From: Ornithinimicrobium sediminis
GTDB lineage: Bacteria > Actinomycetota > Actinomycetes > Actinomycetales > Dermatophilaceae
Reading direction: 5' to 3'
DNA: 64,000 bases
Assembly: GCF_021272345.1 (NCBI RefSeq)
Contig: NZ_JAJSDQ010000001.1
Location: forward strand, 248,001-312,000
The number at the start of each line of letters is the position of its first letter. Positions within the stretch are counted from its first letter, which is position 1. This document shows, in pieces, positions 1 to 64,000 of this stretch. The notes under the pieces were generated by a model that was given only the letters and a program-made list of their open reading frames with translations, was not told where the DNA came from and did no database searches. A program made the translations under genes and the position numbers.

Positions 1-19
1 CCGCGACAGGGAGAGTCAC

Positions 20-312
20 TCAGTGGTGTCCCGCCCAGCTCGCGCCGTGCAGCCCATTCGCGTCCGCGCACAAGGCAGGCACCACGTGCTTGCAAGGGTT
101 GACGCGCTGACACATTGGTTGTCGCAGCAGTGACTGAGCACGCACACCCGGTCCAGCACCTGTGCCCCGCGCACCAGCCCGAGGGCCAGCCGGTGCACGA
201 TGATGGTGCCCCGGTGAAGAAGCACCGTCCGTGACCGAGCCCGCTGTTCGGCCCGCCACCACCGGCACTCCGGACTCTCGAAGCTCACTACCTTCTCCCG
301 CCAGCGGCGCAA
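20..312 (-). pseudogene. HNH-endonuclease-like remnant, frameshifted
   Basis: Read on the minus strand, one frame carries HRGTIIVHRLALG and then SHCCDNQC, while an overlapping frame continues with VNPCKHVVPALCADANG. Joined by a single frame change near positions 100-120 they resemble the H-x-CDN-x-C-VNP-x-H core of small HNH nucleases common in actinobacteria and their phages. Neither frame alone contains the whole core, and the expected C-terminal extension is absent. I therefore read it as a decayed gene. The identification rests on one short motif and could be coincidental. Confidence 0.35.
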
Positions 313-390
313 CTGCGCCCAGGTTGCCCTTGGCCGTCAGGCGCGCTCTTGACCGCCGCCGTCCTCCACTCGACGTGCTCCAAGGCGGCC

Positions 391-750
391 CTACCGAGCC
401 CAGGTCATCGTGTGCGGGTCCTCGTCCTTGTCCTCGCCGGCGTCGTCGTCCTGGTTGTCGTCCGCGACGCCCCTGATGAGCCGGTAGACCTCCCGACCCG
501 TCAGCGTGTCATCCCCGCACCACGCCAACGCCTCCTGCGTGCTCAGCCCTTCGTCCTCAATCAAGGACCGCAGCGCACGCCCGGCTCGTTGCTCGCAGTT
601 GCTCACCGCGGCGTCCCGTTCAGCCAGCGCCACGAGCACCTTCTCGGCCCACTTCCCCAATCGCCGTTCCCGCTTCGCCTGCTCCTGGCGCACCTTCGCC
701 CGAGCCTGCCGAGCGCGCGCCCGCGCCTGCTGCCTCACCAACTGATCCAC
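391..750 (-). CDS. Small charged protein, divergent from the relaxase gene; function unknown
   Basis: This is a 119-residue protein with a GTG start chosen because AAGGAG lies 5 bases upstream. Residues about 5-45 are an Arg/Lys/Ala/Gln-rich helix likely to form a coiled coil. Residues about 55-95 (LSTQEALAWCG, GREVYRLIRG) look like a compact helical, possibly DNA-binding, unit. The C-terminus is very acidic (DDNQDDDAGEDKDED). It is transcribed away from the relaxase gene across a 370-base spacer. That position suits a relaxosome accessory or regulatory protein, but this is inference and I recognise no named family. Confidence 0.6.
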   Translation of the reverse strand: MDQLVRQQARARARQARAKVRQEQAKRERRLGKWAEKVLVALAERDAAVSNCEQRAGRALRSLIEDEGLSTQEALAWCGDDTLTGREVYRLIRGVADDNQDDDAGEDKDEDPHTMTWAR

Positions 751-1122
751 GACGACTCCTTGCTCTAGGAAGAACTGCTGACACCTCCTAAAGCGGACGA
801 AGACGCCCCAGGGACTCACCCGACCACCCGGTCACCGCTCGGACTGGCTGAGCCGACCACGACCCGCGCACGCTCACCGACCCTGAGCTGAGCACCGCCC
901 GTACAGACTCACCGACCCTGGACCTGACCGAAACCGCCAGGCTCATGTGCCACACACCTCTGGCATTCCCGGACCCCTCCCCAGAACCGCACCACAAGAA
1001 CCCGTGCGTCCCCACCTCGCGCAGTGACCGGTCCCAGGGTCGAGATGTGGCCAGATCGCGACCAGAAAATTGTCCGGAAGTGAGTCCCTGAGTCTCGGAT
1101 CTCCGCTTTGGTAGGTATGGCG
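751..1122. other. Intergenic spacer with short direct and inverted repeats; candidate oriT/control region
   Basis: No convincing gene is present. The 13-mer CTCACCGACCCTG occurs at 873-885 and again at 908-920, 35 bases apart. Its core appears inverted as CAGGGTCG at 1035-1042. The spacer separates a divergent small gene from the relaxase start, which is where origins of transfer are often found. No nic consensus was recognised, so oriT is a position-based suggestion only. Confidence 0.3.
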
Positions 1123-4100
1123 ATGACGATCCACCGGCTGACGGCCGGGTCGGGGTATGACTACCTGACCCGGCAGGTCGCCCGGCAGGACGCCACCGAG
1201 GTCGGCCACAGCGGGCTGGGCGGCTACTACACCGCCAAGGGCGAGGCTGCCGGTGAGTGGGTCGGTGCCGGCATGGCTGGCCTCGAAGGTTTGGCCGCTG
1301 GCGAGGAGGTCACCGCCGAGCACATGACCCGCCTGTTCGGCACCGGGGAGCACCCGCTTGGAGACGGCTCCGGACTCACACTGGGCCGGCCCTTCCGGGT
1401 GTACGAGGGACGCGATGACGTCACCCCGTTCCGCATCGAGGTGGCGCGCCGGTTCGAGCAGCACAACAAGGCTCGCGGGCTGCCCCTGGACCATCCGATC
1501 TCCGTCGAGGAGCGCGCGAGCATCCGCACCCAGGTCGCCCTGGAGATGTTCCGCACCGAGCACGGACGCGACCCGTTCGACGAGCGGGAGCTGGCCGGGC
1601 TCATCGCCAAGCAGTCCCGGCCGCGGACCACCGCGGTCGCCGGGTTCGACCTGACCTTCTCACCCGTGAAGTCGGTCTCGACCCTGTGGGCGGTCGCCGA
1701 CCGTCCCCTGGCCCTGCAGATCGAGGCCGCCCACCAGGCTGCGGTCCGGGACGCCCTGGGCTACATCGAGAAGCACGCCCTGTTCACCCGCACCGGTAAG
1801 GACGGCGTGCAGCAGGTGGACGTGCGCGGCATGGTCGCCGCGGCGTTCACCCACCGTGACTCCCGGGCTGGGGACCCGGACCTGCACACGCACGTCGCGG
1901 TCGCCAACAAGGTCCAGACCGCCAGCGACGGACGGTGGCTGTCGATCGACAGCCGGCTGTTGCACAAGGCGACCGTCTCCGCCTCGGAGACCTACAACAC
2001 GGCCCTGGAGAAGCATCTGCGACCGCTGGGCCTCACCTTTGCCCCGAGGACCCCTGCCACGGGGCCAGAGTCACGTAAGCGGCCGGTGCGCGAGATCGTC
2101 GGTGTCGATGACCGGCTCAACCAGGCCTGGTCGACCCGGCGGGCCAGCATCCAAGCGCGGCGCAGCGAGCTGGCCCGCGCGTTCCAGGCCCAGCACGGCC
2201 GGCCGCCGACCCCGGTGGAGTCGATCCAGCTGGCGCAGCAGGCGACCCTGGAGACGCGCGACGCCAAGCACGAACCTCGCTCCGAGGCGCAGCAGCGCCA
2301 GACCTGGCGGGCTGAGGCGCTGGCCGTCCTCGGGGGCCAGGACGCGCTGTCCTCGATGGTGGACGCGGCCCTGTCCGGGGCCCGCACCCACGGGCTCGGT
2401 CAGAGCGTCGACGAGCAGTGGGTGGAGCGGACCGCAGCACGCGTGGTGGACACCGTGCAAACGTCCCGGTCTACCTGGCAGGTGTGGCATGTGCGCGCCG
2501 AGGCCCAACGTCGCGTCCGCGCCGCCGACGTCCCCCAAGACCGAGTCGAAGACCTGGTCGAGCAGCTCACGCAGGCGGCGCTGGCACGCAGCAAGGCCAT
2601 GACCCCGGCCAAGGCCGACACGATCACCGACCCGGAGCCGCTGCGCCGGGCCAACGGGGTCAGCGTCTACACCGTCGCCGGATCCGCCCTGTTCACCTCT
2701 ACCGCGGTCCTGGAGGCCGAGCAGCGGCTGGTCGCGGCTGCCGGCGTCACGGACGGACGGCGAGCGTGCGAGCAGGATGTGGACGTGGCCCTGCTGGAAC
2801 AGGTGGCCAACGAGGTGGCTCTCAACGCCGGCCAGGCGGCACTGGTCAAGGGCATGGCGACCTCCGGGGCGCGGGTGCAGCTGGCGATCGCCCCGGCCGG
2901 GTCGGGCAAGACGACGGCCATGCGGGCCTTGGCCCGGGCGTGGGAGTCCTCCGGCGGCACCGTTGTCGGGCTCGCCCCGTCCGCTGCGGCCGCCGCGGTC
3001 CTGCGAGAGAACGCAAACACCCACGCCGACACCCTCGCCAAGCTGGTCTGGCACCTGGAGCACGACCCCGACCACCTGCCACAGTGGGCCGCTGCCATCA
3101 ACGAGTCGACCCTGGTCGTGATCGACGAGGCCGGGATGGTCGACACCCTGTCCCTGGACAAGGCGGTGCAGTTCATCACCTCCCGGGGCGCGTCGGTGCG
3201 CCTGGTCGGGGACGACCAGCAGCTGGCGGCGGTCGGTGCTGGAGGGGTGCTGCGCGACATTCGCGCCAACCACGGGGCTCTGCACCTGACCGAGCTGATG
3301 CGCTTCTCCGGGGCCGCCGAGGGCGCGGCCTCGTTGGAGCTGCGCGACGGACGACCCTCCGCGCTGGGGTTCTACCTCGACGCCGGCCGGGTCCACGTCG
3401 GTGACCTGGCCACCATGACCGAAGAAGTCTTCGGTGCCTGGTCCGCCGACCGGGCCCGCGGCAAGGACGCGATCATGCTCGCCCCCACCCGGGAGCTCGT
3501 CGCCGAGCTCAACCAGCGTGCCCGCGACCACCGCCTTGACAGAGCACCCCGACCCGCCGACGAGGTCGCCCTCTCCGACGGCAACCACGCCTCCATCGGG
3601 GACGTGATCATCACCCGCCGCAACGACCGCCGCCTGCAGACGGCACCGACCGACTGGGTCAAGAACGGTGACCGGTGGACCGTGCTGGACACCGACGACG
3701 CCGGGGCCCTGGTCGTGCAGCACACCCGCACCGCCCGCAAGATCGCCCTGCCGGCCGACTACGTCGTCGCCAACGTCGAGCTCGGGTACGCCTCCACCGT
3801 GCACACCGCCCAAGGGGTGTCGGTCGACGTCACCCACGGCCTGGCCACCGGGGACGAGTCGCGCCAGCAGCTCTACACGATGATGACCCGCGGCCGGGAC
3901 GCCAACCACGTCTACCTGGAGGTCGTCGGCACCGGGGACGAGCACGACGCCACCAAGCCGCACACGGTCAGCCCGCGCACCGCCACCGACCTGCTCGAGG
4001 GTATCCTGGCCCGCGACAAGGCACCGGCCTCGGCCTCCACCCTGCTGCGCGAGGCCGACGACCCAGCCGTCCTGCTCGGTGAGTCCACCGCCCGGTACGT

Positions 4101-6849
4101 CGACGCGCTCTACACCGCCGCCGCCACCACGGTCGGCACCGAGGGACTCCAGGAGCTCAACGAGGCCGCCGAGCAGGTGGTTCCCGGCATGACGAACGCG
4201 GCGGCGTGGCCGACCCTGCGGGCGCACCTGACCCTCATCGCCGCCGGTGGACAGGACCCGGTGCAGGTGCTGACCGGTGCGGTCACGGCGCGGGAGGTCG
4301 ACACCGCCGCCGACCCCGCCGCTGTGCTCGACTGGCGCCTGGACGACACCGGGATGCGCAACACCGCCCCCGGTCCGCTGCCGTGGATCCCCGGCATCCC
4401 CACCACCCTGGCCAGTGACCCGACCTGGGGCCCCTACCTGGCCGCCCGCGCCCGCCGCGTCACCGACCTCGCCCAGGAGGTCGCCGAGCACGCGGTCACC
4501 GCGCCCGCCCCCGCGTGGGCGGCCCAGGGCACCGCCCGCCCCGCCGACGACGTGCTGGCAGCTGTCGCCGTGTGGCGGGCCGCCAACCAGGTCGACCCGA
4601 CTGACCTGCGACCCACCGGCCCGCAACAGGTCTCCACGGCAGCAGCCATCTACCAGCGCCAGCTGCGGTCCCAGATCCAGGGCCGCCGCTCCCTCGCCCT
4701 GGCCGAGTGGGGACCGCTGCTGGCCCAGGTCGCGCCGGGGTCGGTCAAGGACGCCTTCGCCCCGGTGCTGGCCGAACGGTTGGCCGCGGCGACCCGGGCC
4801 GGGATCGACGCCGCCACCCTGCTCCGGGACGCTGCCGGCACCCGGGCCCTGCCGGACGACCACGCCGCGGCAGCGCTCTGGTGGCGCGTCGCCGGACACC
4901 TGGCCCCGGCGGTGGACACCGCCACCGGTGCCGGCCAGCTCCTGTCGACCGCATGGGTGCCGACCCTGGCAGAGCGGCTCGGGGACGACCGGGCCCAGGC
5001 GATGCAGACCAGCACCTGGTGGCCGGCGCTGGTCACCACCGTCGACCACGCCCTGCAGCGCGGCTGGTCCCTGGACGACCTGGTGGCTACCGCCCCCGCC
5101 GCCGGGGCCGATGTCGACGACGCCGCGGCCATGACCTGGACCATCAGCACCCTCATGGACGACCCGACCCACCTGCATCAGGAAGTCGGTCCCCACGAGG
5201 AGGACCTCGAGCTGCGGGCGGCCGCCGTCGACCCGCACCCGGTCTCGGTGCAGGCCACCGATGAGGACTACCGCCAGTATCTCGACACCGTTACCGCTGC
5301 CCCCGCCAGCGGCCCCGCTGATCAGCATGATGACCTGGACGCGGCTCAGGTGGAGGCGGGCCTTGGCCTGGCCGCGCAGTACCGCGCGCTCATGGGACCG
5401 TTGGAGCCGACGGACGCCGACCTGGACCGGGCCTACGACCGCGCTGTGCAGGCGTGGGAGTCGCCGGTCCCGGTGCAGCGTCTAGCGCAGGTCAACGCGA
5501 TGGCCCTGGGCTACTACGAGCAGCAGCTGGCGACCGGTGGCTGGGTCCGCGACTACCTGACCGACCGGTTCGGCCAGGACGTCGCCGGCCACCCGCATGT
5601 CCGCCCCGGGTACGCCCCGCCCGGGTGGACCCGGCTGCTGGACCACCTGCGCGCCCAAGGCGTCACCGACACCGAGCTGCAGACCACCGGACTGGCCACC
5701 ACCACACGGGACGGCCGCCCCATCGACCGGTTCCGCGACCGGGCCGTCTTCCCCATCACCGACCACATCAGCGGGCAGGTGCTCGGGTTCGTCGGCCGCC
5801 GCAACCCCGCCATCGATTCCGACGCCCCGCACGCGGGACCGAAGTACCTCAACACCCCCACCACTCCCCTGTTCGCCAAGGGCAACCAGCTCTACGGCGC
5901 CGACACCGGCCTACTCAAGGCCGGGGCCACCCCCGTGCTCGTCGAAGGCCCGGTGGACGCCCACGCCATCACCCTCGCCACCCGTGGCACGTACGTCGGC
6001 CTCGCTCCGTTGGGCACCGCACTCACCCCCGAGCAGGCGAGACAGCTGGCCCAGCTCGGAAGCCCCGTCATCTTCGCCACCGACGCCGACACCGCCGGCC
6101 GCCTGGCGGCCGAACGGGCTCACTGGTTGCTCGCCCAGCACAACGTCCCCACCTTCGTCGCGTCCTTGCCCGAGGGCACCGACCCCGCAGACCTGCTCCA
6201 CGACCAGGGCGCCGACGCCGTGACCAGCGCGCTCCTGGGCGCTTCCCCCCTGTCCGAGGTCCTGCTCGAAGAGCGGCTGACCAACTTGCCGGCCGACCAG
6301 GCACTCCACCCGGCCGTCCAAGTTCTGGCGACCGCCACCCCCGCCACGTGGGACCGCGCCTGCACCGAGATCGCCGACCGGCTCGGCACCGACAGCGGCA
6401 CCACCCGCCGGGCCCTGCACCAGGCCGTCCGCGCCTGGCACGACGACCCCCACACCGTGGCCACGCACCAGCTGGAGAACCTACGCGAGGTCCGCGCCCG
6501 GCTCGAGACGGCCGCCCGGCAGACCCCCGAGCAGCGTTGGGCTCCCATCGCCGACCGGCTCGACCCCCGTCTCACGGCCCAACAGGACTGGCCAGCCCTG
6601 GCCGCCACCATGCAGCACCTGCACGACGAGGGCCACGACGTCGAGACCCTCGCCCGGGCCAGCGTCGCCACTGAGCCACTGGTGACCTCCCGCCCAGCAC
6701 AGGCGCTGCGCTACCGCCTCGCCGTCACTGCACCGACGGCTGCGCAGAGCACCCCGCACGTCCAGACGGGCAGCAGGCCCCTGCCACGCGACGAAGACCA
6801 CCGCATCGTCGCTCTTGGGCAGGACCGTTCGGGAGGCGTCCCGCGGTGA
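1123..6849 (+). CDS. traA: TraA/TrwC-type (MobF) relaxase-helicase fused to a DnaG-like primase
   Basis: This 1908-residue conjugative relaxase is expected to nick oriT, stay attached to the 5-prime end and unwind the transferred strand. The start ATG (MTIHRLTAGSG) follows GGTAGG; TTG 1108 and ATG 1117 are alternatives. Visible elements in order: N-terminal tyrosines Y12 and Y14; metal-binding HTH at about 255-257 in DPDLHTHVAV; Walker A APAGSGKTT near 590-598; Walker B VIDEAG near 667; a RecD-like STVHTAQG motif near 890. A DnaG-like catalytic region then begins around 1470, with Toprim residues LVEGP (E near 1608) and DAD near 1654-1656. No zinc-ribbon primase domain precedes it. The primase fusion would let the protein prime the complementary strand in the recipient. 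It lies just upstream of a small coupled gene. Confidence 0.93.
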   Translation: MTIHRLTAGSGYDYLTRQVARQDATEVGHSGLGGYYTAKGEAAGEWVGAGMAGLEGLAAGEEVTAEHMTRLFGTGEHPLGDGSGLTLGRPFRVYEGRDDVTPFRIEVARRFEQHNKARGLPLDHPISVEERASIRTQVALEMFRTEHGRDPFDERELAGLIAKQSRPRTTAVAGFDLTFSPVKSVSTLWAVADRPLALQIEAAHQAAVRDALGYIEKHALFTRTGKDGVQQVDVRGMVAAAFTHRDSRAGDPDLHTHVAVANKVQTASDGRWLSIDSRLLHKATVSASETYNTALEKHLRPLGLTFAPRTPATGPESRKRPVREIVGVDDRLNQAWSTRRASIQARRSELARAFQAQHGRPPTPVESIQLAQQATLETRDAKHEPRSEAQQRQTWRAEALAVLGGQDALSSMVDAALSGARTHGLGQSVDEQWVERTAARVVDTVQTSRSTWQVWHVRAEAQRRVRAADVPQDRVEDLVEQLTQAALARSKAMTPAKADTITDPEPLRRANGVSVYTVAGSALFTSTAVLEAEQRLVAAAGVTDGRRACEQDVDVALLEQVANEVALNAGQAALVKGMATSGARVQLAIAPAGSGKTTAMRALARAWESSGGTVVGLAPSAAAAAVLRENANTHADTLAKLVWHLEHDPDHLPQWAAAINESTLVVIDEAGMVDTLSLDKAVQFITSRGASVRLVGDDQQLAAVGAGGVLRDIRANHGALHLTELMRFSGAAEGAASLELRDGRPSALGFYLDAGRVHVGDLATMTEEVFGAWSADRARGKDAIMLAPTRELVAELNQRARDHRLDRAPRPADEVALSDGNHASIGDVIITRRNDRRLQTAPTDWVKNGDRWTVLDTDDAGALVVQHTRTARKIALPADYVVANVELGYASTVHTAQGVSVDVTHGLATGDESRQQLYTMMTRGRDANHVYLEVVGTGDEHDATKPHTVSPRTATDLLEGILARDKAPASASTLLREADDPAVLLGESTARYVDALYTAAATTVGTEGLQELNEAAEQVVPGMTNAAAWPTLRAHLTLIAAGGQDPVQVLTGAVTAREVDTAADPAAVLDWRLDDTGMRNTAPGPLPWIPGIPTTLASDPTWGPYLAARARRVTDLAQEVAEHAVTAPAPAWAAQGTARPADDVLAAVAVWRAANQVDPTDLRPTGPQQVSTAAAIYQRQLRSQIQGRRSLALAEWGPLLAQVAPGSVKDAFAPVLAERLAAATRAGIDAATLLRDAAGTRALPDDHAAAALWWRVAGHLAPAVDTATGAGQLLSTAWVPTLAERLGDDRAQAMQTSTWWPALVTTVDHALQRGWSLDDLVATAPAAGADVDDAAAMTWTISTLMDDPTHLHQEVGPHEEDLELRAAAVDPHPVSVQATDEDYRQYLDTVTAAPASGPADQHDDLDAAQVEAGLGLAAQYRALMGPLEPTDADLDRAYDRAVQAWESPVPVQRLAQVNAMALGYYEQQLATGGWVRDYLTDRFGQDVAGHPHVRPGYAPPGWTRLLDHLRAQGVTDTELQTTGLATTTRDGRPIDRFRDRAVFPITDHISGQVLGFVGRRNPAIDSDAPHAGPKYLNTPTTPLFAKGNQLYGADTGLLKAGATPVLVEGPVDAHAITLATRGTYVGLAPLGTALTPEQARQLAQLGSPVIFATDADTAGRLAAERAHWLLAQHNVPTFVASLPEGTDPADLLHDQGADAVTSALLGASPLSEVLLEERLTNLPADQALHPAVQVLATATPATWDRACTEIADRLGTDSGTTRRALHQAVRAWHDDPHTVATHQLENLREVRARLETAARQTPEQRWAPIADRLDPRLTAQQDWPALAATMQHLHDEGHDVETLARASVATEPLVTSRPAQALRYRLAVTAPTAAQSTPHVQTGSRPLPRDEDHRIVALGQDRSGGVPR

Positions 6850-6883
6850 CTCAGCAGACCGAGATACGAGAGGTGTGAGCGTC

Positions 6884-7405
6884 ATGACCATCCCCGTACG
6901 CGAGCTCAGAGCATGGGCCGAAGGCGACTACCCCACCGAGGCAGCCGTCGAGCTCCTCATCCGCGCCAAGGGCGGACGCTTCGCCCGCGAGTCACAACCA
7001 TGGATCCAGCGCCTCGGACCGTCCTTCTCACTCTGTCGTGTCGACTGGAACCGACTCCACAACGAGCTGGGCGCCTTCTCCGGGGGCGAACGACGGATCC
7101 TGAACGTCGCAGTCTCGATGGGCTCACGCGAGCACCCGGTAGACCTTTCCAACAACCTCTCCGGCCTAGACGACGACCTTCTCCTTCTCGTCCTCGCCGC
7201 GACCGCCCACGCCGCGGGCCGGCCACGACTGCTGCCACCGGCTACGGCCGTGGCCACCCCTGCCGCTCCGACGCGCGCATCGTCACCCACTCACGGGTCC
7301 AAAGACAGCACCGACCCTCCCCGCCATAGACCAGTGCGACGACCAGAAGACGAGCGATGGGCCGAGGACACCCTGTCTGAGCGTGGCGAAGGACCCCTGC
7401 CCTAG
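6884..7405 (+). CDS. Hypothetical protein downstream of the relaxase
   Basis: This is a 173-residue protein. The ATG at 6884 was chosen because AGAGGTG precedes it; an upstream in-frame start would overlap the relaxase end. Residues 1-115 look like a folded soluble domain (ELRAWAEGDYPTEAAVELLIRA, FSGGERRILNVAVSMG, LSNNLSGLDDDLLLLVLAA). The last 60 residues are Pro/Ser/Arg-rich and probably disordered. It lies 34 bases after traA on the same strand, so it is probably co-transcribed and belongs to the transfer module. No family recognised. Confidence 0.75.
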   Translation: MTIPVRELRAWAEGDYPTEAAVELLIRAKGGRFARESQPWIQRLGPSFSLCRVDWNRLHNELGAFSGGERRILNVAVSMGSREHPVDLSNNLSGLDDDLLLLVLAATAHAAGRPRLLPPATAVATPAAPTRASSPTHGSKDSTDPPRHRPVRRPEDERWAEDTLSERGEGPLP

Positions 7406-7770
7406 ACCGGCGTCGCCCAAGGGCGGTACATCACGACTCTGCCGATGAGCGGACGATGGCTCCACTGACCACTCGGCAAAGTGGCTTTGCATCAGCACAG
7501 ACACCACCCAGCCTCCCGCCGTGGAGTTGAACTCGCCGGTTAGAGGACGGTGACTGCGATGCCCCACCCTGCGCTCAAGGCCACTTCCACCGGCGAGAGT
7601 TCCCTCAGACAGTGCCCACTGGAACAGCGATCTAGAGCCGTCATCCGCACTCACTACCTTTCCTCGGTTGAGGCTCGCACGCCCGGAGCTGCCGGCGTGT
7701 AAAGTCCGGTCAACAGGGCGCGTCGGTCCGAAGGCGTCTCGACCACGCCGGATGCGAGAGGGGGTCAGTT
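7406..7770. other. Intergenic, no gene recognised
   Basis: About 365 bases between the transfer gene and the hydrolase pair. Open frames here are short and of unlikely composition. The promoter for the downstream foreign-looking pair is presumably in its second half, but no clear -35/-10 pair could be assigned. Confidence 0.4.
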
Positions 7771-7905
7771 GTGGACATCGTGGATTCCCACGTGCGGACG
7801 ATGCTACAGGAAGACTGCGAACCCGTGCCTCAGCCTCCGGCCACGACCCGATATCCCGACGGGCACTTCAACGGCGTGCCCTCCACCACAGGGACTGCAT
7901 GGTGA
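7771..7905 (+). CDS. Possible 44-residue upstream ORF coupled to the hydrolase gene
   Basis: A GTG at 7771 preceded by GAGAGGGGG opens a 44-codon frame. It ends in TGA at 7903-7905, overlapping the start of the next gene (ATGGTGA). The peptide (VDIVDSHVRTMLQEDCEPV, then Pro/Thr-rich) matches no family I know. The good ribosome-binding site and the start-stop overlap suggest translational coupling of the hydrolase gene, which has only a weak site of its own. It could instead be fortuitous. Confidence 0.4.
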   Translation: MDIVDSHVRTMLQEDCEPVPQPPATTRYPDGHFNGVPSTTGTAW

Positions 7906-9233
7906 AGCGATGCAGGCAGGACCAATTCACCGAGCAGGAGTTTGATGCGGACCGCTTCAATCTGCACGCCTTTCGCGAAACTCGCAGAGAAGTTGTGGTC
8001 GTTTTCGTGCACGGATTTGGCGGTCACGGCTACAAGACGTGGGCAAACGTCCCGCACGACGTCTTCGCCAGAGGGTACGATGTCGGAATCTTCGACTATC
8101 GCAGTGGCCCGCGGCGACTCATGAGCGGCGCGCGTGCAGCCTTCGACCTATGGGTGCAACAACTGCGGCGGCATTTAGAGGACCTCGAGAAGGACTACAA
8201 ACATATCTTCCTTGTCGGCCACAGCCTCGGAGGCAAAGTAGTTGAGGCGGTCGCCAAAGAGATATTGACCGCTAGAGCGCATTCCCGCAAGCCATCGTCG
8301 CTTGCAGCGCTCGTCCTCGTCGCCTCACCTCGCGCGGGCACCACTCTTGCCCCCCGTATACTGACCGCGTTGATCGGGGAGTTATCTCTTCTCACGGCCT
8401 TCTCTCCTTATGATGCGGCCACTGAGCGGTATTATAAGGAGAACGTTGAACGGGCCAACATCGCCGAGTCGCCCGGACTCGTCGTACTTCCGGCCTACGC
8501 CGTCGTGGGGATAGACGACCGCATTGTTCAAGCCTTCAGCGCTTTGGTGGGAATCCCGGTGAGACAGAGATTGCCATTGGCTGGCGGACATGGAGAAATA
8601 GTCAAGCCCCAAGAGGGGGACGAGGCCCTCTTGCGAATACTCGACGAGGACGTCATCCACGCCCGACTGGAAGTGTTGCAACAGGCCGACCGCGAGTCGA
8701 TGCATTCAGAAAACCGAACCGTTATCATAAATCAACCCTCGCGAAGCGCATTAATCACCCGCTTTTTGACGGACTCCTCTGGCATGGACTGGGAGCATGT
8801 ATACAACGAGGTTAGGGCGGGCGCGACCAGTGGGGGGCTGCTTATGCAAGATCATAGGGAGGATCCCATCGCGCCGGTAGACGCCGTCATTGCCATTCAT
8901 GCGGCGGATCTGGTCGCTGGAATGACCGCGGGAGTCAGAAAGAGTTTGGCGGTAGCACGATCAGAGTGCGACAAGTGGCCGACATTAACGGTCTCCCTAA
9001 ACTCAGTCGGCGAAACTCATGCCTTGGCGACAGAGGTCCTGAACGAGTACATCGCAGGTGAGGATATTACTGGAGCATGGTACGTATCGGGAGCACCCAA
9101 CCTATCCGCATTGCGTGATAATCTTGCTCGATTTCTGGAATCCCTGCGCAACCGGGACCCGCGCCGAAACACCCTGCCAATGCGCCCGCGTCAAGCGACG
9201 GACGCCATCGACACAATGCGTATCGAGGAATAG
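7899..9233 (+). CDS. Alpha/beta hydrolase with an unrecognised C-terminal domain
   Basis: This 444-residue protein begins at ATG 7899 (GTG 7902 is equally possible). Residues 1 to about 260 form an alpha/beta-hydrolase fold: the oxyanion strand VFVHGFGGHG near 37, the nucleophile elbow VGHSLGG with Ser109, an acidic residue in VGIDD near 206-207, and His231 in AGGHGE. The triad looks complete, so a serine esterase, lipase or thioesterase activity is likely. The C-terminal 150 residues (from about 290, including VDAVIAIHAADLVAGM and WYVSGAPNLSALRDN) form a separate alpha/beta-looking domain I cannot name. Base composition is clearly lower in GC than the flanks, and TTA codons occur at 8175 and 8751, suggesting transfer. 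It is 8 bases upstream of the helical-repeat gene, so the two probably act together. Confidence 0.85.
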   Translation: MVKRCRQDQFTEQEFDADRFNLHAFRETRREVVVVFVHGFGGHGYKTWANVPHDVFARGYDVGIFDYRSGPRRLMSGARAAFDLWVQQLRRHLEDLEKDYKHIFLVGHSLGGKVVEAVAKEILTARAHSRKPSSLAALVLVASPRAGTTLAPRILTALIGELSLLTAFSPYDAATERYYKENVERANIAESPGLVVLPAYAVVGIDDRIVQAFSALVGIPVRQRLPLAGGHGEIVKPQEGDEALLRILDEDVIHARLEVLQQADRESMHSENRTVIINQPSRSALITRFLTDSSGMDWEHVYNEVRAGATSGGLLMQDHREDPIAPVDAVIAIHAADLVAGMTAGVRKSLAVARSECDKWPTLTVSLNSVGETHALATEVLNEYIAGEDITGAWYVSGAPNLSALRDNLARFLESLRNRDPRRNTLPMRPRQATDAIDTMRIEE

Positions 9234-9241
9234 GAGATGCC

Positions 9242-11620
9242 ATGGACCTCGCTTGGCTAGCCGCCGTTCTACAACCGCGTGACGTTGCGCCGCACCCGAA
9301 CTTCCCCGATCAGAAGTTCGACAGCCAGCCTCACGCGCGTCTTGCTAGCGCAATTCTGGGCAGCCCCTTTGCTATGTCAAGTGGCTTAGACGTAACTGAG
9401 GACACTGATGCCTTCATCGCTGCTGTCGTTCGCTCTCACCATCCGGAATCCATCGCCCCAGCAACAGCGGAATTGTCCCACACGTTGTCGGTGCACCCGC
9501 CTTCCGATCCTGCTAGGGCAGCCGCATTGGCGCTAGCGACGTGTGCGGCAGCGGCTGAACTGGACGACTACGACACGTGTTTTCGCGTACTCAAGGAACA
9601 GCTTGCACGCACGTCAATGGCAGACACCGCCGATACGGCGCTTCTTCGATCGGCCATACTACAGCAGATGGCCCTTCGAAAGCGTGATGCTGGCATGGCG
9701 TACCTCCCCGAGGTGGAGGAGGCCACGAGAACGCTCGGCCGCTTCAACCCCGATCAATGTCAAAGCTTCCCGACTAGCCCAGGGGTGTCGTGGTCTTCAG
9801 TAAAAACATTGAGTGACATGTGGTATTCGCTGCAGGACGCGGCCGCAAGCTTGGTACCCTCCACCGAGTCTGCTTTCCGCCAAAAGGCTAGTATCCCATC
9901 GAGGCTTGAGCGGGTACGTGCTCCGCTACCCACTATCCGTCAACGCACCGACGGGGCCCGCGCGTGGACGTATTCAAAATATGTGGCAAACGTTTACCGT
10001 GGCATGTATGGCGAGGCACCGCGGCACCTCTTCGGCGCTCCGGAAGAACCAGACTTGTTCCGAGTGGTGCTACAACTGGAACTCCTCGGCCACGGTGACG
10101 TCTATATCGCAAGACGCGAGTTGGCGCTCCTGCGGCTGGTTCAACGGAACGACGAAGATTCGGTAGCCGACGCGATCCGGTTGCTGCGCCAAGGGGCTGG
10201 CAAGGACGAGCTGGAGTTGGCGCTACGCCATCTGAAAAGATCTGGCCCGCTCGCTTCTTTAGGGCGGGACGCAAGGCAGGTGCTTGGCCGGCGCACAAAA
10301 TCGAATCTGCTCCGTACCACCGAATTTCAAGTGCTGAGGTCTGCTGCGGAGTTGCTTGCGCCCGCCGAGGCACAGCTGGGCCTGGATGCCATCCGTAAGG
10401 CCTTGGGGAAGGGCACGCCCGGTGACCTCCCTGGTAATTGGCAGCTGCCGATACTTCGCCGGGAAGCAGCATGGAAGGCTGCTGCGGCGCTTGGGAAAGT
10501 AGCAGGCGCAAGCGACTCTGCTGCGTCGTTGCTACTCGCAGAGCTCCTAGCGGTTGAGGAAGACGTAGAACTTGCCGATGCGGGAATGCGAAGGGCCGCC
10601 GCCGAACTAGACTGGGAGGAGGTTTCCGCGGCACGGGCACAGGAGTGGCTCGTTGCCTTGGATGGCCGCGAACACGAGTTTCCTGAGACCATGGCGTATG
10701 TTCGTGACGCCTTGGGAATGACGGCCCCTGAGCTTAATGATCCAGGAATCGTAGAGATCGCTCGAGCGCTTAATTCTGTGATCCGCGGCACGAGCCACGA
10801 TTTATCTTTTGCTGCGCACGCTGCGGCGGTCCTGGCGTCCACGCTTGAGAAGAAAAGGCAAGAAGCCGCCCGTGGAATGTTCACGGTCGGATCCATTGAA
10901 GTGGCGGACGTGGCCGCCGGTTTGGTGGTGTTCGCTAGCGTTCCTGAATTGTGGCCAACGTTGATTGACTTCCTCTTCGATCCCCGTATTCCTGTCCGCG
11001 AAAAGCAAACAGCGCTTGATCGGTTAGCTAGCGCGGACGTCGTTTTGCCGGAGAGCGTCAAAGAACGGGTAAAGGCAGCGGGGACTGGGACCATACTGGC
11101 GCCACGACTCGATTGGGACGACGTTGGAATATCCCCATTCCCTTCAGGTCTACGGTTCTTGGCGGCGCACGAATTGCTTGATCGCTCGACGGTCTACGAC
11201 GCAATCGCACGACTCGCCGGCCAGCGAAGTGCTGATGCGCGGCGGGAGGCGGCTTACACGATTGCGCTTCTGGCGGCACGGCAAAGCGATCCGTACCTCA
11301 CGGCTTTCGCGCTCCCCCTCTCCAGGGACGAGATTGTAGAGGTGCGTGCTCACGCTGGGCGCGCGTTAACGGTACTCGCTTCGAGAGAGACGCCTCTCAC
11401 CTCCGTGGCGATGGAACGAGTGGTTGAACTCCTTGGCGAAGATGGAGTGATGGCGCCGCTGCTGGTTCTCCGAGCGCTCGCTTATGAACCGTCGACGATC
11501 CCCGCCAGGCTCTACGGATTGATTGATGAACTTGCCCGGAAACATCCATCTCAGTCCGTGCGGACGGAGGCACAGCGGTTAATAGGCAAGAATGGGCCGG
11601 TCCCGCCCGTTCAACCGTAG
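9242..11620 (+). CDS. Large helical-repeat (HEAT-like) protein paired with the hydrolase
   Basis: This is a 792-residue protein. ATG 9242 has AGGAG five bases upstream, overlapping the stop region of the hydrolase gene, so the two form a tight operon. The sequence is almost wholly alpha-helical, rich in Ala/Leu with repeating helix pairs. The last 250 residues (RREAAYTIALLAARQSD, EVRAHAGRALTVLAS) look like HEAT/ARM repeats. No enzymatic motif, P-loop or membrane segment is visible. TTA codons (for example 9386, 10802 and 11579) and lower GC match the hydrolase gene and set the pair apart from neighbours. HEAT proteins usually act as binding scaffolds, so a sensor or partner role for the hydrolase is an inference. 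Confidence 0.85.
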   Translation: MDLAWLAAVLQPRDVAPHPNFPDQKFDSQPHARLASAILGSPFAMSSGLDVTEDTDAFIAAVVRSHHPESIAPATAELSHTLSVHPPSDPARAAALALATCAAAAELDDYDTCFRVLKEQLARTSMADTADTALLRSAILQQMALRKRDAGMAYLPEVEEATRTLGRFNPDQCQSFPTSPGVSWSSVKTLSDMWYSLQDAAASLVPSTESAFRQKASIPSRLERVRAPLPTIRQRTDGARAWTYSKYVANVYRGMYGEAPRHLFGAPEEPDLFRVVLQLELLGHGDVYIARRELALLRLVQRNDEDSVADAIRLLRQGAGKDELELALRHLKRSGPLASLGRDARQVLGRRTKSNLLRTTEFQVLRSAAELLAPAEAQLGLDAIRKALGKGTPGDLPGNWQLPILRREAAWKAAAALGKVAGASDSAASLLLAELLAVEEDVELADAGMRRAAAELDWEEVSAARAQEWLVALDGREHEFPETMAYVRDALGMTAPELNDPGIVEIARALNSVIRGTSHDLSFAAHAAAVLASTLEKKRQEAARGMFTVGSIEVADVAAGLVVFASVPELWPTLIDFLFDPRIPVREKQTALDRLASADVVLPESVKERVKAAGTGTILAPRLDWDDVGISPFPSGLRFLAAHELLDRSTVYDAIARLAGQRSADARREAAYTIALLAARQSDPYLTAFALPLSRDEIVEVRAHAGRALTVLASRETPLTSVAMERVVELLGEDGVMAPLLVLRALAYEPSTIPARLYGLIDELARKHPSQSVRTEAQRLIGKNGPVPPVQP

Positions 11621-11987
11621 TGATTCGATACGCGCAGATCTGGCTCAGGAACTTCGCTTACTTCAGGGGCTGCGGTGTCAGGCGTCCTCGGCGGGACTCG
11701 GGAAATGGCTGATGCTCCTGCTACCCGGCGGGAGTCTGGTCGCACCAGGACTGTGGTCATCACCCTGCGGATCGGAGGAAGAACTGCGGCGCCTCGCAGC
11801 TAGGGGAGACCATCTGCGGTGCTGATGGGCACCCTGCCTTGCCACTTTGGGAGCATCCGGAAATGCCGCGAGCAGTGCGGTTCCCAAATCGCCTCGTCAG
11901 TGATCATGCGGTGCGGCGATGGTCTGCACGCGTCGACAACTGACGGAGCCGTGGACCACCTTTCGTGCGGTCCACTCCTGGGGCCTG
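11621..11987. other. Intergenic, convergent junction
   Basis: About 365 bases between the helical-repeat gene (plus strand) and the cupin gene (minus strand). No coding potential was accepted. It contains the hairpin annotated at 11951-11975. Confidence 0.5.
11951..11975 (-). terminator. Candidate terminator hairpin after the cupin gene
   Basis: GTGGACC at 11951-11957 pairs perfectly with GGTCCAC at 11969-11975 around an 11-base loop, 12 bases beyond the cupin stop codon. There is no clear U-tract, so termination strength is uncertain. Confidence 0.4.
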
Positions 11988-12323
11988 CTACGACTCGCGC
12001 ATCCCGACCGTGAGGAGGACCACGGAGTCGTCAACCGCCTCGAGCGCATGGCGAGAGTCGGGGATGGGGATGAGATCACCGGGTGAGCCGTTCCACCGGT
12101 CCTCTCCTGCCACCAGAGTGATACGCCCGTGCAGCACCTGAAGGGTGGCCTCGCCAGGGCTCTCATGCTCGTCGAGGCTGCTACCTGCCCGGAGGGCGAT
12201 CAGGGTCTGTCGGAGCACGTTCTCGTGACCGCCGTAGATCGTGTGGGCGCTACGTCCGCTGGACGCGGTCAAGGCGGTCTTGAGGTGCTGCTGTACGAGC
12301 GCTTTCAGTGACTCTGTGGGCAT
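11988..12323 (-). CDS. Small cupin-domain protein
   Basis: This 111-residue single-domain cupin starts at the ATG preceded by GAGGAG; an upstream frame extension is probably untranslated. Cupin motif 1 appears as LDEHESPGEATLQVLHGR, with H and E at metal-binding positions. Motif 2 corresponds to GDLIPIPDSRHALEAVDD. Such proteins are small-molecule binders, isomerases or stress-related proteins, and the sequence does not fix the ligand. It is a stand-alone gene facing away from fprA. Confidence 0.8.
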   Translation of the reverse strand: MPTESLKALVQQHLKTALTASSGRSAHTIYGGHENVLRQTLIALRAGSSLDEHESPGEATLQVLHGRITLVAGEDRWNGSPGDLIPIPDSRHALEAVDDSVVLLTVGMRES

Positions 12324-12667
12324 TTGGTTCTCCTCGTCAGTGAGCGAACACCACGGACCACACACCTGCGGGTCTGGCTCGTGCTGTCCAGGCTAGCCAA
12401 CAATCCTCAGCCACACGTCCGGGCCAGCGCCGCCACCGCCACCGCATCTGCCTGACCAGCGGACGCATACAACTGCGCCTGGAGTTGTGGGCGCACGCCG
12501 GTGCCGCATGAGGACCAGACGCGCGCCTCTGCCAAGGGGACGCCTAGCGTCCAACTGTGACGCCAATGGTCTTGGCTTCGACGGCGACCGTGGCGCTCGA
12601 TGCTGTCGGGTGGGGTTGAGCTACTTGACGCGCGTACGGTGCCGCGCGAGATGACCCGGCGCACCGG
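12324..12667. other. Intergenic, divergent promoter region
   Basis: About 340 bases between the divergently transcribed cupin and fprA genes. No convincing gene is seen; promoters for both should lie here but were not resolved. Confidence 0.4.
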
Positions 12668-14098
12668 ATGGGCGAGGATGCCATCGTGGCGGTTGCGCGT
12701 GACCTCGTGGTCTCGCCCGCGGACAGTCCCCTGCGGGTGGCGATCGTCGGCGCGGGTCCGGCCGGGGTCTATGCGGCCGAGGCGCTGGCCGAGCAGGACG
12801 CCGTCCCTGTCGCAGTCGACATCATCGACCGGTTGCCGACGCCCTTCGGGCTGGTGCGGTACGGCATCGCCCCCGACCACCTGAAGATGAGGGGTTTGCG
12901 GGCCACGCTACAACGCACCCTGGATCACCCGCGGGTACGGTTCTTCGGCAACGTCGAGGTCGGCGTCGACCTCCCCCTGGCACTGCTGCGCGCTCATGTG
13001 GACGCGGTGATCTACACATACGGCGCCGCCGATGCCGGACGGCTCGGTATCGACGGGGAGGAGCTGCCCGGGAGCCTGACCGCCCTCGACCTCGTCTCTT
13101 GGTACTGCGGACATCCTGACGCCGACCGCGCCACCGTGGAGGAGGCACTGTCCCATGCACGTTCGGTGGTGGTCATCGGCGTGGGCAACGTCGCCCTCGA
13201 CGTCGCTCGGGTGCTCGCCCGGGCACCCGAAGAACTCCAGCTCACAGAGATGCCGCAGCATGTGCTTGATGCGCTCGCAGACGCCCCGGTCGAGCAGGTC
13301 ACCGTCATCGGACGACGGGGTCCGGCCCTGGCCAGCTTCACCACCCAGGAGCTGCGCGAACTAGGCCGGCTGCAGTCCGCGGTCGTGCTGGTGGACCCGC
13401 ACGACCTGGAACCGTTGGGGGCGGCGGAGGAGCAGGCCGCCGCCGAGTCGGCCGTGGCCCGTAACCTGGCAGCACTGCGCGGCTGGGTCGAGCATGAGCC
13501 CTCCCCGGGAGCCGTCCGGCTGAGCCTGCGTTTCCGCTGGCGGCCGGTACGCCTCCTCGGACCGGACCGGGTGCGTGCGCTGGAGCTGGAGCGAACGGCC
13601 GCGGGCGCTGACGGGCGGGCGGTGGACACCGGCGAGCTTGAGGTGCTGCCGGCCGACCTGGTGGTCCGGTCGGTCGGTTACCGCGGAACCTCCCTGCCGG
13701 GTCTGCCAGTCGACGAGCGCACGCAGACGGTGACCCACACCGCAGGGCGGGTGCTGCGCGACGGCCGGCCCTCGACCGGCGAGTACGTGGCGGGATGGAT
13801 CAAACGGGGCCCGAGCGGGGTGGTGGGCACCAACAAGCACGACGCGAAAGAGACCGTCGCGAGCCTCCTTGAAGATGTCGCCGCCGGAGCACTCGCACCC
13901 TGCCGGCAGCCGGAGGACCTGCTCACTGTGCTGACGAGGCAGGGGCTGCACCCGGTCCTGCTCGAGAACTGGGGAGCCATCGACGCAGCCGAGGAAGCCC
14001 TCGGCGCCACCCACGGGCGCGACCGGACGACGCTGCACGACCGCAACACACTCCTCGCCGCGGCCCGGCTTGCGGCGGCCAACAGGGAAGATGGTTGA
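12668..14098 (+). CDS. fprA: Ferredoxin/adrenodoxin-type NADP reductase
   Basis: This 476-residue flavoprotein transfers electrons between NADPH and ferredoxin, typically feeding P450s or iron-sulfur enzymes. It shows the FAD dinucleotide-binding motif VAIVGAGPAGVYAAE near 23-37, the family signature PTPFGLVRYGIAPDH, the NADP-binding VIGVGNVALDVARVL near 165, and GRRGPA further on. The C-terminal WIKRGPSGVVGTNKHDA signature is typical of FprA and mitochondrial adrenodoxin reductase. Length matches the family. The ATG at 12668 has no strong ribosome-binding site and GTG 12686 is an alternative. It is monocistronic; no ferredoxin or P450 gene is adjacent. Confidence 0.95.
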   Translation: MGEDAIVAVARDLVVSPADSPLRVAIVGAGPAGVYAAEALAEQDAVPVAVDIIDRLPTPFGLVRYGIAPDHLKMRGLRATLQRTLDHPRVRFFGNVEVGVDLPLALLRAHVDAVIYTYGAADAGRLGIDGEELPGSLTALDLVSWYCGHPDADRATVEEALSHARSVVVIGVGNVALDVARVLARAPEELQLTEMPQHVLDALADAPVEQVTVIGRRGPALASFTTQELRELGRLQSAVVLVDPHDLEPLGAAEEQAAAESAVARNLAALRGWVEHEPSPGAVRLSLRFRWRPVRLLGPDRVRALELERTAAGADGRAVDTGELEVLPADLVVRSVGYRGTSLPGLPVDERTQTVTHTAGRVLRDGRPSTGEYVAGWIKRGPSGVVGTNKHDAKETVASLLEDVAAGALAPCRQPEDLLTVLTRQGLHPVLLENWGAIDAAEEALGATHGRDRTTLHDRNTLLAAARLAAANREDG

Positions 14099-14257
14099 CC
14101 TGACCCGACCACGGGGAATGTCCGACCTCCGGTGCCGCTGGACCTTCCTGCCGAGGCCCCGCGGCCGCGGGGCTGGGGACCGGGTGTGGCGTCCTAGTGG
14201 GGTTCCCTTGCCCCACCACCGTCAGCACGCTCATGCCGCTGTGCGCAAGAATGTGGC

Positions 14258-14542
14258 ATGGCTCGAGTGGTCCGGTTCATGTTCGACTACGGGCACGTGT
14301 GGCCGCTGTGGGAGGACGGAACCGACAAGTACGCCATGGAACCGAGCGACTACGGATTGTCACCAGAGCTCACGGAGCGACTCCGGTCCTGTTACGAGTT
14401 CTGGGAGACCCACCACATCCCTGAGCGCGGATGGGATGCGCCGGAGAGCCGTCACCGATGGCACGCTGAGACGGACCAAGCCGTTGCCATCTTGCGGTGG
14501 GAGGTCTCCGACTTCGCAGACGTCAGAGACGAACGGGACTGA
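14258..14542 (+). CDS. Conserved small hypothetical protein
   Basis: This 94-residue acidic soluble protein is rich in Trp (FMFDYGHVWPLWEDGTD, SCYEFWETHHIPERGW). Coding is supported by strong third-position GC and coherent composition. No domain is recognised. The same style of short aromatic-rich protein is frequent as a stand-alone gene in actinobacteria. It is followed by the P-loop kinase gene with 63 bases between. Confidence 0.7.
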   Translation: MARVVRFMFDYGHVWPLWEDGTDKYAMEPSDYGLSPELTERLRSCYEFWETHHIPERGWDAPESRHRWHAETDQAVAILRWEVSDFADVRDERD

Positions 14543-14605
14543 GCAGGCGTACCCGCCCGACTTTGCCGCCGACCGCGACGCGAGTCGCGCGCTCACTGGC
14601 CAGGA

Positions 14606-15226
14606 GTGACGTGCCAGGCTGTGCTGGTGCAGCTTGTCGTGATCTTCGGGCCGCCGGCGGTAGGCAAGATGACCATCGGCCGTAGGGTCGCCGAGCGCAG
14701 CAGTTTCCGCCTCTTCCACAACCACGCCATGATCGAGCCGCTGCTGGAGGTCTTCGACTACGGCACGCCGCCGTTCGTGCGCCTGCTCCGCGAGATGCGG
14801 CTCCAGGTCGTCCAAGAGGCGGCGGCTTCCGGAACAGACCTCGTCCTGACCTACGTGTGGGGGCTCGAGCTAGAAGGGGACGTCGAGGAGCTGTCCCAGC
14901 AGATCGCCGCCTACGTGAACAGAGGGGCCGTCGTCTCGTTTGTGGAACTGGCCGCGGATCTGCAGACGCGGCTCGAGCGCAACCGCACCGAGCACCGGCT
15001 GACGGAGAAACGATCCAAGCGTGACCTCGCCTGGTCTGACTCGAATGTGCGCGACATGGAACGCCACGTCATGAACACCGACCTCCAGCCTGAGCGGGAC
15101 AACCTCCCGGGCATGCGTTTGCTCGTCCAGCACCGGTATCTCAGGGTGGACACCAGCCGGCTGACTCCCGAGCAGTCCGCCGAGCGCATCGTGGAATGGC
15201 TGACCGGGTCTACCGCAGACCGGTAG
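14606..15226 (+). CDS. P-loop nucleotide-binding protein, AAA_33/shikimate-kinase-like
   Basis: This 206-residue protein has a Walker A loop GPPAVGKMT directly after the first beta strand; the Met-Thr after GK is common in this group of actinobacterial P-loop proteins. It is followed by HNHAMIEPLLEVFDYG and a C-terminal lid-like RLERNRTEHRLTEKRSKRD. These features fit a small-molecule phosphotransferase of the adenylate/shikimate-kinase fold, substrate unknown. GTG 14606 is used here; GTG 14621 would also give an intact P-loop and start choice is uncertain. Confidence 0.8.
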   Translation: MTCQAVLVQLVVIFGPPAVGKMTIGRRVAERSSFRLFHNHAMIEPLLEVFDYGTPPFVRLLREMRLQVVQEAAASGTDLVLTYVWGLELEGDVEELSQQIAAYVNRGAVVSFVELAADLQTRLERNRTEHRLTEKRSKRDLAWSDSNVRDMERHVMNTDLQPERDNLPGMRLLVQHRYLRVDTSRLTPEQSAERIVEWLTGSTADR

Positions 15227-15349
15227 AGCAGGACACCCCCTCGCGGGTCCGCATCGCGAACGAGGGTTCCGAAGACGAGGCAAGCCGTTTCACCCTCATG
15301 CCGCCTGTCGGTTGCTTCCGCCCTTCGACGGATCGGTGAGGATGGTGTC

Positions 15350-15841
15350 ATGCCGTTGGTTGGGTACACCCGAGACACCGAAGCCGTGAGCATCACGTGG
15401 AAACTGGCCCGCAGCACGCCCGAGGTGTGGCGGCACCTGACCAGCGAGCGGCACTTGCCCGAGTGGCTCGGTCACGCACGCCGGGGCGGGTTCTCCACCG
15501 GAGACACCCTCGTCGTCGACCACGGAGACGGCTACCTGTGCACCAGCGTCGTGGACACCCTCGACGATGACCGGACGTTGGGCATGACGTGGGACTTCCC
15601 GGACGAACCACCATCGCGCCTCCTGGTCACCGTGGAGCCCGTCGCGGATGAGCAGGACGCTGAGGAACAGTGCCTGCTGCACCTGCGACACACCGAGCTC
15701 GATGACCTGACCGGCTCATACCTGCCCGGATGGATCACCCACCTGACCTACTTCGAGAGCTCACTGGACACCGATCCGCTGCCGACGCAGGCATTCTGGC
15801 GACTGTACGAAACGCATCACCAGCTCACCGCCACCACCTGA
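15350..15841 (+). CDS. SRPBCC-domain protein (AHSA1 group)
   Basis: This 163-residue protein begins with a typical START-like strand and helix: SITWKLARSTPEVWRHLT, then HLPEWLGHARRG, a beta-sheet core with TLGMTWDFPDEPPSRLLVTVEP, and a long C-terminal helix starting GWITHLTYFESSL. This is the AHSA1/polyketide-cyclase-like lipid or small-molecule-binding fold. The ligand is unknown. The genomic neighbours are unrelated single genes. Confidence 0.85.
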   Translation: MPLVGYTRDTEAVSITWKLARSTPEVWRHLTSERHLPEWLGHARRGGFSTGDTLVVDHGDGYLCTSVVDTLDDDRTLGMTWDFPDEPPSRLLVTVEPVADEQDAEEQCLLHLRHTELDDLTGSYLPGWITHLTYFESSLDTDPLPTQAFWRLYETHHQLTATT

Positions 15842-16010
15842 CGCAAGGCAAGCTCCAACCCCGCTGAGAGTGCCGCACCCCTCAGCCGCCGCCGCTTTGG
15901 TTGAGGATCAGCGACGTGGCCGACCTCGTCATCCGGTGCGGTCAAGACGTGGTTCACGCTGCATACGCGGGGGCGGGGCTGGGACGACGCAGCGCGATAC
16001 CGTCGCCGAC

Positions 16011-16427
16011 ATGGCCACCTGGTTCGCGTACGAGTACTGCACCGACATCAGCGCCACCCGCGAGTTCTACGGAGGACAGGTGGGACTCACCCTGATCTGG
16101 GATGGACCGGAGGACATCGCGTTCCAGCACGACTGCGTGCAGCTGTCGTTTCGGCGTGCCGACTCGTTGACCCGACCTCAGAGCTGGGCCTTCCAACCCG
16201 GCTGGAGCCACGGCCAACTGTCGGGGGCACCGAAAACCGAACACGTCAGATCCATCTCCATCGCGCTGGCACCAGCCGCCTTCAGATCCGCCGTCGCGAA
16301 GCTCAAGAGCGCCGGCGTGGAGACGCTCAGACCCGAACCCTTCTGGGTCGGCTACTGGTCATTCGTCGTTCGAGACCCCGACGGGCAGACAGTAGAGCTC
16401 ACCGACCCCGAGTCTCCCCAGCACTGA
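16011..16427 (+). CDS. VOC (glyoxalase/bleomycin-resistance) family protein
   Basis: This 138-residue protein starts at ATG 16011, beginning MATWFAYEYCTDISATREFY as expected for a VOC domain; an upstream extension in the same frame is of non-coding composition. Two beta-alpha-beta-beta-beta halves are visible, ending SFVVRDPDGQTVELTDPES with the metal-site Glu. Members bind or convert small molecules; the substrate here is not determinable. Confidence 0.85.
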   Translation: MATWFAYEYCTDISATREFYGGQVGLTLIWDGPEDIAFQHDCVQLSFRRADSLTRPQSWAFQPGWSHGQLSGAPKTEHVRSISIALAPAAFRSAVAKLKSAGVETLRPEPFWVGYWSFVVRDPDGQTVELTDPESPQH

Positions 16428-16543
16428 TACCGGTGCTGCAAGAAGACGAGCGCAGAACACACTCATTTGCCGCGGGGAGCGTGCGGCACGCCGATGCCGT
16501 AGACGTCGAAAGTTCCGTACCACGGCACATCTACAGTGGCGGG

Positions 16544-16714
16544 GTGAGCGAGTTGGTGGAGCACCTAGCCCGAGTTCAGGCCATTGCCGACCGTGCGCGG
16601 AACTTCCAAAGCAAGGAGGGCTCCGACCCGAAGGCCTTCTCCAAGACGGTCGTACAGGACTTGGGCGATCTTGCCGAAGCGGTCGCGGAGCTCATTAGGC
16701 GATCTGGGGCCTGA
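16544..16714 (+). CDS. Short helical hypothetical protein
   Basis: A 56-residue frame starts at GTG 16544 (SELVEHLARVQAIADRARN, then DLGDLAEAVAELIRRSGA), predicted as two amphipathic helices. A longer frame from 16433 exists but its first part looks non-coding. No homolog family recognised; coding status is moderately likely. Confidence 0.5.
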   Translation: MSELVEHLARVQAIADRARNFQSKEGSDPKAFSKTVVQDLGDLAEAVAELIRRSGA

Positions 16715-16909
16715 GATCCCGACTCCCGGCTGCACTGCGCGACGCCCTATGGCCGAGCCCACAGTTGCCGGGTGGGGACGGTGGCCTTGGGCGCGCCCGA
16801 CTCTTCTGCCTGAGGACGGCTACGCTCGTCCGACTCGTGCCGCGGACGGAGGACGCGATAGTCCCTGGGTCGCCCGCTGCCTGCACGCCCGCCTGCAGCC
16901 AGGTGGTAC

Positions 16910-17920
16910 TCACTCGGCTAGGGTGACTCTCGGCGGCACTGCCGTCGATACCATTCCCTTCAGCGTCACGCGAGCCTCGGCGAGCAGGCCCGGCACTTCC
17001 CCTGCGAGGTCGAGGGTGTGAGTCCCATAGGTGATGACGTCTTCGCTAAGCAGACGCTCGTAGCCGAAGATGGTCAGCGCGTCCTCAGAGGGTGTTCCGT
17101 GGACGGTGCCAAGAGCTCGGTCCTCGATGTGCTCATACGCGTTGCGGATTGCGTTGAGCGCGGGCTGGACGGTAAGCAGGGACTCCGGCAAGTCGCACTC
17201 GATCCCGAACTTCCTCGGAAGGTCCAGAATCATGGACACACCGCGACCCAGGGAGATGACCGCGAGCTCCACGGAGCCAAGGACGTTGAACAGGCGCCGC
17301 CTCACCTGCGGACCCGGCATCTGTGGGTCAGCGTTTACCTCGTCTTCGAGCGACTGCACCTCAATCAGCAGTTCATTGGTCATGTCAAGCCGTCTGGCTG
17401 CGGCGAGCGCGTATCGCACCAGTTCAGCCGGCCAATCACTAGAACCGATGTGAAACCAAGCCGACAACACACCCGATAGAGGTACGTATCCAGACTGTGT
17501 AGGATCTTCGCGAGCATCGATCGCGTCGAGCTCAGCGACTATGGCGCCGGCCTCAAAGGCAATAGTGTCACCCGGACGGATGTGAATGCGCTGGCCGTCG
17601 TCCGCCTCGCCTAGCCGTAGGGATCGCCCGTAAACGGTCGATCCCTCGCGTCGAACTGGAACGACACGCATCGAATGAATGAGGTCCGCTATGGCGCCTA
17701 CCTCGCCACTGGAATGAATGCCGATATGACTGACTGCTGTCATCACGACCAATCGGTCGCCGTTGAACATAGGGATACGGGGCGGAGTCGGCTCACCTGG
17801 ATCGACCTGACGAAGAATCAGTTCGTTACCCCGACGTTCTTCAAGAACAACTTTCACCGGCTCATCGGACCCGAGCAGCGCAACATTGTCCAGCCAGCCA
17901 TCGGGTTCGCGGTCGGGCAT
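16910..17920 (-). CDS. Hypothetical protein, 336 residues
   Basis: This acidic, soluble, well-composed protein has no signal peptide or membrane segment. The N-terminal half appears beta-rich (ELILRQVDPGEPTPPRIPMF, SLRLGEADDGQRIHIRPGDT). The C-terminal half is helical (LVRYALAAARRLDMTNELL, LTVQPALNAIRNAYEHIEDR), reminiscent of HEPN-like or RelA-associated helical domains, but I cannot assign it. Codon use matches the high-GC neighbours. It is an isolated gene; its start ATG at 17920 is supported by no strong ribosome-binding site. Confidence 0.75.
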   Translation of the reverse strand: MPDREPDGWLDNVALLGSDEPVKVVLEERRGNELILRQVDPGEPTPPRIPMFNGDRLVVMTAVSHIGIHSSGEVGAIADLIHSMRVVPVRREGSTVYGRSLRLGEADDGQRIHIRPGDTIAFEAGAIVAELDAIDAREDPTQSGYVPLSGVLSAWFHIGSSDWPAELVRYALAAARRLDMTNELLIEVQSLEDEVNADPQMPGPQVRRRLFNVLGSVELAVISLGRGVSMILDLPRKFGIECDLPESLLTVQPALNAIRNAYEHIEDRALGTVHGTPSEDALTIFGYERLLSEDVITYGTHTLDLAGEVPGLLAEARVTLKGMVSTAVPPRVTLAE

Positions 17921-18122
17921 GGACTGATCGTACGGCAGAGACAGTCAGCGGCGGCCCAGATGGCAAGGTATCCCCGAGGCGAAGCTGGCCTGTAGGCGTC
18001 AAGGGCGCGCGCACGCACACGCCGCTGTCTTTGCACCTACTCCAGGTGCTGGGGAGTGGAGGTCGGCAGGCACGGCCGGCCCGGCGGTGTCAGGATGCGT
18101 CCGTCGGAGGGAGGCAGACGAC

Positions 18123-19025
18123 ATGACCGATTGGACTGTTCGACGGTGGGCTCGCTACGGGCAGGAGCGGCTATACGCCCAGACACCAGGCGGGACGGCT
18201 CTTGGGTATCTCGACCTCAAGACGGGGCAGTATCACTCGGACGACTTGTCCAACCTGCCATTGCTGGAGAAGGCGCTCGCCCAGCACCTTGCTTCGATCG
18301 AGTCTGGCAGAGCTGCTGCGCTACCCGTCACACCGGCCCCGACCCCCTCGGAGACGAGTGTTGAGATCCCTGATCCAGAACCTCCCCATGGCCCGCCAAC
18401 TTGGGAGGACCTCAGCGCGGCCCAAGCCGGAGCTGCCGCCCGGGAACGAGCACTTGCCGAACGCGAAGCACAAGGGTGGTTCCGACACGGCCTGTCCCGC
18501 CTCGTCGGAGCAAGGACGGATGAGCGTGCATGGCGTATCGGCGCCGACGGCGAACAGGCCGTTGCTGAGCAGCTCGGCAGACTCGGTCCGCAGTGGCGTC
18601 TCCTTCACGCCGTGCCCGTCGGGGATCGAGGCTCCGACATCGATCACGTCGTCATTGGACCTGCCGGGGTATTCACCGTGAACGCCAAACACCATCCGCA
18701 CACCTCAGTGTGGGTGGGTGGTGACACGTTCATGGTCAATGGGCAGCGCGTGCCCTACATCCGCAACAGCCGTCACGAGGCGCGCCGAGCGTCGAGACTG
18801 CTGACCCAGCAGGCCGGGTTCCCCGTCGTGGCCCTTGGTGTCATCGCTGTAATGGGTGCGCATAAGGGCTTCACCGTCAAGAAGCAGCCCGAGGACGGGC
18901 GCGTAGTAGTGGTCCGACGCAAGCGCATTAGTCAGTACCTGCATGGGCTGCCAGCACAGTTGAGCGCTCGCGAGATCGACGCGGTCTTCGAGGTCGCCAG
19001 ACGATCGACAACTTGGCGCCCTTGA
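18123..19025 (+). CDS. NERD-domain protein
   Basis: This 300-residue protein has ATG 18123 preceded by GGAGGGAGG. Residues about 140-240 form a NERD (nuclease-related) domain: WRIGADGEQAVAEQLGRLG, DIDHVVIGPAGVFTVNAKHH, with the D-x-D-H-VV-G-P-x-G-F-x-N-K pattern that resembles restriction-endonuclease-like catalytic residues. The N-terminal 60 residues form a small beta-rich module (YLDLKTGQYHSDD) and a charged linker follows. NERD proteins are thought to act on nucleic acids; a defence role is possible given the AbiV and GIY-YIG neighbours, but it is not shown. Confidence 0.85.
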   Translation: MTDWTVRRWARYGQERLYAQTPGGTALGYLDLKTGQYHSDDLSNLPLLEKALAQHLASIESGRAAALPVTPAPTPSETSVEIPDPEPPHGPPTWEDLSAAQAGAAARERALAEREAQGWFRHGLSRLVGARTDERAWRIGADGEQAVAEQLGRLGPQWRLLHAVPVGDRGSDIDHVVIGPAGVFTVNAKHHPHTSVWVGGDTFMVNGQRVPYIRNSRHEARRASRLLTQQAGFPVVALGVIAVMGAHKGFTVKKQPEDGRVVVVRRKRISQYLHGLPAQLSAREIDAVFEVARRSTTWRP

Positions 19026-19124
19026 TCCTCATGAACACCTCACAGCAAGGCCGGCTTGCACGGGTCGATAGGTCCGGGAGCGGGTCACTCGGCCGCCGCC
19101 TGGGTTCGGATCGAACCCCCTGAG

Positions 19125-19922
19125 TCATTCGTCTACGGCTTCGTAATCGGCGACATCCCAGTAGAGAGTGTGGCCGGAGGGGTAGCGCGGTCGCTTGGTC
19201 CTCGGGTTGAACTCGTGCGCCCACTTCTCCGTGATCTCTGGCCGTACAGCCGCCTCCACCCGGCGACGGTCCAACTCGCCCAGCTTCTTCATCAACCGAT
19301 GACGAACAGGCTCGATGATCAGGTCGAGTCGACGCTCCATGACATCGATCAATTCCAGGAAGTCGCGGACAACGCGGTTCGGCAGCGGAACAAGCACCGT
19401 GGGTCCTGTCACGTCTCGGACTCTCAGGGTGTCCGTTTCGAGCACGCCGACCGCATACGTGACGGCGAGTTCGGACTGCGAGTGAGCAACCGTCGCGTTC
19501 CTGTACGTCTTGACTAGATCGTGCACGCGGACGAAGCCATCGGGAACGGCCACGTGGTCGGTCAGCCGGCCGCGAACGTTCGAGTGCAAGACCGCGCGAC
19601 AGTAGGCGACCACAGCAAGCCCCACCAGATGCCGACTGGCATCAGCGAGATCCGATTCCTCCTCAAAGCCCCGGATCGCCAGGTGGAGGGCGTGGCGGGC
19701 CTCGGCAAGGTCTGATCCGTAGCTCGAGAGCTCGATGAAGAGTCGGCTGTCTGCAGAGTCACCAACCGGGACTATCAGGAATGGCTGCCCGTCCTCAGTG
19801 TGCTCCACCCAGCAAGTATCGCTTCCCTCGTTCCGCCACGCCTGACGCTCGGGGGCGAAGGCCAACGTCAGGCCGCCGACATTGCCCTCCGCGGCAGCAA
19901 ACGCAGCGCCGGAGCCAGGCAT
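19125..19922 (-). CDS. Hypothetical protein, 265 residues
   Basis: The first 30 residues are weakly supported and the true start may be internal. The middle contains a helical segment (EARHALHLAIRGFEEESD, VGLAVVAYCRAVLHS) with RVHDLVKTYRNATVAHSQSE. This resembles HEPN-like or AbiV-like helices with an R-x4-H motif (RNATVAH). The C-terminus is charged. It lies back-to-back with the AbiV-like gene. A HEPN RNase is a speculative reading based on the RNATVAH segment only. Confidence 0.65.
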   Translation of the reverse strand: MPGSGAAFAAAEGNVGGLTLAFAPERQAWRNEGSDTCWVEHTEDGQPFLIVPVGDSADSRLFIELSSYGSDLAEARHALHLAIRGFEEESDLADASRHLVGLAVVAYCRAVLHSNVRGRLTDHVAVPDGFVRVHDLVKTYRNATVAHSQSELAVTYAVGVLETDTLRVRDVTGPTVLVPLPNRVVRDFLELIDVMERRLDLIIEPVRHRLMKKLGELDRRRVEAAVRPEITEKWAHEFNPRTKRPRYPSGHTLYWDVADYEAVDE

Positions 19923-20117
19923 GCGACTGATCGACCTGACCGTCGACGGCTGGACGCCAGGCTCCGAACCCGAGCGACTGCCGGGTCCCCGAAACGACCG
20001 CTACTGCCGCACTGGACTCAGTGTGGCCGCGCACTAGCTAGGGGCCTGATCCTCACAAAGCTGCTGACGCTGGGCCCCGGGACCCCGACGGTCGGTGGTC
20101 CGCGTCAGACTGATCGC

Positions 20118-20960
20118 ATGGCCCGCAAGCAGCATCTCCCCGCAGACCTTTCGCCCGCCCAGGTCATCGCGCTGCAGGACGCCCTCCTCGCGAACGCCGA
20201 CCGGCTTCTGCAGGCGGCGCTGGCGATGCTTGAAAGGGACAATGTGCCGCTCGCGCGGTCGCTGGCCATCCTGGGCATGGAGGAGTCGGGGAAGGCGATC
20301 GCCCTCCATGAGCGGCGGGTCCGCATGGCGGATGCACCCGAGGGTGAATCATTCGTGGATCAGGGCCTCAGGGAACTGTGGGGGCAGCACGTCCTCAAGC
20401 TCGAGGCGGTGCACGCCTTCCTAGTGAGCGAGGAGTATTGGTTCGACGCCGAGATGCCGGACCGCGAGGAGAACGCCCGGGTACTGGGCACCATTCAGGA
20501 GTGGAAACGCGAGCACAACGTGCTCAAGCAGCGCGGGTTCTACGTTGACGTGACGGCGGCGGGCGAGCCGGTCACGCCGCAGGAGACGGCCGATGCGGAG
20601 GCCGTCCGTGCCGTTATCGGACACGTGCACCAGATCGGCTGGCAGCTGCGCCTGGGTGAGCACATCGAGGGCAAGAGTCAGCTGCAGCGGCAGCAGGACG
20701 TGCCCCCGGCGTCCGAGGAAGAGATCGAGAGCACGCGCCGCCACATGCGCAGCGTCGACCCGGAGATCGTCGAGCGCATCGTCGAGTCGATGCGTGAAGG
20801 GACGAGGGGCGAGAAGCTGAACAACTCCGGGTACGCGTTCGTTCTGCCGGAACATCCATTCGAGACTGTTGGTCGGCCGGGGTACGAAGCGCAAGACCGC
20901 GAGCTGTGGGCGCTGATGAATGAACCCTCTGAATCGGGTGACGCGAAGCCGGAGGGCTGA
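20118..20960 (+). CDS. AbiV-family (abortive infection) protein
   Basis: This is a 280-residue protein starting at ATG 20118; the frame extends upstream but with non-coding composition. The N-terminal 80 residues carry the AbiV pattern: LQDALLANADRLLQAALAML, then LARSLAILGMEESGKAIALH with the conserved EE-x-GK. AbiV of lactococci blocks phage by binding a phage protein that modulates translation. This domain family is widespread and most members are untested. The remaining 200 residues are helical and charged, longer than the minimal domain. It sits between a HEPN-like hypothetical and a DUF6884/GIY-YIG gene. Confidence 0.75.
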   Translation: MARKQHLPADLSPAQVIALQDALLANADRLLQAALAMLERDNVPLARSLAILGMEESGKAIALHERRVRMADAPEGESFVDQGLRELWGQHVLKLEAVHAFLVSEEYWFDAEMPDREENARVLGTIQEWKREHNVLKQRGFYVDVTAAGEPVTPQETADAEAVRAVIGHVHQIGWQLRLGEHIEGKSQLQRQQDVPPASEEEIESTRRHMRSVDPEIVERIVESMREGTRGEKLNNSGYAFVLPEHPFETVGRPGYEAQDRELWALMNEPSESGDAKPEG

Positions 20961-21205
20961 GCTCGTCGACCACATGGCACCACGGTTAGCTCAGGCCACT
21001 GCCCCACCAAGCGCGGCGAGACAACTTCCGGGTTCGGCGGCCGGGACGCGCTCGTCCCCGCGCTTAGCTTCCGAGGCCCCACGGTGGGCCCGCGAATTAT
21101 CCTGTACTGCCGCGTCGCGCGTGGCAACTCACGCCGCTGGCGACGTCCCACGAGGGGGTGGGACCCGAGGGGGCGAAGTCGTATCATGTCCGGCCGGCTC
21201 CGGCG

Positions 21206-22501
21206 TCATTGTGCGTATTGCTTTCGCAGCGCCGAGAGCCGCTGTCGGAGCGGAGTCCGGGCAACCTTCGCGAGGTTCAACGGTGGATCCAGCTCGCTGA
21301 GGATGTTGGTCTCAAGGTCATCGAGCGTGTGCGCATTCGCCACCGGGATGAGCACGACGCGAAGGTGGGCATGCATCCAGAGCGTGAGTCTTGCTTCGTC
21401 GATGGTCGGTTGTCCATTCGCGTGGGCCAGGATGGAGCCGAGGCTTCGACGCAGAGTGGAGAACTCGTTCTTCTTGCCGAGGTGCATGGTGGTTATGCGT
21501 CCCCAGAGGGTGTTCGATGAGGTCGCGCCGCTCTTGCGCGTTGCTCCGGCGAGTCCGGCGTAGATGAGGCCCGGAGCGATCTCGTGTTCGAGGCCCGCGG
21601 ATAGGTCGCTTGCCCCGGCGTCGTCGACCCACCAGCTGTACATGCCAGGAGATCGCAGGCCATTGCCAGCCGTCTTCAGGACGTCATCGAGCGCCCTCGC
21701 CCGTGAGTGGTCAGAGAGCTGCGCGACGATCTCAGCCGCGTCGCCGGTGGACGCGGTTGGCCGGTGGAGGTACCAGGAGAGGCGCTGTCCAATTGACAAC
21801 CCTTTGAGCTGGTCGATGATGACGGCACCCTTTGGACTCACAGCGGCGTCGACGGCCTTGATGTACGTCGAACCAGCGTGGATGTCGAAGATTCGGCCCC
21901 GGAGCGGGCCGAGGGCCTGCTCCAGCTGTCGCGCCACCTTGCGGCCCCAGTCCGCCTGATAGGCGGGGCCCCTCGTGGCGAGGTAGCAGTCGTACGGCTC
22001 CAGCCATTCGTCGGGAGCAACCAGGCCGTGCTCGGCGGAGAGGATGTACCAGGGTTTGCCCGTGCTCTCAGCGTAGACGCGCATCTTCGCGAAGTAGTCC
22101 GAGGTGTAGAGGTCCTGGGCCGGTGCCCCGCTCGCGCGTTTGCTCTTGACGCAGCCGACCAGCACTACGTCGGCTACCGCCGGTGCCCGAACCCGATCTG
22201 GCGAGGTAGTCCCCTTCGGGGAAGGCCGAGTTTTACCAGCCGGGACAGCGACCACGTCGTTGCCCTTTCCGATGGTGAAGCCCAGCTTTGCGAGCAAGCG
22301 TTGGGCGCTCTGCGACTGGAATTCACTTTTGGCCAGGCCGGTGGCCAGCGACAGCACTTGCTTGACGGGCCATTGGATGCCGTCGATGTCGACCCAGTAC
22401 TGGCGGATCTGGTCAGGATGATGCTTCGCGACGCGCGTTCGCACGTCGGCGTCCGACAACTCGAACTGCTGACCCGCGAGGGTGAACGAGATCGCGGCCA
22501 C
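21206..22501 (-). CDS. DUF6884 domain fused to a GIY-YIG nuclease domain
   Basis: This 431-residue protein has a GTG start with GAGAGGAGG five bases upstream. Three parts are visible. Residues 1-80 are a small N-terminal module (FTLAGQQFELSDADVRTRV, VKQVLSLATGLAKSEFQ). Residues about 108-230 are a DUF6884 domain (VVLVGCVKSKRASG, DLYTSDYFAKMRVYAE, WYILSAEHGLVAPDEW). Residues about 305-425 are a GIY-YIG-type domain (GLIYAGLAGATRKSG, LWGRITTMHLGKKNEF, SELDPPLNLAKV). DUF6884 has unknown chemistry; GIY-YIG domains cut DNA. The combination suggests a modification-linked nuclease. Next to it is a second, broken GIY-YIG gene. Confidence 0.8.
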   Translation of the reverse strand: MAAISFTLAGQQFELSDADVRTRVAKHHPDQIRQYWVDIDGIQWPVKQVLSLATGLAKSEFQSQSAQRLLAKLGFTIGKGNDVVAVPAGKTRPSPKGTTSPDRVRAPAVADVVLVGCVKSKRASGAPAQDLYTSDYFAKMRVYAESTGKPWYILSAEHGLVAPDEWLEPYDCYLATRGPAYQADWGRKVARQLEQALGPLRGRIFDIHAGSTYIKAVDAAVSPKGAVIIDQLKGLSIGQRLSWYLHRPTASTGDAAEIVAQLSDHSRARALDDVLKTAGNGLRSPGMYSWWVDDAGASDLSAGLEHEIAPGLIYAGLAGATRKSGATSSNTLWGRITTMHLGKKNEFSTLRRSLGSILAHANGQPTIDEARLTLWMHAHLRVVLIPVANAHTLDDLETNILSELDPPLNLAKVARTPLRQRLSALRKQYAQ

Positions 22502-22681
22502 GAGCGCCTCCTCTCTTTCGGAGCTGCGCACCCATTCCACTCTAGGCCAGGTCAGCGCGGCGCCTGCTGATCCCGGCGTTGCGCGCTCGAGGGCTGGAGA
22601 GGTCGCATCTGTCCGATGCACGGTGGTTCTGGCATTCATCTTCAGAGGTTGTCAGCGGCCGGCATGCGGTCGGCGAAGTCG

Positions 22682-23479
22682 TCAGTTGCGGTTGAGTCCG
22701 TGCCGGCGAGAATCCAGCGCGTGCTTGAAGTGGCCCTCCGCCGTGTTGATCTCACGGGTTGGCGTAGAGGGGTCGAAGATGCGCAGAACGGAGAAGCGGA
22801 AGCTCGCTGGGTCCCGGCCCCGGAGCTCCACGTTGCCTCCATGGCCGTTCGACGCATAGGCGGCCCAGCGCTGTAGCAAACTGTCCGAGCCGTCGGCTTT
22901 ACCTACGTAGTGCCGACCGTCACGGGTGTCAGTGATGAGGTAGATGCCGATGACCGATGACAGAGCGGTCCGCCATGTGGCGTAACGGTGCTCACGGACC
23001 ATCGCTAGCAGTTGAGGGTAGTCAAGGGTGAGTGCGTCGAACCCGGGGAAGTAGACGGGTGCGGCGTCGACGATCTCCAGCACCGGATATCGCGCTGCCG
23101 TCGTAGCCTTGAGGGCCCAGGTGCGCGGCGACGCCCACCCGATGACCAGGCGCGATCGGAGGTCGCTCAGGAGCTCCGACCGCTCCAGATGGAAGGTGCG
23201 CCTTTGTCCGTCATTCGACGCCTCACCATGGTTACGAACCACCGCCTACAGGCGAGCCCGGTCCCCACCTTCGGGCAGCAGTACTACCCAGATCTTGGGC
23301 GGGGACACAAACGCGCGGTTGTCGGCCGATTGGCGCCTCGTGTAGGCCATGATCTCCGAATCGGAAGAGTCGCCATGGATCCCGTCCCTGTGCTCCCGTA
23401 CATAGGCGTGCCGGATCACCAAAGCATCCGCAGGGTCGATCCTTGCGCTGTCCAGGATCTGCGCAAATGTCAGCGTCAT
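22682..23479 (-). pseudogene. GIY-YIG nuclease family gene interrupted by one in-frame TAG
   Basis: The full reading frame would encode about 265 residues from ATG 23479, preceded by GGAGGTGG. It begins MTLTFAQILDSARIDPADAL and ends with a GIY-YIG domain (GIYLITDTRDGRHYVGKADG, LLQRWAAYASNGHGGN). The only disruption is TAG at 23246-23248, after GGDRARL and before AVVRNHGEASNDG. Both halves are in the same frame with coherent composition. A single G-to-A change from TGG (Trp) would explain it. A GTG just after the stop (23240-23242) could allow restart and yield a 186-residue C-terminal nuclease. A sequencing error is possible. Confidence 0.8.
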
Positions 23480-23820
23480 CGGTCCACCTCCCTGTCGGCC
23501 TGATCGATCGTCACCCTGCGCGGCAGGGCAGCCGTTCACCTTCCGCTCGAGCCGGTGCGGGTGCTGGGACGGTCGACCTAGGCGAGCACATTCTCGGGGC
23601 GCTCCTTTGCAGTCCGCCCAAGCATGATCAACGTAGCAAGGGTGGTCTTGGGTCCTAATCTTGGTGCTGCCGCAGCCTCTCACACGGTCCTTGCGAGCGA
23701 CCTCGTGCCAGGCATGCTCCGCACGCCAAGACTGGAGGAGAGCCCGACCACGGACGTGCTCGCGCCTCATCATGGCCGACGCACTACTTTGCCGCGCTGG
23801 GTGAGGAACCCTGGACGGCT
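23480..23820. other. Intergenic, no gene recognised
   Basis: About 340 bases between the broken GIY-YIG gene and the TraR-like gene. Open frames are present on both strands but have no recognisable motifs. No repeats or RNA structure were identified. Confidence 0.4.
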
Positions 23821-24156
23821 TCATGGCTCGTGGGTCGGTTCACCCGGTGTCGGCAAGTCGGTCATGGCGTGGCACGGCCCTCTGGCAGGAGCGTGCCGGA
23901 CGCAGGTCCGTGCGGTCGGTCTTGCCTGTAGCCGTGCCGGGTCAATCGGTTCGCGGCAGACCTGGCAGATCCCATACGTCCCCTCCACGACGCGGTCGAG
24001 CGTAGCCTCCACCTCGCCCAAGTGCTCCCGAGCCTGATCAGTGATCGCCGCCAGCTGGGCCCGCTCGAAGGCAATCGTCTGGCCCTCGGGGTCGTGCTCG
24101 TCATCAGCATTGGAGTCACGCGACGCCTCGATGAGGGAACTCATGTCCGCAGTCAA
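23821..24156 (-). CDS. TraR/DksA-like zinc-finger protein with an altered zinc site
   Basis: This 111-residue protein has the family arrangement: DDEHDPEGQTIAFERAQL, a coiled-coil helix, then YGICQVCREPIDPARLQARP and TARTCVRH. The zinc ribbon is normally CxxC...CxxC; here the fourth ligand position is His, giving CxxC...CxxH, which may still bind zinc. Homologs bind the RNA polymerase secondary channel. The frame is open and coding-like upstream of the ATG (for about 26 codons, AAALLGQEEAALRARLSRL) but contains no ATG or GTG. The 5-prime end may therefore have lost its original start. Confidence 0.8.
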   Translation of the reverse strand: MTADMSSLIEASRDSNADDEHDPEGQTIAFERAQLAAITDQAREHLGEVEATLDRVVEGTYGICQVCREPIDPARLQARPTARTCVRHAPARGPCHAMTDLPTPGEPTHEP

Positions 24157-24390
24157 TCGCGACAGTCGAGCACGCAGGGCAGCCTCCTCCTGGCCAAGAA
24201 GTGCAGCGGCCTCTACCGAATCACCCCAGGGGCCGGGGCCGGGGGTTCGACATGGTTGTGCTGTCCAACCCTCCGCCCGCCGTCACCATTCCGGGCGCAC
24301 TCCGGCGCTGAGCCTCAACGTGTGTCCTTGGATAGTTCACGACCGCGTAGGATCGGGCGTCCCTTTCCCCCCAACCCTGTAGGAGCCACA

Positions 24391-24732
24391 GTGGCGCAAA
24401 AGGTACAGACCATCCTTGTCTCGGACCTGTCCGGGACCGAGCTCGGCGAGGACGGCCAGACCGTCAAGTTCGCCTTCCTCGGAGCGGAGTACGAGATCGA
24501 CCTCTCCCAGCAGGAGGCCGACGAGTTCGCCGACACGATCCAGAAGTACGTGAACGCTGGACGTCGTGTAGGTGGTCGTCGCCAGCCCGGAGCAGGCAGC
24601 AGCGCCCGCCGTGACCCCTCCCAGACCAAGGCCATCAAGTCATGGCTGGACGAGCAAGGCATCGACTACCCCAAGCGAGGCCGACTCCCCCAGGACCTGA
24701 TCAACCAGTGGGAAGCTGCCCACCAGGCCTGA
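24391..24732 (+). CDS. lsr2: Lsr2 nucleoid-associated protein
   Basis: This is a 113-residue Lsr2, the actinobacterial H-NS-like silencer of AT-rich DNA. GTG 24391 follows AGGAG. The N-terminal dimerisation part (AQKVQTILVSDLSGTEL, VKFAFLGAEYEIDLSQQEA) and the C-terminal DNA-binding part with the AT-hook-like RGR in YPKRGRLPQDLI are both complete. It is divergent from the TraR-like gene and followed by a strong hairpin terminator, so it is probably monocistronic. It could be the chromosomal copy or an element-borne one that silences foreign genes such as the AT-richer pair at 7.9-11.6 kb. Confidence 0.95.
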   Translation: MAQKVQTILVSDLSGTELGEDGQTVKFAFLGAEYEIDLSQQEADEFADTIQKYVNAGRRVGGRRQPGAGSSARRDPSQTKAIKSWLDEQGIDYPKRGRLPQDLINQWEAAHQA

Positions 24733-24740
24733 GCACACGT

Positions 24741-24783
24741 CAGCACAACCCCCGGTGTCCCCCTGGCCCCGGGGGCTGTGCTG
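24741..24783 (+). terminator. Strong hairpin terminator after lsr2
   Basis: CAGCACA (24741-24747) pairs with TGTGCTG (24777-24783), and CCCCCGG (24749-24755) with CCGGGGG (24769-24775). This gives a 14-bp stem broken by one A-C mismatch around a 13-base loop. It begins 8 bases after the lsr2 stop. Confidence 0.75.
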
Positions 24784-25136
24784 ACCCTCGCACCGCCTCA
24801 GATCTATCCCGACCAGGCTAGTGCCGATGTCGAGACAGCCTGCGGGTAGCTAGCGCATATGGCCAAGTGTCCCCCATCGAGCTTCAGCTCACCCCTACTC
24901 TCGGACGGGGACGTCACGCTCGGCCAGCACGCGGCGTATGTCACAAAGTACGCGAGCTCTGAGGCAGGTCGGCCGACGAAGAGCCCCACTGGGGTACTCC
25001 ACGCCGGCCCGCGCCTGTCGTCGGTACACCGCTAGCGGCGCCACAGCGCCCTTCGGTCAAATCCTCCGTAGCCGGAGGACTAGCCCACGGCTGCCGCCCC
25101 ACGCCGCTTGACTGGTTTCCATCGAAGGGGTCAAGG
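24784..25136. other. Intergenic, convergent junction
   Basis: Holds no accepted gene. It contains the hairpin at 25062-25079; a 61-codon minus-strand frame at 24804-24989 lacks support. Confidence 0.45.
25062..25079 (-). terminator. Candidate terminator hairpin of the LacI gene
   Basis: TCCTCCG (25062-25068) and CGGAGGA (25073-25079) form a perfect 7-bp stem with a 4-base loop, followed on the minus strand by ATTTG. It lies 58 bases beyond the LacI stop codon and may end the enolase/TRAP operon. Confidence 0.5.
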
Positions 25137-26189
25137 CTAGGGTTGCTGCGGGGCGACCGGAGTAGTCGGCCCGGCTTCAGGTGCTCCCAACGTTTGTGTG
25201 GATGCCCGTGTCAGCACGTGCGTAGGCAAGTGGATCGTCCGTGCAGGTCTGGCGGGATCGCCCAATCGTTCTAGAAGGAGGTCTGCTGCCTCGCGGCCGA
25301 GTTGTCTAGTGTCCCGAGCGACGACGGTGATGGGCGGGGCGTAGAGGGAGGCGATGGGGACGTCGTCACAAGCGGCCAAAGCCACGTCTTTGCCGACCCT
25401 CAGACCGAGCTCTTGCATCGTCTTGAGCACACCGACCAGTTGCAGGTTTGCGCCGGTGATGATGGCAGTAGGTCTTGGGTGACGCGACAGGACCTCTCTT
25501 GCGGCGTCCTGGCCGGCGCGCACTGACATGGCACCGGTCTGCACTATGTCAGAGTCTGGGGATAGGCCTCGGGCCATGAACGCCTCGCGGAAGCCTGCCA
25601 AGCGCTCTCTCCCGGGTCGCGTTTCTGCTGATCCGCTAATCAGCGCCACTCTGGTGTGGCCAGCATCCAAGAGGTCGCCGGTTACCTGAGCCACGCCCGG
25701 CCGGTGGTCCGATAGGACCGCACTCGCCTCGGTCCACCCCTCGATCTCCCGGTCGAGTAGCACTACCGGCAGACGCAGTCGTGACAAGATGTCGAGGAGG
25801 GCGGGCTGCGTTTCGTCGGCGACCGAAAGGACAAGGCCGTCGACGCGGCGCTGCTGGAGTAGGCGGATGCTCTCGACGTCATGCTCGGGATCGCCGTGGG
25901 AGTGGGCGAGCACGAACCAGTAGCCGTCCTCTCGTAAGCGTTCTTCCAGTCCCTCGACGATTTCGGCGAACAGCGGGTTGACGATGTCGCTGACCACGAT
26001 GCCGATGGTGCGCGTCACGCCTCGCCGTAGTCCGGAAGCCACCGCATCGGGTTTGTAGTCGCACGCTTCGATGGCGGCCATGACTCGTGCTCGCAAGTCC
26101 TCGCTGATGTTGGGGTACCCATTGAGTACTCGCGTCACCGAGGACGGGGCCACGCCCGCATGGCGAGCCACGTCCCGGATGCCTCCCAT
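25137..26189 (-). CDS. LacI-family transcriptional regulator
   Basis: This 350-residue repressor-type protein has its ATG preceded by GAGGAGGT. The N-terminal helix-turn-helix and hinge helix are clear (IRDVARHAGVAPSSVTRVLN, LRRGVTRTIGIVV). The periplasmic-binding-protein-like effector domain follows to the end (DGLVLSVADETQP, LDAGHTRVALISG, ACDDVPIASLYAPP). It is the last gene of the minus-strand operon of two enolase-superfamily enzymes and a TRAP-TAXI transporter. It most likely responds to their substrate and binds the AACGTT-centred boxes upstream of the operon. Confidence 0.93.
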   Translation of the reverse strand: MGGIRDVARHAGVAPSSVTRVLNGYPNISEDLRARVMAAIEACDYKPDAVASGLRRGVTRTIGIVVSDIVNPLFAEIVEGLEERLREDGYWFVLAHSHGDPEHDVESIRLLQQRRVDGLVLSVADETQPALLDILSRLRLPVVLLDREIEGWTEASAVLSDHRPGVAQVTGDLLDAGHTRVALISGSAETRPGRERLAGFREAFMARGLSPDSDIVQTGAMSVRAGQDAAREVLSRHPRPTAIITGANLQLVGVLKTMQELGLRVGKDVALAACDDVPIASLYAPPITVVARDTRQLGREAADLLLERLGDPARPARTIHLPTHVLTRASTQTLGAPEAGPTTPVAPQQP

Positions 26190-26245
26190 AGCACCTCCTC
26201 ATTTGACCTGGTCAGTGGGAAGAGCATGCCACCTGGCACTGGACT

Positions 26246-27352
26246 CTAGCGATCCACGCGGTGACTCCCGATCCAGTCCCAGTCCAACTCAAGACCGAAG
26301 CCGGCCCCGGAGGGCACGGGGTATCCGCTGCCGTCTAGCTCAGGCCGGTTGGCGAGCATCTGCCAGAAGATGGGGTCACGGTCGGGGTGGAAGCACTCCA
26401 CGAAGGTGCCGTGTGGCTGAGATGCCAGAAGATGGATGGCGATGTGAGGCTCCTCGTGGTGGGCCATCTGAACTCCGAACGAGCGTGCAGTCCCTGCTAC
26501 GGCCAGCCACTCGGTAGGGCCACCGGACCAAGAGGCATCGTAGTTGCATACGTCGATGGCCCCCTCCAACATCAGGTCCCTGGCTCCGGCCCGGGAGTGT
26601 TCGCTCTGCCCGGCGGCGACCGGGACACTTGCCTTGAACCGCACGTCCCGCATCCAGCGGCGGTCGTTGTACCAGCGCACTGGTTCCTCGAACCAGCGCA
26701 GTCCGTGGTCTGAGACGGCGTCGGCGAACGCGACGGCGTCCTGTGGCTCGTAACCTTGATTGGCATCGGCCATCAGAACGAAGTCCTCTCCCCCTGCGCG
26801 GCGCATGGCCAGGAAGCGTTCGGCGTCCTGGGTTGGGGACTCCGAGCCGACTTTCATCTTCGAACCGTTGATGCCCAACTCGAGGTAGTCCTCGACCTCG
26901 CGGGCGAGGTCGCCGATGTCATCGCTGTAGTACCCCCCGATGCCGATCACCGGAAGCCGGTCGGTGTAGCCGCCCCACAGTTGGGCCAGCGGCAGTCCAG
27001 CGACCTTGCCCACGATGTCCCAAAGGGCGGTGTCGATCGCTCCGATCGCCATCGTGACCAGGTTACGGTCCCGGAGGATGTCGAAGGTGACCGGCAGCAT
27101 CGCCGCGCGGACCGCCTGGATCTGTAGCGGGTCCATGCCGACGATGCGCGGCCACAGTTCTTCTTGCATGATGCGTGCGATCTCGTGCTGGGTGTTGACC
27201 TCGTCACCGTTGTAGACCTCGGCCGTGACGCCGTCATCCGTTCTGATTCGGGTTACAAGAGTGGCCCGGCTGTCCATCTTGTAGTACGAGCCTTGGAAGA
27301 CCTTCGGCAGTTTGGCAACGACGGGGATAGTTTCCAGTGTCTCCAGCTTCAT
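26246..27352 (-). CDS. Enolase-superfamily (mandelate racemase/muconate cycloisomerase-like) enzyme, copy 2
   Basis: This 368-residue enzyme of the enolase superfamily abstracts a proton alpha to a carboxylate, giving dehydration, racemisation or cycloisomerisation. Visible active-site elements: SKMKVG with the two Lys, metal ligands in ADANQG and WFEEPV, AGQSEHS, and the C-terminal MAHHEEPH. The N-terminal capping domain is complete. The start overlaps the stop of the permease gene (ATGA), showing coupling. The substrate, probably an acid sugar or related carboxylate, cannot be set from sequence. Confidence 0.9.
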   Translation of the reverse strand: MKLETLETIPVVAKLPKVFQGSYYKMDSRATLVTRIRTDDGVTAEVYNGDEVNTQHEIARIMQEELWPRIVGMDPLQIQAVRAAMLPVTFDILRDRNLVTMAIGAIDTALWDIVGKVAGLPLAQLWGGYTDRLPVIGIGGYYSDDIGDLAREVEDYLELGINGSKMKVGSESPTQDAERFLAMRRAGGEDFVLMADANQGYEPQDAVAFADAVSDHGLRWFEEPVRWYNDRRWMRDVRFKASVPVAAGQSEHSRAGARDLMLEGAIDVCNYDASWSGGPTEWLAVAGTARSFGVQMAHHEEPHIAIHLLASQPHGTFVECFHPDRDPIFWQMLANRPELDGSGYPVPSGAGFGLELDWDWIGSHRVDR

Positions 27353-29406
27353 GCCATTCCTTTCTTCTCGTTTACATGTACACGTGTCCCGCGAGGCAAT
27401 TTACCGGGTCCCGGTTCGGGCGGCTGATCCTCAACGGTCGATGCGGGAACGTCTCGGATGATGAAGTGCAGTGCGATTATTGCAGCGACGACAAGAGCGC
27501 CGATTACATTCGTGAATGTCCCAGGCAGGAGCAGGGCCAGCGCCCCGGAGCCGAGCAGGACAATTTCCCAGCTTCGCAACCGCCGGGACCCGTAGCCGGT
27601 CATCGCTACACTCAGTGCCACGGCCCCAGCAGTCGTGGAGATTGCCACTTCGGCGATCGCCATAGGCTCGCCAACCAGTAGCAACTCCGGGCGGACGGCG
27701 AATATGAATGGCATCACGAACGCAATTGCGCACAGGCGCATCGCAGTCAGCGAGACACCAAGCCACCCGGTCCCGGCGATAGCCGCGGCCACGAACGCGG
27801 TCGCCCCAATCGGTGGTGTGAGCCCGCCCAGGGTCGCGTAGTACAACGCGAAGAAATGGACCGCGATGGGTTCCATGCCCAGATTCTGGAGTGCCGCACT
27901 CGTTATGGCAATTGCGATCAGGTAGGAGGGCACCGTAGGCAAACTCAGACCCAGCACGATGTTGATAATTGCGGCCATCACGAGGGCGCCGAAGAGAGAC
28001 ACGGTGGCGAACTGGAATATTAGCTGGCCAAGACTCAGCCCCAGGGCGGTGGTCCCGACGACGGCCACGATAACTTGTGAGCCAGCAACAAGAACACCAA
28101 TCACGCCGATAGTGCTCGCAGCCTGCACACAGCCGGTGACGAGCATACCGCCGTAGGAACGTAGTGAGGTTCGCTTCCAGAGCAACTGAACGAGCGTGGC
28201 TGAAATCAGCAGGGTGACCACGGCGCTGAACCCAGCCATGCGGACTGGATAGCGCTCGACGATCATGTAAATAAGGACAATAACTGGCGGGAAAAGGATG
28301 ACCAACTCGTCCCAGAACTCCTTGATGCGGGGTATCTGGTCACGGGGGATGCCGACTAAGCCGTACTTGTTCGCTTCGGTATGCACCGTAGTGAAGAACG
28401 CGATATAAAAGATCACGGCGGGAATGATGGCTGCCGCCGCTAGTTGATAAAATGGAATGCTCAGGAGCTGAGCCATGAGGAAGACGACCGCGCCCATGAT
28501 CGGTGGTGTCCACTGGCCTCCCGTGGAGGCCGCCGCCTCGATGGCAGCGGCAAATCGAGGCTTAAAGCCGTAGCGCTTCATCATTGGGATCGTGATCGAC
28601 CCCGTGCTGGCAGTGTTCGCCACAGCGCTGCCGTTGATCATTCCGAACAGGGCGCTCGAGACTACAACGACCTTGCCGGGTCCGCCGCGGCGGCGACCGG
28701 CGATGACAAGGGCCAGTTTGAGGAACCCATCACCGCCGCCGGTGGCCATGAGCAACCCGCCGAGAATGATGAAGATGGCGATATCAGTGGCCGCGGTGGC
28801 GGTGATAGCTCCAAAGATTCCGAGTGGACTAATGAAGCCGTCCGCGATCAGGTCGGTGTAGGACGACCCTGCGTGCGAAAGTACACCAGGCGCGTTATGT
28901 CCCCAGAGCCCGTAAGCGAAGAGTATGCCGGTGATGATAGGAAACGCCCATCCAATACTGCGACGAGCCGCAGCAAACAATGTCATGAGCACAAGCGTGC
29001 CCAGTACAATGTCCACGGTCGTGGGCCGCGCATAGCCGAACTCGAAAGCAATGCGCTGAAAGTTGGCGAGGACGTACACGGTACCCGTGATGATGACTGC
29101 CAGATGGGCCACGGCCAGCGCCCCAGCCACGCGGGCCCGTGGGGTGCCTGGAACTCCCTTGCCATCCCAGTTGTTCAGTAGGCACATCGTCGTGGCTGCC
29201 AAGACGTGCACCGAAGTCTGCCGGAAACTCGTGAGCGGGCCGGCACCGGCTGTGTAGAAATGGAATACCACGGTCGCCACACCGACGACAGCCAACGCGA
29301 TGATGCGCCATTGGGGCCGAGAGTGCGCATGCAAATCAGCCGCTGCAGCCACCTCCCCTTGAGGGACAGCTCTCTGTCTCTCTTGCTCTTCGGTCGTTGC
29401 CCTCAC
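27349..29406 (-). CDS. TRAP transporter fused permease (TAXI type)
   Basis: This 685-residue protein is dominated by hydrophobic segments, with an N-terminal DctQ-like four-helix region and a long DctM-like region. The latter contains family stretches such as GLLMATGGGDGFLKLALV and PPIMGAVVFLMAQLL. The fused 4TM+12TM layout and length are those of TAXI-type TRAP permeases that import carboxylates driven by ion gradients. It is co-transcribed with the binding protein directly upstream and the enolase-family enzyme downstream (ATGA overlap). Confidence 0.93.
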   Translation of the reverse strand: MRATTEEQERQRAVPQGEVAAAADLHAHSRPQWRIIALAVVGVATVVFHFYTAGAGPLTSFRQTSVHVLAATTMCLLNNWDGKGVPGTPRARVAGALAVAHLAVIITGTVYVLANFQRIAFEFGYARPTTVDIVLGTLVLMTLFAAARRSIGWAFPIITGILFAYGLWGHNAPGVLSHAGSSYTDLIADGFISPLGIFGAITATAATDIAIFIILGGLLMATGGGDGFLKLALVIAGRRRGGPGKVVVVSSALFGMINGSAVANTASTGSITIPMMKRYGFKPRFAAAIEAAASTGGQWTPPIMGAVVFLMAQLLSIPFYQLAAAAIIPAVIFYIAFFTTVHTEANKYGLVGIPRDQIPRIKEFWDELVILFPPVIVLIYMIVERYPVRMAGFSAVVTLLISATLVQLLWKRTSLRSYGGMLVTGCVQAASTIGVIGVLVAGSQVIVAVVGTTALGLSLGQLIFQFATVSLFGALVMAAIINIVLGLSLPTVPSYLIAIAITSAALQNLGMEPIAVHFFALYYATLGGLTPPIGATAFVAAAIAGTGWLGVSLTAMRLCAIAFVMPFIFAVRPELLLVGEPMAIAEVAISTTAGAVALSVAMTGYGSRRLRSWEIVLLGSGALALLLPGTFTNVIGALVVAAIIALHFIIRDVPASTVEDQPPEPGPGKLPRGTRVHVNEKKGMA

Positions 29407-29468
29407 AACCGCCTCCTCTCTGCCACTATCGGCGAGAGCTCACGGAGAACCCGGGTCACCGCCACGGG

Positions 29469-30506
29469 TTATCCTTGCACCTTGATTTCGTCCGGAACGT
29501 CGATACCCATTTCTTCGTAGTAACGCACGGCACCGGGATGCAGCGGCATGAGGGCCTCGTTAACGGCATCCTCGGGAGTCATCCCTTCCACCTGCGGCAA
29601 CTGCTCACCAATGGTGTCAAGCTCCTCCCAGAATGACTTCGTCATCTGATAGGCTTGGTCTTCGTCAAAGTCGACCGAGGCACCCACCACGACGCCCCAA
29701 TAACCGATGGCCAGGATGTCCTCTTCGGTGTCGTAGGTGGAGGCCGGAATCGTGGCCGGAGAAAGGTCGGGATTGACCTCAACAGCGGCATCCATCTGCT
29801 CTTCGGTGAAGGAGAGCAGCCGTACGGGTCGGGCGGAGTCGACCTCCAGGACGGCGCCGTCGGCCTGCACGCCAGCTCCCCGGAGGGCAAACCCTTCGAT
29901 CTGCCGTCCCTGGTAGGCAGACTGGGCATCGGGAGCGGTGGCCTCGAACCAGTCGACGTCTAGGCCCAGACCCTCTTCGAACACTTCGACGGTCACCATC
30001 GCGCTGGCACCACCCACAGGCCCCGGGTTGAACGCTGCGCCGTCGAGGTCCTCCAAGGTCTGAATGTCGGTGTCCTCACCCACGACCATCTGCCATACGA
30101 CAACTGACAGTGGGAACAGAGTGGTCAGGTCGTGGTCCTCTCCGAGCGCTTCATCCGCACCGTTAGCGTCCAGCATGCCCACATCCAGCTCACCCCGGTC
30201 CATGCGGATGGCGTTCTCCTCGCTGCCGGCGCTCTCTCGTACGGTGATATCCAGGCCAGATGCCTCCGCAACGATCGACATGGATTGCGCACCGTACAGG
30301 TACCACTGTCCGTTGCTCGGTCCCCACCCAGTAGTGATGGCTTCACCCGACGCGGCGCCTTCCTGACCGCCCGTGTCCTCGCTGCCATCAGCGGTTTCCG
30401 TGTCGGGGTCGATCCCGCCACAAGCGGCGACAGCCAGCAGGAGCGGTGCAGCGATCAGGGCAGTCCGCAACTGGCGGGCAGAACCTGTAGTTGTCTTTGT
30501 GCGCAT
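29469..30506 (-). CDS. TAXI-family TRAP solute-binding lipoprotein
   Basis: This 345-residue protein has a lipoprotein signal peptide: basic start, hydrophobic core and lipobox VAAC with Cys29. An acidic Gly/Ser-rich linker follows (DTETADGSEDTGGQEG). The mature part has TAXI features (TGWGPSNGQWYLYGAQSMSI, ESAGSEENAIRMDRGELDVG, FNPGPVGGASAMV). It captures the substrate outside the membrane and hands it to the fused permease encoded 62 bases downstream. Confidence 0.93.
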   Translation of the reverse strand: MRTKTTTGSARQLRTALIAAPLLLAVAACGGIDPDTETADGSEDTGGQEGAASGEAITTGWGPSNGQWYLYGAQSMSIVAEASGLDITVRESAGSEENAIRMDRGELDVGMLDANGADEALGEDHDLTTLFPLSVVVWQMVVGEDTDIQTLEDLDGAAFNPGPVGGASAMVTVEVFEEGLGLDVDWFEATAPDAQSAYQGRQIEGFALRGAGVQADGAVLEVDSARPVRLLSFTEEQMDAAVEVNPDLSPATIPASTYDTEEDILAIGYWGVVVGASVDFDEDQAYQMTKSFWEELDTIGEQLPQVEGMTPEDAVNEALMPLHPGAVRYYEEMGIDVPDEIKVQG

Positions 30507-30601
30507 TCGCTTTCTCTCTTCCTTGAGTTGTCTGCGACCGCTTTGAGGCGGTCCCTATCGGCGATGAACAACATCCGTGGGTGTGCCCAGGACGAACCCG
30601 G

Positions 30602-31831
30602 TCACTGAACGGCGAACTGGCTAGCGCCCTCGCGCACCTGCACCTCACCGGCGTCGCTGGAGCAGGTCCAAGAGGCCACGCTCCACCTGCGGAGCATCGC
30701 TGGGTCTGGTTCGAACCCCAGGCCCGGCGCGGCGGGGAGATGCACCACGCCGTCTCGCAAGGTGGGCTTGCTTAGGAAGAACTCATCCCACAGGGGGTCC
30801 CGCACCGGGTTGGGGAAGGTCTCCTGGATCACGTCATCGCCGCAAGCAGCAAGAAGGTGCGCGTGAATCTGCGGGTCGTGGTGGGGAGCCAGGCCCACGT
30901 CCTTCTGCGTCGCGAAAGCCGCCGCCTCGAGCCACTCGGTGATGCCGCCAGCCCTGGTGCAGTCCAGTTGGAGGTAGCGCAAGCCGCCTTGCTCCACGAG
31001 CGGCACGCACGACCACTTATGCGGTTCCTGCTCCCCGCCGGCCAACGGGACCGGGCTGATCTCGGCTAGACGACCCAGATCTGCAGCGTTGGCGAACCAG
31101 GCCAACGGCTCCTCCAGCCAAGCCACCCCCAACTCGGAGAACCCTCGAGCGGCGAGCGCTGCCTCCGTGAACGTCCACGCGCCGTTGGCATCAACGAGCA
31201 ACCTGATGTCCGGGAAGGTGTCCCGAACGGCGGCGACACGCTTGACGTCGTTAGCCGGTACACGGCCGACCTTCATCTTCGCCGTGTCGAAACCAGCCTC
31301 GACATAGGAGCCGATCTCGTTGATCAGGCCGTCGATTCCCAGTTCGTCACGATCCGCGCTAGGGTAATAGCCCCCGGAGGCATAGGCGGGCACCGTATTC
31401 CGATCCGTGCCAAGGAGACGGTGCAGCGGCACGTCGGCTGCCTTGGCGCGAAGATCCCACATCGCGATGTCGACCGCGGCGATTGCAGCCATCATTTGAT
31501 ACCTACCCCGGTTGCCAAAGTGAGGCTGACCGGTGGTGACCGCCTTTGTACGGCGGAAGGTGGTCTCGAACATGCGCTGCCAGAGTGCTCGTACGTCCCA
31601 AGCGCTCGATCCCAGCAGGATTGGCGACAGGTCCTCCCGGATGACCTTCGCGATCTCGTCCAACGGGTTGCCGTGGGCCTGACCGTAGCCGACGAGGCCC
31701 TCAGCCGTTCGGAGCGTCACGAACACCTGGCCAGCGGTGGTGTACGCCTCGGTGGACATCCAGAAGGTCTTCTGCAGCGGAACCTGCAGGACGTGCACCT
31801 CAATCTCCTCTATAGCCAAACGTTCTGTCAT
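30602..31831 (-). CDS. Enolase-superfamily (mandelate racemase/muconate cycloisomerase-like) enzyme, copy 1
   Basis: This 409-residue enzyme is the first gene of the operon. ATG 31831 is preceded by GAAGGGCGG; the frame extends upstream through the operator boxes but is not expected to be translated. Active-site elements are present: AKMKVG, LVDANGAW, LEEPLA, AGGEQEPHK and APHHDPQIH. It is distinct from the second enolase-family enzyme in the operon (the regions around the motifs differ), so the two probably catalyse different steps, for example an epimerisation and a dehydration, on one carboxylate substrate. Confidence 0.9.
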   Translation of the reverse strand: MTERLAIEEIEVHVLQVPLQKTFWMSTEAYTTAGQVFVTLRTAEGLVGYGQAHGNPLDEIAKVIREDLSPILLGSSAWDVRALWQRMFETTFRRTKAVTTGQPHFGNRGRYQMMAAIAAVDIAMWDLRAKAADVPLHRLLGTDRNTVPAYASGGYYPSADRDELGIDGLINEIGSYVEAGFDTAKMKVGRVPANDVKRVAAVRDTFPDIRLLVDANGAWTFTEAALAARGFSELGVAWLEEPLAWFANAADLGRLAEISPVPLAGGEQEPHKWSCVPLVEQGGLRYLQLDCTRAGGITEWLEAAAFATQKDVGLAPHHDPQIHAHLLAACGDDVIQETFPNPVRDPLWDEFFLSKPTLRDGVVHLPAAPGLGFEPDPAMLRRWSVASWTCSSDAGEVQVREGASQFAVQ

Positions 31832-31854
31832 GATCCGCCCTTCGCCTGTGGAAT

Positions 31855-31896
31855 CGTTTGTCGGAAACGTTTGTCGGAAACGTTTGTCGTAGACAA
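31855..31896 (-). promoter_or_regulatory. Three-box operator with 13-bp period upstream of the enolase/TRAP operon
   Basis: CGTTTGTCG occurs three times, at 31855-31863, 31868-31876 and 31881-31889, separated by GAAA. This creates two AAACGTTT palindromes centred near 31868 and 31881. LacI-family regulators typically bind palindromes with a central CG. The boxes end 24 bases before the first ATG of an operon that encodes its own LacI regulator. Confidence 0.7.
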
Positions 31897-32329
31897 TAGC
31901 GCGTGGAGCCGGTCCGAACAACAGGTCTAGGTGTGACCTCGGTCACGCTGGCGCGCCAGTCGTGCACACTCACGGCACCCGTTGGCCCAGTTGAGTCGCC
32001 TCGTTCACCTACGCACAAACCCACGCGAGGCCCTCGTCGATGCGGTGCCCAGGCGTGCCTGCGACCCCATGGGGCGCTGCACACGCGATGTGACATGCCC
32101 CGGCATCTCTACGGGCTCGGCGTTGGGAGACGTCTTGGTCGCGTCAGGGAACACATCGGAGTGAGCTCCCGGCATCCCGAGACTGGTTGTGGAAGCCTTT
32201 CGCATGGCCTTGAGGATTGGCGAGGCCGCGAGGGCGCTGACGCCCGCGGATCCCTGGCCTGCCGAGCAAACGGGTATTCCGGACCCCAGCGAAGCACCTT
32301 GCTTCTGCGCGGATCTGATCAACCGTAGA
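31897..32329. other. Intergenic, no intact gene
   Basis: About 430 bases between the operon promoter and the transposase remnant. Several open frames exist but none carries recognisable motifs. Confidence 0.4.
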
Positions 32330-32870
32330 AGTCCCGTAGTGGAGTTGCGCGTGCGCATGGTGCTGCAGGAGCTGATCGAGACCGAGACTACCGAGGCGAT
32401 TGGCGCCGCCCGGCACGAGCGGGCCGCCAAACGGACCCCCGACACAACGGGTCCGGTCGAAACTGCCCACCACCAAGGGTGGGGATGTGTCCGTGTCGAC
32501 TGCGCGTTGTCGCGGCGGTGATGGAGGCCTACGTCCGGGGGTGTCCACCCGCTCCGTCGACGACCTGGTCGTCGCGCTGGGTGGCACCCGGACCTGCAAG
32601 TCCGAGGTGTCCAGGACCTTCGCGGGCCCGGATGAGTCGGCCGGAACGTTCCGCACCCACCGGCTGGACCACGCCGCATCCGCGTACGTGTACCTGGACG
32701 CGACCTATCTTCACCCGCGCTTCGAGGCCTCGATGGCCGCGTCCAACGCCGTGGTGATCGCCACCGGTGTCACAGGCGCACGTCCCGAAGGCCGAGACCG
32801 AGATGGTCGCGGCGGCACAAGCACTCCGATCAGGCCTGCGCAAGACGTACTACCCCATCTAGTAGCACGT
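32330..32870 (+). pseudogene. IS256-family transposase remnant
   Basis: Pieces typical of an IS256-type transposase appear in order but in different frames: MVLQELIETETTEAIGAARH from about 32357, TTKGGDVSVS near 32465, then GVSTRSVDDLVVALGG, KSEVSRTFAGPDESAGTFR, YVYLDATYLH and finally HVPKAETEMVAAA near 32775. The first catalytic Asp (LDATY) is retained, but frameshifts and an internal deletion remove the rest. The remnant overlaps the 3-prime end of the M20 amidohydrolase gene on the other strand. Confidence 0.75.
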
Positions 32871-34080
32871 TCGCACCATGTTCGATGTCCTGCCAGCTGC
32901 TGTGTTCTTGTGGGCTATGGCTCTTGCCTCCCGCGCTGGGGATAAAGATCATGGCTGTTGGCGTGAGCCGGGCCATGTTTTGTGCGTCGTGGCCCGCCCC
33001 GGATGGGATGTCGGTCACGCTGAGGTTGCGCCCAAGAGCAACCTCTCGAAGCAAAGCTCGTATATGCGGGTCAAGAGGGACGGGGGCAGTTACGCTCATC
33101 CGCCGGAAACTGGCCTCAACGCCGTACTGGTTCGCTGCATTAGAAGCGCAGTCAATGATGCGTTGCTCGAGCTGGGACAGGACGTCCGGGTCGGGGTCGC
33201 GGAAGTCAAGGTGCAGGCGCGCAAGCCTTGGAACGACGTTCGTGCCGCCTGGTTCGATCTCCATGAGGCCACAGGTCAGGACGGCGGTGCTACTAGTTCC
33301 GGAAGCGATGCGTGCCAATTGCCCCAGGAAGGAGCCGGCCGCCTGCATGGGATCGCGCCGCAGGCGCATCGGGGTTGTCCCGGCGTGGTCCTGACTTCCT
33401 ACGAAGTCCAGTTGTCCACCGGCGAGACCGACGATCGACGTCACGATACCTATGTCCGTATGGCTCTCTTCCAGGACGGGCCCCTGTTCAATGTGCAGTT
33501 CCACGAAGGCGTGCACATCGTGAGATGATAGTGCCGTGCGTGTGGCGTGGCGTGGGTCCCAGTCCATAGCCGAGAGCGCATCCACGAGCAGATCTCCCTC
33601 CCGTCCACGAAGTTGCTGGAGTTCCTCCCAGGTAAAGTTATCGACCAGCGCGGTCGAGCCGAGCAGGTGGTGGTAATTGCCTTCTTCGTCGGCGAAGATC
33701 ACGACTTCTACGGGCCGTTGCAGGGCCGGTGCGGCTTGGCCGAGGACGCGGAGCACTTCGAGCGCTGCCACGGATCCAACGATCCCGTCGTATCGACCGC
33801 CTTCGGGGACACTGTCTAGGTGCGATCCAGCACAGACGGGGGCCGCCTTAGGCACATTCATACCTTCGGCCCGAATGAAGATGTTCCCGATCCCGTCCGT
33901 TCGCATTGTTAGGCCGTGCTCTTGACACTGGCCGTGGAGCCACTGTCGCATCTGCTTGTCTGCTGAGGAAAAGCTGGTGCGGCTCACGCCTCCGGATGGG
34001 GTCTGTCCCAGCGTGGCGAGGTGTTCGATGTCTCTCTGGATTCTCTCGATGGAAACGTTCAATGCTGCCGCTTTACTCAT
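32830..34080 (-). CDS. M20-family amidohydrolase (N-carbamoyl-amino-acid/allantoate type)
   Basis: This 416-residue zinc-dependent amidase of the allantoate amidohydrolase/N-carbamoyl-L-amino-acid hydrolase group normally hydrolyses ureido or carbamoyl groups. Metal and catalytic motifs: AGSHLDSVPEGGRYDG, FADEEGNYHH, ELHIEQGPVLE, the dimerisation-domain GSQDHAGTTPM and the C-terminal SGAGHDAQNMA. The start overlaps the stop of the symporter gene by 8 bases. Together with the racemase downstream this recalls hydantoin or N-carbamoyl amino-acid use, although no classical hydantoinase is present. Confidence 0.9.
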   Translation of the reverse strand: MSKAAALNVSIERIQRDIEHLATLGQTPSGGVSRTSFSSADKQMRQWLHGQCQEHGLTMRTDGIGNIFIRAEGMNVPKAAPVCAGSHLDSVPEGGRYDGIVGSVAALEVLRVLGQAAPALQRPVEVVIFADEEGNYHHLLGSTALVDNFTWEELQQLRGREGDLLVDALSAMDWDPRHATRTALSSHDVHAFVELHIEQGPVLEESHTDIGIVTSIVGLAGGQLDFVGSQDHAGTTPMRLRRDPMQAAGSFLGQLARIASGTSSTAVLTCGLMEIEPGGTNVVPRLARLHLDFRDPDPDVLSQLEQRIIDCASNAANQYGVEASFRRMSVTAPVPLDPHIRALLREVALGRNLSVTDIPSGAGHDAQNMARLTPTAMIFIPSAGGKSHSPQEHSSWQDIEHGANVLLDGVVRLAQA

Positions 34081-35545
34081 TGCTTACCCCGGTCTCGGTC
34101 CGCTCGGTTGCCGCGGGGCGCGCATCGGTGGGAGTGTCGAAGAACGGGGCTGTTGCTGCCAGTGGTGGGGCGGGGGTCAGGAGGCTGACGACGATCATGA
34201 GCCCCAGTGACGCGAGGAAGCCGGGCACCACAGGATCGATCGTGGCGGTGTCCCCGAAGAGCCTCCATCCGACGGTCCCCAGCAGTCCTCCCACCATTGA
34301 GGTGATGGCCCCTTCACGCGTGGCACGCCGCCAGAGCACGCCTGCCACCACGGGGACCAGGAACACTGCTCCCATGAGGGCGCTGAACAGCGCGACGATG
34401 AACTGCACGAGCTCACCTGCGCCGAAGCCCGATAGGACCATGGCCAGCGGGACCAGCCCGACGACAACTGTGCCGATACGACCGATCATCAGTCGCCGCG
34501 CTGGTGAGCTGTGGGGTCGAACGGTGCCGTAGATGTCGTGTGACAGGGCGGTTCCTGCCACGAGGAGCACTGACGAGATGGTCGACATCATGGCCGACGC
34601 CACTGCGACAAGGAGCAGTGTGCCCAGGAAGAGCGGCAAGGCGTTGACGGCTAGGACTGGCATGGCACTGTCCCCAGTGCTCAGGGACGGGAACAGCACT
34701 CGGGTTCCCAGAGCAAGGATGAAGACCAGCGAGTGCGCCACCCCTACCAGGACGATGACGAAGCCAACCCCTTTTCGGATCGTGGCCATGTCCTTCATGG
34801 CGTAGAAGCGCACCAACTGCTCTGGACGTGCGACAGCCCCAAGGAAGAAGGCCAGTCCGAGGGTGATCAGCAAAGAAGGCGCTATACCCTCCCAGGTAAA
34901 GGTGATGGGGGCGGCACTGTCCACCAGGGTTAGCATCGAACCGAATCCGCCGGTGTGGGACAGGACGATCGGGATGGCCAGGGCGGCGCCGGCGATCATG
35001 ATCATCATCTGAAGGAAGTCCGTGTAGACCACGGCGACCATCCCACCGATGGCGGTGTATGCCAGCACGATGAGCATGAACCCAATCATTCCGGTCTGGA
35101 CTGGGATCCCGAACAATGCGTTACCGATGAGTCCGCCAGCGATCACCTGGGCAGAGATGTAGACGACGAAGGCAATCAGGATAATGATGGCCGCAATGAC
35201 CCGGGCTGCACTGCTGTAGTACCGGGTGGCGATGAAGTCGGGGAGGGATACCTTGCGCTCCCTGGTGAACCTCGGAGCAATGACTGCCACCATGAGCCAG
35301 TACGCCAGCGGGAAGACGAACACCACCCAAGCAAAAGACCAACCGACGGCGTAGATGACGCCGATGGTCCCAATGAAGAGACCAGAGCTCATTTGGGTGG
35401 CGGCGATACTGGCACCGCCAACAGCCCACCCCAGCTTGCCTCCAGCGATGTAGAAATCTTGGTCATTCCTGGTCAGGCGCAGACCCAAATATCCCAAGCC
35501 GAGCGTGAGCACGAGATACGCGCCGATTACGAGAGTCTCGGTCAT
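34073..35545 (-). CDS. Sodium:solute symporter (SSS family)
   Basis: This 490-residue integral membrane protein has about 13 hydrophobic segments and SSS signatures (LGWAVGGASIAATQMSSG, AYTAIGGMVAVVYTDFLQMM, ARPEQLVRFYAMKD). It imports an organic solute with sodium. It is translationally coupled to the 50-residue membrane protein upstream (ATGA) and to the M20 hydrolase downstream (8-base overlap), so it probably carries the substrate of this cluster. Confidence 0.93.
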   Translation of the reverse strand: MTETLVIGAYLVLTLGLGYLGLRLTRNDQDFYIAGGKLGWAVGGASIAATQMSSGLFIGTIGVIYAVGWSFAWVVFVFPLAYWLMVAVIAPRFTRERKVSLPDFIATRYYSSAARVIAAIIILIAFVVYISAQVIAGGLIGNALFGIPVQTGMIGFMLIVLAYTAIGGMVAVVYTDFLQMMIMIAGAALAIPIVLSHTGGFGSMLTLVDSAAPITFTWEGIAPSLLITLGLAFFLGAVARPEQLVRFYAMKDMATIRKGVGFVIVLVGVAHSLVFILALGTRVLFPSLSTGDSAMPVLAVNALPLFLGTLLLVAVASAMMSTISSVLLVAGTALSHDIYGTVRPHSSPARRLMIGRIGTVVVGLVPLAMVLSGFGAGELVQFIVALFSALMGAVFLVPVVAGVLWRRATREGAITSMVGGLLGTVGWRLFGDTATIDPVVPGFLASLGLMIVVSLLTPAPPLAATAPFFDTPTDARPAATERTETGVSNE

Positions 35546-35694
35546 GACTGGTCACCGCCCACCGAAATGTCGCGACCAGCGCGGGGGCGTTCGGTCTTGT
35601 TCTTCTTCACCATCCAGACCAAGTAAGCCGCGGTCAGGAGCGCATAGAATAGGAAGTAGCCCCACATAATGAAACCTGCATCGAAAATTGACAT
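35542..35694 (-). CDS. 50-residue membrane protein, probable small partner of the symporter
   Basis: A small open frame encodes 50 residues: MSIFDAGFIMWGYFLFYALL, one or two hydrophobic helices, then a basic tail (WMVKKNKTERPRAGRD). The ATG overlaps the stop of the upstream gene (TGATG) and follows GAGGT; its TGA overlaps the symporter start (ATGA). Many SSS symporters have such a short membrane gene directly upstream. Double coupling supports a stoichiometric accessory subunit. Confidence 0.8.
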   Translation of the reverse strand: MSIFDAGFIMWGYFLFYALLTAAYLVWMVKKNKTERPRAGRDISVGGDQS

Positions 35695-36524
35695 CACAGA
35701 CCTCGGTTCTTGTCAGCGTGGATTGACCCGCGAGAAGTGTCAGCCTGCGGGCTGTGTTGGTCGGTTCCTGTGGCATTCCGACGATGCGGGCGCACGAAGC
35801 CGAAGTAGAGTGCGACGATCCCAGCAATGATGGACAAACCGAGGAGTGTCTCCATGAGCGCTTCCGTTGTCCACCACGATGGCTCGCCTTCGGTGCTCAC
35901 AGTGCGCAGAACAGCGGGCACAGCGGGCAGGCTGTAGTGCAGCACTGTGGCTTCGCCTGCCTCCGTCACGTCCGAGGTGTTGGAGGGAAACCCCTCCACC
36001 CGGGAGTGGCCCGCGGGCATCTCAACTGTGGCCGTAAACGTACCGGGCGCAGAGGAAGCCGCAGGATTGTCCATGGCCAAGATCGGCACGTTCGTGGTCA
36101 GTTCTTCGCCGTCGATGGAGCCTGCGCTCGGGACCACGTAAGCCAACACGAGGTCCTGGTCCTGCCCTGGCTCCAGAGCCTCAGGCAAGGTGACCACAGT
36201 GGTCGTCTTGGCGTTCACGAGCTCGGACTCGAACTGCAACGGCGTTCCCGCTGCTGTGACCCGTAGGTCATCGACTACCGCGCCATCGAAGTTCAACGAG
36301 GAGAAGCTGACTGTCTGAGCCGTCTCTCCATCTGCCGAACCGGTGATGCGGTAGTTGATCTCGACCTGGGCAGACCCGCTCGCGTCCAGCACCACCTGGG
36401 TCTGTGCCGTGTCCAGCGTGGCGTCAGCGGACGCAGCCAAGGGCAGCGCCACCGCCAGAATGGCGCCTAGCAGGCTGGCAGTGACAGTTCTGCGGCCTCG
36501 TCGCGGAGACCTGTTGCCGTTCAC
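35694..36524 (-). CDS. Exported, C-terminally anchored protein of unknown function
   Basis: This 276-residue protein has a Sec signal peptide (basic start, then VTASLLGAILAVALPLAASA), an extracytoplasmic beta-rich domain of about 190 residues (TQVVLDASGSAQVEINYRIT, TTTVVTLPEALEPGQDQDLV), one transmembrane helix near 235-255 (LLGLSIIAGIVALYFGFV) and a short basic tail. No enzyme motif is seen. It lies between the racemase and symporter genes with overlaps on both sides, so it is likely part of the uptake apparatus, perhaps a surface capture or adaptor protein. Confidence 0.8.
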   Translation of the reverse strand: MNGNRSPRRGRRTVTASLLGAILAVALPLAASADATLDTAQTQVVLDASGSAQVEINYRITGSADGETAQTVSFSSLNFDGAVVDDLRVTAAGTPLQFESELVNAKTTTVVTLPEALEPGQDQDLVLAYVVPSAGSIDGEELTTNVPILAMDNPAASSAPGTFTATVEMPAGHSRVEGFPSNTSDVTEAGEATVLHYSLPAVPAVLRTVSTEGEPSWWTTEALMETLLGLSIIAGIVALYFGFVRPHRRNATGTDQHSPQADTSRGSIHADKNRGL

Positions 36525-37342
36525 AGCCGCTCACCCTGCAAGTAGAGCTCGCTCAAGTGCTTGCCGGCCGTGATTTTGGGCGGCTCCATGAACGCTCGCC
36601 GACTGTGCGTGAGGCCGAGGGCGAGCGTCGCTTCTGCCATGTGAAGGGCGACCCGCGACGGATTGATGACCGGCACACCAAGGGACTCGGTCATCTGCTC
36701 GGCGACATCCAGGAAGCCCATGCTCATGCAACCGAGGATCAAGGTGTCGGCGCCGTCGTCCTCGACGCTCCGACGTCCCTCCTCCATCATCTTGTGGACC
36801 CCAGCGTCGTGGTCCTTGTTGAGGTCAATGACGGAAGTCTTGATAGAGCGGATCGAGGCCAAGGAGTCCAACGCACCCGCCTCCCACGTGAGGCGCCTGA
36901 GGGCAGGAATGATGCTGTCTGTGACGGTCACGATGCCGAACCGATGGCCCAAGGTGGTGGCCATGGCAATGGATGCTGCAGCTGGCCCGACGACCAGCAT
37001 GTCCGTTACCTCCCGGAGACCATCGAGACCGGGGTCTCCGAAGCATCCGATGATGGCAGCGTGGGCACCATCTTGTTGTGCGTTCACAGCCAGCTGGGCC
37101 ATGGCAGGGATGCTGAGGTATTCCTCGTACATGGACTCGATCGATGCCGGCCCGGCGTCCACGGCTTTGACGGTTACCCGTGTGCCGGGAAGTGCCCAGT
37201 CCTGAAGCTTCTGCTCACGCCTATCGAGCTCCCTGCTACCCAGGTCTGTCAGGTGCATCGGCCCGGGAACGAGGTAGCGAACATCTCGCTGCGCGGCTGC
37301 TGAGGGTACGGACGGTGCGGTCGATGGTGCCGCTTCATTCAT
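36521..37342 (-). CDS. Asp/Glu/hydantoin racemase family protein
   Basis: This 273-residue protein starts at the ATG after GGAGAG; the longer frame upstream lies inside the amidohydrolase gene. The two catalytic cysteines expected for cofactor-independent racemases are visible: GCFGDPGLDGLRE and LILGCMSMG. Family members invert hydantoins or amino acids. An N-terminal Ala/Pro-rich extension precedes RYLVPGPMH. Genes on both sides overlap it, and a racemase next to an M20 carbamoylase-type enzyme supports use of both enantiomers of a substrate. Confidence 0.88.
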   Translation of the reverse strand: MNEAAPSTAPSVPSAAAQRDVRYLVPGPMHLTDLGSRELDRREQKLQDWALPGTRVTVKAVDAGPASIESMYEEYLSIPAMAQLAVNAQQDGAHAAIIGCFGDPGLDGLREVTDMLVVGPAAASIAMATTLGHRFGIVTVTDSIIPALRRLTWEAGALDSLASIRSIKTSVIDLNKDHDAGVHKMMEEGRRSVEDDGADTLILGCMSMGFLDVAEQMTESLGVPVINPSRVALHMAEATLALGLTHSRRAFMEPPKITAGKHLSELYLQGERL

Positions 37343-38582
37343 TGGGCTCTCCTTCAGGGAGTGTTGCCGAGAGAGGGGCAGGGCGGGTGTAGCCGTCTGG
37401 AGCGACCACTTGGCGGCCGGCGCGGTAGACGGCACGGATGTCATAGACCGCTGAGATGTGCTCGAAGGGGTCGCGGTCAAGAACGGAGAAATCGGCCTGT
37501 GAACCGGGGGCAAGACGCCCGATGTTGTCGACACCGGCGAGCTCGGCGGCGCTGCGAGTCGCCGCCAGGAGCGCCTCTTCTACGGTGTACCCGTGTTCAG
37601 TGAGCCACTGGAGCTCATAGCCGAACAGCCCGTGCATGGAGTCCGTGCCCAGTGCCACTCGAGCACCTTCCGCTCGGATGAGTTCGATGGCCCTTTCCAT
37701 TGACGCTCGGGCCTGCTGCACCTTTGCCAAGATGCGCGGGTCTTGCGCATCGCCCTGTTCGATCCCATTGGGATGGAACAGGATCGTATTGGTCAGGACA
37801 ATCCAGACGCCGGCTTCCACTATCCTGCGGACGCTGTCTGCCGTGAGCAACGCACCATGCTCGATCGAATGAATGCCGTTTGCCACCGCGAGGTCGACCC
37901 CCGGGCCGCCGTGAGCATGTGCCGAGACGGTCAGGCTGTGTTCGGCAGCCGTGTCCACGATGGCCGCGATCTCTTCTGCGGAGTAGTTGGACTCATCCAG
38001 GGAGGTGTCCGTTGAGGAGACCCCCCCGGTCGTGAAGATCTTGATGTGGTCGGCACCCTTGGCGGCGTTGGCCGCGACAGCGGCACTGAGGTCCGCCCGC
38101 CCTTGAACACCGGCCACAGCTCCTCCGTGCTTGCCCGGCGGGCTCAGTCCTCGACCCGCCACGCGTAGCGTTGGCCCGGCCACCTCGCCGTTTGCAACAG
38201 CTGCCTTGAAGTGGAAATCAATATCCGCTTCCTCAGTCATAATCCGTGCGGTTGTGACGCCAGATTTGAGCATTGCCTGCAAGTTGGCCACGCCCCGTAT
38301 CGCCTGCCAAGCTGGCGGCTGAGCCATCTGCCCGTGCTGGTCTCCTTCGCCAGGTCGGATTGTGATGTGCGTGTGGGCGTCGAAAAAGCCGGGCACGATA
38401 AATGTGCTCCCCAGGTCTACCACCTGGGCATCTGGTGGGCAGACGTTCCCAGGAGACCCTACAGCGACGATCTGACCGTTGGAGACGAGCAGTCCGGAGC
38501 CGTGTTGCATTCCCTTCTCGTGGGCGTCAAACGTGCCGGCGGCAGCGTAGAAGGTCAAACCGCCTGTTGTCGCGTTATCCAT
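37335..38582 (-). CDS. Amidohydrolase (imidazolonepropionase/Xaa-dipeptidase-like)
   Basis: This 415-residue metal-dependent hydrolase of the amidohydrolase superfamily shows the first metal pair FDAHTHIT, the bridging Lys in DHIKIFTTGG, metal histidines in SAHAHGG and IEHGAL, and the catalytic Asp in ALGTDSMHG. These match the imidazolonepropionase-like group that includes enzymes cleaving cyclic amides and N-acyl or dipeptide bonds. The start ATG lies within the end of the CapA-like gene (8-base overlap). Confidence 0.9.
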   Translation of the reverse strand: MDNATTGGLTFYAAAGTFDAHEKGMQHGSGLLVSNGQIVAVGSPGNVCPPDAQVVDLGSTFIVPGFFDAHTHITIRPGEGDQHGQMAQPPAWQAIRGVANLQAMLKSGVTTARIMTEEADIDFHFKAAVANGEVAGPTLRVAGRGLSPPGKHGGAVAGVQGRADLSAAVAANAAKGADHIKIFTTGGVSSTDTSLDESNYSAEEIAAIVDTAAEHSLTVSAHAHGGPGVDLAVANGIHSIEHGALLTADSVRRIVEAGVWIVLTNTILFHPNGIEQGDAQDPRILAKVQQARASMERAIELIRAEGARVALGTDSMHGLFGYELQWLTEHGYTVEEALLAATRSAAELAGVDNIGRLAPGSQADFSVLDRDPFEHISAVYDIRAVYRAGRQVVAPDGYTRPAPLSATLPEGEPNE

Positions 38583-39768
38583 TGAGGCGAACCTCCCCCA
38601 CGACCGCACCTGGGACCAGGTCCGTGCGCAGTCGTAGCGCTAGGTCTCCTGAAGTTGTGGAGGAGCCCCGATCGAGTCGGTCGAGGATGGCCTGACATTG
38701 ATTGGCCGTAGGTATCACAGGATCTCCATTCGTCATGGTGGTGGGCACGAACTGGACCGACACAGGACCCTCGCTGGGGGACGTGAGTAGGACGACGACC
38801 GAGTCCAGCGTCTCGGCCGCCCCGAACGAGCTCCGGTACGGGGCGCTAGGAATTTGGAGGGGAAACAGGCCAGTCTCGGCGCCCGCCGGTGTGCTCGCGG
38901 CGCTTTGGTCAGGTCCCTGGCCACTGAAGCGGTCCCAGTTGTGGAACATGAAGTTCCCAACCGAGTAAGCGATCAATCCCCCCGCATACCTCTCAACGTG
39001 TTGCACCAGGTGTGGGTGGTGCCCGATCACCAGGGTGGCTCCAGCGTCAATCAACGCTCGCCCCACCGGTTGCTGGTACTCGGCGAGTGGGCCGTAGGAC
39101 GGCGCTGCAAAGCCGTGCGGGATGCCCCAGTGGACAGCGACGATCACCACATCCGCACTTTCGCGGGCCCTCCTCACGGACTCGCAGGCAGCGAGCAGGT
39201 CCGGGGGATGTACTGACGTGTGGACAAAGGGAGCCATGCCTGGTTGCTCGGCCGCCAGTGCTGGGTCAACTGACACCTGTTGCAGGACCCGCAGGGGTGC
39301 AACTCCGGGTCGCGTGTCGGTAGCCGCGAATCCCGGCGGTAGCGCAGCGCAGAGGCCGATGACTGCCACCGAACCTGAACTCGTTTGCGTCACGAGCGGC
39401 GCCAAGGCCTCCTGCGAGGATGCTCCAGCACCCACGTGGGCGATGCCGGCCTGCCGCAGTGCCTGGATCGTGTCCTCGAGCCCGGCAGGACCGTAGTCCA
39501 GGGCGTGATTGTTGGCCAAGGTCACAGCCGTGAACCCCAGGTCCAGCAACCACTGTGCGCAGTCGGGGTCGGCCCGGTGTGTCGCGGCCTTCTCAGCCGG
39601 GACACCCCGGGAGGTCAGAGGGGCCTCGAGGTTGGCAAAGGCTGTGTCGGCTGACCGGATCAACTCTCGAAGCCGGGGCTCGCAGCGGCTCGGACGCATG
39701 AGCACGGTGTCCCCCGCAACGAGCAGCCAGGGGCGCTTCGGCGCTGACAGGTTCTGCGAGACAGCCAT
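38575..39768 (-). CDS. CapA/PgsA-like metallophosphatase-fold protein
   Basis: This 397-residue protein has its ATG chosen after GGAAAGGCGG (GTG 39786 is the alternative). Motifs of the CapA family are in order: GDTVLM, NLEAPLT, ANNHALDYG, VAVHWG and GHHPHLVQHVE, placing it in the calcineurin-like fold group. Classical CapA/PgsA takes part in poly-gamma-glutamate synthesis or release and is membrane-anchored; this one has no signal or anchor, so a cytosolic hydrolytic role is more likely. It is the first gene of the cluster and divergent from the AsnC-type regulator. Confidence 0.87.
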   Translation of the reverse strand: MAVSQNLSAPKRPWLLVAGDTVLMRPSRCEPRLRELIRSADTAFANLEAPLTSRGVPAEKAATHRADPDCAQWLLDLGFTAVTLANNHALDYGPAGLEDTIQALRQAGIAHVGAGASSQEALAPLVTQTSSGSVAVIGLCAALPPGFAATDTRPGVAPLRVLQQVSVDPALAAEQPGMAPFVHTSVHPPDLLAACESVRRARESADVVIVAVHWGIPHGFAAPSYGPLAEYQQPVGRALIDAGATLVIGHHPHLVQHVERYAGGLIAYSVGNFMFHNWDRFSGQGPDQSAASTPAGAETGLFPLQIPSAPYRSSFGAAETLDSVVVLLTSPSEGPVSVQFVPTTMTNGDPVIPTANQCQAILDRLDRGSSTTSGDLALRLRTDLVPGAVVGEVRLNG

Positions 39769-39851
39769 GGGAGTCCGCCTTTCCACGGTCTAGGACCATG
39801 TGTAGGTCTCAGCCGAGGGTGGCAGGCTTCCGGTCACTTGGCAACCCTCGA

Positions 39852-39885
39852 TGCATGATTCCGCCGTCTACGTGCATGCTTCCGC
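39852..39885. promoter_or_regulatory. Paired 13-bp boxes in the divergent promoter
   Basis: TGCATGATTCCGC (39852-39864) and TGCATGCTTCCGC (39873-39885) differ at one base and are 21 bases apart, two helical turns. They lie between the CapA-like gene and the AsnC/Lrp-type regulator, where such a regulator would control both directions. Confidence 0.55.
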
Positions 39886-39941
39886 ACCTTTCCGTCATCC
39901 GGGCCTTGCGCCGGCGGCAGGGTTCTGACACGCTGCGTGAC

Positions 39942-40955
39942 ATGGTCACCGGATCGCCCACGGGGAGTCGGGCACACTCACCGATCGCTGCGCGTCCCGG
40001 AGAGGTGCTCGACCAGGTCGACCGCCAGCTGGTGGCCGCGCTGCAGGTCGCCCCTCGCGCGTCGTGGCAACAGATCTCTACCGCCATGGGAGTCTCCGAG
40101 TCGACAGTTTCGCGACGCGCAAAGCGGCTCTTCGCTTCTGGCAGCGTCCGGGTGACTGCCATGCCAGATCCGCTGCGGTGTGGCCTTGGATTTCCCGTCC
40201 TGATGCAGGTGAGTTGTGCCGTGGGTGCCGCGGATTCCGTGGCCCGCGCCTTGGCGCTGCGCCCCGACGTCCGGTTCGTGGCCCTGCTCAGCGGCAACTT
40301 TGACCTCGTCCTCGAAACCGTGGTGCCTTCCCGATCACACCTGAGTGATGTGCTCCTGAACGACGTCGATCACATCCCGGGAATCGTCCGGACCACCACA
40401 GAGGCAGTCATACGCAACTTCAAGACGTCTTATGACTGGGGCCGCAGCCTGCTCGGGGACGGTGTAGAGCGGCTGGAGCAGGCTCGCCCTGCCATCAGTG
40501 CGGTAGACGGCACACACCCAGTCGACGCCGACGACATGCAGCTGATCAGCCTTCTGGGTCACGACGGACGGCTAAGCGCCGCCGAGCTTGCGAAGCACTC
40601 TGACCTCAGTGAGTCCTCAATCCGCCGACGGATCGAGGCTCTCACCACCGGGGCAGCGGTGCATTTCGCCACATTCATCGATCCGGTCCTGATGGGATTC
40701 GAGGCGCCAGTCTTCATCTGGCTCGACGTCGACCTAGGCCATCTCGAGGAGGTGGCGCTGGCTCTCAGTTCCCGCGTGGAAGTCCGCTATCTGTCAGCGA
40801 CCGCAGGATATAGCGATCTCATTGCCGAAGTGATCCTGCCTGACTTGCACCAGCTCTACGGTTTCCTTACCCAGGTTATCGGCCCCCTTCCAGGGGTGCG
40901 CCGGTCCGAGGTGGGACTCGAGCTCAGCACCGTGAAGCGGGGGTACCTCACTTAG
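39942..40955 (+). CDS. Double-domain Lrp/AsnC-family regulator
   Basis: This 337-residue regulator is about twice the length of Lrp. There are two helix-turn-helix and ligand-domain units: LDQVDRQLVAALQVAPRAS with GVSESTVSRRAKRLFASG, and DADDMQLISLLGHDGRLSA with DLSESSIRRRIEALTTG. ATG 39942 is taken because the upstream frame looks non-coding. Such tandem AsnC proteins occur in actinobacteria and usually control adjacent catabolic genes. It probably governs both the minus-strand cluster and the dipeptidase/dehydrogenase genes downstream. Confidence 0.92.
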   Translation: MVTGSPTGSRAHSPIAARPGEVLDQVDRQLVAALQVAPRASWQQISTAMGVSESTVSRRAKRLFASGSVRVTAMPDPLRCGLGFPVLMQVSCAVGAADSVARALALRPDVRFVALLSGNFDLVLETVVPSRSHLSDVLLNDVDHIPGIVRTTTEAVIRNFKTSYDWGRSLLGDGVERLEQARPAISAVDGTHPVDADDMQLISLLGHDGRLSAAELAKHSDLSESSIRRRIEALTTGAAVHFATFIDPVLMGFEAPVFIWLDVDLGHLEEVALALSSRVEVRYLSATAGYSDLIAEVILPDLHQLYGFLTQVIGPLPGVRRSEVGLELSTVKRGYLT

Positions 40956-40999
40956 GCCGATTGGACGCAACTCTCAAGCCGTACAACGGAAGGAAAACC

Positions 41000-42229
41000 A
41001 TGTCTGACGATGCTTCCCACGCAACCCCCTACGATTCGTCGCGCTATACTGGCTACACCTCCTACTCGTATCTTGAAGCCGGCAGCGACTACGAGTCTTT
41101 CGACCTCGCCGACGAGCTCGGCCGTGTCCCGGCTTATGACCTTGGACTAGACGCCGAGCAGGAGGAGCGCACGCGCAGTCTAGTCCAGGAGAACATCATT
41201 ATCAGCCTGCACGACCACCCACAGGTGTTTCCTGCGGACATGTCGCAAGTGCGTGACTACATCCGCACAGGACGGGAGCACACCGGATATCTCGGTCTGT
41301 CCAAGTCGGGCATGACCGCAGTCTTCGACAACCTCATGGACGGCACCGCCTGCGTGACCAGCAAGTCGGGCTGGAAATTTGACGACATCGTCTACGACGT
41401 GGGAATGCGACTCAGCGACATTGCGCATCAGGACTACGTCCGCGTGGCCTACGGCCTCGATGACATTCACGAGGCACACGCACAGGATCAACTGGCCCTC
41501 GTACTGTGCCTCGAAGCTGCCACCCCCATCGAGAACGAAGTTGACCGCCTGGACATCCTTTACGGTTTGGGCATCCGACAGATGGGGATTGCTTACTCTG
41601 AGGCTAACACTCTTGGGTCTGGCTTGAAAGAACCTGGTGATGGCGGGTTGACCGTATTTGGTCGACGTGCTGTTCAGCGCATGAACAAACTTGGGATAGC
41701 GATCGACGTGTCCCACTCTGGCGACCGGACCTGCATGGACACCTTCGAGGTTTCGGAACGACCGGTGCTCATCACCCACGCTGGGGCTCGCGCTGTGTGG
41801 CCAACGCCACGAATGAAGCCCGATGATGTGCTTCGAGCCTGCGCCGATAGTGGCGGGGTACTAGGTCTTGAGGCAGCCCCTCACACCACTCTCTCTAAGG
41901 CTCATCCCGAGCACTCTCTCGAATCTGTTATGGACCACTTCGTCTATTGTGTCGACTTGATGGGAATCGACCACGTGGCATTCGGTCCTGATACGCTGTT
42001 TGGTGACCACGTGACGTTGCACGACGTTTTCGCCGCAAACCTTGGTGTCCACCAAGCGCACGTAGGGCCCGACTATCCCAAGATGCCCTACGTCGATGGC
42101 CTGGAGAACCCGACTGAGTGCTTTCACAACATCGTAGGCTGGCTCGTGAAAAACGGTTACAGCGACGAAGACATCGTCAAGGTCACAGGCGGGAACATCA
42201 TGCGAGTCTTGGAGAAGATCTGGCACTAG
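41000..42229 (+). CDS. Membrane-dipeptidase-like zinc peptidase (M19)
   Basis: This 409-residue member of the renal dipeptidase family has ATG 41000 following GGAAGG. Likely metal-site elements are SLHDHPQVFP (HDH), LCLEAATPIE, IAIDVSHSGD and LITHAGARAVWPTPR. M19 enzymes hydrolyse dipeptides, often with a D-residue at the second position, and some open lactams. The N-terminal 60 residues are Tyr/Ser-rich and unlike the usual family start. It lies 44 bases after the regulator gene, so it is probably in the same transcript. Confidence 0.87.
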   Translation: MSDDASHATPYDSSRYTGYTSYSYLEAGSDYESFDLADELGRVPAYDLGLDAEQEERTRSLVQENIIISLHDHPQVFPADMSQVRDYIRTGREHTGYLGLSKSGMTAVFDNLMDGTACVTSKSGWKFDDIVYDVGMRLSDIAHQDYVRVAYGLDDIHEAHAQDQLALVLCLEAATPIENEVDRLDILYGLGIRQMGIAYSEANTLGSGLKEPGDGGLTVFGRRAVQRMNKLGIAIDVSHSGDRTCMDTFEVSERPVLITHAGARAVWPTPRMKPDDVLRACADSGGVLGLEAAPHTTLSKAHPEHSLESVMDHFVYCVDLMGIDHVAFGPDTLFGDHVTLHDVFAANLGVHQAHVGPDYPKMPYVDGLENPTECFHNIVGWLVKNGYSDEDIVKVTGGNIMRVLEKIWH

Positions 42230-42255
42230 AGTTTTTCGCCATCAAGGAGGGACAC

Positions 42256-43329
42256 ATGACGCGCGCTGTCGTGCTGAACGAATATGGGGACCCCAGCGTC
42301 CTGCGAGTCGGGGACATTCCGGAGGTTTCCGGCTTGCCATCACAGGTGCTGGTCGGGGTCTGTGCGTCCGGCCTGAACCGCCTCGACCTCTTTGTTCGCC
42401 AGGGTCTGACCGGGCCCGGTGTTCGGAGCCCACGCGAACTCCCTCATGTTATGGGAGCTGAAGGAGCGGGAGTAGTTTTGGAGGTCGGGCCCCAAGCGGA
42501 AACTGATCTTCAAGTCGGCGACCGAGTCATGATCTTCTCCGGCGTCTCGTGCCGAAGATGCCGCTACTGTCGACGAGGTGAAACGAGCCGCTGTGCGCAG
42601 TACGCCATTCTGGGTGAAGATCTCTGGGGAGTACAACGCGAGCGACTGTGGATTGACCCGACCAATTTGCTGTCGGTCCCAGCGCGGATGAGTCTCGTAG
42701 AGGCCGCTGCGGTTCCCACCACGTACACCACCGCGTGGACGATGCTCCTGACCGCTGGTCATCTACGTGTCGGCGAAAAGGTGCTGGTCGTTGGCGCCAG
42801 CGGCGGCGTGTCAGTGGCCGCCATACAGATCGCTGCAGAAGCTGGCGCAGAAGTCTGGGCGACGACCCGCGGGACAGCAAAGCGTGATCGGATCGCAGCC
42901 CTCCCTGGAGTCCGAGGCGTTCTTGACAGCAGTGAACGGGGCTGGCATGAAGATCTGCTCGACGTGACGGAAGGGACTGGAGTAGACGTTATCGTGGAAT
43001 CGGTAGGTGCACCCACCTGGCGGGACTCAATTCAGTCATTGAGCCCGGGTGGCAGGATGATGCTGTGCGGCGCCACTGGGGGTGACGAGCCGAACATCAG
43101 TATCCGCGAAATCTATCAATCGCACAGGCAGATCATCGGGGCGCCACTGGGCGGCTGGAATGACTTCGTGGACGTTGTTGCCATGCTTGACCGATGCGCT
43201 CTACGACCCCTCCTTCACGCAGTGATGCCTATGGAACAGATCGTGGAGGCGCATCGGATCCTGGAGGAATCGGCACATGTTGGAAAGGTCGTCGTAACCA
43301 TCGATCAAGGAGATCTGGCCGCGGTGTGA
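42256..43329 (+). CDS. Zinc-type medium-chain alcohol dehydrogenase/quinone reductase
   Basis: This is a 357-residue MDR-family oxidoreductase with AAGGAGG six bases before ATG 42256. The structural-zinc lobe is present as CRRCRYCRRGETSRC, GAEGAGVVLEVG marks the catalytic domain, and VVGASGGVSVAAIQIA is the NAD(P)-binding motif. The upstream dipeptidase gene ends 26 bases before. It would oxidise an alcohol or reduce an enone produced in the pathway; the actual substrate is unknown. Confidence 0.9.
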   Translation: MTRAVVLNEYGDPSVLRVGDIPEVSGLPSQVLVGVCASGLNRLDLFVRQGLTGPGVRSPRELPHVMGAEGAGVVLEVGPQAETDLQVGDRVMIFSGVSCRRCRYCRRGETSRCAQYAILGEDLWGVQRERLWIDPTNLLSVPARMSLVEAAAVPTTYTTAWTMLLTAGHLRVGEKVLVVGASGGVSVAAIQIAAEAGAEVWATTRGTAKRDRIAALPGVRGVLDSSERGWHEDLLDVTEGTGVDVIVESVGAPTWRDSIQSLSPGGRMMLCGATGGDEPNISIREIYQSHRQIIGAPLGGWNDFVDVVAMLDRCALRPLLHAVMPMEQIVEAHRILEESAHVGKVVVTIDQGDLAAV

Positions 43330-43398
43330 TATTTCCCTTTCGCAGCGAAGGCTGGGGCACCTGTTCGCGCCTGCGCACTACCAGCCTGACCGTCCGCT

Positions 43399-43734
43399 CT
43401 AGCGGTCCGGGGTGAACATGGGCAGGCTGCTCCGCAGACGCTCAGATGACACCTGACCGTTGCTGTCCTTGACGACCACGCGCTGTAGGTCTGGATGCTC
43501 TTCGCCGGTCAACGTCAGCACAGATAGAGCTGCGTGGTAGGTCAGCGCGTCATTGGGGTCGGACGCATCCAACGTCACAGATATGGCGCCCTGCTCCTCG
43601 TCCTGCACGGACGAGATGCGCCGAGCCCAGTCGTGGTCCGGTTTGGAGTCCGCGTCGAGCTCGGAGAAGTCGTCCTCCACCTGGAAGACCGCACGCAACT
43701 GAGCCTCAACACTGGCAGCCAGAGAGTCCGTCAT
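43399..43734 (-). CDS. Hypothetical protein, 111 residues
   Basis: This acidic soluble protein starts MTDSLAASVEAQLRAVFQVE and contains GAISVTLDASDPNDALTYHA. Strong GC bias at third positions and a balanced composition support coding. No domain, signal peptide or membrane segment is seen. It stands alone, convergent with the dehydrogenase gene. Confidence 0.65.
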   Translation of the reverse strand: MTDSLAASVEAQLRAVFQVEDDFSELDADSKPDHDWARRISSVQDEEQGAISVTLDASDPNDALTYHAALSVLTLTGEEHPDLQRVVVKDSNGQVSSERLRSSLPMFTPDR

Positions 43735-43877
43735 GCCCTAGACGCTAGTCGTCGGCACCCACTCTTGCCCTGCCAGCGACAGTGAACACGGCACTCATAT
43801 GCCTGCCGTCGGTGGAGTCGAAGGCTGCGCGGCCCAACGGTCGCTGTGCCCTCCCACACGCACCACTGGCCTGAGGG

Positions 43878-44672
43878 TCATAGTCCTCGACCCCCGGACG
43901 AGGCTCCCGCAACCGCAGGACCTGCCACGAGAACCACCGCGGCCGCCCACACCCCCGCTCTCCCCATCCACTTCTGCACAGTCGACTCCCCCGTCACACC
44001 AACCGGCACATCCCGTAATGGCACCACCGTCCCACGCCTCACCGGCGTACCCGCCCCACGCCACGGACGCCCGATCACCCAGACGACCTCGACCGGGTCA
44101 CCGTTCACTGGGACCGTGGCCTGCACGTCTCCGATCGGCCGTAGCTCGGGTCCCAGGACGAGGGCCGAGTTGATCCACCTCTCGCGACCGTCCGCGGAGA
44201 GACCCCAGGTCTTGGACGGCGTAGCGACGCGCGAGAACGTTGCGGGTGGTGGGCGGCTCGCCCGTCGTGAACTGGTATATCGAGGCCGGCGAGCACGGTC
44301 GCCACGACGTCGGCGTCTTCGACGACCATCGGCGAAAGCCGAGGGTGTTCAGTCCCAGGCCAGTCGATCAGCCCCAGCGGCCGCCAACAACCGGATCGGT
44401 CGCCAGGAGGCAGGGCGGCAGGCCGCACGGTGATGTTGCGGCGTGCAGTCACCGGTGCGGTGCACCATGCCCAAGCAAGACGACACGGAGGGCCCCGCGC
44501 CGGGCCTGCAGGGGTGGTCGACAGCGCGGGACCCCCACGTCCTCACCTTAGAACCATGGATGCGCAAGCGCCATCCCTTCAACGATCCAAATACCGCATC
44601 GTTGGCCGCTGCCAGCTTGTCCCAGCGAGCCATCCTTGCATCGAACACCTGTCCGTACGAGAGTGAGGTCAT
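43878..44672 (-). pseudogene. Probable decayed gene(s) in pieces on the minus strand
   Basis: Protein-like segments appear in order but in different frames: MTSLSYGQVFDARMARWDKL near 44672-44540, VVEDADVVATVLAGLDIPVH near 44330-44270, and a segment from about 44215 to 43878. The last includes TWGLSADGRERWINSALVLG, GDPVEVVWVIGRPWRG and a membrane-like helix (GRAGVWAAAVVLVAGPAVAG). The last frame is open upstream of its first GTG without a usable start. This suggests one or two degraded genes. No family was recognised, and the linkage between pieces is inference. Confidence 0.35.
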
Positions 44673-44718
44673 GGCAGGAGGGATGCGACCACGCAGCGCA
44701 TCAGCAGTCCCCCTGTCG

Positions 44719-44922
44719 ATGCGCGGCCGGCACACCCCCACCACACCAGGCACGGCCGCCACCCGGAGACACTGCTGGATCCACCGCCCCGACGGCGACC
44801 TCCCCGGCCTCATCCTCGAGTGGCGCCGCCACGACCTCGGATGGCAAGCCCTCACCACTTACGTCGACGGTCCCCAGATCGTCACAGCATGGCTGCCCGC
44901 CGACGCGCTCCGCCCCGCATGA
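44719..44922 (+). CDS. Small protein of the type found with conjugative elements
   Basis: This 67-residue protein contains CWIHRPDGDLPGLILEWRR and ends VTAWLPADALRPA, a pattern I associate with small hypothetical proteins beside actinobacterial transfer genes. The start is uncertain: ATG 44671 has a GTGAGG nearby and would add 16 residues. Function unknown. Confidence 0.55.
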   Translation: MRGRHTPTTPGTAATRRHCWIHRPDGDLPGLILEWRRHDLGWQALTTYVDGPQIVTAWLPADALRPA

Positions 44923-45189
44923 GCCACCAACCCAGGTCCCTCCCCCAAACCGGCGCCGCCGACTCGGGAGAGAGCCCCGCGGTGGGGCCTCCCCTGCAGG
45001 CCAACGCCACCAGCGCGGGACTCTCCCGTCTGACAAGTGTGCCACAGGCCACATCGACATGCTCTTGCCATGCCCTGGACGTGGAGACGAGGCACGGAAC
45101 GACGAGTCATGAACAAGCGCACCCCTGTACCGAAGGGGGTGAATCAGCCCTGCCGGCCAGGACCTGCGCCAGTTCAAGATCGAGCTAGC
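44923..45189. other. Intergenic flank of the insertion element
   Basis: No accepted gene. The sequence leads into the left copy of the 15-bp target duplication. Confidence 0.4.
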
Positions 45190-45204
45190 CCCGGCGCCCA
45201 CAAT
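45190..45204. repeat. Left copy of the 15-bp target-site duplication
   Basis: CCCGGCGCCCACAAT directly abuts the left end of the IS481-type element and is repeated exactly at 46655-46669. Confidence 0.9.
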
Positions 45205-46654
45205 TGTGATGTCTCTGGACATGGGTGACAGTTCTGCATCAGGACACTGGTGACAGTTGGGGTGTCAGGACTTGGGTGACGGTTGGCTGGTCTTGGGCCG
45301 TTGGCCTCGGGGACGGCCGTTGCCGACGTACTTGATGCCAGGGGCAGGACGTGTGTGCTCGATGAGGACCTCACCGTGAGTGTCCGTGATGATGATGCGG
45401 TCGCCCTCGCTCACGACCAGGACCTGCTCGAAGGCGTGCTTGGCCTCGACCATGTAGGTGACGTGATCCAGGGCGAAGGTGCCGTTGCTGCTCAAGGTCC
45501 TGGTGCGTGTGCCGGCGGGAAGATGCTTGTCCTGTGGCACACGTGTCGAGGGCTGTGGGCGTGGTGCGGGGCGTTCGAACAGGGACCGCATCGGTCGTGG
45601 CCGAGGCGCTTCCGTCTTGGGGGTGGCCTGCCACGCTGTCAGCGGTGTGACGCGCCCGGGGAGCCCTTGGTGGGGACGTTCGGTGTTGTAGATCCGGTCA
45701 AACGCGTCGACGTGGGTCTGCAGCTCGGCCACGGTCTGGGCCAGCGGCTGCTTGTCCAGGTACCGGAACAGGGTCTGGTGGAAGCGTTCGTTCTTGCCCT
45801 GAGTGGTCGGCTTGTACGGCTTGCCGGTGATCGGCTCGACCCCCATGGCACTGGCGTGAGCGACGAGCTGGCCGATGTAGCCGCGGCGGGAGGGGTTCAG
45901 TGCGACCCCGTTGTCAGTCAGAAGCCGCTGAGGCACCCCGTGCGCGGCCACGGCCCGGTCGAAGACGGTGATCGCCGCCTCCACGGTCTCACCGGCGGCG
46001 ACGTGCGAGGCCAAGGCGTAGCGGGAGTGGTCATCGATCAGCTGGAAGATCACGCACTTACGCCCACCGGCGAGGACGTACTCGGTGCCGTCCAGCTGCC
46101 AGCACGCGTTCGGGGCGGGGTAGACGAACCGCCGCCAGGCCGAGCGGGGCCTCTTTCTCGGTTCCAGCCGGGCGACCCCAGCCTGGCGAAAGATCCGCGC
46201 CAGCGACGCCGTCGACGGCACCGGATCCAGCCCCATCGCGTGCATCTTGTCGTGCACGCTCACCGGTCCGAAGTCCAGACCGGACCGCTCCAAAGCCGCA
46301 CGGACCCCCAGCGCCTCCTGCTTGACCGCCTCAGTCAGCCTCGACGGGCTCGACCTCGGACGTCGCGACCTGGGTTCCAGTGCCGCAGCTGGCCCGTCCT
46401 GCAGGCTGCGTCGCCGGATCTCGTAGAACGTCTTGCGCGAGATGCCCTGCTCGAGGCAGAAGGTCGTCACCGACCCACGCGGTGCGTCACGGGGCCACTG
46501 CGTGATCGCCAGCCGGACACGAGGATCAACGGGTTCGTTCTTCGTCACCCGCCCAGTCGAGCCCAGTACTACCCAGAAGTGTCACCACCAAGACCTTCGA
46601 GAACGTCACCGATGTCCTGATGCGGAACTGTCACCCATGTCCTGTGACATCACA
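45205..46654 (-). mobile_element. Intact IS481-family insertion sequence, 1450 bp
   Basis: Bounded by 50-bp imperfect inverted repeats: left 45205-45254 and right 46605-46654, 5 mismatches, both beginning TGTGATGTC and sharing GGACATGGGTGACAGTTC. It contains one transposase gene on the minus strand and is flanked by a perfect 15-bp duplication, the length typical of the upper range for IS481. The intact gene, well-matched ends and unmutated duplication indicate a recent insertion. It lies between degraded sequence and the transfer operon. Confidence 0.95.
45265..46548 (-). CDS. IS481-family DDE transposase
   Basis: This 427-residue transposase has a GTG start inside the element. An N-terminal helix-turn-helix region (GSVTTFCLEQGISRKTFYE) precedes the rve integrase core with catalytic residues in QLDGTEYVLAGG, LLTDNGVALNPS and GKNERFHQTLFRY. 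C-terminal residues about 340-420 form an extra beta-rich DNA-binding domain (HVTYMVEAKHAFEQVLVVSE) and a basic tail. Length fits the family's longer group. No frameshift is present, so the element could be active. Confidence 0.95.
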   Translation of the reverse strand: MTKNEPVDPRVRLAITQWPRDAPRGSVTTFCLEQGISRKTFYEIRRRSLQDGPAAALEPRSRRPRSSPSRLTEAVKQEALGVRAALERSGLDFGPVSVHDKMHAMGLDPVPSTASLARIFRQAGVARLEPRKRPRSAWRRFVYPAPNACWQLDGTEYVLAGGRKCVIFQLIDDHSRYALASHVAAGETVEAAITVFDRAVAAHGVPQRLLTDNGVALNPSRRGYIGQLVAHASAMGVEPITGKPYKPTTQGKNERFHQTLFRYLDKQPLAQTVAELQTHVDAFDRIYNTERPHQGLPGRVTPLTAWQATPKTEAPRPRPMRSLFERPAPRPQPSTRVPQDKHLPAGTRTRTLSSNGTFALDHVTYMVEAKHAFEQVLVVSEGDRIIITDTHGEVLIEHTRPAPGIKYVGNGRPRGQRPKTSQPSPKS

Positions 46655-46669
46655 CCCGGCGCCCACAAT
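46655..46669. repeat. Right copy of the 15-bp target-site duplication
   Basis: CCCGGCGCCCACAAT, identical to 45190-45204, directly abuts the right end of the IS481-type element. Confidence 0.9.
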
Positions 46670-46805
46670 GCAGGTGCTGTTGTGCTCAGCGCTCCCGCCC
46701 CGCGATGCCCCCAGACCCCGGCGCGTGAATGCAGTCGGACGGCACCCGCGCGCGTCCGCGGGCGCGGCAAAAAGTGCGTCACGGATGCGGCGCGACGATC
46801 TGACT

Positions 46806-47462
46806 TCAACGGATCTCGCCGGTCTCCAGATCCACTCGGTGTCCGTCGACGACCTGCAGGCGCGGAGCACGTTGGGTCTGGTCGACTGGCTGCAGCAACC
46901 GGCGGTGGTGGTCGACATCGGCAACGTAGTGCTGAGCCCGTTGGTCGTGGGCGCCCTGGAAGCGGATGTGGGCTGGGCGGGCTGGCCAGTCATGGTGGCG
47001 GCTGTCGCAGGCCGTGCGCAGCCGGGTTCTGCGACGGTCGAAGAAGGCGGGCAGTGCGTAACGGTGCCATTCCTCGAGGGCGTCGCTGTCCATGTCCTGG
47101 CCGGCTGTGTGGCGCTGGTCGGCAAGGACGGCGATCTCGTGGACCAGGTGGGGGTGGGCGGGCCAGCAGGGTGGCACGAGGTAGGCAGGGTCCCAGACGT
47201 GCTCGGTGTTGACCCAGTCGACGACGGCCTCGAGCCAGTCCCACAGTTCGGTGCGCATGGGTGGGTCTTCGATGGATCCGGGGTCCCACGGGCGGGGCAG
47301 AGTGCTGAGATCGCCGATCGCCTTGCGATGGGCGTCGTCGCTGTTAAGGGCGATGTCCAGCTCCCGGTAGGCCAGGGTGATCAGGGGTCCGGGGGTGGGG
47401 AATTGCCTGGCCAGCGGGTAGCGTCCCCGTCCCTGTTTGCCCGCCTGGTGGGGTGTGTTCAC
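46806..47462 (-). CDS. DUF4913-type protein of the transfer operon
   Basis: This 218-residue protein starts at GTG 47462, which overlaps the coupling-protein stop (GTGA). The central region (ELWDWLEAVVDWVNTEHVWD, PPCWPAHPHLVHEIAVLADQ, WHRYALPAFFDRRRTRLRTA) matches the pattern of DUF4913 proteins, which are commonly encoded beside actinobacterial coupling proteins. Role unknown. It is the last gene of the transfer operon; the C-terminus is Arg/His/Gln-rich. Confidence 0.8.
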   Translation of the reverse strand: MNTPHQAGKQGRGRYPLARQFPTPGPLITLAYRELDIALNSDDAHRKAIGDLSTLPRPWDPGSIEDPPMRTELWDWLEAVVDWVNTEHVWDPAYLVPPCWPAHPHLVHEIAVLADQRHTAGQDMDSDALEEWHRYALPAFFDRRRTRLRTACDSRHHDWPARPAHIRFQGAHDQRAQHYVADVDHHRRLLQPVDQTQRAPRLQVVDGHRVDLETGEIR

Positions 47463-48943
47463 CGGTCGTCCTCCGCTGCGGTGAGGCCGTGCTGGTGGGC
47501 GGCGGCAAGGGCGGCGGTGGTGCATGCCTCGGCGGTGACCGTGCCGCTGCGGTGCCGGCGAGTTTGGTCTCGGAGCATGGCCTGGTCTGCCAGGAGCCGT
47601 CTGCCGGCGTGGCCGTCGATGCACCGGTGCAGCCGGGCCATGATCGATTTGCCGTTCTCGGAGATGACCAGGGCGTGCCGTTCCTTGATCTGGCGGATCT
47701 CTGACCCGGTGAGCACGGGGATGTCCTCGCCCGTGTAGGTGCGTCCGCCGCGGTGTCCGGTGTTCCAGGTGGCCCGGCCGACGCGGACCTTGCCGACGAG
47801 GTCGGAGACCTCCTGGTTGAAGGCGACGTCCTTGGAGCCGCCGAACAGGATGAGGTTGTTGGTCAGGCCGAGCACGGCGCGGGCCTCGGACTGGCCGAAG
47901 ATCGAGTCCAGCTGGGCGCGGGTCTGCGCGGCCCAGATAAACGACAGGCCGAGGGCGCGTTCGTTGGCCATCCGGGTGCGCAGCGTGGGCAGGGGTGCGG
48001 TGGAGGGCAGCTCATCCAGGCAGGCAAGCATGGGCGGGCACAACCGGCCCCACGGGGAGCGCTGCGCCATACCCAGGGCGGTGTCCAGGACGTGCTCGGC
48101 CAGGGCGGTCATCAGCGGGGAGGCCGAGGCGTAGGGGTCTTCCCGGCCGAGCAGGTAGATAGTGCCGCCACCGGCGAGGACCTGCCCGATGTTGGTCGCT
48201 GGTCGTCCCGGGCCGGGGACGCACCGCCTACGCATCGGTCCCTGGAAGAACAGCGACAGCGCCTGCTGCACTGTTGTGATCGTGTTACCGGCGGTCCGTT
48301 CGTCACCATGCAGGGCACCATGCAGCAGCCCGTGCCAGAACCGGGCGGCATGGGGGTGGGTGCGCAGGATCTCCGAGGGTTCGACGGTGGAGCGGGGGTC
48401 GGCGACCCACTCCAGTACGTCATCCAGGGAGCGGCTGGTCAGCGCGGCGGCGTGGAAGTAGGCCTGGATGACCTTGGCGGCCTCGGCGGCGTAGAACCGG
48501 GCGGCCTGGTCCCCGTACCCCTCAGCCACAGCGCCCTTGATCGTGCCGGCGGTGAACGCCTTGGCCCGCCGCTCGGCCACGAACGGGTCCACGCACCCGG
48601 CGATCGGGTCCCACACGAGCTCGGGCAGCCCTGGCACCAGCCCGAACGGGTCAAGCACCACGCAGGGACGCCCGCCGGCCGAGCGGGCCGTGAAGGTCAG
48701 CAGCAGGTCGTCCGGTTTGGTGAGAGTGACCAGGGCCGCTCCGGGTGCCTCCAGTAGGGCTGGGGTGAGCAGGTCCAGGGTCTTGCCCGACCCCTGCGGT
48801 CCGATGACCCCGGCGGTGCGGTCCCACGGCACCCACAGGTCGACCCCGGCGGGGGCGGTGGACCGTCCAAGGTTCCACCCCACGTCCCGAGGATCGAACC
48901 CTCGGTCGACACGACGACGCTGGAAGGGGCTGGGCGGATTCAT
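47459..48943 (-). CDS. Conjugative coupling protein (TraG/VirD4-like ATPase) without its own membrane anchor
   Basis: This 494-residue VirD4/TraG-type ATPase would connect the relaxosome to the mating pore. Walker A is GPQGSGKT near 50. Walker B-like segments follow (PPMLACLDELPSTAPLPTLR, SFIWAAQTRAQLDSIFG), with the family stretch GQVLAGGGTIYLLG. The usual N-terminal transmembrane helices are missing; instead the gene immediately upstream encodes a two-helix membrane protein overlapping by 4 bases (ATGA). ATG 48943 is preferred because the upstream frame overlaps that gene. Confidence 0.9.
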   Translation of the reverse strand: MNPPSPFQRRRVDRGFDPRDVGWNLGRSTAPAGVDLWVPWDRTAGVIGPQGSGKTLDLLTPALLEAPGAALVTLTKPDDLLLTFTARSAGGRPCVVLDPFGLVPGLPELVWDPIAGCVDPFVAERRAKAFTAGTIKGAVAEGYGDQAARFYAAEAAKVIQAYFHAAALTSRSLDDVLEWVADPRSTVEPSEILRTHPHAARFWHGLLHGALHGDERTAGNTITTVQQALSLFFQGPMRRRCVPGPGRPATNIGQVLAGGGTIYLLGREDPYASASPLMTALAEHVLDTALGMAQRSPWGRLCPPMLACLDELPSTAPLPTLRTRMANERALGLSFIWAAQTRAQLDSIFGQSEARAVLGLTNNLILFGGSKDVAFNQEVSDLVGKVRVGRATWNTGHRGGRTYTGEDIPVLTGSEIRQIKERHALVISENGKSIMARLHRCIDGHAGRRLLADQAMLRDQTRRHRSGTVTAEACTTAALAAAHQHGLTAAEDDR

Positions 48944-49389
48944 CGCGGGTCCTTCCCGTGAAGGTCGGGCCGGATGATCGCCCGGTGCTTGCGCAACCGG
49001 GGCAGACCCAGGAGGGTGCTGGCCTCGGCCCGGGAGGCCATGCCCCGCAACCGGCCCGGCCCCCACCGCCGGTACGCCACCACGAAAGCGACCAGCCAAC
49101 AGAGCAGGGTGACGCCCGCAATGATGTGCACCCAGGTCCGCAGCGCCCCCGGATCGGCGACCACACCGGGGTCGGTCAACCCGGCGCCGGCATCCCCGCG
49201 CAGGAGCCCAGGCAGGCTAGGGAGCAGCTCGGTGGCCGGGGGCCAGCCCCAGCCGCCGCCGGCGACGAGGTTGGCCACGGCCCGCCCGGTGTGCACCCCC
49301 AGCACGGCGACGAGGAGCAGGGTGGCCACGATCGCCAGTAGGATCTCGTAGGTCCACGGGTGGGGGTTCTTGAGTCTGTCCTGCTGCAT
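48940..49389 (-). CDS. Two-helix membrane protein, probable detached anchor of the coupling protein
   Basis: This 149-residue protein starts at the second in-frame ATG. Hydrophobic helices lie near residues 15-37 (ILLAIVATLLLVAVLGV) and 85-108 (WVHIIAGVTLLCWLVAFVVA), followed by a basic cytoplasmic tail (LLGLPRLRKHRAIIRPDLHG). Position, 4-base overlap and the absence of an anchor in the coupling protein suggest the two products together correspond to a normal VirD4/TraG. Confidence 0.8.
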   Translation of the reverse strand: MQQDRLKNPHPWTYEILLAIVATLLLVAVLGVHTGRAVANLVAGGGWGWPPATELLPSLPGLLRGDAGAGLTDPGVVADPGALRTWVHIIAGVTLLCWLVAFVVAYRRWGPGRLRGMASRAEASTLLGLPRLRKHRAIIRPDLHGKDPR

Positions 49390-49452
49390 CGCGGTCTCTC
49401 CTCCTCGGGTCAAGTCGTCTATTCGTTGAAGCGGATGGGACGGCTCAGGGAC

Positions 49453-51009
49453 TCAACTGGGTGCTTTGGGGTTGTCGTCGATGTTGCCCAGGCGCCAGAC
49501 CTCGAAGATGTGGTTCTCCATCGCATGCTCGTAGCTGAAGTGCCCGACCCCCGTGGTGGGGTTGGCGGCCTCGATCGAGGTGAAGGTGGCCGGGTCCCAG
49601 ACGAACCCGACGTGCCCGATCGTGTGCGGCCCCAGGTAGGAGTCGTAGAAGAACAAGTCCCCTGGTCGGGCCGCCTCGACCGGGACCCGGAACCCGTTGC
49701 CCATCGCCAGCCAGTCCCGTTGCGCCTGGGCGGTGCGGGGGGCGGTGATCCCGATCTGGGCCATCGCGGTCTGGGTCAGGGAGGAACAGTCCCAGACGTC
49801 GGGCCCACCGGCGCCCAGGATGTAGGCGTCACCGTTCTGCGCGGCCGCGAACGCCAGCATCTGGGCCACCCGTTCGCTGCTGACCGGGGGCAGGTCGGGG
49901 TTGCCGCCCTGACCGCCGCAGTGCACCGGGTCACCCAGCACCAGTCCGCCCCCATACTGCTGTGCGTAGTACAGGACGTCGTTGACGTACCAGTCCGCGT
50001 GGTTGTAGACGAAGAGCGCCTCACGCACCCCCTGTTCGCCACGGTGCACCCCGGAGGCGGTCAGGTAGTTCGCCGCGGAGTGCACCGAGTCGCCGGCGTT
50101 GTCGATGTCGGCCAGCCCGTCCCCGTCCCCGTCCACCCCGTAGGCGGCGAAGGTGGCCGGTATGAACTGCATGAGCCCCCGTGCCCCCGCCCAGCTGGTG
50201 CCGGTGGTGGCCCCGTGCGCGGTCTCGGCCATGCCGATTCCGGCCAGCAGGGTCCACGGGATCGCATACTCGGCGCCCGCCTGCTCGTACAGCTCCTGGA
50301 CGCCCGGCGGGACCGGCAGCGGCGAGTTGTGCAGGGAGTCCTGCCGCGGCTCACCGGGGGCGGGCAGCTCGAACCCGATGCCACCCTCCCCGTCCTCGGG
50401 CAGGTCCGGGGTCTGGCCGGGCGGGGGTGATGATGCGACGGCCACGCCGGACAGGGCCGCGCCACGCTGCGCCATGAACGGCACCGGGTCCACCGGTTCC
50501 CCATCGACGTGGACCTCGAAGTGCAGGTGGGAACCGATTGAGTCACCGGTGGACCCCTCGACCCCGACCCGTTGACCCAGGTGGACGGCCTGCCCGACGG
50601 TCAGCGTGCTCGGTGCCGCCAGGTGCAGGTACCGGGTGCTGATGCCACCACCGTGGTCGATCGTCACCGTGTTCCCTCCCCCGCTGGACCACCCGGCCGC
50701 GGTGACCGTGCCGGCCGCGGCGGCGACCACCGGTGCGCCCGCCGGCTGCGAGGTCAGGTCCACGCCTGCATGCAGACGCCACTCCTGGTGGATCGGGTGG
50801 AACCGGTCACCGAACCCCGAGGTCTGGGTGTAGGCGGTCTCGTACGGCGGCCGCCAGTCCCCGGTCACGGGAAGGGCCCCCTCACAGAACAAGGTGCGGT
50901 GCACCTGCGCCATCGCGGGCGTGGCCACCGAGGCCACGAGCACCGCGGTGGACAGGGGGAATCCCGCCAGCAGCGCGAGGACGGCCAGGACGACCAGGAC
51001 ACCTTTCAT
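49453..51009 (-). CDS. Three-domain cell-wall hydrolase: M23 peptidase, lytic transglycosylase, NlpC/P60
   Basis: This 518-residue secreted protein starts at ATG 51009 with AGGTGATAGG upstream. An N-terminal hydrophobic signal or anchor (VLVVLAVLALLAGFPLS) leads into an M23 domain (HAGVDLTS, GSHLHFEVHVDG). Next is a transglycosylase-like domain with the likely catalytic Glu in GIGMAETAHG and GARGLMQFIPATFAAYGVDG. Last is an NlpC/P60 domain with catalytic Cys in VWDCSSLTQ and His in IGHVGFVWD. Conjugative systems of Gram-positives need wall hydrolases to pass the pore through peptidoglycan. Having three distinct activities in one chain is unusual; two-domain versions are more common. Confidence 0.92.
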   Translation of the reverse strand: MKGVLVVLAVLALLAGFPLSTAVLVASVATPAMAQVHRTLFCEGALPVTGDWRPPYETAYTQTSGFGDRFHPIHQEWRLHAGVDLTSQPAGAPVVAAAAGTVTAAGWSSGGGNTVTIDHGGGISTRYLHLAAPSTLTVGQAVHLGQRVGVEGSTGDSIGSHLHFEVHVDGEPVDPVPFMAQRGAALSGVAVASSPPPGQTPDLPEDGEGGIGFELPAPGEPRQDSLHNSPLPVPPGVQELYEQAGAEYAIPWTLLAGIGMAETAHGATTGTSWAGARGLMQFIPATFAAYGVDGDGDGLADIDNAGDSVHSAANYLTASGVHRGEQGVREALFVYNHADWYVNDVLYYAQQYGGGLVLGDPVHCGGQGGNPDLPPVSSERVAQMLAFAAAQNGDAYILGAGGPDVWDCSSLTQTAMAQIGITAPRTAQAQRDWLAMGNGFRVPVEAARPGDLFFYDSYLGPHTIGHVGFVWDPATFTSIEAANPTTGVGHFSYEHAMENHIFEVWRLGNIDDNPKAPS

Positions 51010-51014
51010 GCCTA

Positions 51015-52544
51015 TCACCTGGCCGACTCGATGCCGAGGTTGGTGTTGGCCAGGGCGGCCTCCAGGGGGTGCAGGACGGTCTGCACCTTGTACAGGCGGT
51101 CACCGACCTGCCACACGGCCCGGCCGGGTTCCTGCCGGGCCCACCCGGTGATCGCGTCCACCGCTAGCGGTCCCAGGCCGAGGATCTCGTCGAGCTCGGC
51201 GGCGACCTTGGGGCCTTGCCCGTGCAGGATCTTGATGTCGGCCAGGTGCAGCATGTCCCGGGCGATGGTCTGGGCGACCGAGCCCTCGTCGCCGGCGGAG
51301 AGCAGGTCGGAAGGTTTGTGCGCGACCGCGTACTGGATGTCCCCGCCGGTCCCGGCGTACCCGCGGGACAGGCGCATGTCGGCGTCGAACGCCTTGACGG
51401 CCTCCGGTCCCAGCCGCAGCTGCCGCCACGCCTCGTCCCGCACGACCACGCGCTGGTCGGCCCGGGAGACGACCTCCCGTTGCCCGGCACCCCAGGAGCC
51501 CAGGCAGGTCAGGGCGATCCCCACCGCTTCCGCGGGGAGTCGGGACAGGGACAGGGACTGGATCGGCGCCAGCCAGTCGATGTGCACGGTGGTGTGCGCG
51601 TCGAACATGCCGGCCAGGGCCCCGTTGACCAGCTGGCCCAGGGCATCACGCAGCAGGCGGGTGGAGTCCATGAACTGCCGGCGGGTCTCGTACCGGGTCG
51701 CCGTCACCAGCTCGGGGGCAGGGTTGTCCAGGGCGTGCCACAACCCGGGCAGGGTGGTCTCGGCCAACGATGTGGCCGCGGTGGTGTACCCGGTGAGGTC
51801 GGCCAGTGCGGTGCGGACCACCGCCTCGTCGGTGGGCCCGAACGGGACCAGGTCCTCCCCCATCTGCTGGGACCCGACCAGGGCCCGGATGAGGGTCAGC
51901 CACCGCCCGAACACGGACTGGGCGCGACGTTGCGCCTCCACCCGGTCCAGCCGTGCCCACCCGTGACCCAGCGGTCCCAGGGCCAGCGGGTTGACCCGCG
52001 CCCCGAGTCCGGCGCCGAGCGCGATCGGCTCGACCCCCAGGAAGGCGCACACGCCCTCGTACTCGTCCTTGGTGTCTCCCAGGATCAGGGCCCGGTACCC
52101 GAAGTCCATCATCCGCAGGATGAACGCCTTGGTGGTCCCGGACTTGCCCATCCCCGGTTTGCCGAAGCACATGATGTTCGGGTTGCTGACCGGCACGTCC
52201 GCCCGGACCACCCAGCCCAGCGGGTCACAGTGGAACGCGGCCCCGGAGGCGACGTCGATACCCATCTGCGCCCCGGTCGGGGGCAGCGCCGGGGTGGGGA
52301 TGAACGGCCAGAACGCCGGTGCCTGGTCGCTGGTCATCCGCCAAGTGGCCACCGGCGCCCGCGCCGGCGCCCACCCCCGGTCCCTGGCCCGTGGCCCCCT
52401 CGGGCTGGTGGGCCGAAACACCCGCGGCTCCCGGGCCGCCTTCCCCGCCGGTTGCCCGATGGTGGGAGTGTCGTGGCCGAAGTCAGCCAGCAGGCGGGCC
52501 ACATCCCGGCCACCGGCGGACCGGCGGGTCCCTGGGCTGCGCAT
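51015..52544 (-). CDS. VirB4/TraC-type conjugation ATPase
   Basis: This is a 509-residue motor ATPase of the mating pore. Walker A is FGKPGMGKSGTTKAF and a Walker B-type site is VVVRDEAWRQLRLG. Other family segments are ALILGDTKDEYEGVCAFLG and GDIQYAVAHKPSDLL. It is shorter than most VirB4 proteins because the N-terminal half seems to be supplied by the upstream SCO6880-type gene, 2 bases away. The first 75 residues are basic and Pro/Arg-rich. ATG 52544 was selected over the long non-coding-like upstream frame. Confidence 0.88.
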   Translation of the reverse strand: MRSPGTRRSAGGRDVARLLADFGHDTPTIGQPAGKAAREPRVFRPTSPRGPRARDRGWAPARAPVATWRMTSDQAPAFWPFIPTPALPPTGAQMGIDVASGAAFHCDPLGWVVRADVPVSNPNIMCFGKPGMGKSGTTKAFILRMMDFGYRALILGDTKDEYEGVCAFLGVEPIALGAGLGARVNPLALGPLGHGWARLDRVEAQRRAQSVFGRWLTLIRALVGSQQMGEDLVPFGPTDEAVVRTALADLTGYTTAATSLAETTLPGLWHALDNPAPELVTATRYETRRQFMDSTRLLRDALGQLVNGALAGMFDAHTTVHIDWLAPIQSLSLSRLPAEAVGIALTCLGSWGAGQREVVSRADQRVVVRDEAWRQLRLGPEAVKAFDADMRLSRGYAGTGGDIQYAVAHKPSDLLSAGDEGSVAQTIARDMLHLADIKILHGQGPKVAAELDEILGLGPLAVDAITGWARQEPGRAVWQVGDRLYKVQTVLHPLEAALANTNLGIESAR

Positions 52545-52546
52545 GC

Positions 52547-54049
52547 TCAGCCTGCCTTCCGGGTCAGGCTGATGCCCATCGGCACCACCGAGGCGGCGAA
52601 GGCCACGTCGTGGGCCAGGTCCAGGCGCAGCGGGGCGAACCCGGCCCGCCGGATCGAGGAGTCCAACCGCCTGCCGGCCTCGGCCGCGCGGACCGTCTTG
52701 GGCACCGTGACCGTGGCCACGGCGTAGGGCACAGTCAGCGAGTTGCCGCGGGCCAGCTTGGACTCCAGCCGGCGGACCTTCTCGGACTCGTCGACGTTCT
52801 TGGTGCGCTGCTTCATCCGTGCGGCGACCCGCAACGACTGCCCCAGGTCCGCACCGAACTCGCTGTTGGCCGACTGCCGGTCCGCCCGCCCCGGCGGCAC
52901 GAGGGGGTAGCACACCATGAAGCTGCGCCGCTCCCCGTCCTCCCGTGGGATGAGGACCGGGGCCAGCGCCCCCATCGCGGCGCCCTTGACCGGCAGCGTG
53001 ATCGTCGAGGAGACCGAGTTCCAGGCGTCGTGAGAGTAGTGCCGCACCGCGCCATCGGCCCCCGACGGCCCGGCCATGTCCCACGGCACACAGGTGTTCA
53101 CACCGTCGTCGCTCTGAGCGGCCGCCAGGGCGTCGATGATCGCGGCCCGGTCACCGGGCGCGAACCCGGTCCGGCACGCAACCGCGAGCTGGGGGCTGGT
53201 CAGCCACTCCACTGAGGTGACGCCCAGGCCGCCGCGCAGGTGGGACTCGACCTCGGCGATCGCGCCGTACAGAGCACGCGCGCGGCCGTTGACACCCCCG
53301 CCGTACTCCCGGGCCACCTTGCCCAGCCGTGACTCGGGCACTACGACGGTGACGTACTCCTCGGTGCGCACTGTTGCGGCGGTCAGCGACTCGTGCAGGT
53401 CGTCGTTGATCGCCGTCACCTGGGCCGGGGTGTTCGGGGTGCGGTGGCGCCGTACCCAGTCGGCCCGTTCGGCACCGTCCTCGGGGACGGTGCGCACCAT
53501 GAAGATCACCTCGGAGACCAGCTCGGCCCGCACGGCGGCATCCAGCAGCTCGGCCAGACCCTGCCCGTAGACCTCCCGGTCCTCGGTCTCGGCCATGCCG
53601 AGGCCGGGGTGGACGATGCAGGCGGTGACCGCCCAGGTCCTCATGGAGTGGTTCTGGACCAGCGCGACCCGCCGGTGGTCGTGCCCGGCAGGTGGGCCCT
53701 CGTGGATCACGACGCTAGACAGGATCCCCGGCAGGTCCGCCTGCTCCTGTGGCTGGGCCTGCCCGGTGGTGGCCCGCGCCCGGAACCGGGTCCACCCGGC
53801 CAACGTCCCCGCCGCCAGGGCCACGGTCGAGGTGATCCAGCCGGTCATCGACCGGCCCCGCACCGGGACGGCCACGACACCGAACACCAACCCCCACAGG
53901 AGGACGGACAGGGCCACCGCGGCCCAATCCTGCTGGGAGATCGACCAGGCAACCGGGAGGACCGCTGCGGCCAGGAGGCCGAGCTGCAGGCCGGTGAGGC
54001 CGAAGAACCACCCGATGCGGGCGCGGGTGTAGTCGCGGTAGACAGTCAC
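52547..54049 (-). CDS. SCO6880-family conjugation membrane protein
   Basis: This is a 500-residue protein with GTG 54049 preceded by AGGAGGGC. Two hydrophobic helices lie near residues 13-60 (GWFFGLTGLQLGLLAAAVLP, LSVLLWGLVFGVVAVPV), giving a PrgI-like layout, followed by a large cytosolic alpha/beta domain (YGQGLAELLDAAVRAELVSE, HYSHDAWNSVSSTITLPV). This is the SCO6880 type found beside actinobacterial VirB4 ATPases. I infer it takes the place of PrgI plus the VirB4 N-terminal region. Confidence 0.82.
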   Translation of the reverse strand: MTVYRDYTRARIGWFFGLTGLQLGLLAAAVLPVAWSISQQDWAAVALSVLLWGLVFGVVAVPVRGRSMTGWITSTVALAAGTLAGWTRFRARATTGQAQPQEQADLPGILSSVVIHEGPPAGHDHRRVALVQNHSMRTWAVTACIVHPGLGMAETEDREVYGQGLAELLDAAVRAELVSEVIFMVRTVPEDGAERADWVRRHRTPNTPAQVTAINDDLHESLTAATVRTEEYVTVVVPESRLGKVAREYGGGVNGRARALYGAIAEVESHLRGGLGVTSVEWLTSPQLAVACRTGFAPGDRAAIIDALAAAQSDDGVNTCVPWDMAGPSGADGAVRHYSHDAWNSVSSTITLPVKGAAMGALAPVLIPREDGERRSFMVCYPLVPPGRADRQSANSEFGADLGQSLRVAARMKQRTKNVDESEKVRRLESKLARGNSLTVPYAVATVTVPKTVRAAEAGRRLDSSIRRAGFAPLRLDLAHDVAFAASVVPMGISLTRKAG

Positions 54050-54122
54050 TCTGGGTGCCCTCCTGAGAACTGTGTCGGTATCGGTCGTCTCCCACAACGG
54101 GGCCGGGCGCGCCAGCGACTCA

Positions 54123-55568
54123 TCACTTCACCGCGCCCGCTGCCGCCCCGGCCGCTCCGGCACCGGACCCGCTTCCTGCGCCACCGGGTGGGATGAAGGG
54201 TCCGGTGCCGGCGCTCGGGGTGGTCTGTGCCGGTGGCGGTGCCTGCACCGCTTCCCGACCTGTGTCACCACCACCACCGCCGCCGCTTCCGCCGCCGGTG
54301 TCTTCGCCGCGCTGTTCGGGGTGGGTGACCCGGTGCCGGTCACCAGTCCTTCTGGCCGGCTGGAAGTCGGGGACGTAGGTGTTGTGGCCTACCCCTGCCT
54401 GGTTGGCCACGTCCGCGCCGATCGCGGCGCCCCGGGTGCCGGCGGAGACCATCGCACCGATGCCGACGCCGACCACTGCGCCGGCCGCGCCGAGCGCCGG
54501 GTGGACCAGGCCACCGCCGGTGGAGGCCAGGGTCCCGGTGGCTTTCGCGGCCCGCTGGTTCGCCTCCCCCTCGGCGGAGACCTCCCCGCGGGAGCGGCCA
54601 TGGGCATCGACCGACGAGGCGGCGTTGGAGGTCGACCCAGCCCGGCTGGCCAGTCCCCGCACCCCTCCCTGCGCCTCGTACCCGGCCCGCATCGCGGCGC
54701 CGGAGGAGGTACCCGGGTCCACGAACGCCAACAGCTTGAACAGGGCCAGCGGGGAGAACGCTGCGACGCAGATCAGGAACACCCCAGGGATCGCCGTGCC
54801 GACCGTCTTGGCCAGCCCGTCGGCCTCACCGGTGACGACCCCGGTGGTCAACGAGATACCCAGCCCGAGCACTAGGACCACCAGGACCGGGGTGAACGCG
54901 GCGGCGTGGAACCACCGGAACGACTTCCAGAACCAACCCCTGGAGAACCCGCTGGCCAGACCGGCGGCCGCGATCGGGCCGGTGGCGACCAGCACGAGCA
55001 GCGCCCCGGCCCGGGCCAGCATGATCACGAAGAACCCGATCGCGCCCAGCCACAGGAACAGGCCCAAGAACCCCAGGACGGTGGCCAGCAGCGCGTCGGT
55101 GACGTCCTCGGCCGCGATGAGGTACACCTCGGACGGGTCCCAGTGCGCGAAAAGCTCGACGCCGAACATGGCGCGCATCAACGATCTGGTCAGCCCTTGC
55201 GCGGCGGCCAGGACCATCGCGGCGTACCCGAGCCAGGCTGCGAACACCACGACGAACTGGGCCACCCCGATCCCGGCCTGGGCCAGATCGGCCCCGTCGC
55301 GGCGGAACGCGGCCACGCCCAGCTGGGCCATGCCCAGGATCAGCACCAACGCCAGCGCCAGCCACAACGTCGTCCGGTACACCTCCCCGGCCGGGCCGGC
55401 CGCGGTGACATCCGGGGTCAGGATGGCGTCCACGAACCCCAGCACGGTGCGCAGGAACCACAGGCCGCCCATCCAGATCGCCAGCATGATGGAAGTCCAC
55501 GCGTCCGCGACCAGCTCACCAACGGCCTTACCGGCCAGGTACTGAAACGGGTTCGGCAGGTCCAACAC
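54123..55568 (-). CDS. VirB6/TrbL-like polytopic channel protein
   Basis: This 481-residue protein has about seven hydrophobic segments in residues 20-290 (MLAIWMGGLWFLRTVLGFV, TLWLALALVLILGMAQLGV, GFLGLFLWLGAIGFFVIML). A soluble, low-complexity tail rich in Gly/Ala/Pro follows (GGGSGGGGGGDTG, PPAQTTPSAGTGPFIPPGG). Length and topology fit VirB6/TrbL inner-membrane channel components. It lies 73 bases upstream of the SCO6880 gene. Confidence 0.85.
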   Translation of the reverse strand: MLDLPNPFQYLAGKAVGELVADAWTSIMLAIWMGGLWFLRTVLGFVDAILTPDVTAAGPAGEVYRTTLWLALALVLILGMAQLGVAAFRRDGADLAQAGIGVAQFVVVFAAWLGYAAMVLAAAQGLTRSLMRAMFGVELFAHWDPSEVYLIAAEDVTDALLATVLGFLGLFLWLGAIGFFVIMLARAGALLVLVATGPIAAAGLASGFSRGWFWKSFRWFHAAAFTPVLVVLVLGLGISLTTGVVTGEADGLAKTVGTAIPGVFLICVAAFSPLALFKLLAFVDPGTSSGAAMRAGYEAQGGVRGLASRAGSTSNAASSVDAHGRSRGEVSAEGEANQRAAKATGTLASTGGGLVHPALGAAGAVVGVGIGAMVSAGTRGAAIGADVANQAGVGHNTYVPDFQPARRTGDRHRVTHPEQRGEDTGGGSGGGGGGDTGREAVQAPPPAQTTPSAGTGPFIPPGGAGSGSGAGAAGAAAGAVK

Positions 55569-55607
55569 GGCACAGCCTCTCGTCGTGGTCTTGGTGGTCT
55601 CGTGGTC

Positions 55608-56456
55608 TCAGTGGTCGCTGGCCCAGGGACGCCAGCCGGCCCGGGCCGCCAGGTCGGTGCCCGGCCAGGTCGACGGCGCGGGAGCCACCCCGTGAGTGGT
55701 GTCGATGAGCCACCGCTCGCCTGCCCAGGTCATCGCCTCGCAGTGCCCGTACGCGACCCGGGCTTCCTCGACGAGCCGGGCATTCAGCTCCAGCAGCACG
55801 CACGCAACCACCCAGTCGTCCCCGTCGGTTCCTTTGACCTGACCAGCCGCGGGTGTCGCCGTCACGACCAGGCCCGACTCTTTGTGCTGTCCGCTCTGGT
55901 TGGCGGCGGTGAGGAAGTCGGTGACGTTGCGCGTCATCACCCACGCGGCCGGCTCGCCCTCACCGGTGGACCAGGACCGGTAGATCTCATGGGTGGCCGG
56001 GACGGACATGCCCTGGATGACCGCGACGTCGATCGCGGCCAGCTGCGCCACCGCACCCTGCGGGGTGCGCGGGTACCCGGTGGGGACACCCACCGGGCCG
56101 GTGCTGGCCGCCGGAGGGACCTCCAGGGGCTCCACGATCGTGGTAGCCACCGGGCCCTCACGGAACGCCCGCCGGTCTTCCACCCCCGGCATGTCAGCGT
56201 CCGCGATCTGCTCGCGCCGTGCCGGCCCAGCTTCCGCCAGGGTGGACTCGTCCAGCACCAGCTCGACCGGTTCCTGCTCTGCGACCGTGTTGCTGGAGTC
56301 GGCCCGAGCGAGCGTGTCGGTGGGGTCGTCAGCCAGGGCCTCCCAGATGAATAGGCCCAGGCCCGCCAGCAACACCAACCCGGCACCGATCGCGCCGGCG
56401 AGGATGGCCAGCAGCCTGCCACGGCCCCACGCCTCGGCTGTCTGTGACGTCGTCAT
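55608..56456 (-). CDS. VirB8/TcpC-like pore assembly protein
   Basis: This 282-residue protein has a short cytosolic N-terminus, one transmembrane helix (LLAILAGAIGAGLVLLAGLG) and an extracytoplasmic region of about 240 residues. The distal part (AQLAAIDVAVIQGMSVPATH, EARVAYGHCEAMTWAGERW) resembles the NTF2-like fold of Gram-positive VirB8 counterparts. Position between the channel protein and the pilin-like membrane gene supports a mating-pore role. Assignment is by topology and context. Confidence 0.7.
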   Translation of the reverse strand: MTTSQTAEAWGRGRLLAILAGAIGAGLVLLAGLGLFIWEALADDPTDTLARADSSNTVAEQEPVELVLDESTLAEAGPARREQIADADMPGVEDRRAFREGPVATTIVEPLEVPPAASTGPVGVPTGYPRTPQGAVAQLAAIDVAVIQGMSVPATHEIYRSWSTGEGEPAAWVMTRNVTDFLTAANQSGQHKESGLVVTATPAAGQVKGTDGDDWVVACVLLELNARLVEEARVAYGHCEAMTWAGERWLIDTTHGVAPAPSTWPGTDLAARAGWRPWASDH

Positions 56457-56457
56457 G

Positions 56458-56766
56458 TCAGACGCACCCGGAGCCCATCATCGCGTCCAGGATCCCGGGC
56501 AGGATCAGGTAGGCGATCACCGCGACGAACACGATGACCAAGCCGATGATCCCCCCGGTGCTGGCATGCGGCATCCCGAACATCCGACCCCCGGCGATGG
56601 CACCGACCGCGATGATGACACCAAGGAAGAACAGGATACCGACACCCCACAGGACGTACCCAAGGATGTTGTCGACGTGCACCTGGGCACCCGGCGGCGC
56701 CTGCGGGCAGACCTGGGTGACGAACGTGGCGGCCTGCAGGCCGGCGTCGTGGAGAGTACTGAACAT
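56458..56766 (-). CDS. Small two-helix membrane protein (VirB2-like or pore subunit)
   Basis: This 102-residue protein has hydrophobic helices near 38-60 (VLWGVGILFFLGVIIAVGAI) and 70-92 (IIGLVIVFVAVIAYLILPGI), with Cys-containing termini (FVTQVCPQAPPG and MMGSGCV). Small size, two helices and location are like VirB2/TrbC-type subunits of conjugative systems. It begins and ends within 2 bases of its neighbours, so is translated in concert. Confidence 0.75.
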   Translation of the reverse strand: MFSTLHDAGLQAATFVTQVCPQAPPGAQVHVDNILGYVLWGVGILFFLGVIIAVGAIAGGRMFGMPHASTGGIIGLVIVFVAVIAYLILPGILDAMMGSGCV

Positions 56767-56768
56767 GC

Positions 56769-57617
56769 TCAGGTGTTTCCCTTCTGGTAGTGGGTAGCGG
56801 CGTTGTCCAGCCCCAGGAGCTGGGTGATCGACCTGATAGCGCCCAACACGCCGTAGGGCAGGGGGCAGGTGTCTAGGCCGCGCACCGCCAAGCCCGGGTC
56901 GTGAGGCACATGCACCGACGCCTCCTCCAGCAGGGCATCCGTGCGGGGGCCGACGCAGTAGGCCACCTCACGCGGCCAGCGCCGTCGCCCTGGGCCATGG
57001 ACGGCTACGGCCAGGCGTCGCTGAACGGGCCCGAGGTCGTGCAGGTCCCTTTCCAGGCGTCGCAGGCCGGGAACAGTGGCCGTCGTGACGAGGATGAGAG
57101 CGCGCGCGTCCATCACGGTGGAGCGGACCCACCCGCCGGCGGACAGTGCGACGGCCCCGAGGCCCCACCCGGGGTCGAGCACGTTCAGCGACAGGCCTTC
57201 TGCTGGGTCTGGATCCGGGACAGGAACCTGGTCGGGTGAGGCGTACCCGTCCTGGAGCCGGTCCAGGATCACCTGGTCCCGGCGCCCACGCACCCACCCG
57301 GTCCCGGTCGCCCCGAGCTCAGCGGTGGCGAACCCGGCCAGGCCGCTGGAGCCGTCGGGACCGGTCTCCACCACCCGCACCGGCTGCCCCAGCACGGTCG
57401 CTACCGCCACCGCCACCGTGGTGGCCCCGGCCGACCCGTGGCAGCCCAGGACGCTCAGCACGGGTGACCTAGGCTCCCAGCTGGGGTGGGCCTCACTGGT
57501 GCAGGCTCGTTGCCTGGCAGTGCCCCCGGCCGGCAGTTCCCTGGCCCCGGGTCGGAACCGGCCGTCCTGGACGGCATGCCAAGCACGCTGCAGCTCGCCG
57601 ACGCTGACCACGGTCAC
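56769..57617 (-). CDS. ParA/MinD-like protein with a degenerate P-loop
   Basis: This 282-residue protein starts at GTG 57617, overlapping the upstream stop (GTGA). The region SVLGCHGSAGATTVAVAVAT matches the position of a ParA Walker A (KGGxGKTT), but both Lys are absent. VVETGPDGSSGLAG follows where ParA proteins carry the D-x-D motif. ALILVTTATVPGLRRLER resembles a later ParA strand. ATP hydrolysis is therefore doubtful. Such TadZ/CpaE-like or regulatory ParA relatives accompany secretion systems and may help place the machine at a pole or septum. Confidence 0.75.
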   Translation of the reverse strand: MTVVSVGELQRAWHAVQDGRFRPGARELPAGGTARQRACTSEAHPSWEPRSPVLSVLGCHGSAGATTVAVAVATVLGQPVRVVETGPDGSSGLAGFATAELGATGTGWVRGRRDQVILDRLQDGYASPDQVPVPDPDPAEGLSLNVLDPGWGLGAVALSAGGWVRSTVMDARALILVTTATVPGLRRLERDLHDLGPVQRRLAVAVHGPGRRRWPREVAYCVGPRTDALLEEASVHVPHDPGLAVRGLDTCPLPYGVLGAIRSITQLLGLDNAATHYQKGNT

Positions 57618-57829
57618 GACCCGCTCTCGGGAGTGAGCAGGCGCAGGTGCCGGCGTGCGATCGCTCGACGCACGTCCTCGGTGGACAGTTGGGCAAGGGC
57701 GGACTTGGCCGCCTGGACCTCGCGCAGCCGGCGGACGCAGTCGTCCAGGTCCGCCAGCACCTGCGGGCCTGATGCGGACAGCTCGAGCAGCTGCTCGACG
57801 TCGTCCCCGACCTGCGTTGGGTGGATCAT
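57614..57829 (-). CDS. Small helical protein of the transfer operon
   Basis: A 71-residue, all-helical protein (GDDVEQLLELSASGPQVLAD, RRLREVQAAKSALAQLSTED) with GGGAGG just upstream; the adjacent ATG 57832 is equally possible. Its stop overlaps the start of the ParA-like gene. No family recognised; its role is probably tied to the ParA-like product by coupling. Confidence 0.7.
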   Translation of the reverse strand: MIHPTQVGDDVEQLLELSASGPQVLADLDDCVRRLREVQAAKSALAQLSTEDVRRAIARRHLRLLTPESGS

Positions 57830-57865
57830 CATGCCTCCCAAAGCGCGGCGGTGAGGTTCTGGGTC

Positions 57866-58789
57866 TCATGCGACGCGAACTCCTGTGGCGTAGGTGTCCT
57901 GCAGTGCCCGCAGGGCACGCTCACCCCGGCGCGCCACCGTCGCGCGGGACACGCCATACTCCTGCGCGACGTCAACGGAGCTGGCGCGGGCAAACAGACC
58001 TCCCCGTCCCCGTCCGCTGCGCCGGGTGCAGGCGTGCTGGGCCAGGCGCAGCAGCAGCTGGCAGTCATCCGCGCTCACGACGCCCGCACCGCGGGCGTCC
58101 TCTAGCAACCCGTGCAGCAGGTCCGCCTCCGCCGCCGCGACGGTCTGTGGCCCACAGCCACCGACCGGGTGCCCCGACAGACCAGGTCCGGTAAGCAGTT
58201 CGGGGTCCGCCGACGGGAACTCAGCACCGTCCGCCCGGGGGTCCATCGACAGTCCCAGGTCGGACATCACCTCTCGCCGGGTGTTCAACAGGACCGTCGC
58301 CGCCACCCAGACGCCCTTGCGCCAGCTGACCGTGCGGGCGCAGATCCACAGCTGCCCAGCCACGAGCTCATCAATGTGCGGGTGCGCGGACATCAAGGCC
58401 TGCGCTATCCCGACAGCCCCCGGCAGCAGCAGCCACAACAACGCCGCCGTGGCCGCCGGGTCGTCACCACCATCGGTTGCTCCCAGCTCGGCCAAAGCCA
58501 GTAGAACCTCGTTTGCCTCACCGGGACCCGAGCGCTTGATCCACTCCCGTAACCCCATCAGTTCGTCACAGACGCCCAGGACCGGATGGGTCTGCTGCCA
58601 CTGCCCCCACTTCGCGCACGCCGAGACCAGCAGGTCCCCCTGCGGCTGCTCCACACCAAGCTGTGTACCCAGGCACACCTCGAGCTCCTCTCGTCGTGCG
58701 ATCACGTCGAGAAGATCTCCAAGCAGCGCTCCCGTCTGCGTCCCCACCAGAGGTAAATCGGCGGACAGGCCCAGGTGGGGACGCGACAA
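57866..58789 (-). CDS. Helix-turn-helix regulator of the transfer operon
   Basis: This 307-residue protein has a TTG start that is uncertain. Its N-terminal 240 residues are mostly helical. The C-terminal end (SVDVAQEYGVSRATVARRGERALRAL) is a helix-turn-helix of the sigma-region-4/DeoR-like kind. It is the first gene of the contiguous minus-strand transfer operon, so it is a plausible operon regulator. Confidence 0.75.
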   Translation of the reverse strand: MSRPHLGLSADLPLVGTQTGALLGDLLDVIARREELEVCLGTQLGVEQPQGDLLVSACAKWGQWQQTHPVLGVCDELMGLREWIKRSGPGEANEVLLALAELGATDGGDDPAATAALLWLLLPGAVGIAQALMSAHPHIDELVAGQLWICARTVSWRKGVWVAATVLLNTRREVMSDLGLSMDPRADGAEFPSADPELLTGPGLSGHPVGGCGPQTVAAAEADLLHGLLEDARGAGVVSADDCQLLLRLAQHACTRRSGRGRGGLFARASSVDVAQEYGVSRATVARRGERALRALQDTYATGVRVA

Positions 58790-59042
58790 ACCCCCAGGTC
58801 AGACAGCGTCCCCAAACGTCCCCACAAAACACCTTTGCGGCGGGAGGGAATCCGCCCCCGTCCTGGCCAGGGCCGCGCTGCTGGCCCCTGGGGTGGTCAC
58901 GGCCGGCACAGCCCTGATGGCCACCGACGCGCACGTTGCGGTCCCAGGCACCAAGTCGGGCGACTCTTCACACGCCGGGCACAGACAAGCCCTACCCGAG
59001 CGGGACACTCCCCGGGTGGAGGTTGCTGCTGAGGTGGTCCGG
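58790..59042. other. Intergenic upstream of the transfer operon
   Basis: About 250 bases containing the presumed transfer-operon promoter; no gene or clear repeat was seen. Confidence 0.4.
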
Positions 59043-62000
59043 CTATACGGCTTCCTTGCGGGCTTCCAGCCAGCGGTGCCGGTCGAGGATCTGCTGGGTG
59101 CGTCCGGGCAGGTCGGCCGGTGGCAGGTCGGGGTCGTCGGCACGGTTGCAGACGTCCCTCTGCAGCAGACGCACGGCCTCGGTCGTGTTCCCTTCGAGCG
59201 CGGTGACCGCTGCCAGGTCCAGGGTGGGGATTTCCTCATGGGGAGCAGCGAGGAAAGCGATCTCCGCGACTGCGCGGGCCCCGGCCAGGTCACCCGTCTG
59301 CAGGTCGTGCGTGACGACGGTGTGGGCGACGTCGACCACAGCGCAGGTCATGTGCTGGTCCAGCCGGTCCCCCTCGAAGAGCCAGCCCCATCCGCCGCGT
59401 CGCAACTGGTCGAAGGGCCGTCCCTGGACCAGTCGCAAGGCCGCCCGCAGGTCCTCGATGCCCTCAGTTCCCCCACGGACCCCGGCGCGGGTCCTCAGCC
59501 GGCGAAAGAGGTCGACGTCAACCAGGAGCCCGAGCACCTGGTAAAGCTTCACCCTGCGCGCCCGGGCAGCCGGGGCGTCCTGGGCGTTCGGTAGATGCAG
59601 GTCACCGGTGGTCGGGTCCTGACCCAACCACTCACGGCACCTCCCCATGTAGTCGCGGGTCTTGGCCTCGGTGATCCCGAACGCCTCGGCCGTCTGCGCC
59701 GTGGTGACACCGTGGGGATGCAGGGCCAGGTAGGCCAGGAGCTCGGTCAGGTACGGCTTGCGCACAGCAAGCGGTTTGCCCCACGTGCTGGCCGCCACCG
59801 GGCCCAACAAGGTGAGCTTAGGTACCCGAGCACCGGTGTCCCACCACGCGGCCAAATCCGCATCCAGGGTGGGGTCTGCCCCAAGGATCTCCCGTGCGAC
59901 GTCCCGTTCGACACGTGGCGCCAGCCTGGAGAGGTCCTCTGCGGTGGTGGCCGCCACCTCCTCGTACGTGTCATCTCCCTCCGGCAGCAGCGTCACCGTC
60001 TGATCCCCGGCCCTCGCCCGGGAAGTGGTGTGCTCGGGACGGATGGCGCCAGCCTGGTCGGACCACCCGCGCCAGGACCGGTCCTTCTCCCCGGGGTCGA
60101 GGCTGACGGCCACCGGCATCGGTACGTCCGACTCCTCATGCGACTGTGCGAGAAGGGCCGCGCACCCGGCCGCCTCGTCGACGGTCAGACCGACGCCGAC
60201 CAGATCCAGCCCCGCCGCCGGGATGCGGAGGCGACCGTCCGCGGTGGCTTCGATCTGTACCGCGCTGGCACAGGGAGCACCTGCGCGGAGGACCGCGCAG
60301 GCACCCGTGCGACCTGCGTGCTCGGCCAACAGACCCCGCAGCTGGTCGGTAGCCGAGGAAGTCGCGGCGTCGATCCCGAGCAGGACCACCCGGGCCGGCC
60401 AGGTGTCCTCCCCATCCTGGCCCACCCGGGCGGTGGGCACGTCCCCTTCCCCCACCCGCTCGATGACGCCGACCACCTCGGCAACAAGGTCCTCAACAGC
60501 GCGAGAGTCGGCGATGCGAACCCGGGCCGGGTTCATCGGGACGACCTCTTGCGCGATGCCGACGCAGTCCAGCCGGACCCCGGCCGACCAAGGGTTCACC
60601 GCGACCTCAGCCGCCAGGTAGCGGGCCAGGTCGTCCACGTACTCGGCTGCCCCCGTCAGGGCAACCGTCAGGCCCTCCAGGTTCAACAACCACGCTGACC
60701 CGTCGTCCGCGGTACCGATGCTGACCAACAGCGGGAACGGGGCAGGGCTGTCCTCGGGCAGCTGCCCCACCTGCTCCAGAGGAGCGACCGCCGACAGGAA
60801 CCAGTGCTCGCCGCGTCCGGCGTCCTGCCACGGGGCGCCCAGGTCGGCCGGTTCGGACAGGTGCAACCACACGCCGTCCCCAGCCAGCTGCACGGCAGAC
60901 ACGGCAGGGACGGGTGCCCCGGTAGCGACGCAGGCCGCACCGAGGCGGCGCAGAGTCTCGTCTAAATGCTCCAGCGTGACCGCCGCTGCAGGACCCCGGG
61001 TCTGGATGGTCTTCTCCACAGGGGTCAGGACGGGATCAGGGGGGGCGACCGCACGGCCCGGGCGGCGGGCCCGGAACCGGGAGCGGCGGCGCAGCGTCAG
61101 CGCGGTGAACAGAGCCCCTCCCAGCAGTGCCCCGGACCCGACGATCCCCTCCAGCAACCACTCCGGGGGCGTGTCCTCCTCGACGTCCCCAGCAACGTCC
61201 CCGCCGACGTCCCCAGCAACGTCCCCGCCGACGTCCCCAGCAACGTCCCCGCCGACGTCCCCAGCAACGTCCCCACCAACGTCCCCACCTGTTTGAGGGG
61301 CGGCCAGACCCTCGCTGCCGACGACAGGGGCTGCGCCCGCGGCGGCACCCATGCTGACACCGGTCTGCGCTGCCGCGCGCCCTGCCGGGTTCGCCTCGGC
61401 CGGTCGTTGCTGCGGTTCCCCTGCGCCGTCCTCCGGGGCACCCATCTGCGTCCCTAGGGTGGTGGCGGCGTCTGCGGCCGCGGGCGCAGCCGCAGTGGTG
61501 GGCGCCGTCCGTGCCGGTTCCTGCGTCGCAGCGGTGTCGGGGAGTTCCAGGCGCCAGCCTGGGTAGATCAGGTCGGGATCTGCCAGACGTCGCCCGTCCG
61601 GTTGGACGGTGGCGGTCGAGGCCTCGTAGATCTCGGGCCACCGGGTGGCCTCGCCCAGGTGCTGCGCCGCCAGTCCGCTGAGGGTGTCGCCAGTCTGCAC
61701 GACCACCACCTGGCCCTGGTCCCTCTGCTCTGCGATGGCTGCCCCGTTGTCGGCTACGGGGAGCTGCAGCACCATGCCGGGGGTGACCCGTTCGGCGCCG
61801 CCGGTGAGCTTCTCGGAGTTGAGGTCGACGATGCGGTGGTACTCGTGTCCGAACCCCAGGTGCTGCTGCGCGATGGACCAGAGGGTGTCACCTGGGCGCA
61901 CCACGTAGGTGTTGGCCCGTTCCCGTTCGGTCGTAAGCGTTGCCGTGGCCGTCGATGGCGTCGAGGTCAGGGCCATGGGGGCCTGTCCTGCCACCGGGGC

Positions 62001-62420
62001 TGCGGCGGCCGTGAACGGGGCGCCCGCGCTGGCTGCGGCGGGGGCCGGGCTGCCGCCCACCCCGCTGGGGGCGGCGATGAACAGGGCGAACGCGGCGATG
62101 ACCAGGGGACGCATCCCGGACTGCGGCAGGGACAGGACCGGCAGTGCCGGGGGTCGGACGCCCCGCAGTGCCGAGACGGCTTCTACGGCGATGCTGACCG
62201 ACAGTGCGGCCCACACGACCCAGCCGAGCAGCTTGGCCCCGGTCAGGGCCAGGGTGCCGTCGTCGGGTGTCAGCAGGGCGTCACGGGCCTGGTCCAGGCT
62301 GGGCAAAGTCTGCGGTAGCGGGTTGCCTCCCAGGGCCACCAGCAGGGCGGGCAGTCCCACCAGGATGCCGATCAGGACGACCAGGGCGCCCAGGCCGGCC
62401 AGTCGTTGACGCAGTCTCAT
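59043..62420 (-). CDS. Membrane-anchored LysM and BTAD-domain protein
   Basis: This 1125-residue protein has N-terminal hydrophobic helices near 8-30, 62-85 and 105-120. LysM domains lie at about 171-222 (TYVVRPGDTLWSIAQQHLG) and 238-293 (VVVVQTGDTLSGLAAQHLG). A Pro/Ala-rich region with Gly-Asp-Val repeats and a further helix near 415-440 follow (LLEGIVGSGALLGGALFTAL). A large cytosolic part ends in a winged-helix plus bacterial transcriptional activation domain (from about 930). LysM outside and BTAD inside suggest a wall-to-cytoplasm signalling or assembly protein. Such proteins accompany Tad/Flp pilus genes in actinobacteria, as here, where three TadE-like genes overlap upstream. Confidence 0.88.
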   Translation of the reverse strand: MRLRQRLAGLGALVVLIGILVGLPALLVALGGNPLPQTLPSLDQARDALLTPDDGTLALTGAKLLGWVVWAALSVSIAVEAVSALRGVRPPALPVLSLPQSGMRPLVIAAFALFIAAPSGVGGSPAPAAASAGAPFTAAAAPVAGQAPMALTSTPSTATATLTTERERANTYVVRPGDTLWSIAQQHLGFGHEYHRIVDLNSEKLTGGAERVTPGMVLQLPVADNGAAIAEQRDQGQVVVVQTGDTLSGLAAQHLGEATRWPEIYEASTATVQPDGRRLADPDLIYPGWRLELPDTAATQEPARTAPTTAAAPAAADAATTLGTQMGAPEDGAGEPQQRPAEANPAGRAAAQTGVSMGAAAGAAPVVGSEGLAAPQTGGDVGGDVAGDVGGDVAGDVGGDVAGDVGGDVAGDVEEDTPPEWLLEGIVGSGALLGGALFTALTLRRRSRFRARRPGRAVAPPDPVLTPVEKTIQTRGPAAAVTLEHLDETLRRLGAACVATGAPVPAVSAVQLAGDGVWLHLSEPADLGAPWQDAGRGEHWFLSAVAPLEQVGQLPEDSPAPFPLLVSIGTADDGSAWLLNLEGLTVALTGAAEYVDDLARYLAAEVAVNPWSAGVRLDCVGIAQEVVPMNPARVRIADSRAVEDLVAEVVGVIERVGEGDVPTARVGQDGEDTWPARVVLLGIDAATSSATDQLRGLLAEHAGRTGACAVLRAGAPCASAVQIEATADGRLRIPAAGLDLVGVGLTVDEAAGCAALLAQSHEESDVPMPVAVSLDPGEKDRSWRGWSDQAGAIRPEHTTSRARAGDQTVTLLPEGDDTYEEVAATTAEDLSRLAPRVERDVAREILGADPTLDADLAAWWDTGARVPKLTLLGPVAASTWGKPLAVRKPYLTELLAYLALHPHGVTTAQTAEAFGITEAKTRDYMGRCREWLGQDPTTGDLHLPNAQDAPAARARRVKLYQVLGLLVDVDLFRRLRTRAGVRGGTEGIEDLRAALRLVQGRPFDQLRRGGWGWLFEGDRLDQHMTCAVVDVAHTVVTHDLQTGDLAGARAVAEIAFLAAPHEEIPTLDLAAVTALEGNTTEAVRLLQRDVCNRADDPDLPPADLPGRTQQILDRHRWLEARKEAV
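61182..61277. repeat. Four tandem 24-bp repeats inside the LysM-BTAD gene
   Basis: The unit GACGTCCCCAGCAACGTCCC plus CGCC is repeated at 61182, 61206, 61230 and 61254; the last copy has one G-to-A change. Each unit encodes an eight-residue GDVGGDVA-type block, giving an acidic flexible spacer that could vary in length by slippage. Confidence 0.9.
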
Positions 62421-62869
62421 TGTTCTACTCCTTCCACGGACCGGGTGATCCGTGCCTCAGCGGTACCGGTCGCGGTCAGGGCGCCGACGCCGACCACGCC
62501 CAGGAACAGGGTCGGGTAGGTCGAGGTCACCTCCACCCGAATGCTGGTCGGCCCGGCTACGGTCGCCGACCCAAGGGCCCCGGCGGTGTCCAGGTAGGTC
62601 TGGGCGGCCGCGGCGGCCCGGGCGGGGTCCGCCCGGGCGCCTTGGCCGCGGACCCCGGTGGCCATCTGTACCTGTTGCCCGCCGACCCGGGCGGCCTCCC
62701 GGGCGACGGCCCGGGCCTCCTGCATGGCGTGCAGGTGCCCGGCCACGTCGACGGCCAGACCGACCATGATCAGGAACGAGGTCGCGATGACGATGACGAA
62801 CACACCGACCGAACCGCGCTCGGCACGCTCCCCGAACGTCTCCACAGCTCCCCCTCTGCCGGTCTTCAC
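62417..62869 (-). CDS. TadE-like pilus protein, third copy
   Basis: This 150-residue protein starts at GTG 62869; a second GTG after GGGGGAG is possible and shortens it by about 9 residues. The TadE/pilin-like hydrophobic helix sits near the N-terminus after a basic stretch (ERAERGSVGVFVIVIATSFLIM). It is followed by EARAVAREAARVGGQQ and a beta-rich extracellular domain. Its stop overlaps the LysM-BTAD start (ATGA). Confidence 0.8.
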   Translation of the reverse strand: MKTGRGGAVETFGERAERGSVGVFVIVIATSFLIMVGLAVDVAGHLHAMQEARAVAREAARVGGQQVQMATGVRGQGARADPARAAAAAQTYLDTAGALGSATVAGPTSIRVEVTSTYPTLFLGVVGVGALTATGTAEARITRSVEGVEQ

Positions 62870-62876
62870 AGCGGTC

Positions 62877-63320
62877 TCACCCCTGCCGTGAGCGGTACGT
62901 ATCAATCGGGGACGACATGGTCGCCTCCAGGGTGCGGTTGCCCGGGATACCGGGGAAGGCCAGGTCGGACATGTCGACCTGGCAGGACACGGTCGCCGAG
63001 ACCATCCCGGGTGTCCCGGGGACCTGCGCGAAGGCGCTGGTGTCCACCGACACCGACTGGGTCGCGCAGCGCACGTCCTGGTTGGCCAGAGATGCCGACG
63101 CCGCGCCGGCTGCGGAACCGGACGCCTCACCGGCTGAGCGGGCAATCGAGGCAGCACGGGCCGCCTCAGCGGCCGCTGCCTGGACAGACTGCTGCGCCAG
63201 GGCGTACCGGCCGGCGAAGAACACGGCCAGAACGAAGAACAGCAGGACCGGGCCGAGAACGACTATCTCCACCGACACCGACCCCCGGTCACATCCGGTC
63301 CCACGCACGCGGCGGTTCAT
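62877..63320 (-). CDS. TadE-like pilus protein, second copy
   Basis: This 147-residue protein has the diagnostic GSVSVEIVVLGPVLLFFVL with the conserved Glu in a pilin-like helix. QSVQAAAAEAARAASIAR follows, with a beta-rich C-terminus containing two cysteines (VRCATQS, TVSCQVD). The ATG overlaps the stop of the preceding gene (ATGA). Confidence 0.85.
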   Translation of the reverse strand: MNRRVRGTGCDRGSVSVEIVVLGPVLLFFVLAVFFAGRYALAQQSVQAAAAEAARAASIARSAGEASGSAAGAASASLANQDVRCATQSVSVDTSAFAQVPGTPGMVSATVSCQVDMSDLAFPGIPGNRTLEATMSSPIDTYRSRQG

Positions 63321-63739
63321 CCGGTGATCCTCTCGGTCGGGAAGCTGGCCGACTGGGCCACGGCCGGGTCCAGGAACGGAATGAGGCTCTGCGCGTGGCC
63401 GGTGACGGTGACGGTCGCGGACGTCACCGTCCTGGACCCGGAGACGGCCACGTTCAGGACGACGCCGCTGCCGGCGTCGGCCACAAAGCTCGAAGCTGCC
63501 GCGATGCCGGCACCGGCCGAGGAGTCCTCGGCCGCAGCGACCCGGGCGCCCTCCTGGGCTGCCGCCAGGGCGACGGCCCGGGCGTGGAACCACAGCCCTC
63601 CCTGCACCATCGCGAACAGCAGCAGGAACACCAACGGCAACAGCACGACGACCTCCACCGACGCCGCACCACGGTCCCGGGCACTGACGCACGGGGATCG
63701 CGCCACCGGCCGGGACAGCGGAACGGGCCGGTGCCGCAT
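63317..63739 (-). CDS. TadE-like pilus protein, first copy
   Basis: This 140-residue protein has a basic leader then GAASVEVVVLLPLVFLLLFA, the TadE/TadF pilin-like helix with conserved Glu. RAVALAAAQEGARVAAAED and a short beta-rich domain follow. Start and stop overlap both neighbours, so translation is coupled. Confidence 0.85.
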   Translation of the reverse strand: MRHRPVPLSRPVARSPCVSARDRGAASVEVVVLLPLVFLLLFAMVQGGLWFHARAVALAAAQEGARVAAAEDSSAGAGIAAASSFVADAGSGVVLNVAVSGSRTVTSATVTVTGHAQSLIPFLDPAVAQSASFPTERITG

Positions 63740-63939
63740 CAGCCCAAACCGCCCAGCCTGCCGGTGGCCCAGCTCGTGAGCAGACCGACGATGAGGGTGG
63801 CCAGGGCGAACAGCCCCAGGGCGATGACGACGGTCTCCACCGAGATCGACCCCCGCTCACCGCGGTCGATGATCTCGGCGCGGACACGCTGCGGGTAGGC
63901 AGCGGCCCGGACGCTGTAGTGGATGGTGGACTTCTTCAT
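63739..63939 (-). CDS. Flp-pilin-like small membrane protein
   Basis: This 66-residue protein has AGGGGAG four bases before the ATG. A basic N-terminus (RVRAEIIDRGERGSIS) is followed by a Glu-containing hydrophobic helix (VETVVIALGLFALATLIVGL) and a short tail. This resembles Flp/TadE pilin subunits in the DUF4244-like small-pilin style. It heads the visible pilus set; assembly ATPase and platform genes are expected beyond the right edge. Confidence 0.75.
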   Translation of the reverse strand: MKKSTIHYSVRAAAYPQRVRAEIIDRGERGSISVETVVIALGLFALATLIVGLLTSWATGRLGGLG

Positions 63940-64000
63940 GGTTGCTCCCCTTTTTGATGGTGTGTGAATTGACGGATCAAGTCGGTCGGATGGGTGGGGT

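Follow-up and report, generated by a model that had tools for sequence, protein, structure and literature searches.

What do an alpha/beta hydrolase gene and the gene for a large helical protein directly behind it do together, beside a relaxase gene, in the 64,000-nt stretch of Ornithinimicrobium sediminis DNA analysed here (the window)? A sequence-only reading had proposed that both were acquired and form a two-gene system of the kind found in phage defence. The features on which our analysis rests are the following.

7899..9233, + strand: gene A, 444 aa, an alpha/beta hydrolase carrying an S domain at its C-terminal end (putative effector plus connector; ORF, AGGGA before the ATG, Pfam, BLASTP)
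7986..8678, + strand: hydrolase domain of gene A, limits approximate (Pfam models and alignment with the G833 fusion)
8223..8225, + strand: codon of Ser109, predicted nucleophile, in G-H-S-L-G (sequence and alignment)
8517..8519, + strand: codon of Asp207, probable catalytic acid (alignment with the G833 homologue)
8589..8591, + strand: codon of His231, predicted catalytic base (alignment with the G833 homologue)
8742..9185, + strand: connector-like S domain, part of the hydrolase protein here and encoded by its own gene in L021, L040 and L043 (hhalign)
9232..9236, + strand: AGGAG before gene B, overlapping the gene A stop codon (sequence)
9242..11620, + strand: gene B, 792-aa HEAT-type alpha-solenoid, constant core, presumed sensor/scaffold (AlphaFold, Foldseek, hhalign)
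9275..9304, + strand: N-terminal signature of gene B, P-x-x-V-A-P-H-P-N-F (comparison of relatives)

Two adjacent genes of foreign composition

We placed the start of gene A at ATG 7899, with AGGGA 4 bases upstream; the open frame itself opens at TTG 7668, and the earlier start of the stretch, 7771, lies out of frame. Residue numbers (Ser109; Asp206/207 at 8514-8519; His231) are valid for this ATG. The protein exceeded the curated cut-offs of four Pfam models (Hydrolase_4, Abhydrolase_6, Abhydrolase_1 and Lipase_3) and matched, by BLASTP at E 4e-19, a second hydrolase-S fusion at locus L041 of genome G833. There, Ser109, Asp207 and His231 are identical to the window whereas Asp206 is lost, which makes Asp207 the likely catalytic acid and leaves the triad first read as Ser109/Asp206-207/His231 standing except for Asp206. 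As judged from sequence, gene A is thus an alpha/beta hydrolase with a Ser109/Asp207/His231 triad and a G-x-S-x-G elbow, and enzyme activity is predicted. Among solved structures, its closest sequence matches are monoglyceride lipases, at E 1e-4 and confined to the stretch around the nucleophile. With gene A alone as query, 14 of 198 genomes of the order gave a match; one of these is its own genome, and in the other 13 (E 2e-6 to 7e-4) the match centred on the hydrolase part.

Gene B begins after a gap of 8 bases and encodes 792 residues, both as originally described, and the AGGAG on the gene A stop codon suggests translational coupling. The AlphaFold model of gene B (pLDDT 73.5) contains 39 helices and no strand of three or more residues. 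Foldseek matched it to the HEAT proteins CAND1 and Kap121 (E 5e-5) and to PP2A-A (3e-4), with low TM-scores of 0.14-0.28; VIA gave Z up to 14.9, close to the helical background, and a profile search matched PP2A-A at E 2.6e-5. Taken on its modelled fold, gene B is an all-helical HEAT-type solenoid. The previous label, HEAT-like, therefore holds by fold but not in Pfam, where no family, HEAT models included, matched gene B up to E 10. None of the models in Pfam, NCBIfam and PADLOC gives gene B a name, in line with the earlier remark that no known family combines the two proteins, and neither gene A nor gene B matched any of 5027 PADLOC models up to E 10. A search of genome contigs with the gene B protein alone gave 42 candidates, none of them confirmed.

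The composition of the pair sets it apart from 28 other window ORFs, hand-picked from the window's ORF list and some perhaps not real genes. TTA codons number 10 in the 1236 codons of both genes versus 4 in 12,349 of the comparison set; the five listed beforehand are all real. GC is 0.577 in gene A and 0.601 in gene B versus 0.667 for the window, bearing out the lower GC already reported, and GC3 is 0.65 and 0.61, respectively, versus 0.66-0.91 in the 28 ORFs. On these measures, both genes look acquired, as had been proposed. The adjoining relaxase is also real: the ORF at 1108-6849 encodes a TrwC relaxase that also carries helicase and primase domains, and gene A begins ~1 kb beyond its end. 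Defence-like genes around the pair comprise prok_STING, a C5 methylase, Vsr, AbiV and PDC-M57A; PADLOC yielded no match for the AbiV-like and NERD neighbours.

A recurring core with exchangeable partners

Full-length relatives of gene B were found at ten loci (window, L021-L025 and L040-L043), and in all ten an S or S-like small protein or domain lies directly upstream of the HEAT gene. The commoner partner is a membrane protein: seven loci carry a membrane-protein gene, a separate S gene and the HEAT gene in this order, and in L025 a membrane segment is fused to the S-like part. The hydrolase-S fusion precedes the HEAT gene in the window and at the independent locus L041, the only two hydrolase-type loci found. 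The proposed pairing of hydrolase and HEAT protein as a system accordingly recurs, with the amendment that at least three effectors, the hydrolase among them, are associated with the HEAT family. S and HEAT genes overlap by 4 bases (stop-start) in L021, L022, L023 and L025. The HEAT gene is never alone in the ten full-length loci, and homologues are sporadic (3/297 genomes of the order; 2/31 of the genus), which argues against the lone housekeeping genes that would have spoken against a system.

Beyond these loci, we identified a distant, 764-aa HEAT relative in G432 (L050/L019) without detectable S, left out of alignments A5 and A13, and a broken HEAT gene without S (L026), which was included in A5 but not used for A8, A13 or the trees. 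A further candidate, L039 (E 8e-4), was a 643-aa frame without the signature and was dropped. The L003 membrane protein, from the same locus as L022, weakly matched PADLOC PycTM (E 0.0032). None of 200 bootstrap trees placed the two hydrolase-type HEAT proteins together, which suggests that this family recruited a hydrolase twice; a single clade gave p-AU 0.076 and was not rejected, with long branches in play.

The C-terminal part of gene A had been regarded as an unassigned domain of the hydrolase. It indeed lacks a fold match, and is now better described as a connector-like domain recurring across relatives. Alone, the window S matched the profile of the separate S proteins from L021, L043 and L040 by hhalign (prob 88.6, E 2.6e-6, 145 columns); the L041 S alone did so at E 1.3e-9, and both fusions together at prob 95 and E 3.5e-8. 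Homology of S holds by sequence in five of the ten loci, the other five being assigned by position and weak collinear matches. L042 S matched weakly (prob 13.8, E 0.002), as did L025 S against L022-L024 (prob 7.6, E 0.0046), and three different comparisons gave no significant link between the L022-L024 type and the window type. Searched in nine genomes, the window-type profile hit six, each once and at the HEAT locus, with no further match at E 0.1; the other type found the HEAT locus in two of nine, plus four weak matches elsewhere (E 0.005-0.04). The structural model of S is poor (pLDDT 55) and retrieved nothing above background in Foldseek and VIA-align; S profiles had no credible match in the PDB, and Pfam gave no match above cut-off for any S or membrane protein tested. 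A TIR-like reading of S by its strand-helix order finds support in no analysis.

The DUF4365-fused sister family and genomic surroundings

In a sister family, the same HEAT protein is fused to a DUF4365 nuclease domain. The gene B family aligned full-length with these proteins (hhalign prob 99.9, E 2.6e-37, 728 columns), and both share P-x-x-[VI]-A-P-H-P-N, from which L043 (APDAAY) departs and L042 (AAHPNF) partly so. Pfam confirmed DUF4365 in both relatives tested, the D...Q-x-K motif is kept in 6/6 of L044-L049, and the DUF4365 part of L020 matched the PADLOC Argonaute-associated REase at E 6e-11. One DUF4365-type relative, L048, exceeds the HEAT_2 and HEAT cut-offs. L054/L055 (L062/L063), DUF4365-type by signature and motif, were kept out of alignment A14. 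DUF4365-HEAT genes occur on eight plasmid records, annotated only as 'DUF4365 domain-containing protein'; the plasmid copy L077 does not match the motif pattern, yet is annotated as DUF4365. In three records, the matched region also includes an IS3 transposase and a fragment labelled 'hypothetical protein'.

Plasmid searches with gene A, gene B and the L021 HEAT protein gave no match, and the L041 HEAT protein found one weak DUF4365-HEAT match. Single-protein scans, reaching close relatives only, revealed no relative on viral contigs or in phages; in the latter, a single short match covered the DUF4365 part. Defence-like neighbours of the relatives include HsdR (L023), Schlafen AlbA_2 (L025), HEPN (L042), PDC-S06 (L044), an AriA/PtuA-like ATPase (L045) and, on a plasmid, AbiEi/AbiEii (L076); neighbours were chosen for HMM scans by their defence-like look, and this list records occurrence, not enrichment over a control. 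The flanks of L022, L024, L040, L041 and L043, inspected by eye, showed no defence-like gene.

A candidate modular conflict system and its rivals

With architecture, recurrence, effector replacement, foreign composition and surroundings established, the pair can be described as the hydrolase-bearing form of a modular system made of a constant HEAT core, a small connector and an exchangeable effector. We infer that it belongs to a modular conflict system, most likely anti-phage or anti-mobile-element, with a probability of roughly 0.6. Trigger binding, activation through S, the substrate and defence itself are conjectural steps of the mechanism that we propose. Gene B would act as the constant sensor/scaffold whose long HEAT solenoid binds a trigger, and S would couple it to the effector, the hydrolase part of gene A, presumably a serine esterase/lipase-like enzyme. 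Engagement of gene B would release this enzyme from an inactive or unassembled state, and it could then attack a host ester, likeliest a membrane lipid, and so bring growth stop or death to the infected cell. In sister loci the membrane protein would take the hydrolase's place, and in the sister family a PD-(D/E)XK-like DUF4365 nuclease domain, fused straight to the HEAT protein, would do so.

Tight gene coupling, effector exchange, the adjoining relaxase and the occurrence of DUF4365-branch copies on plasmids would also suit a toxin-antitoxin or addiction module, in which a hydrolase-S (or membrane) protein toxic alone is neutralised by the HEAT protein and mobile elements are stabilised. We consider this unlikely, as the core of ~800 aa is unlike the usual antitoxins and the DUF4365 branch joins core and effector in one protein. 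Slightly less probable is an envelope/lipid-maintenance or stress module with a non-immune role, its scaffold holding a lipase-like enzyme or a membrane protein: both could work at the membrane, and the monoglyceride lipase match points the same way, but sporadic presence, foreign codon use and the nuclease version in the sister family all speak against it. The short distance between gene A and the TrwC frame, along with the eight plasmid records, might instead indicate that the pair serves the mobile element itself, through exclusion (entry exclusion, plasmid competition) or as a helper, and not anti-phage defence; we rate it the most doubtful of the three, since the surroundings of L022, L024 and L040 look chromosomal by eye, with no conjugation genes in the stretch read.

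The conflict-system reading has parallels in systems already described. In short prokaryotic Argonaute systems (PMC10810196), a constant sensor and connector likewise combine with exchangeable effectors (DUF4365-APAZ, SMEK-APAZ, TIR- or SIR2-APAZ and a membrane effector); DUF4365, their nuclease effector, and the membrane effector are common to both. However, gene B has no PIWI or APAZ match, the core is a HEAT solenoid and the window effector a hydrolase; no Pfam models other than DUF4365 and HEAT exceeded their cut-offs in those HEAT relatives that were tested. System 4 of Kaur et al. (EACC1 plus caspase; 2020, PMC7159879) resembles the pair in its Actinobacteria-rich two-gene layout and its constant membrane-linked part with exchangeable effectors, but the HEAT genes tested have no caspase or cyclase Pfam match. 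Unlike effector-associated domain (EAD) connectors, window-type S had no further copies in the nine genomes searched. PADLOC HEAT_CxxC_PD-DEXK and OloA (Olokun) are also helical-repeat proteins among candidate defence proteins, but only the distant L019 protein hit them, weakly (E 0.0013 and 0.032), and the window pair did not. No title or abstract found in the literature covered, mostly freely accessible, described these parts together, and the module is apparently unnamed.

The likeliest identity of the module is a previously undescribed defence family resembling abortive infection. The odds seem somewhat better than even that it represents an undescribed Actinomycetota immune family, with a P-x-x-[VI]-[AS]-P-H-P-N HEAT sensor shared by three unrelated ways of killing: a lipase-like hydrolase or a membrane protein, each attached via a dedicated small connector, and a DUF4365 nuclease attached by fusion. 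If a defence system, it would bring a new sensor type to modular immunity, a HEAT solenoid without NTPase or nucleotide-cyclase match. Its relatives form a natural series in which hydrolase, membrane protein and nuclease are each combined with one core, and swapping parts should allow trigger and killing step to be separated.

A hydrolase-HEAT gene pair of foreign composition

The sequence-only reading had described a hydrolase gene followed by a HEAT-like gene, with foreign codon use and lower GC, and both the pair and its composition were confirmed:

7899-9233, + strand: gene A, 444 aa, with an alpha/beta hydrolase in front and a domain of ~150 residues behind it
9242-11620, + strand: gene B, 792 aa, modelled as a HEAT-type alpha-solenoid

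The triad residues Ser109/Asp207/His231 are present in gene A, and the nearest solved sequences of its hydrolase are monoglyceride lipases (E 1e-4), the match being confined to the nucleophile stretch. A gap of 8 bases separates the two genes, and the AGGAG preceding gene B overlaps the stop codon of gene A. TTA codons amount to 10/1236 in the pair versus 4/12,349 in 28 other ORFs that we picked from the window, and GC is 0.58 and 0.60, versus 0.667 for the window. The HEAT profile matched 2 of 31 Ornithinimicrobium genomes, the second of which has the gene in pieces.

Gene B was matched by none of the Pfam, NCBIfam and PADLOC models up to E 10, and by a single PHROGs entry (E 0.055). Its AlphaFold model (six-row input, pLDDT 73.5) comprises 39 helices and no strands of at least 3 residues. 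The top Foldseek matches were HEAT proteins, namely CAND1 and Kap121 (E 5e-5) and PP2A-A (E 3e-4), with low TM-scores of 0.14-0.28 and VIA-align Z of at most 14.9, near chance level for helical repeats; PP2A-A was also matched (E 2.6e-5) by a profile built from ten gene B relatives. We found no name for the pair in the libraries used, and no description in the titles and abstract starts of the literature searched.

A small part directly upstream of the HEAT gene

Gene B or its profiles matched 3/297 genomes of the order (8/396 in another set), 4/396 of the phylum set, 8/394 of the class set and 4/159 of the family of G833, a genome with a related locus; these sets overlap, and the counts take in relatives fused to DUF4365 as well as one locus (L039) taken as a false match. 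Scanning of genome contigs yielded 6 loci, two of which duplicate L003 and L018. Full-length relatives without DUF4365 occur at ten loci, that is, the window and the following:

L021: actinobacterial MAG
L022: Pseudarthrobacter
L023: Microbacterium
L024: Naasia
L025: Nonomuraea
L040, L041, L042, L043: genomes G1001, G833, G901, G064, respectively

Co-occurrence across genomes, proposed earlier as one of the checks on a two-gene system, revealed a small protein or domain (S) directly 5' of the HEAT gene at 10/10 loci, and the hydrolase at 2. S is a separate gene (171-190 aa) at 7/10 loci (L021-L024, L040, L042, L043), preceded there by the gene of a protein (210-290 aa) in which two or three segments are hydrophobic; it is fused C-terminally to a hydrophobic segment at L025, and to the hydrolase in the window and at L041. 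The C-terminal domain of gene A, previously called unassigned, is now explained as a recurring part.

Against a profile of the separate S proteins of L021, L043 and L040, hhalign matched the S part of the window alone (prob 88.6, E 2.6e-6, 145 columns), that of L041 alone (prob 96.4, E 1.3e-9, 130 columns) and both combined (prob 95, E 3.5e-8); by these matches, S is one domain at these five loci. The two hydrolase-S fusions matched each other by BLASTP at E 4e-19. L042 S was collinear and weak (prob 13.8, E 0.002). A second S type comprises L022-L024 (24-34% identity to L023), which L025 S weakly resembles (prob 7.6, E 0.0046); sequence comparison found no link between the two types, and S at L042, L022-L024 and L025 was named by position, length and general likeness by eye. 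Searched against nine genomes that carry the HEAT gene, the window-type profile gave one match each in 6, at the HEAT locus (the profile's source rows), and no further copies at E 0.1, while the second-type profile returned its two source loci and 4 weak matches elsewhere (E 0.005-0.04).

In the HEAT tree, the window protein branches with those of membrane-type loci (87/92, not starred). It grouped with that of L041 in 0/200 bootstrap trees (p-AU 0.076 for such a grouping), so that the hydrolase may have been recruited more than once.

The DUF4365 sister family and a putative modular system

At eight further loci (L044-L049, L062, L063), one protein of 925-969 aa was found. Pfam DUF4365 lies at the N-terminal end of both proteins tested (L020, which is the L049 locus, E 1.5e-19; L048, E 1.1e-23), and the remainder is homologous to gene B lengthwise (hhalign prob 99.9, E 2.6e-37, 728 columns, six rows), opening with P-R-L-[VI]-A-P-H-P-N. 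D...Q-x-K is conserved in 6/6 of L044-L049. In short-Argonaute systems, DUF4365 serves as a nuclease effector (PMC10810196). Plasmid records with DUF4365-HEAT proteins number eight (5 from Rhodococcus, 2 from Streptomyces, 1 from Glutamicibacter), and in 3/8 an IS3 transposase lies within the match. Two such genes are abutted by a protein (L048:10097-11347 and plasmid copy L076:3873-5036, mutually 69% identical) that is a possible partner of this branch.

The proposal of a two-gene system was largely borne out, the hydrolase being one of several effectors. With a membrane protein and a nuclease as its alternatives, the hydrolase is better explained as a killing or arresting effector than as a metabolic enzyme. 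Immune systems with separate sensing and killing parts share this layout, in which a large protein stays constant and a small part couples it to effectors that can be exchanged. Gene B would sense the trigger, S would relay its signal, and the hydrolase would attack an ester, probably a lipid. The pair looks like a modular abortive-infection system, and is a member of none of those listed.

Neighbouring genes

The flanks of the pair (L061 being the stretch left of the window) and of one relative carry:

window 1108-6849: a single 1913-aa frame, left of the pair, that combines a TrwC relaxase with helicase and DnaG-type primase/Toprim domains
L061:15902-19717: a run, 8-12 kb left, of C5 DNA methylase, GIY-YIG nuclease, DUF4928 and Vsr
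L061:5252-6379 (genome C7 233252-234379): prokaryotic STING domain protein, about 21 kb left of the pair, given also as 20 kb left of the window, 33.8 bits (cut-off 27.1)
window 19800-20960: AbiV (HEPN) protein, 111 bits (cut-off 27.1)
window 21206-22639: DUF6884 and GIY-YIG protein, PADLOC PDC-M57A candidate match, E 3.8e-26
L025:10475-11659: Schlafen AlbA_2 protein, directly 3' of the Nonomuraea HEAT gene

The methylase run resembles a restriction-modification cluster, and the STING-domain protein is possibly part of a CBASS. To the right of the pair, a NERD protein accompanies AbiV and the DUF6884/GIY-YIG protein; PADLOC scanning of the NERD and AbiV proteins gave no matches. The Schlafen protein is perhaps another effector. 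Elsewhere, HsdR adjoins at L023, PDC-S06 at L044, an AriA/PtuA-like ATPase at L045, DUF4062 at L049 and AbiEi/AbiEii at L076, and L042 has a HEPN gene 3' of the HEAT gene and, by eye, an integrase. The scanned neighbours were hand-picked as promising, with the flanks of L021, L022, L024, L040, L041, L043, L046, L047, L062 and L063 outside the scan, and are context rather than a measure of enrichment.

At L023, a sulfate-transporter-like gene (by eye) is present in copies, some partial and some full (5859-6641, 10556-11485, 12874-14376), around the membrane/S/HEAT cassette, as would result from its integration with duplication. The membrane protein of the Pseudarthrobacter locus (L003:4292-4999, the L022 locus) weakly matches the model of PycTM, a membrane effector of Pycsar (E 0.0032).
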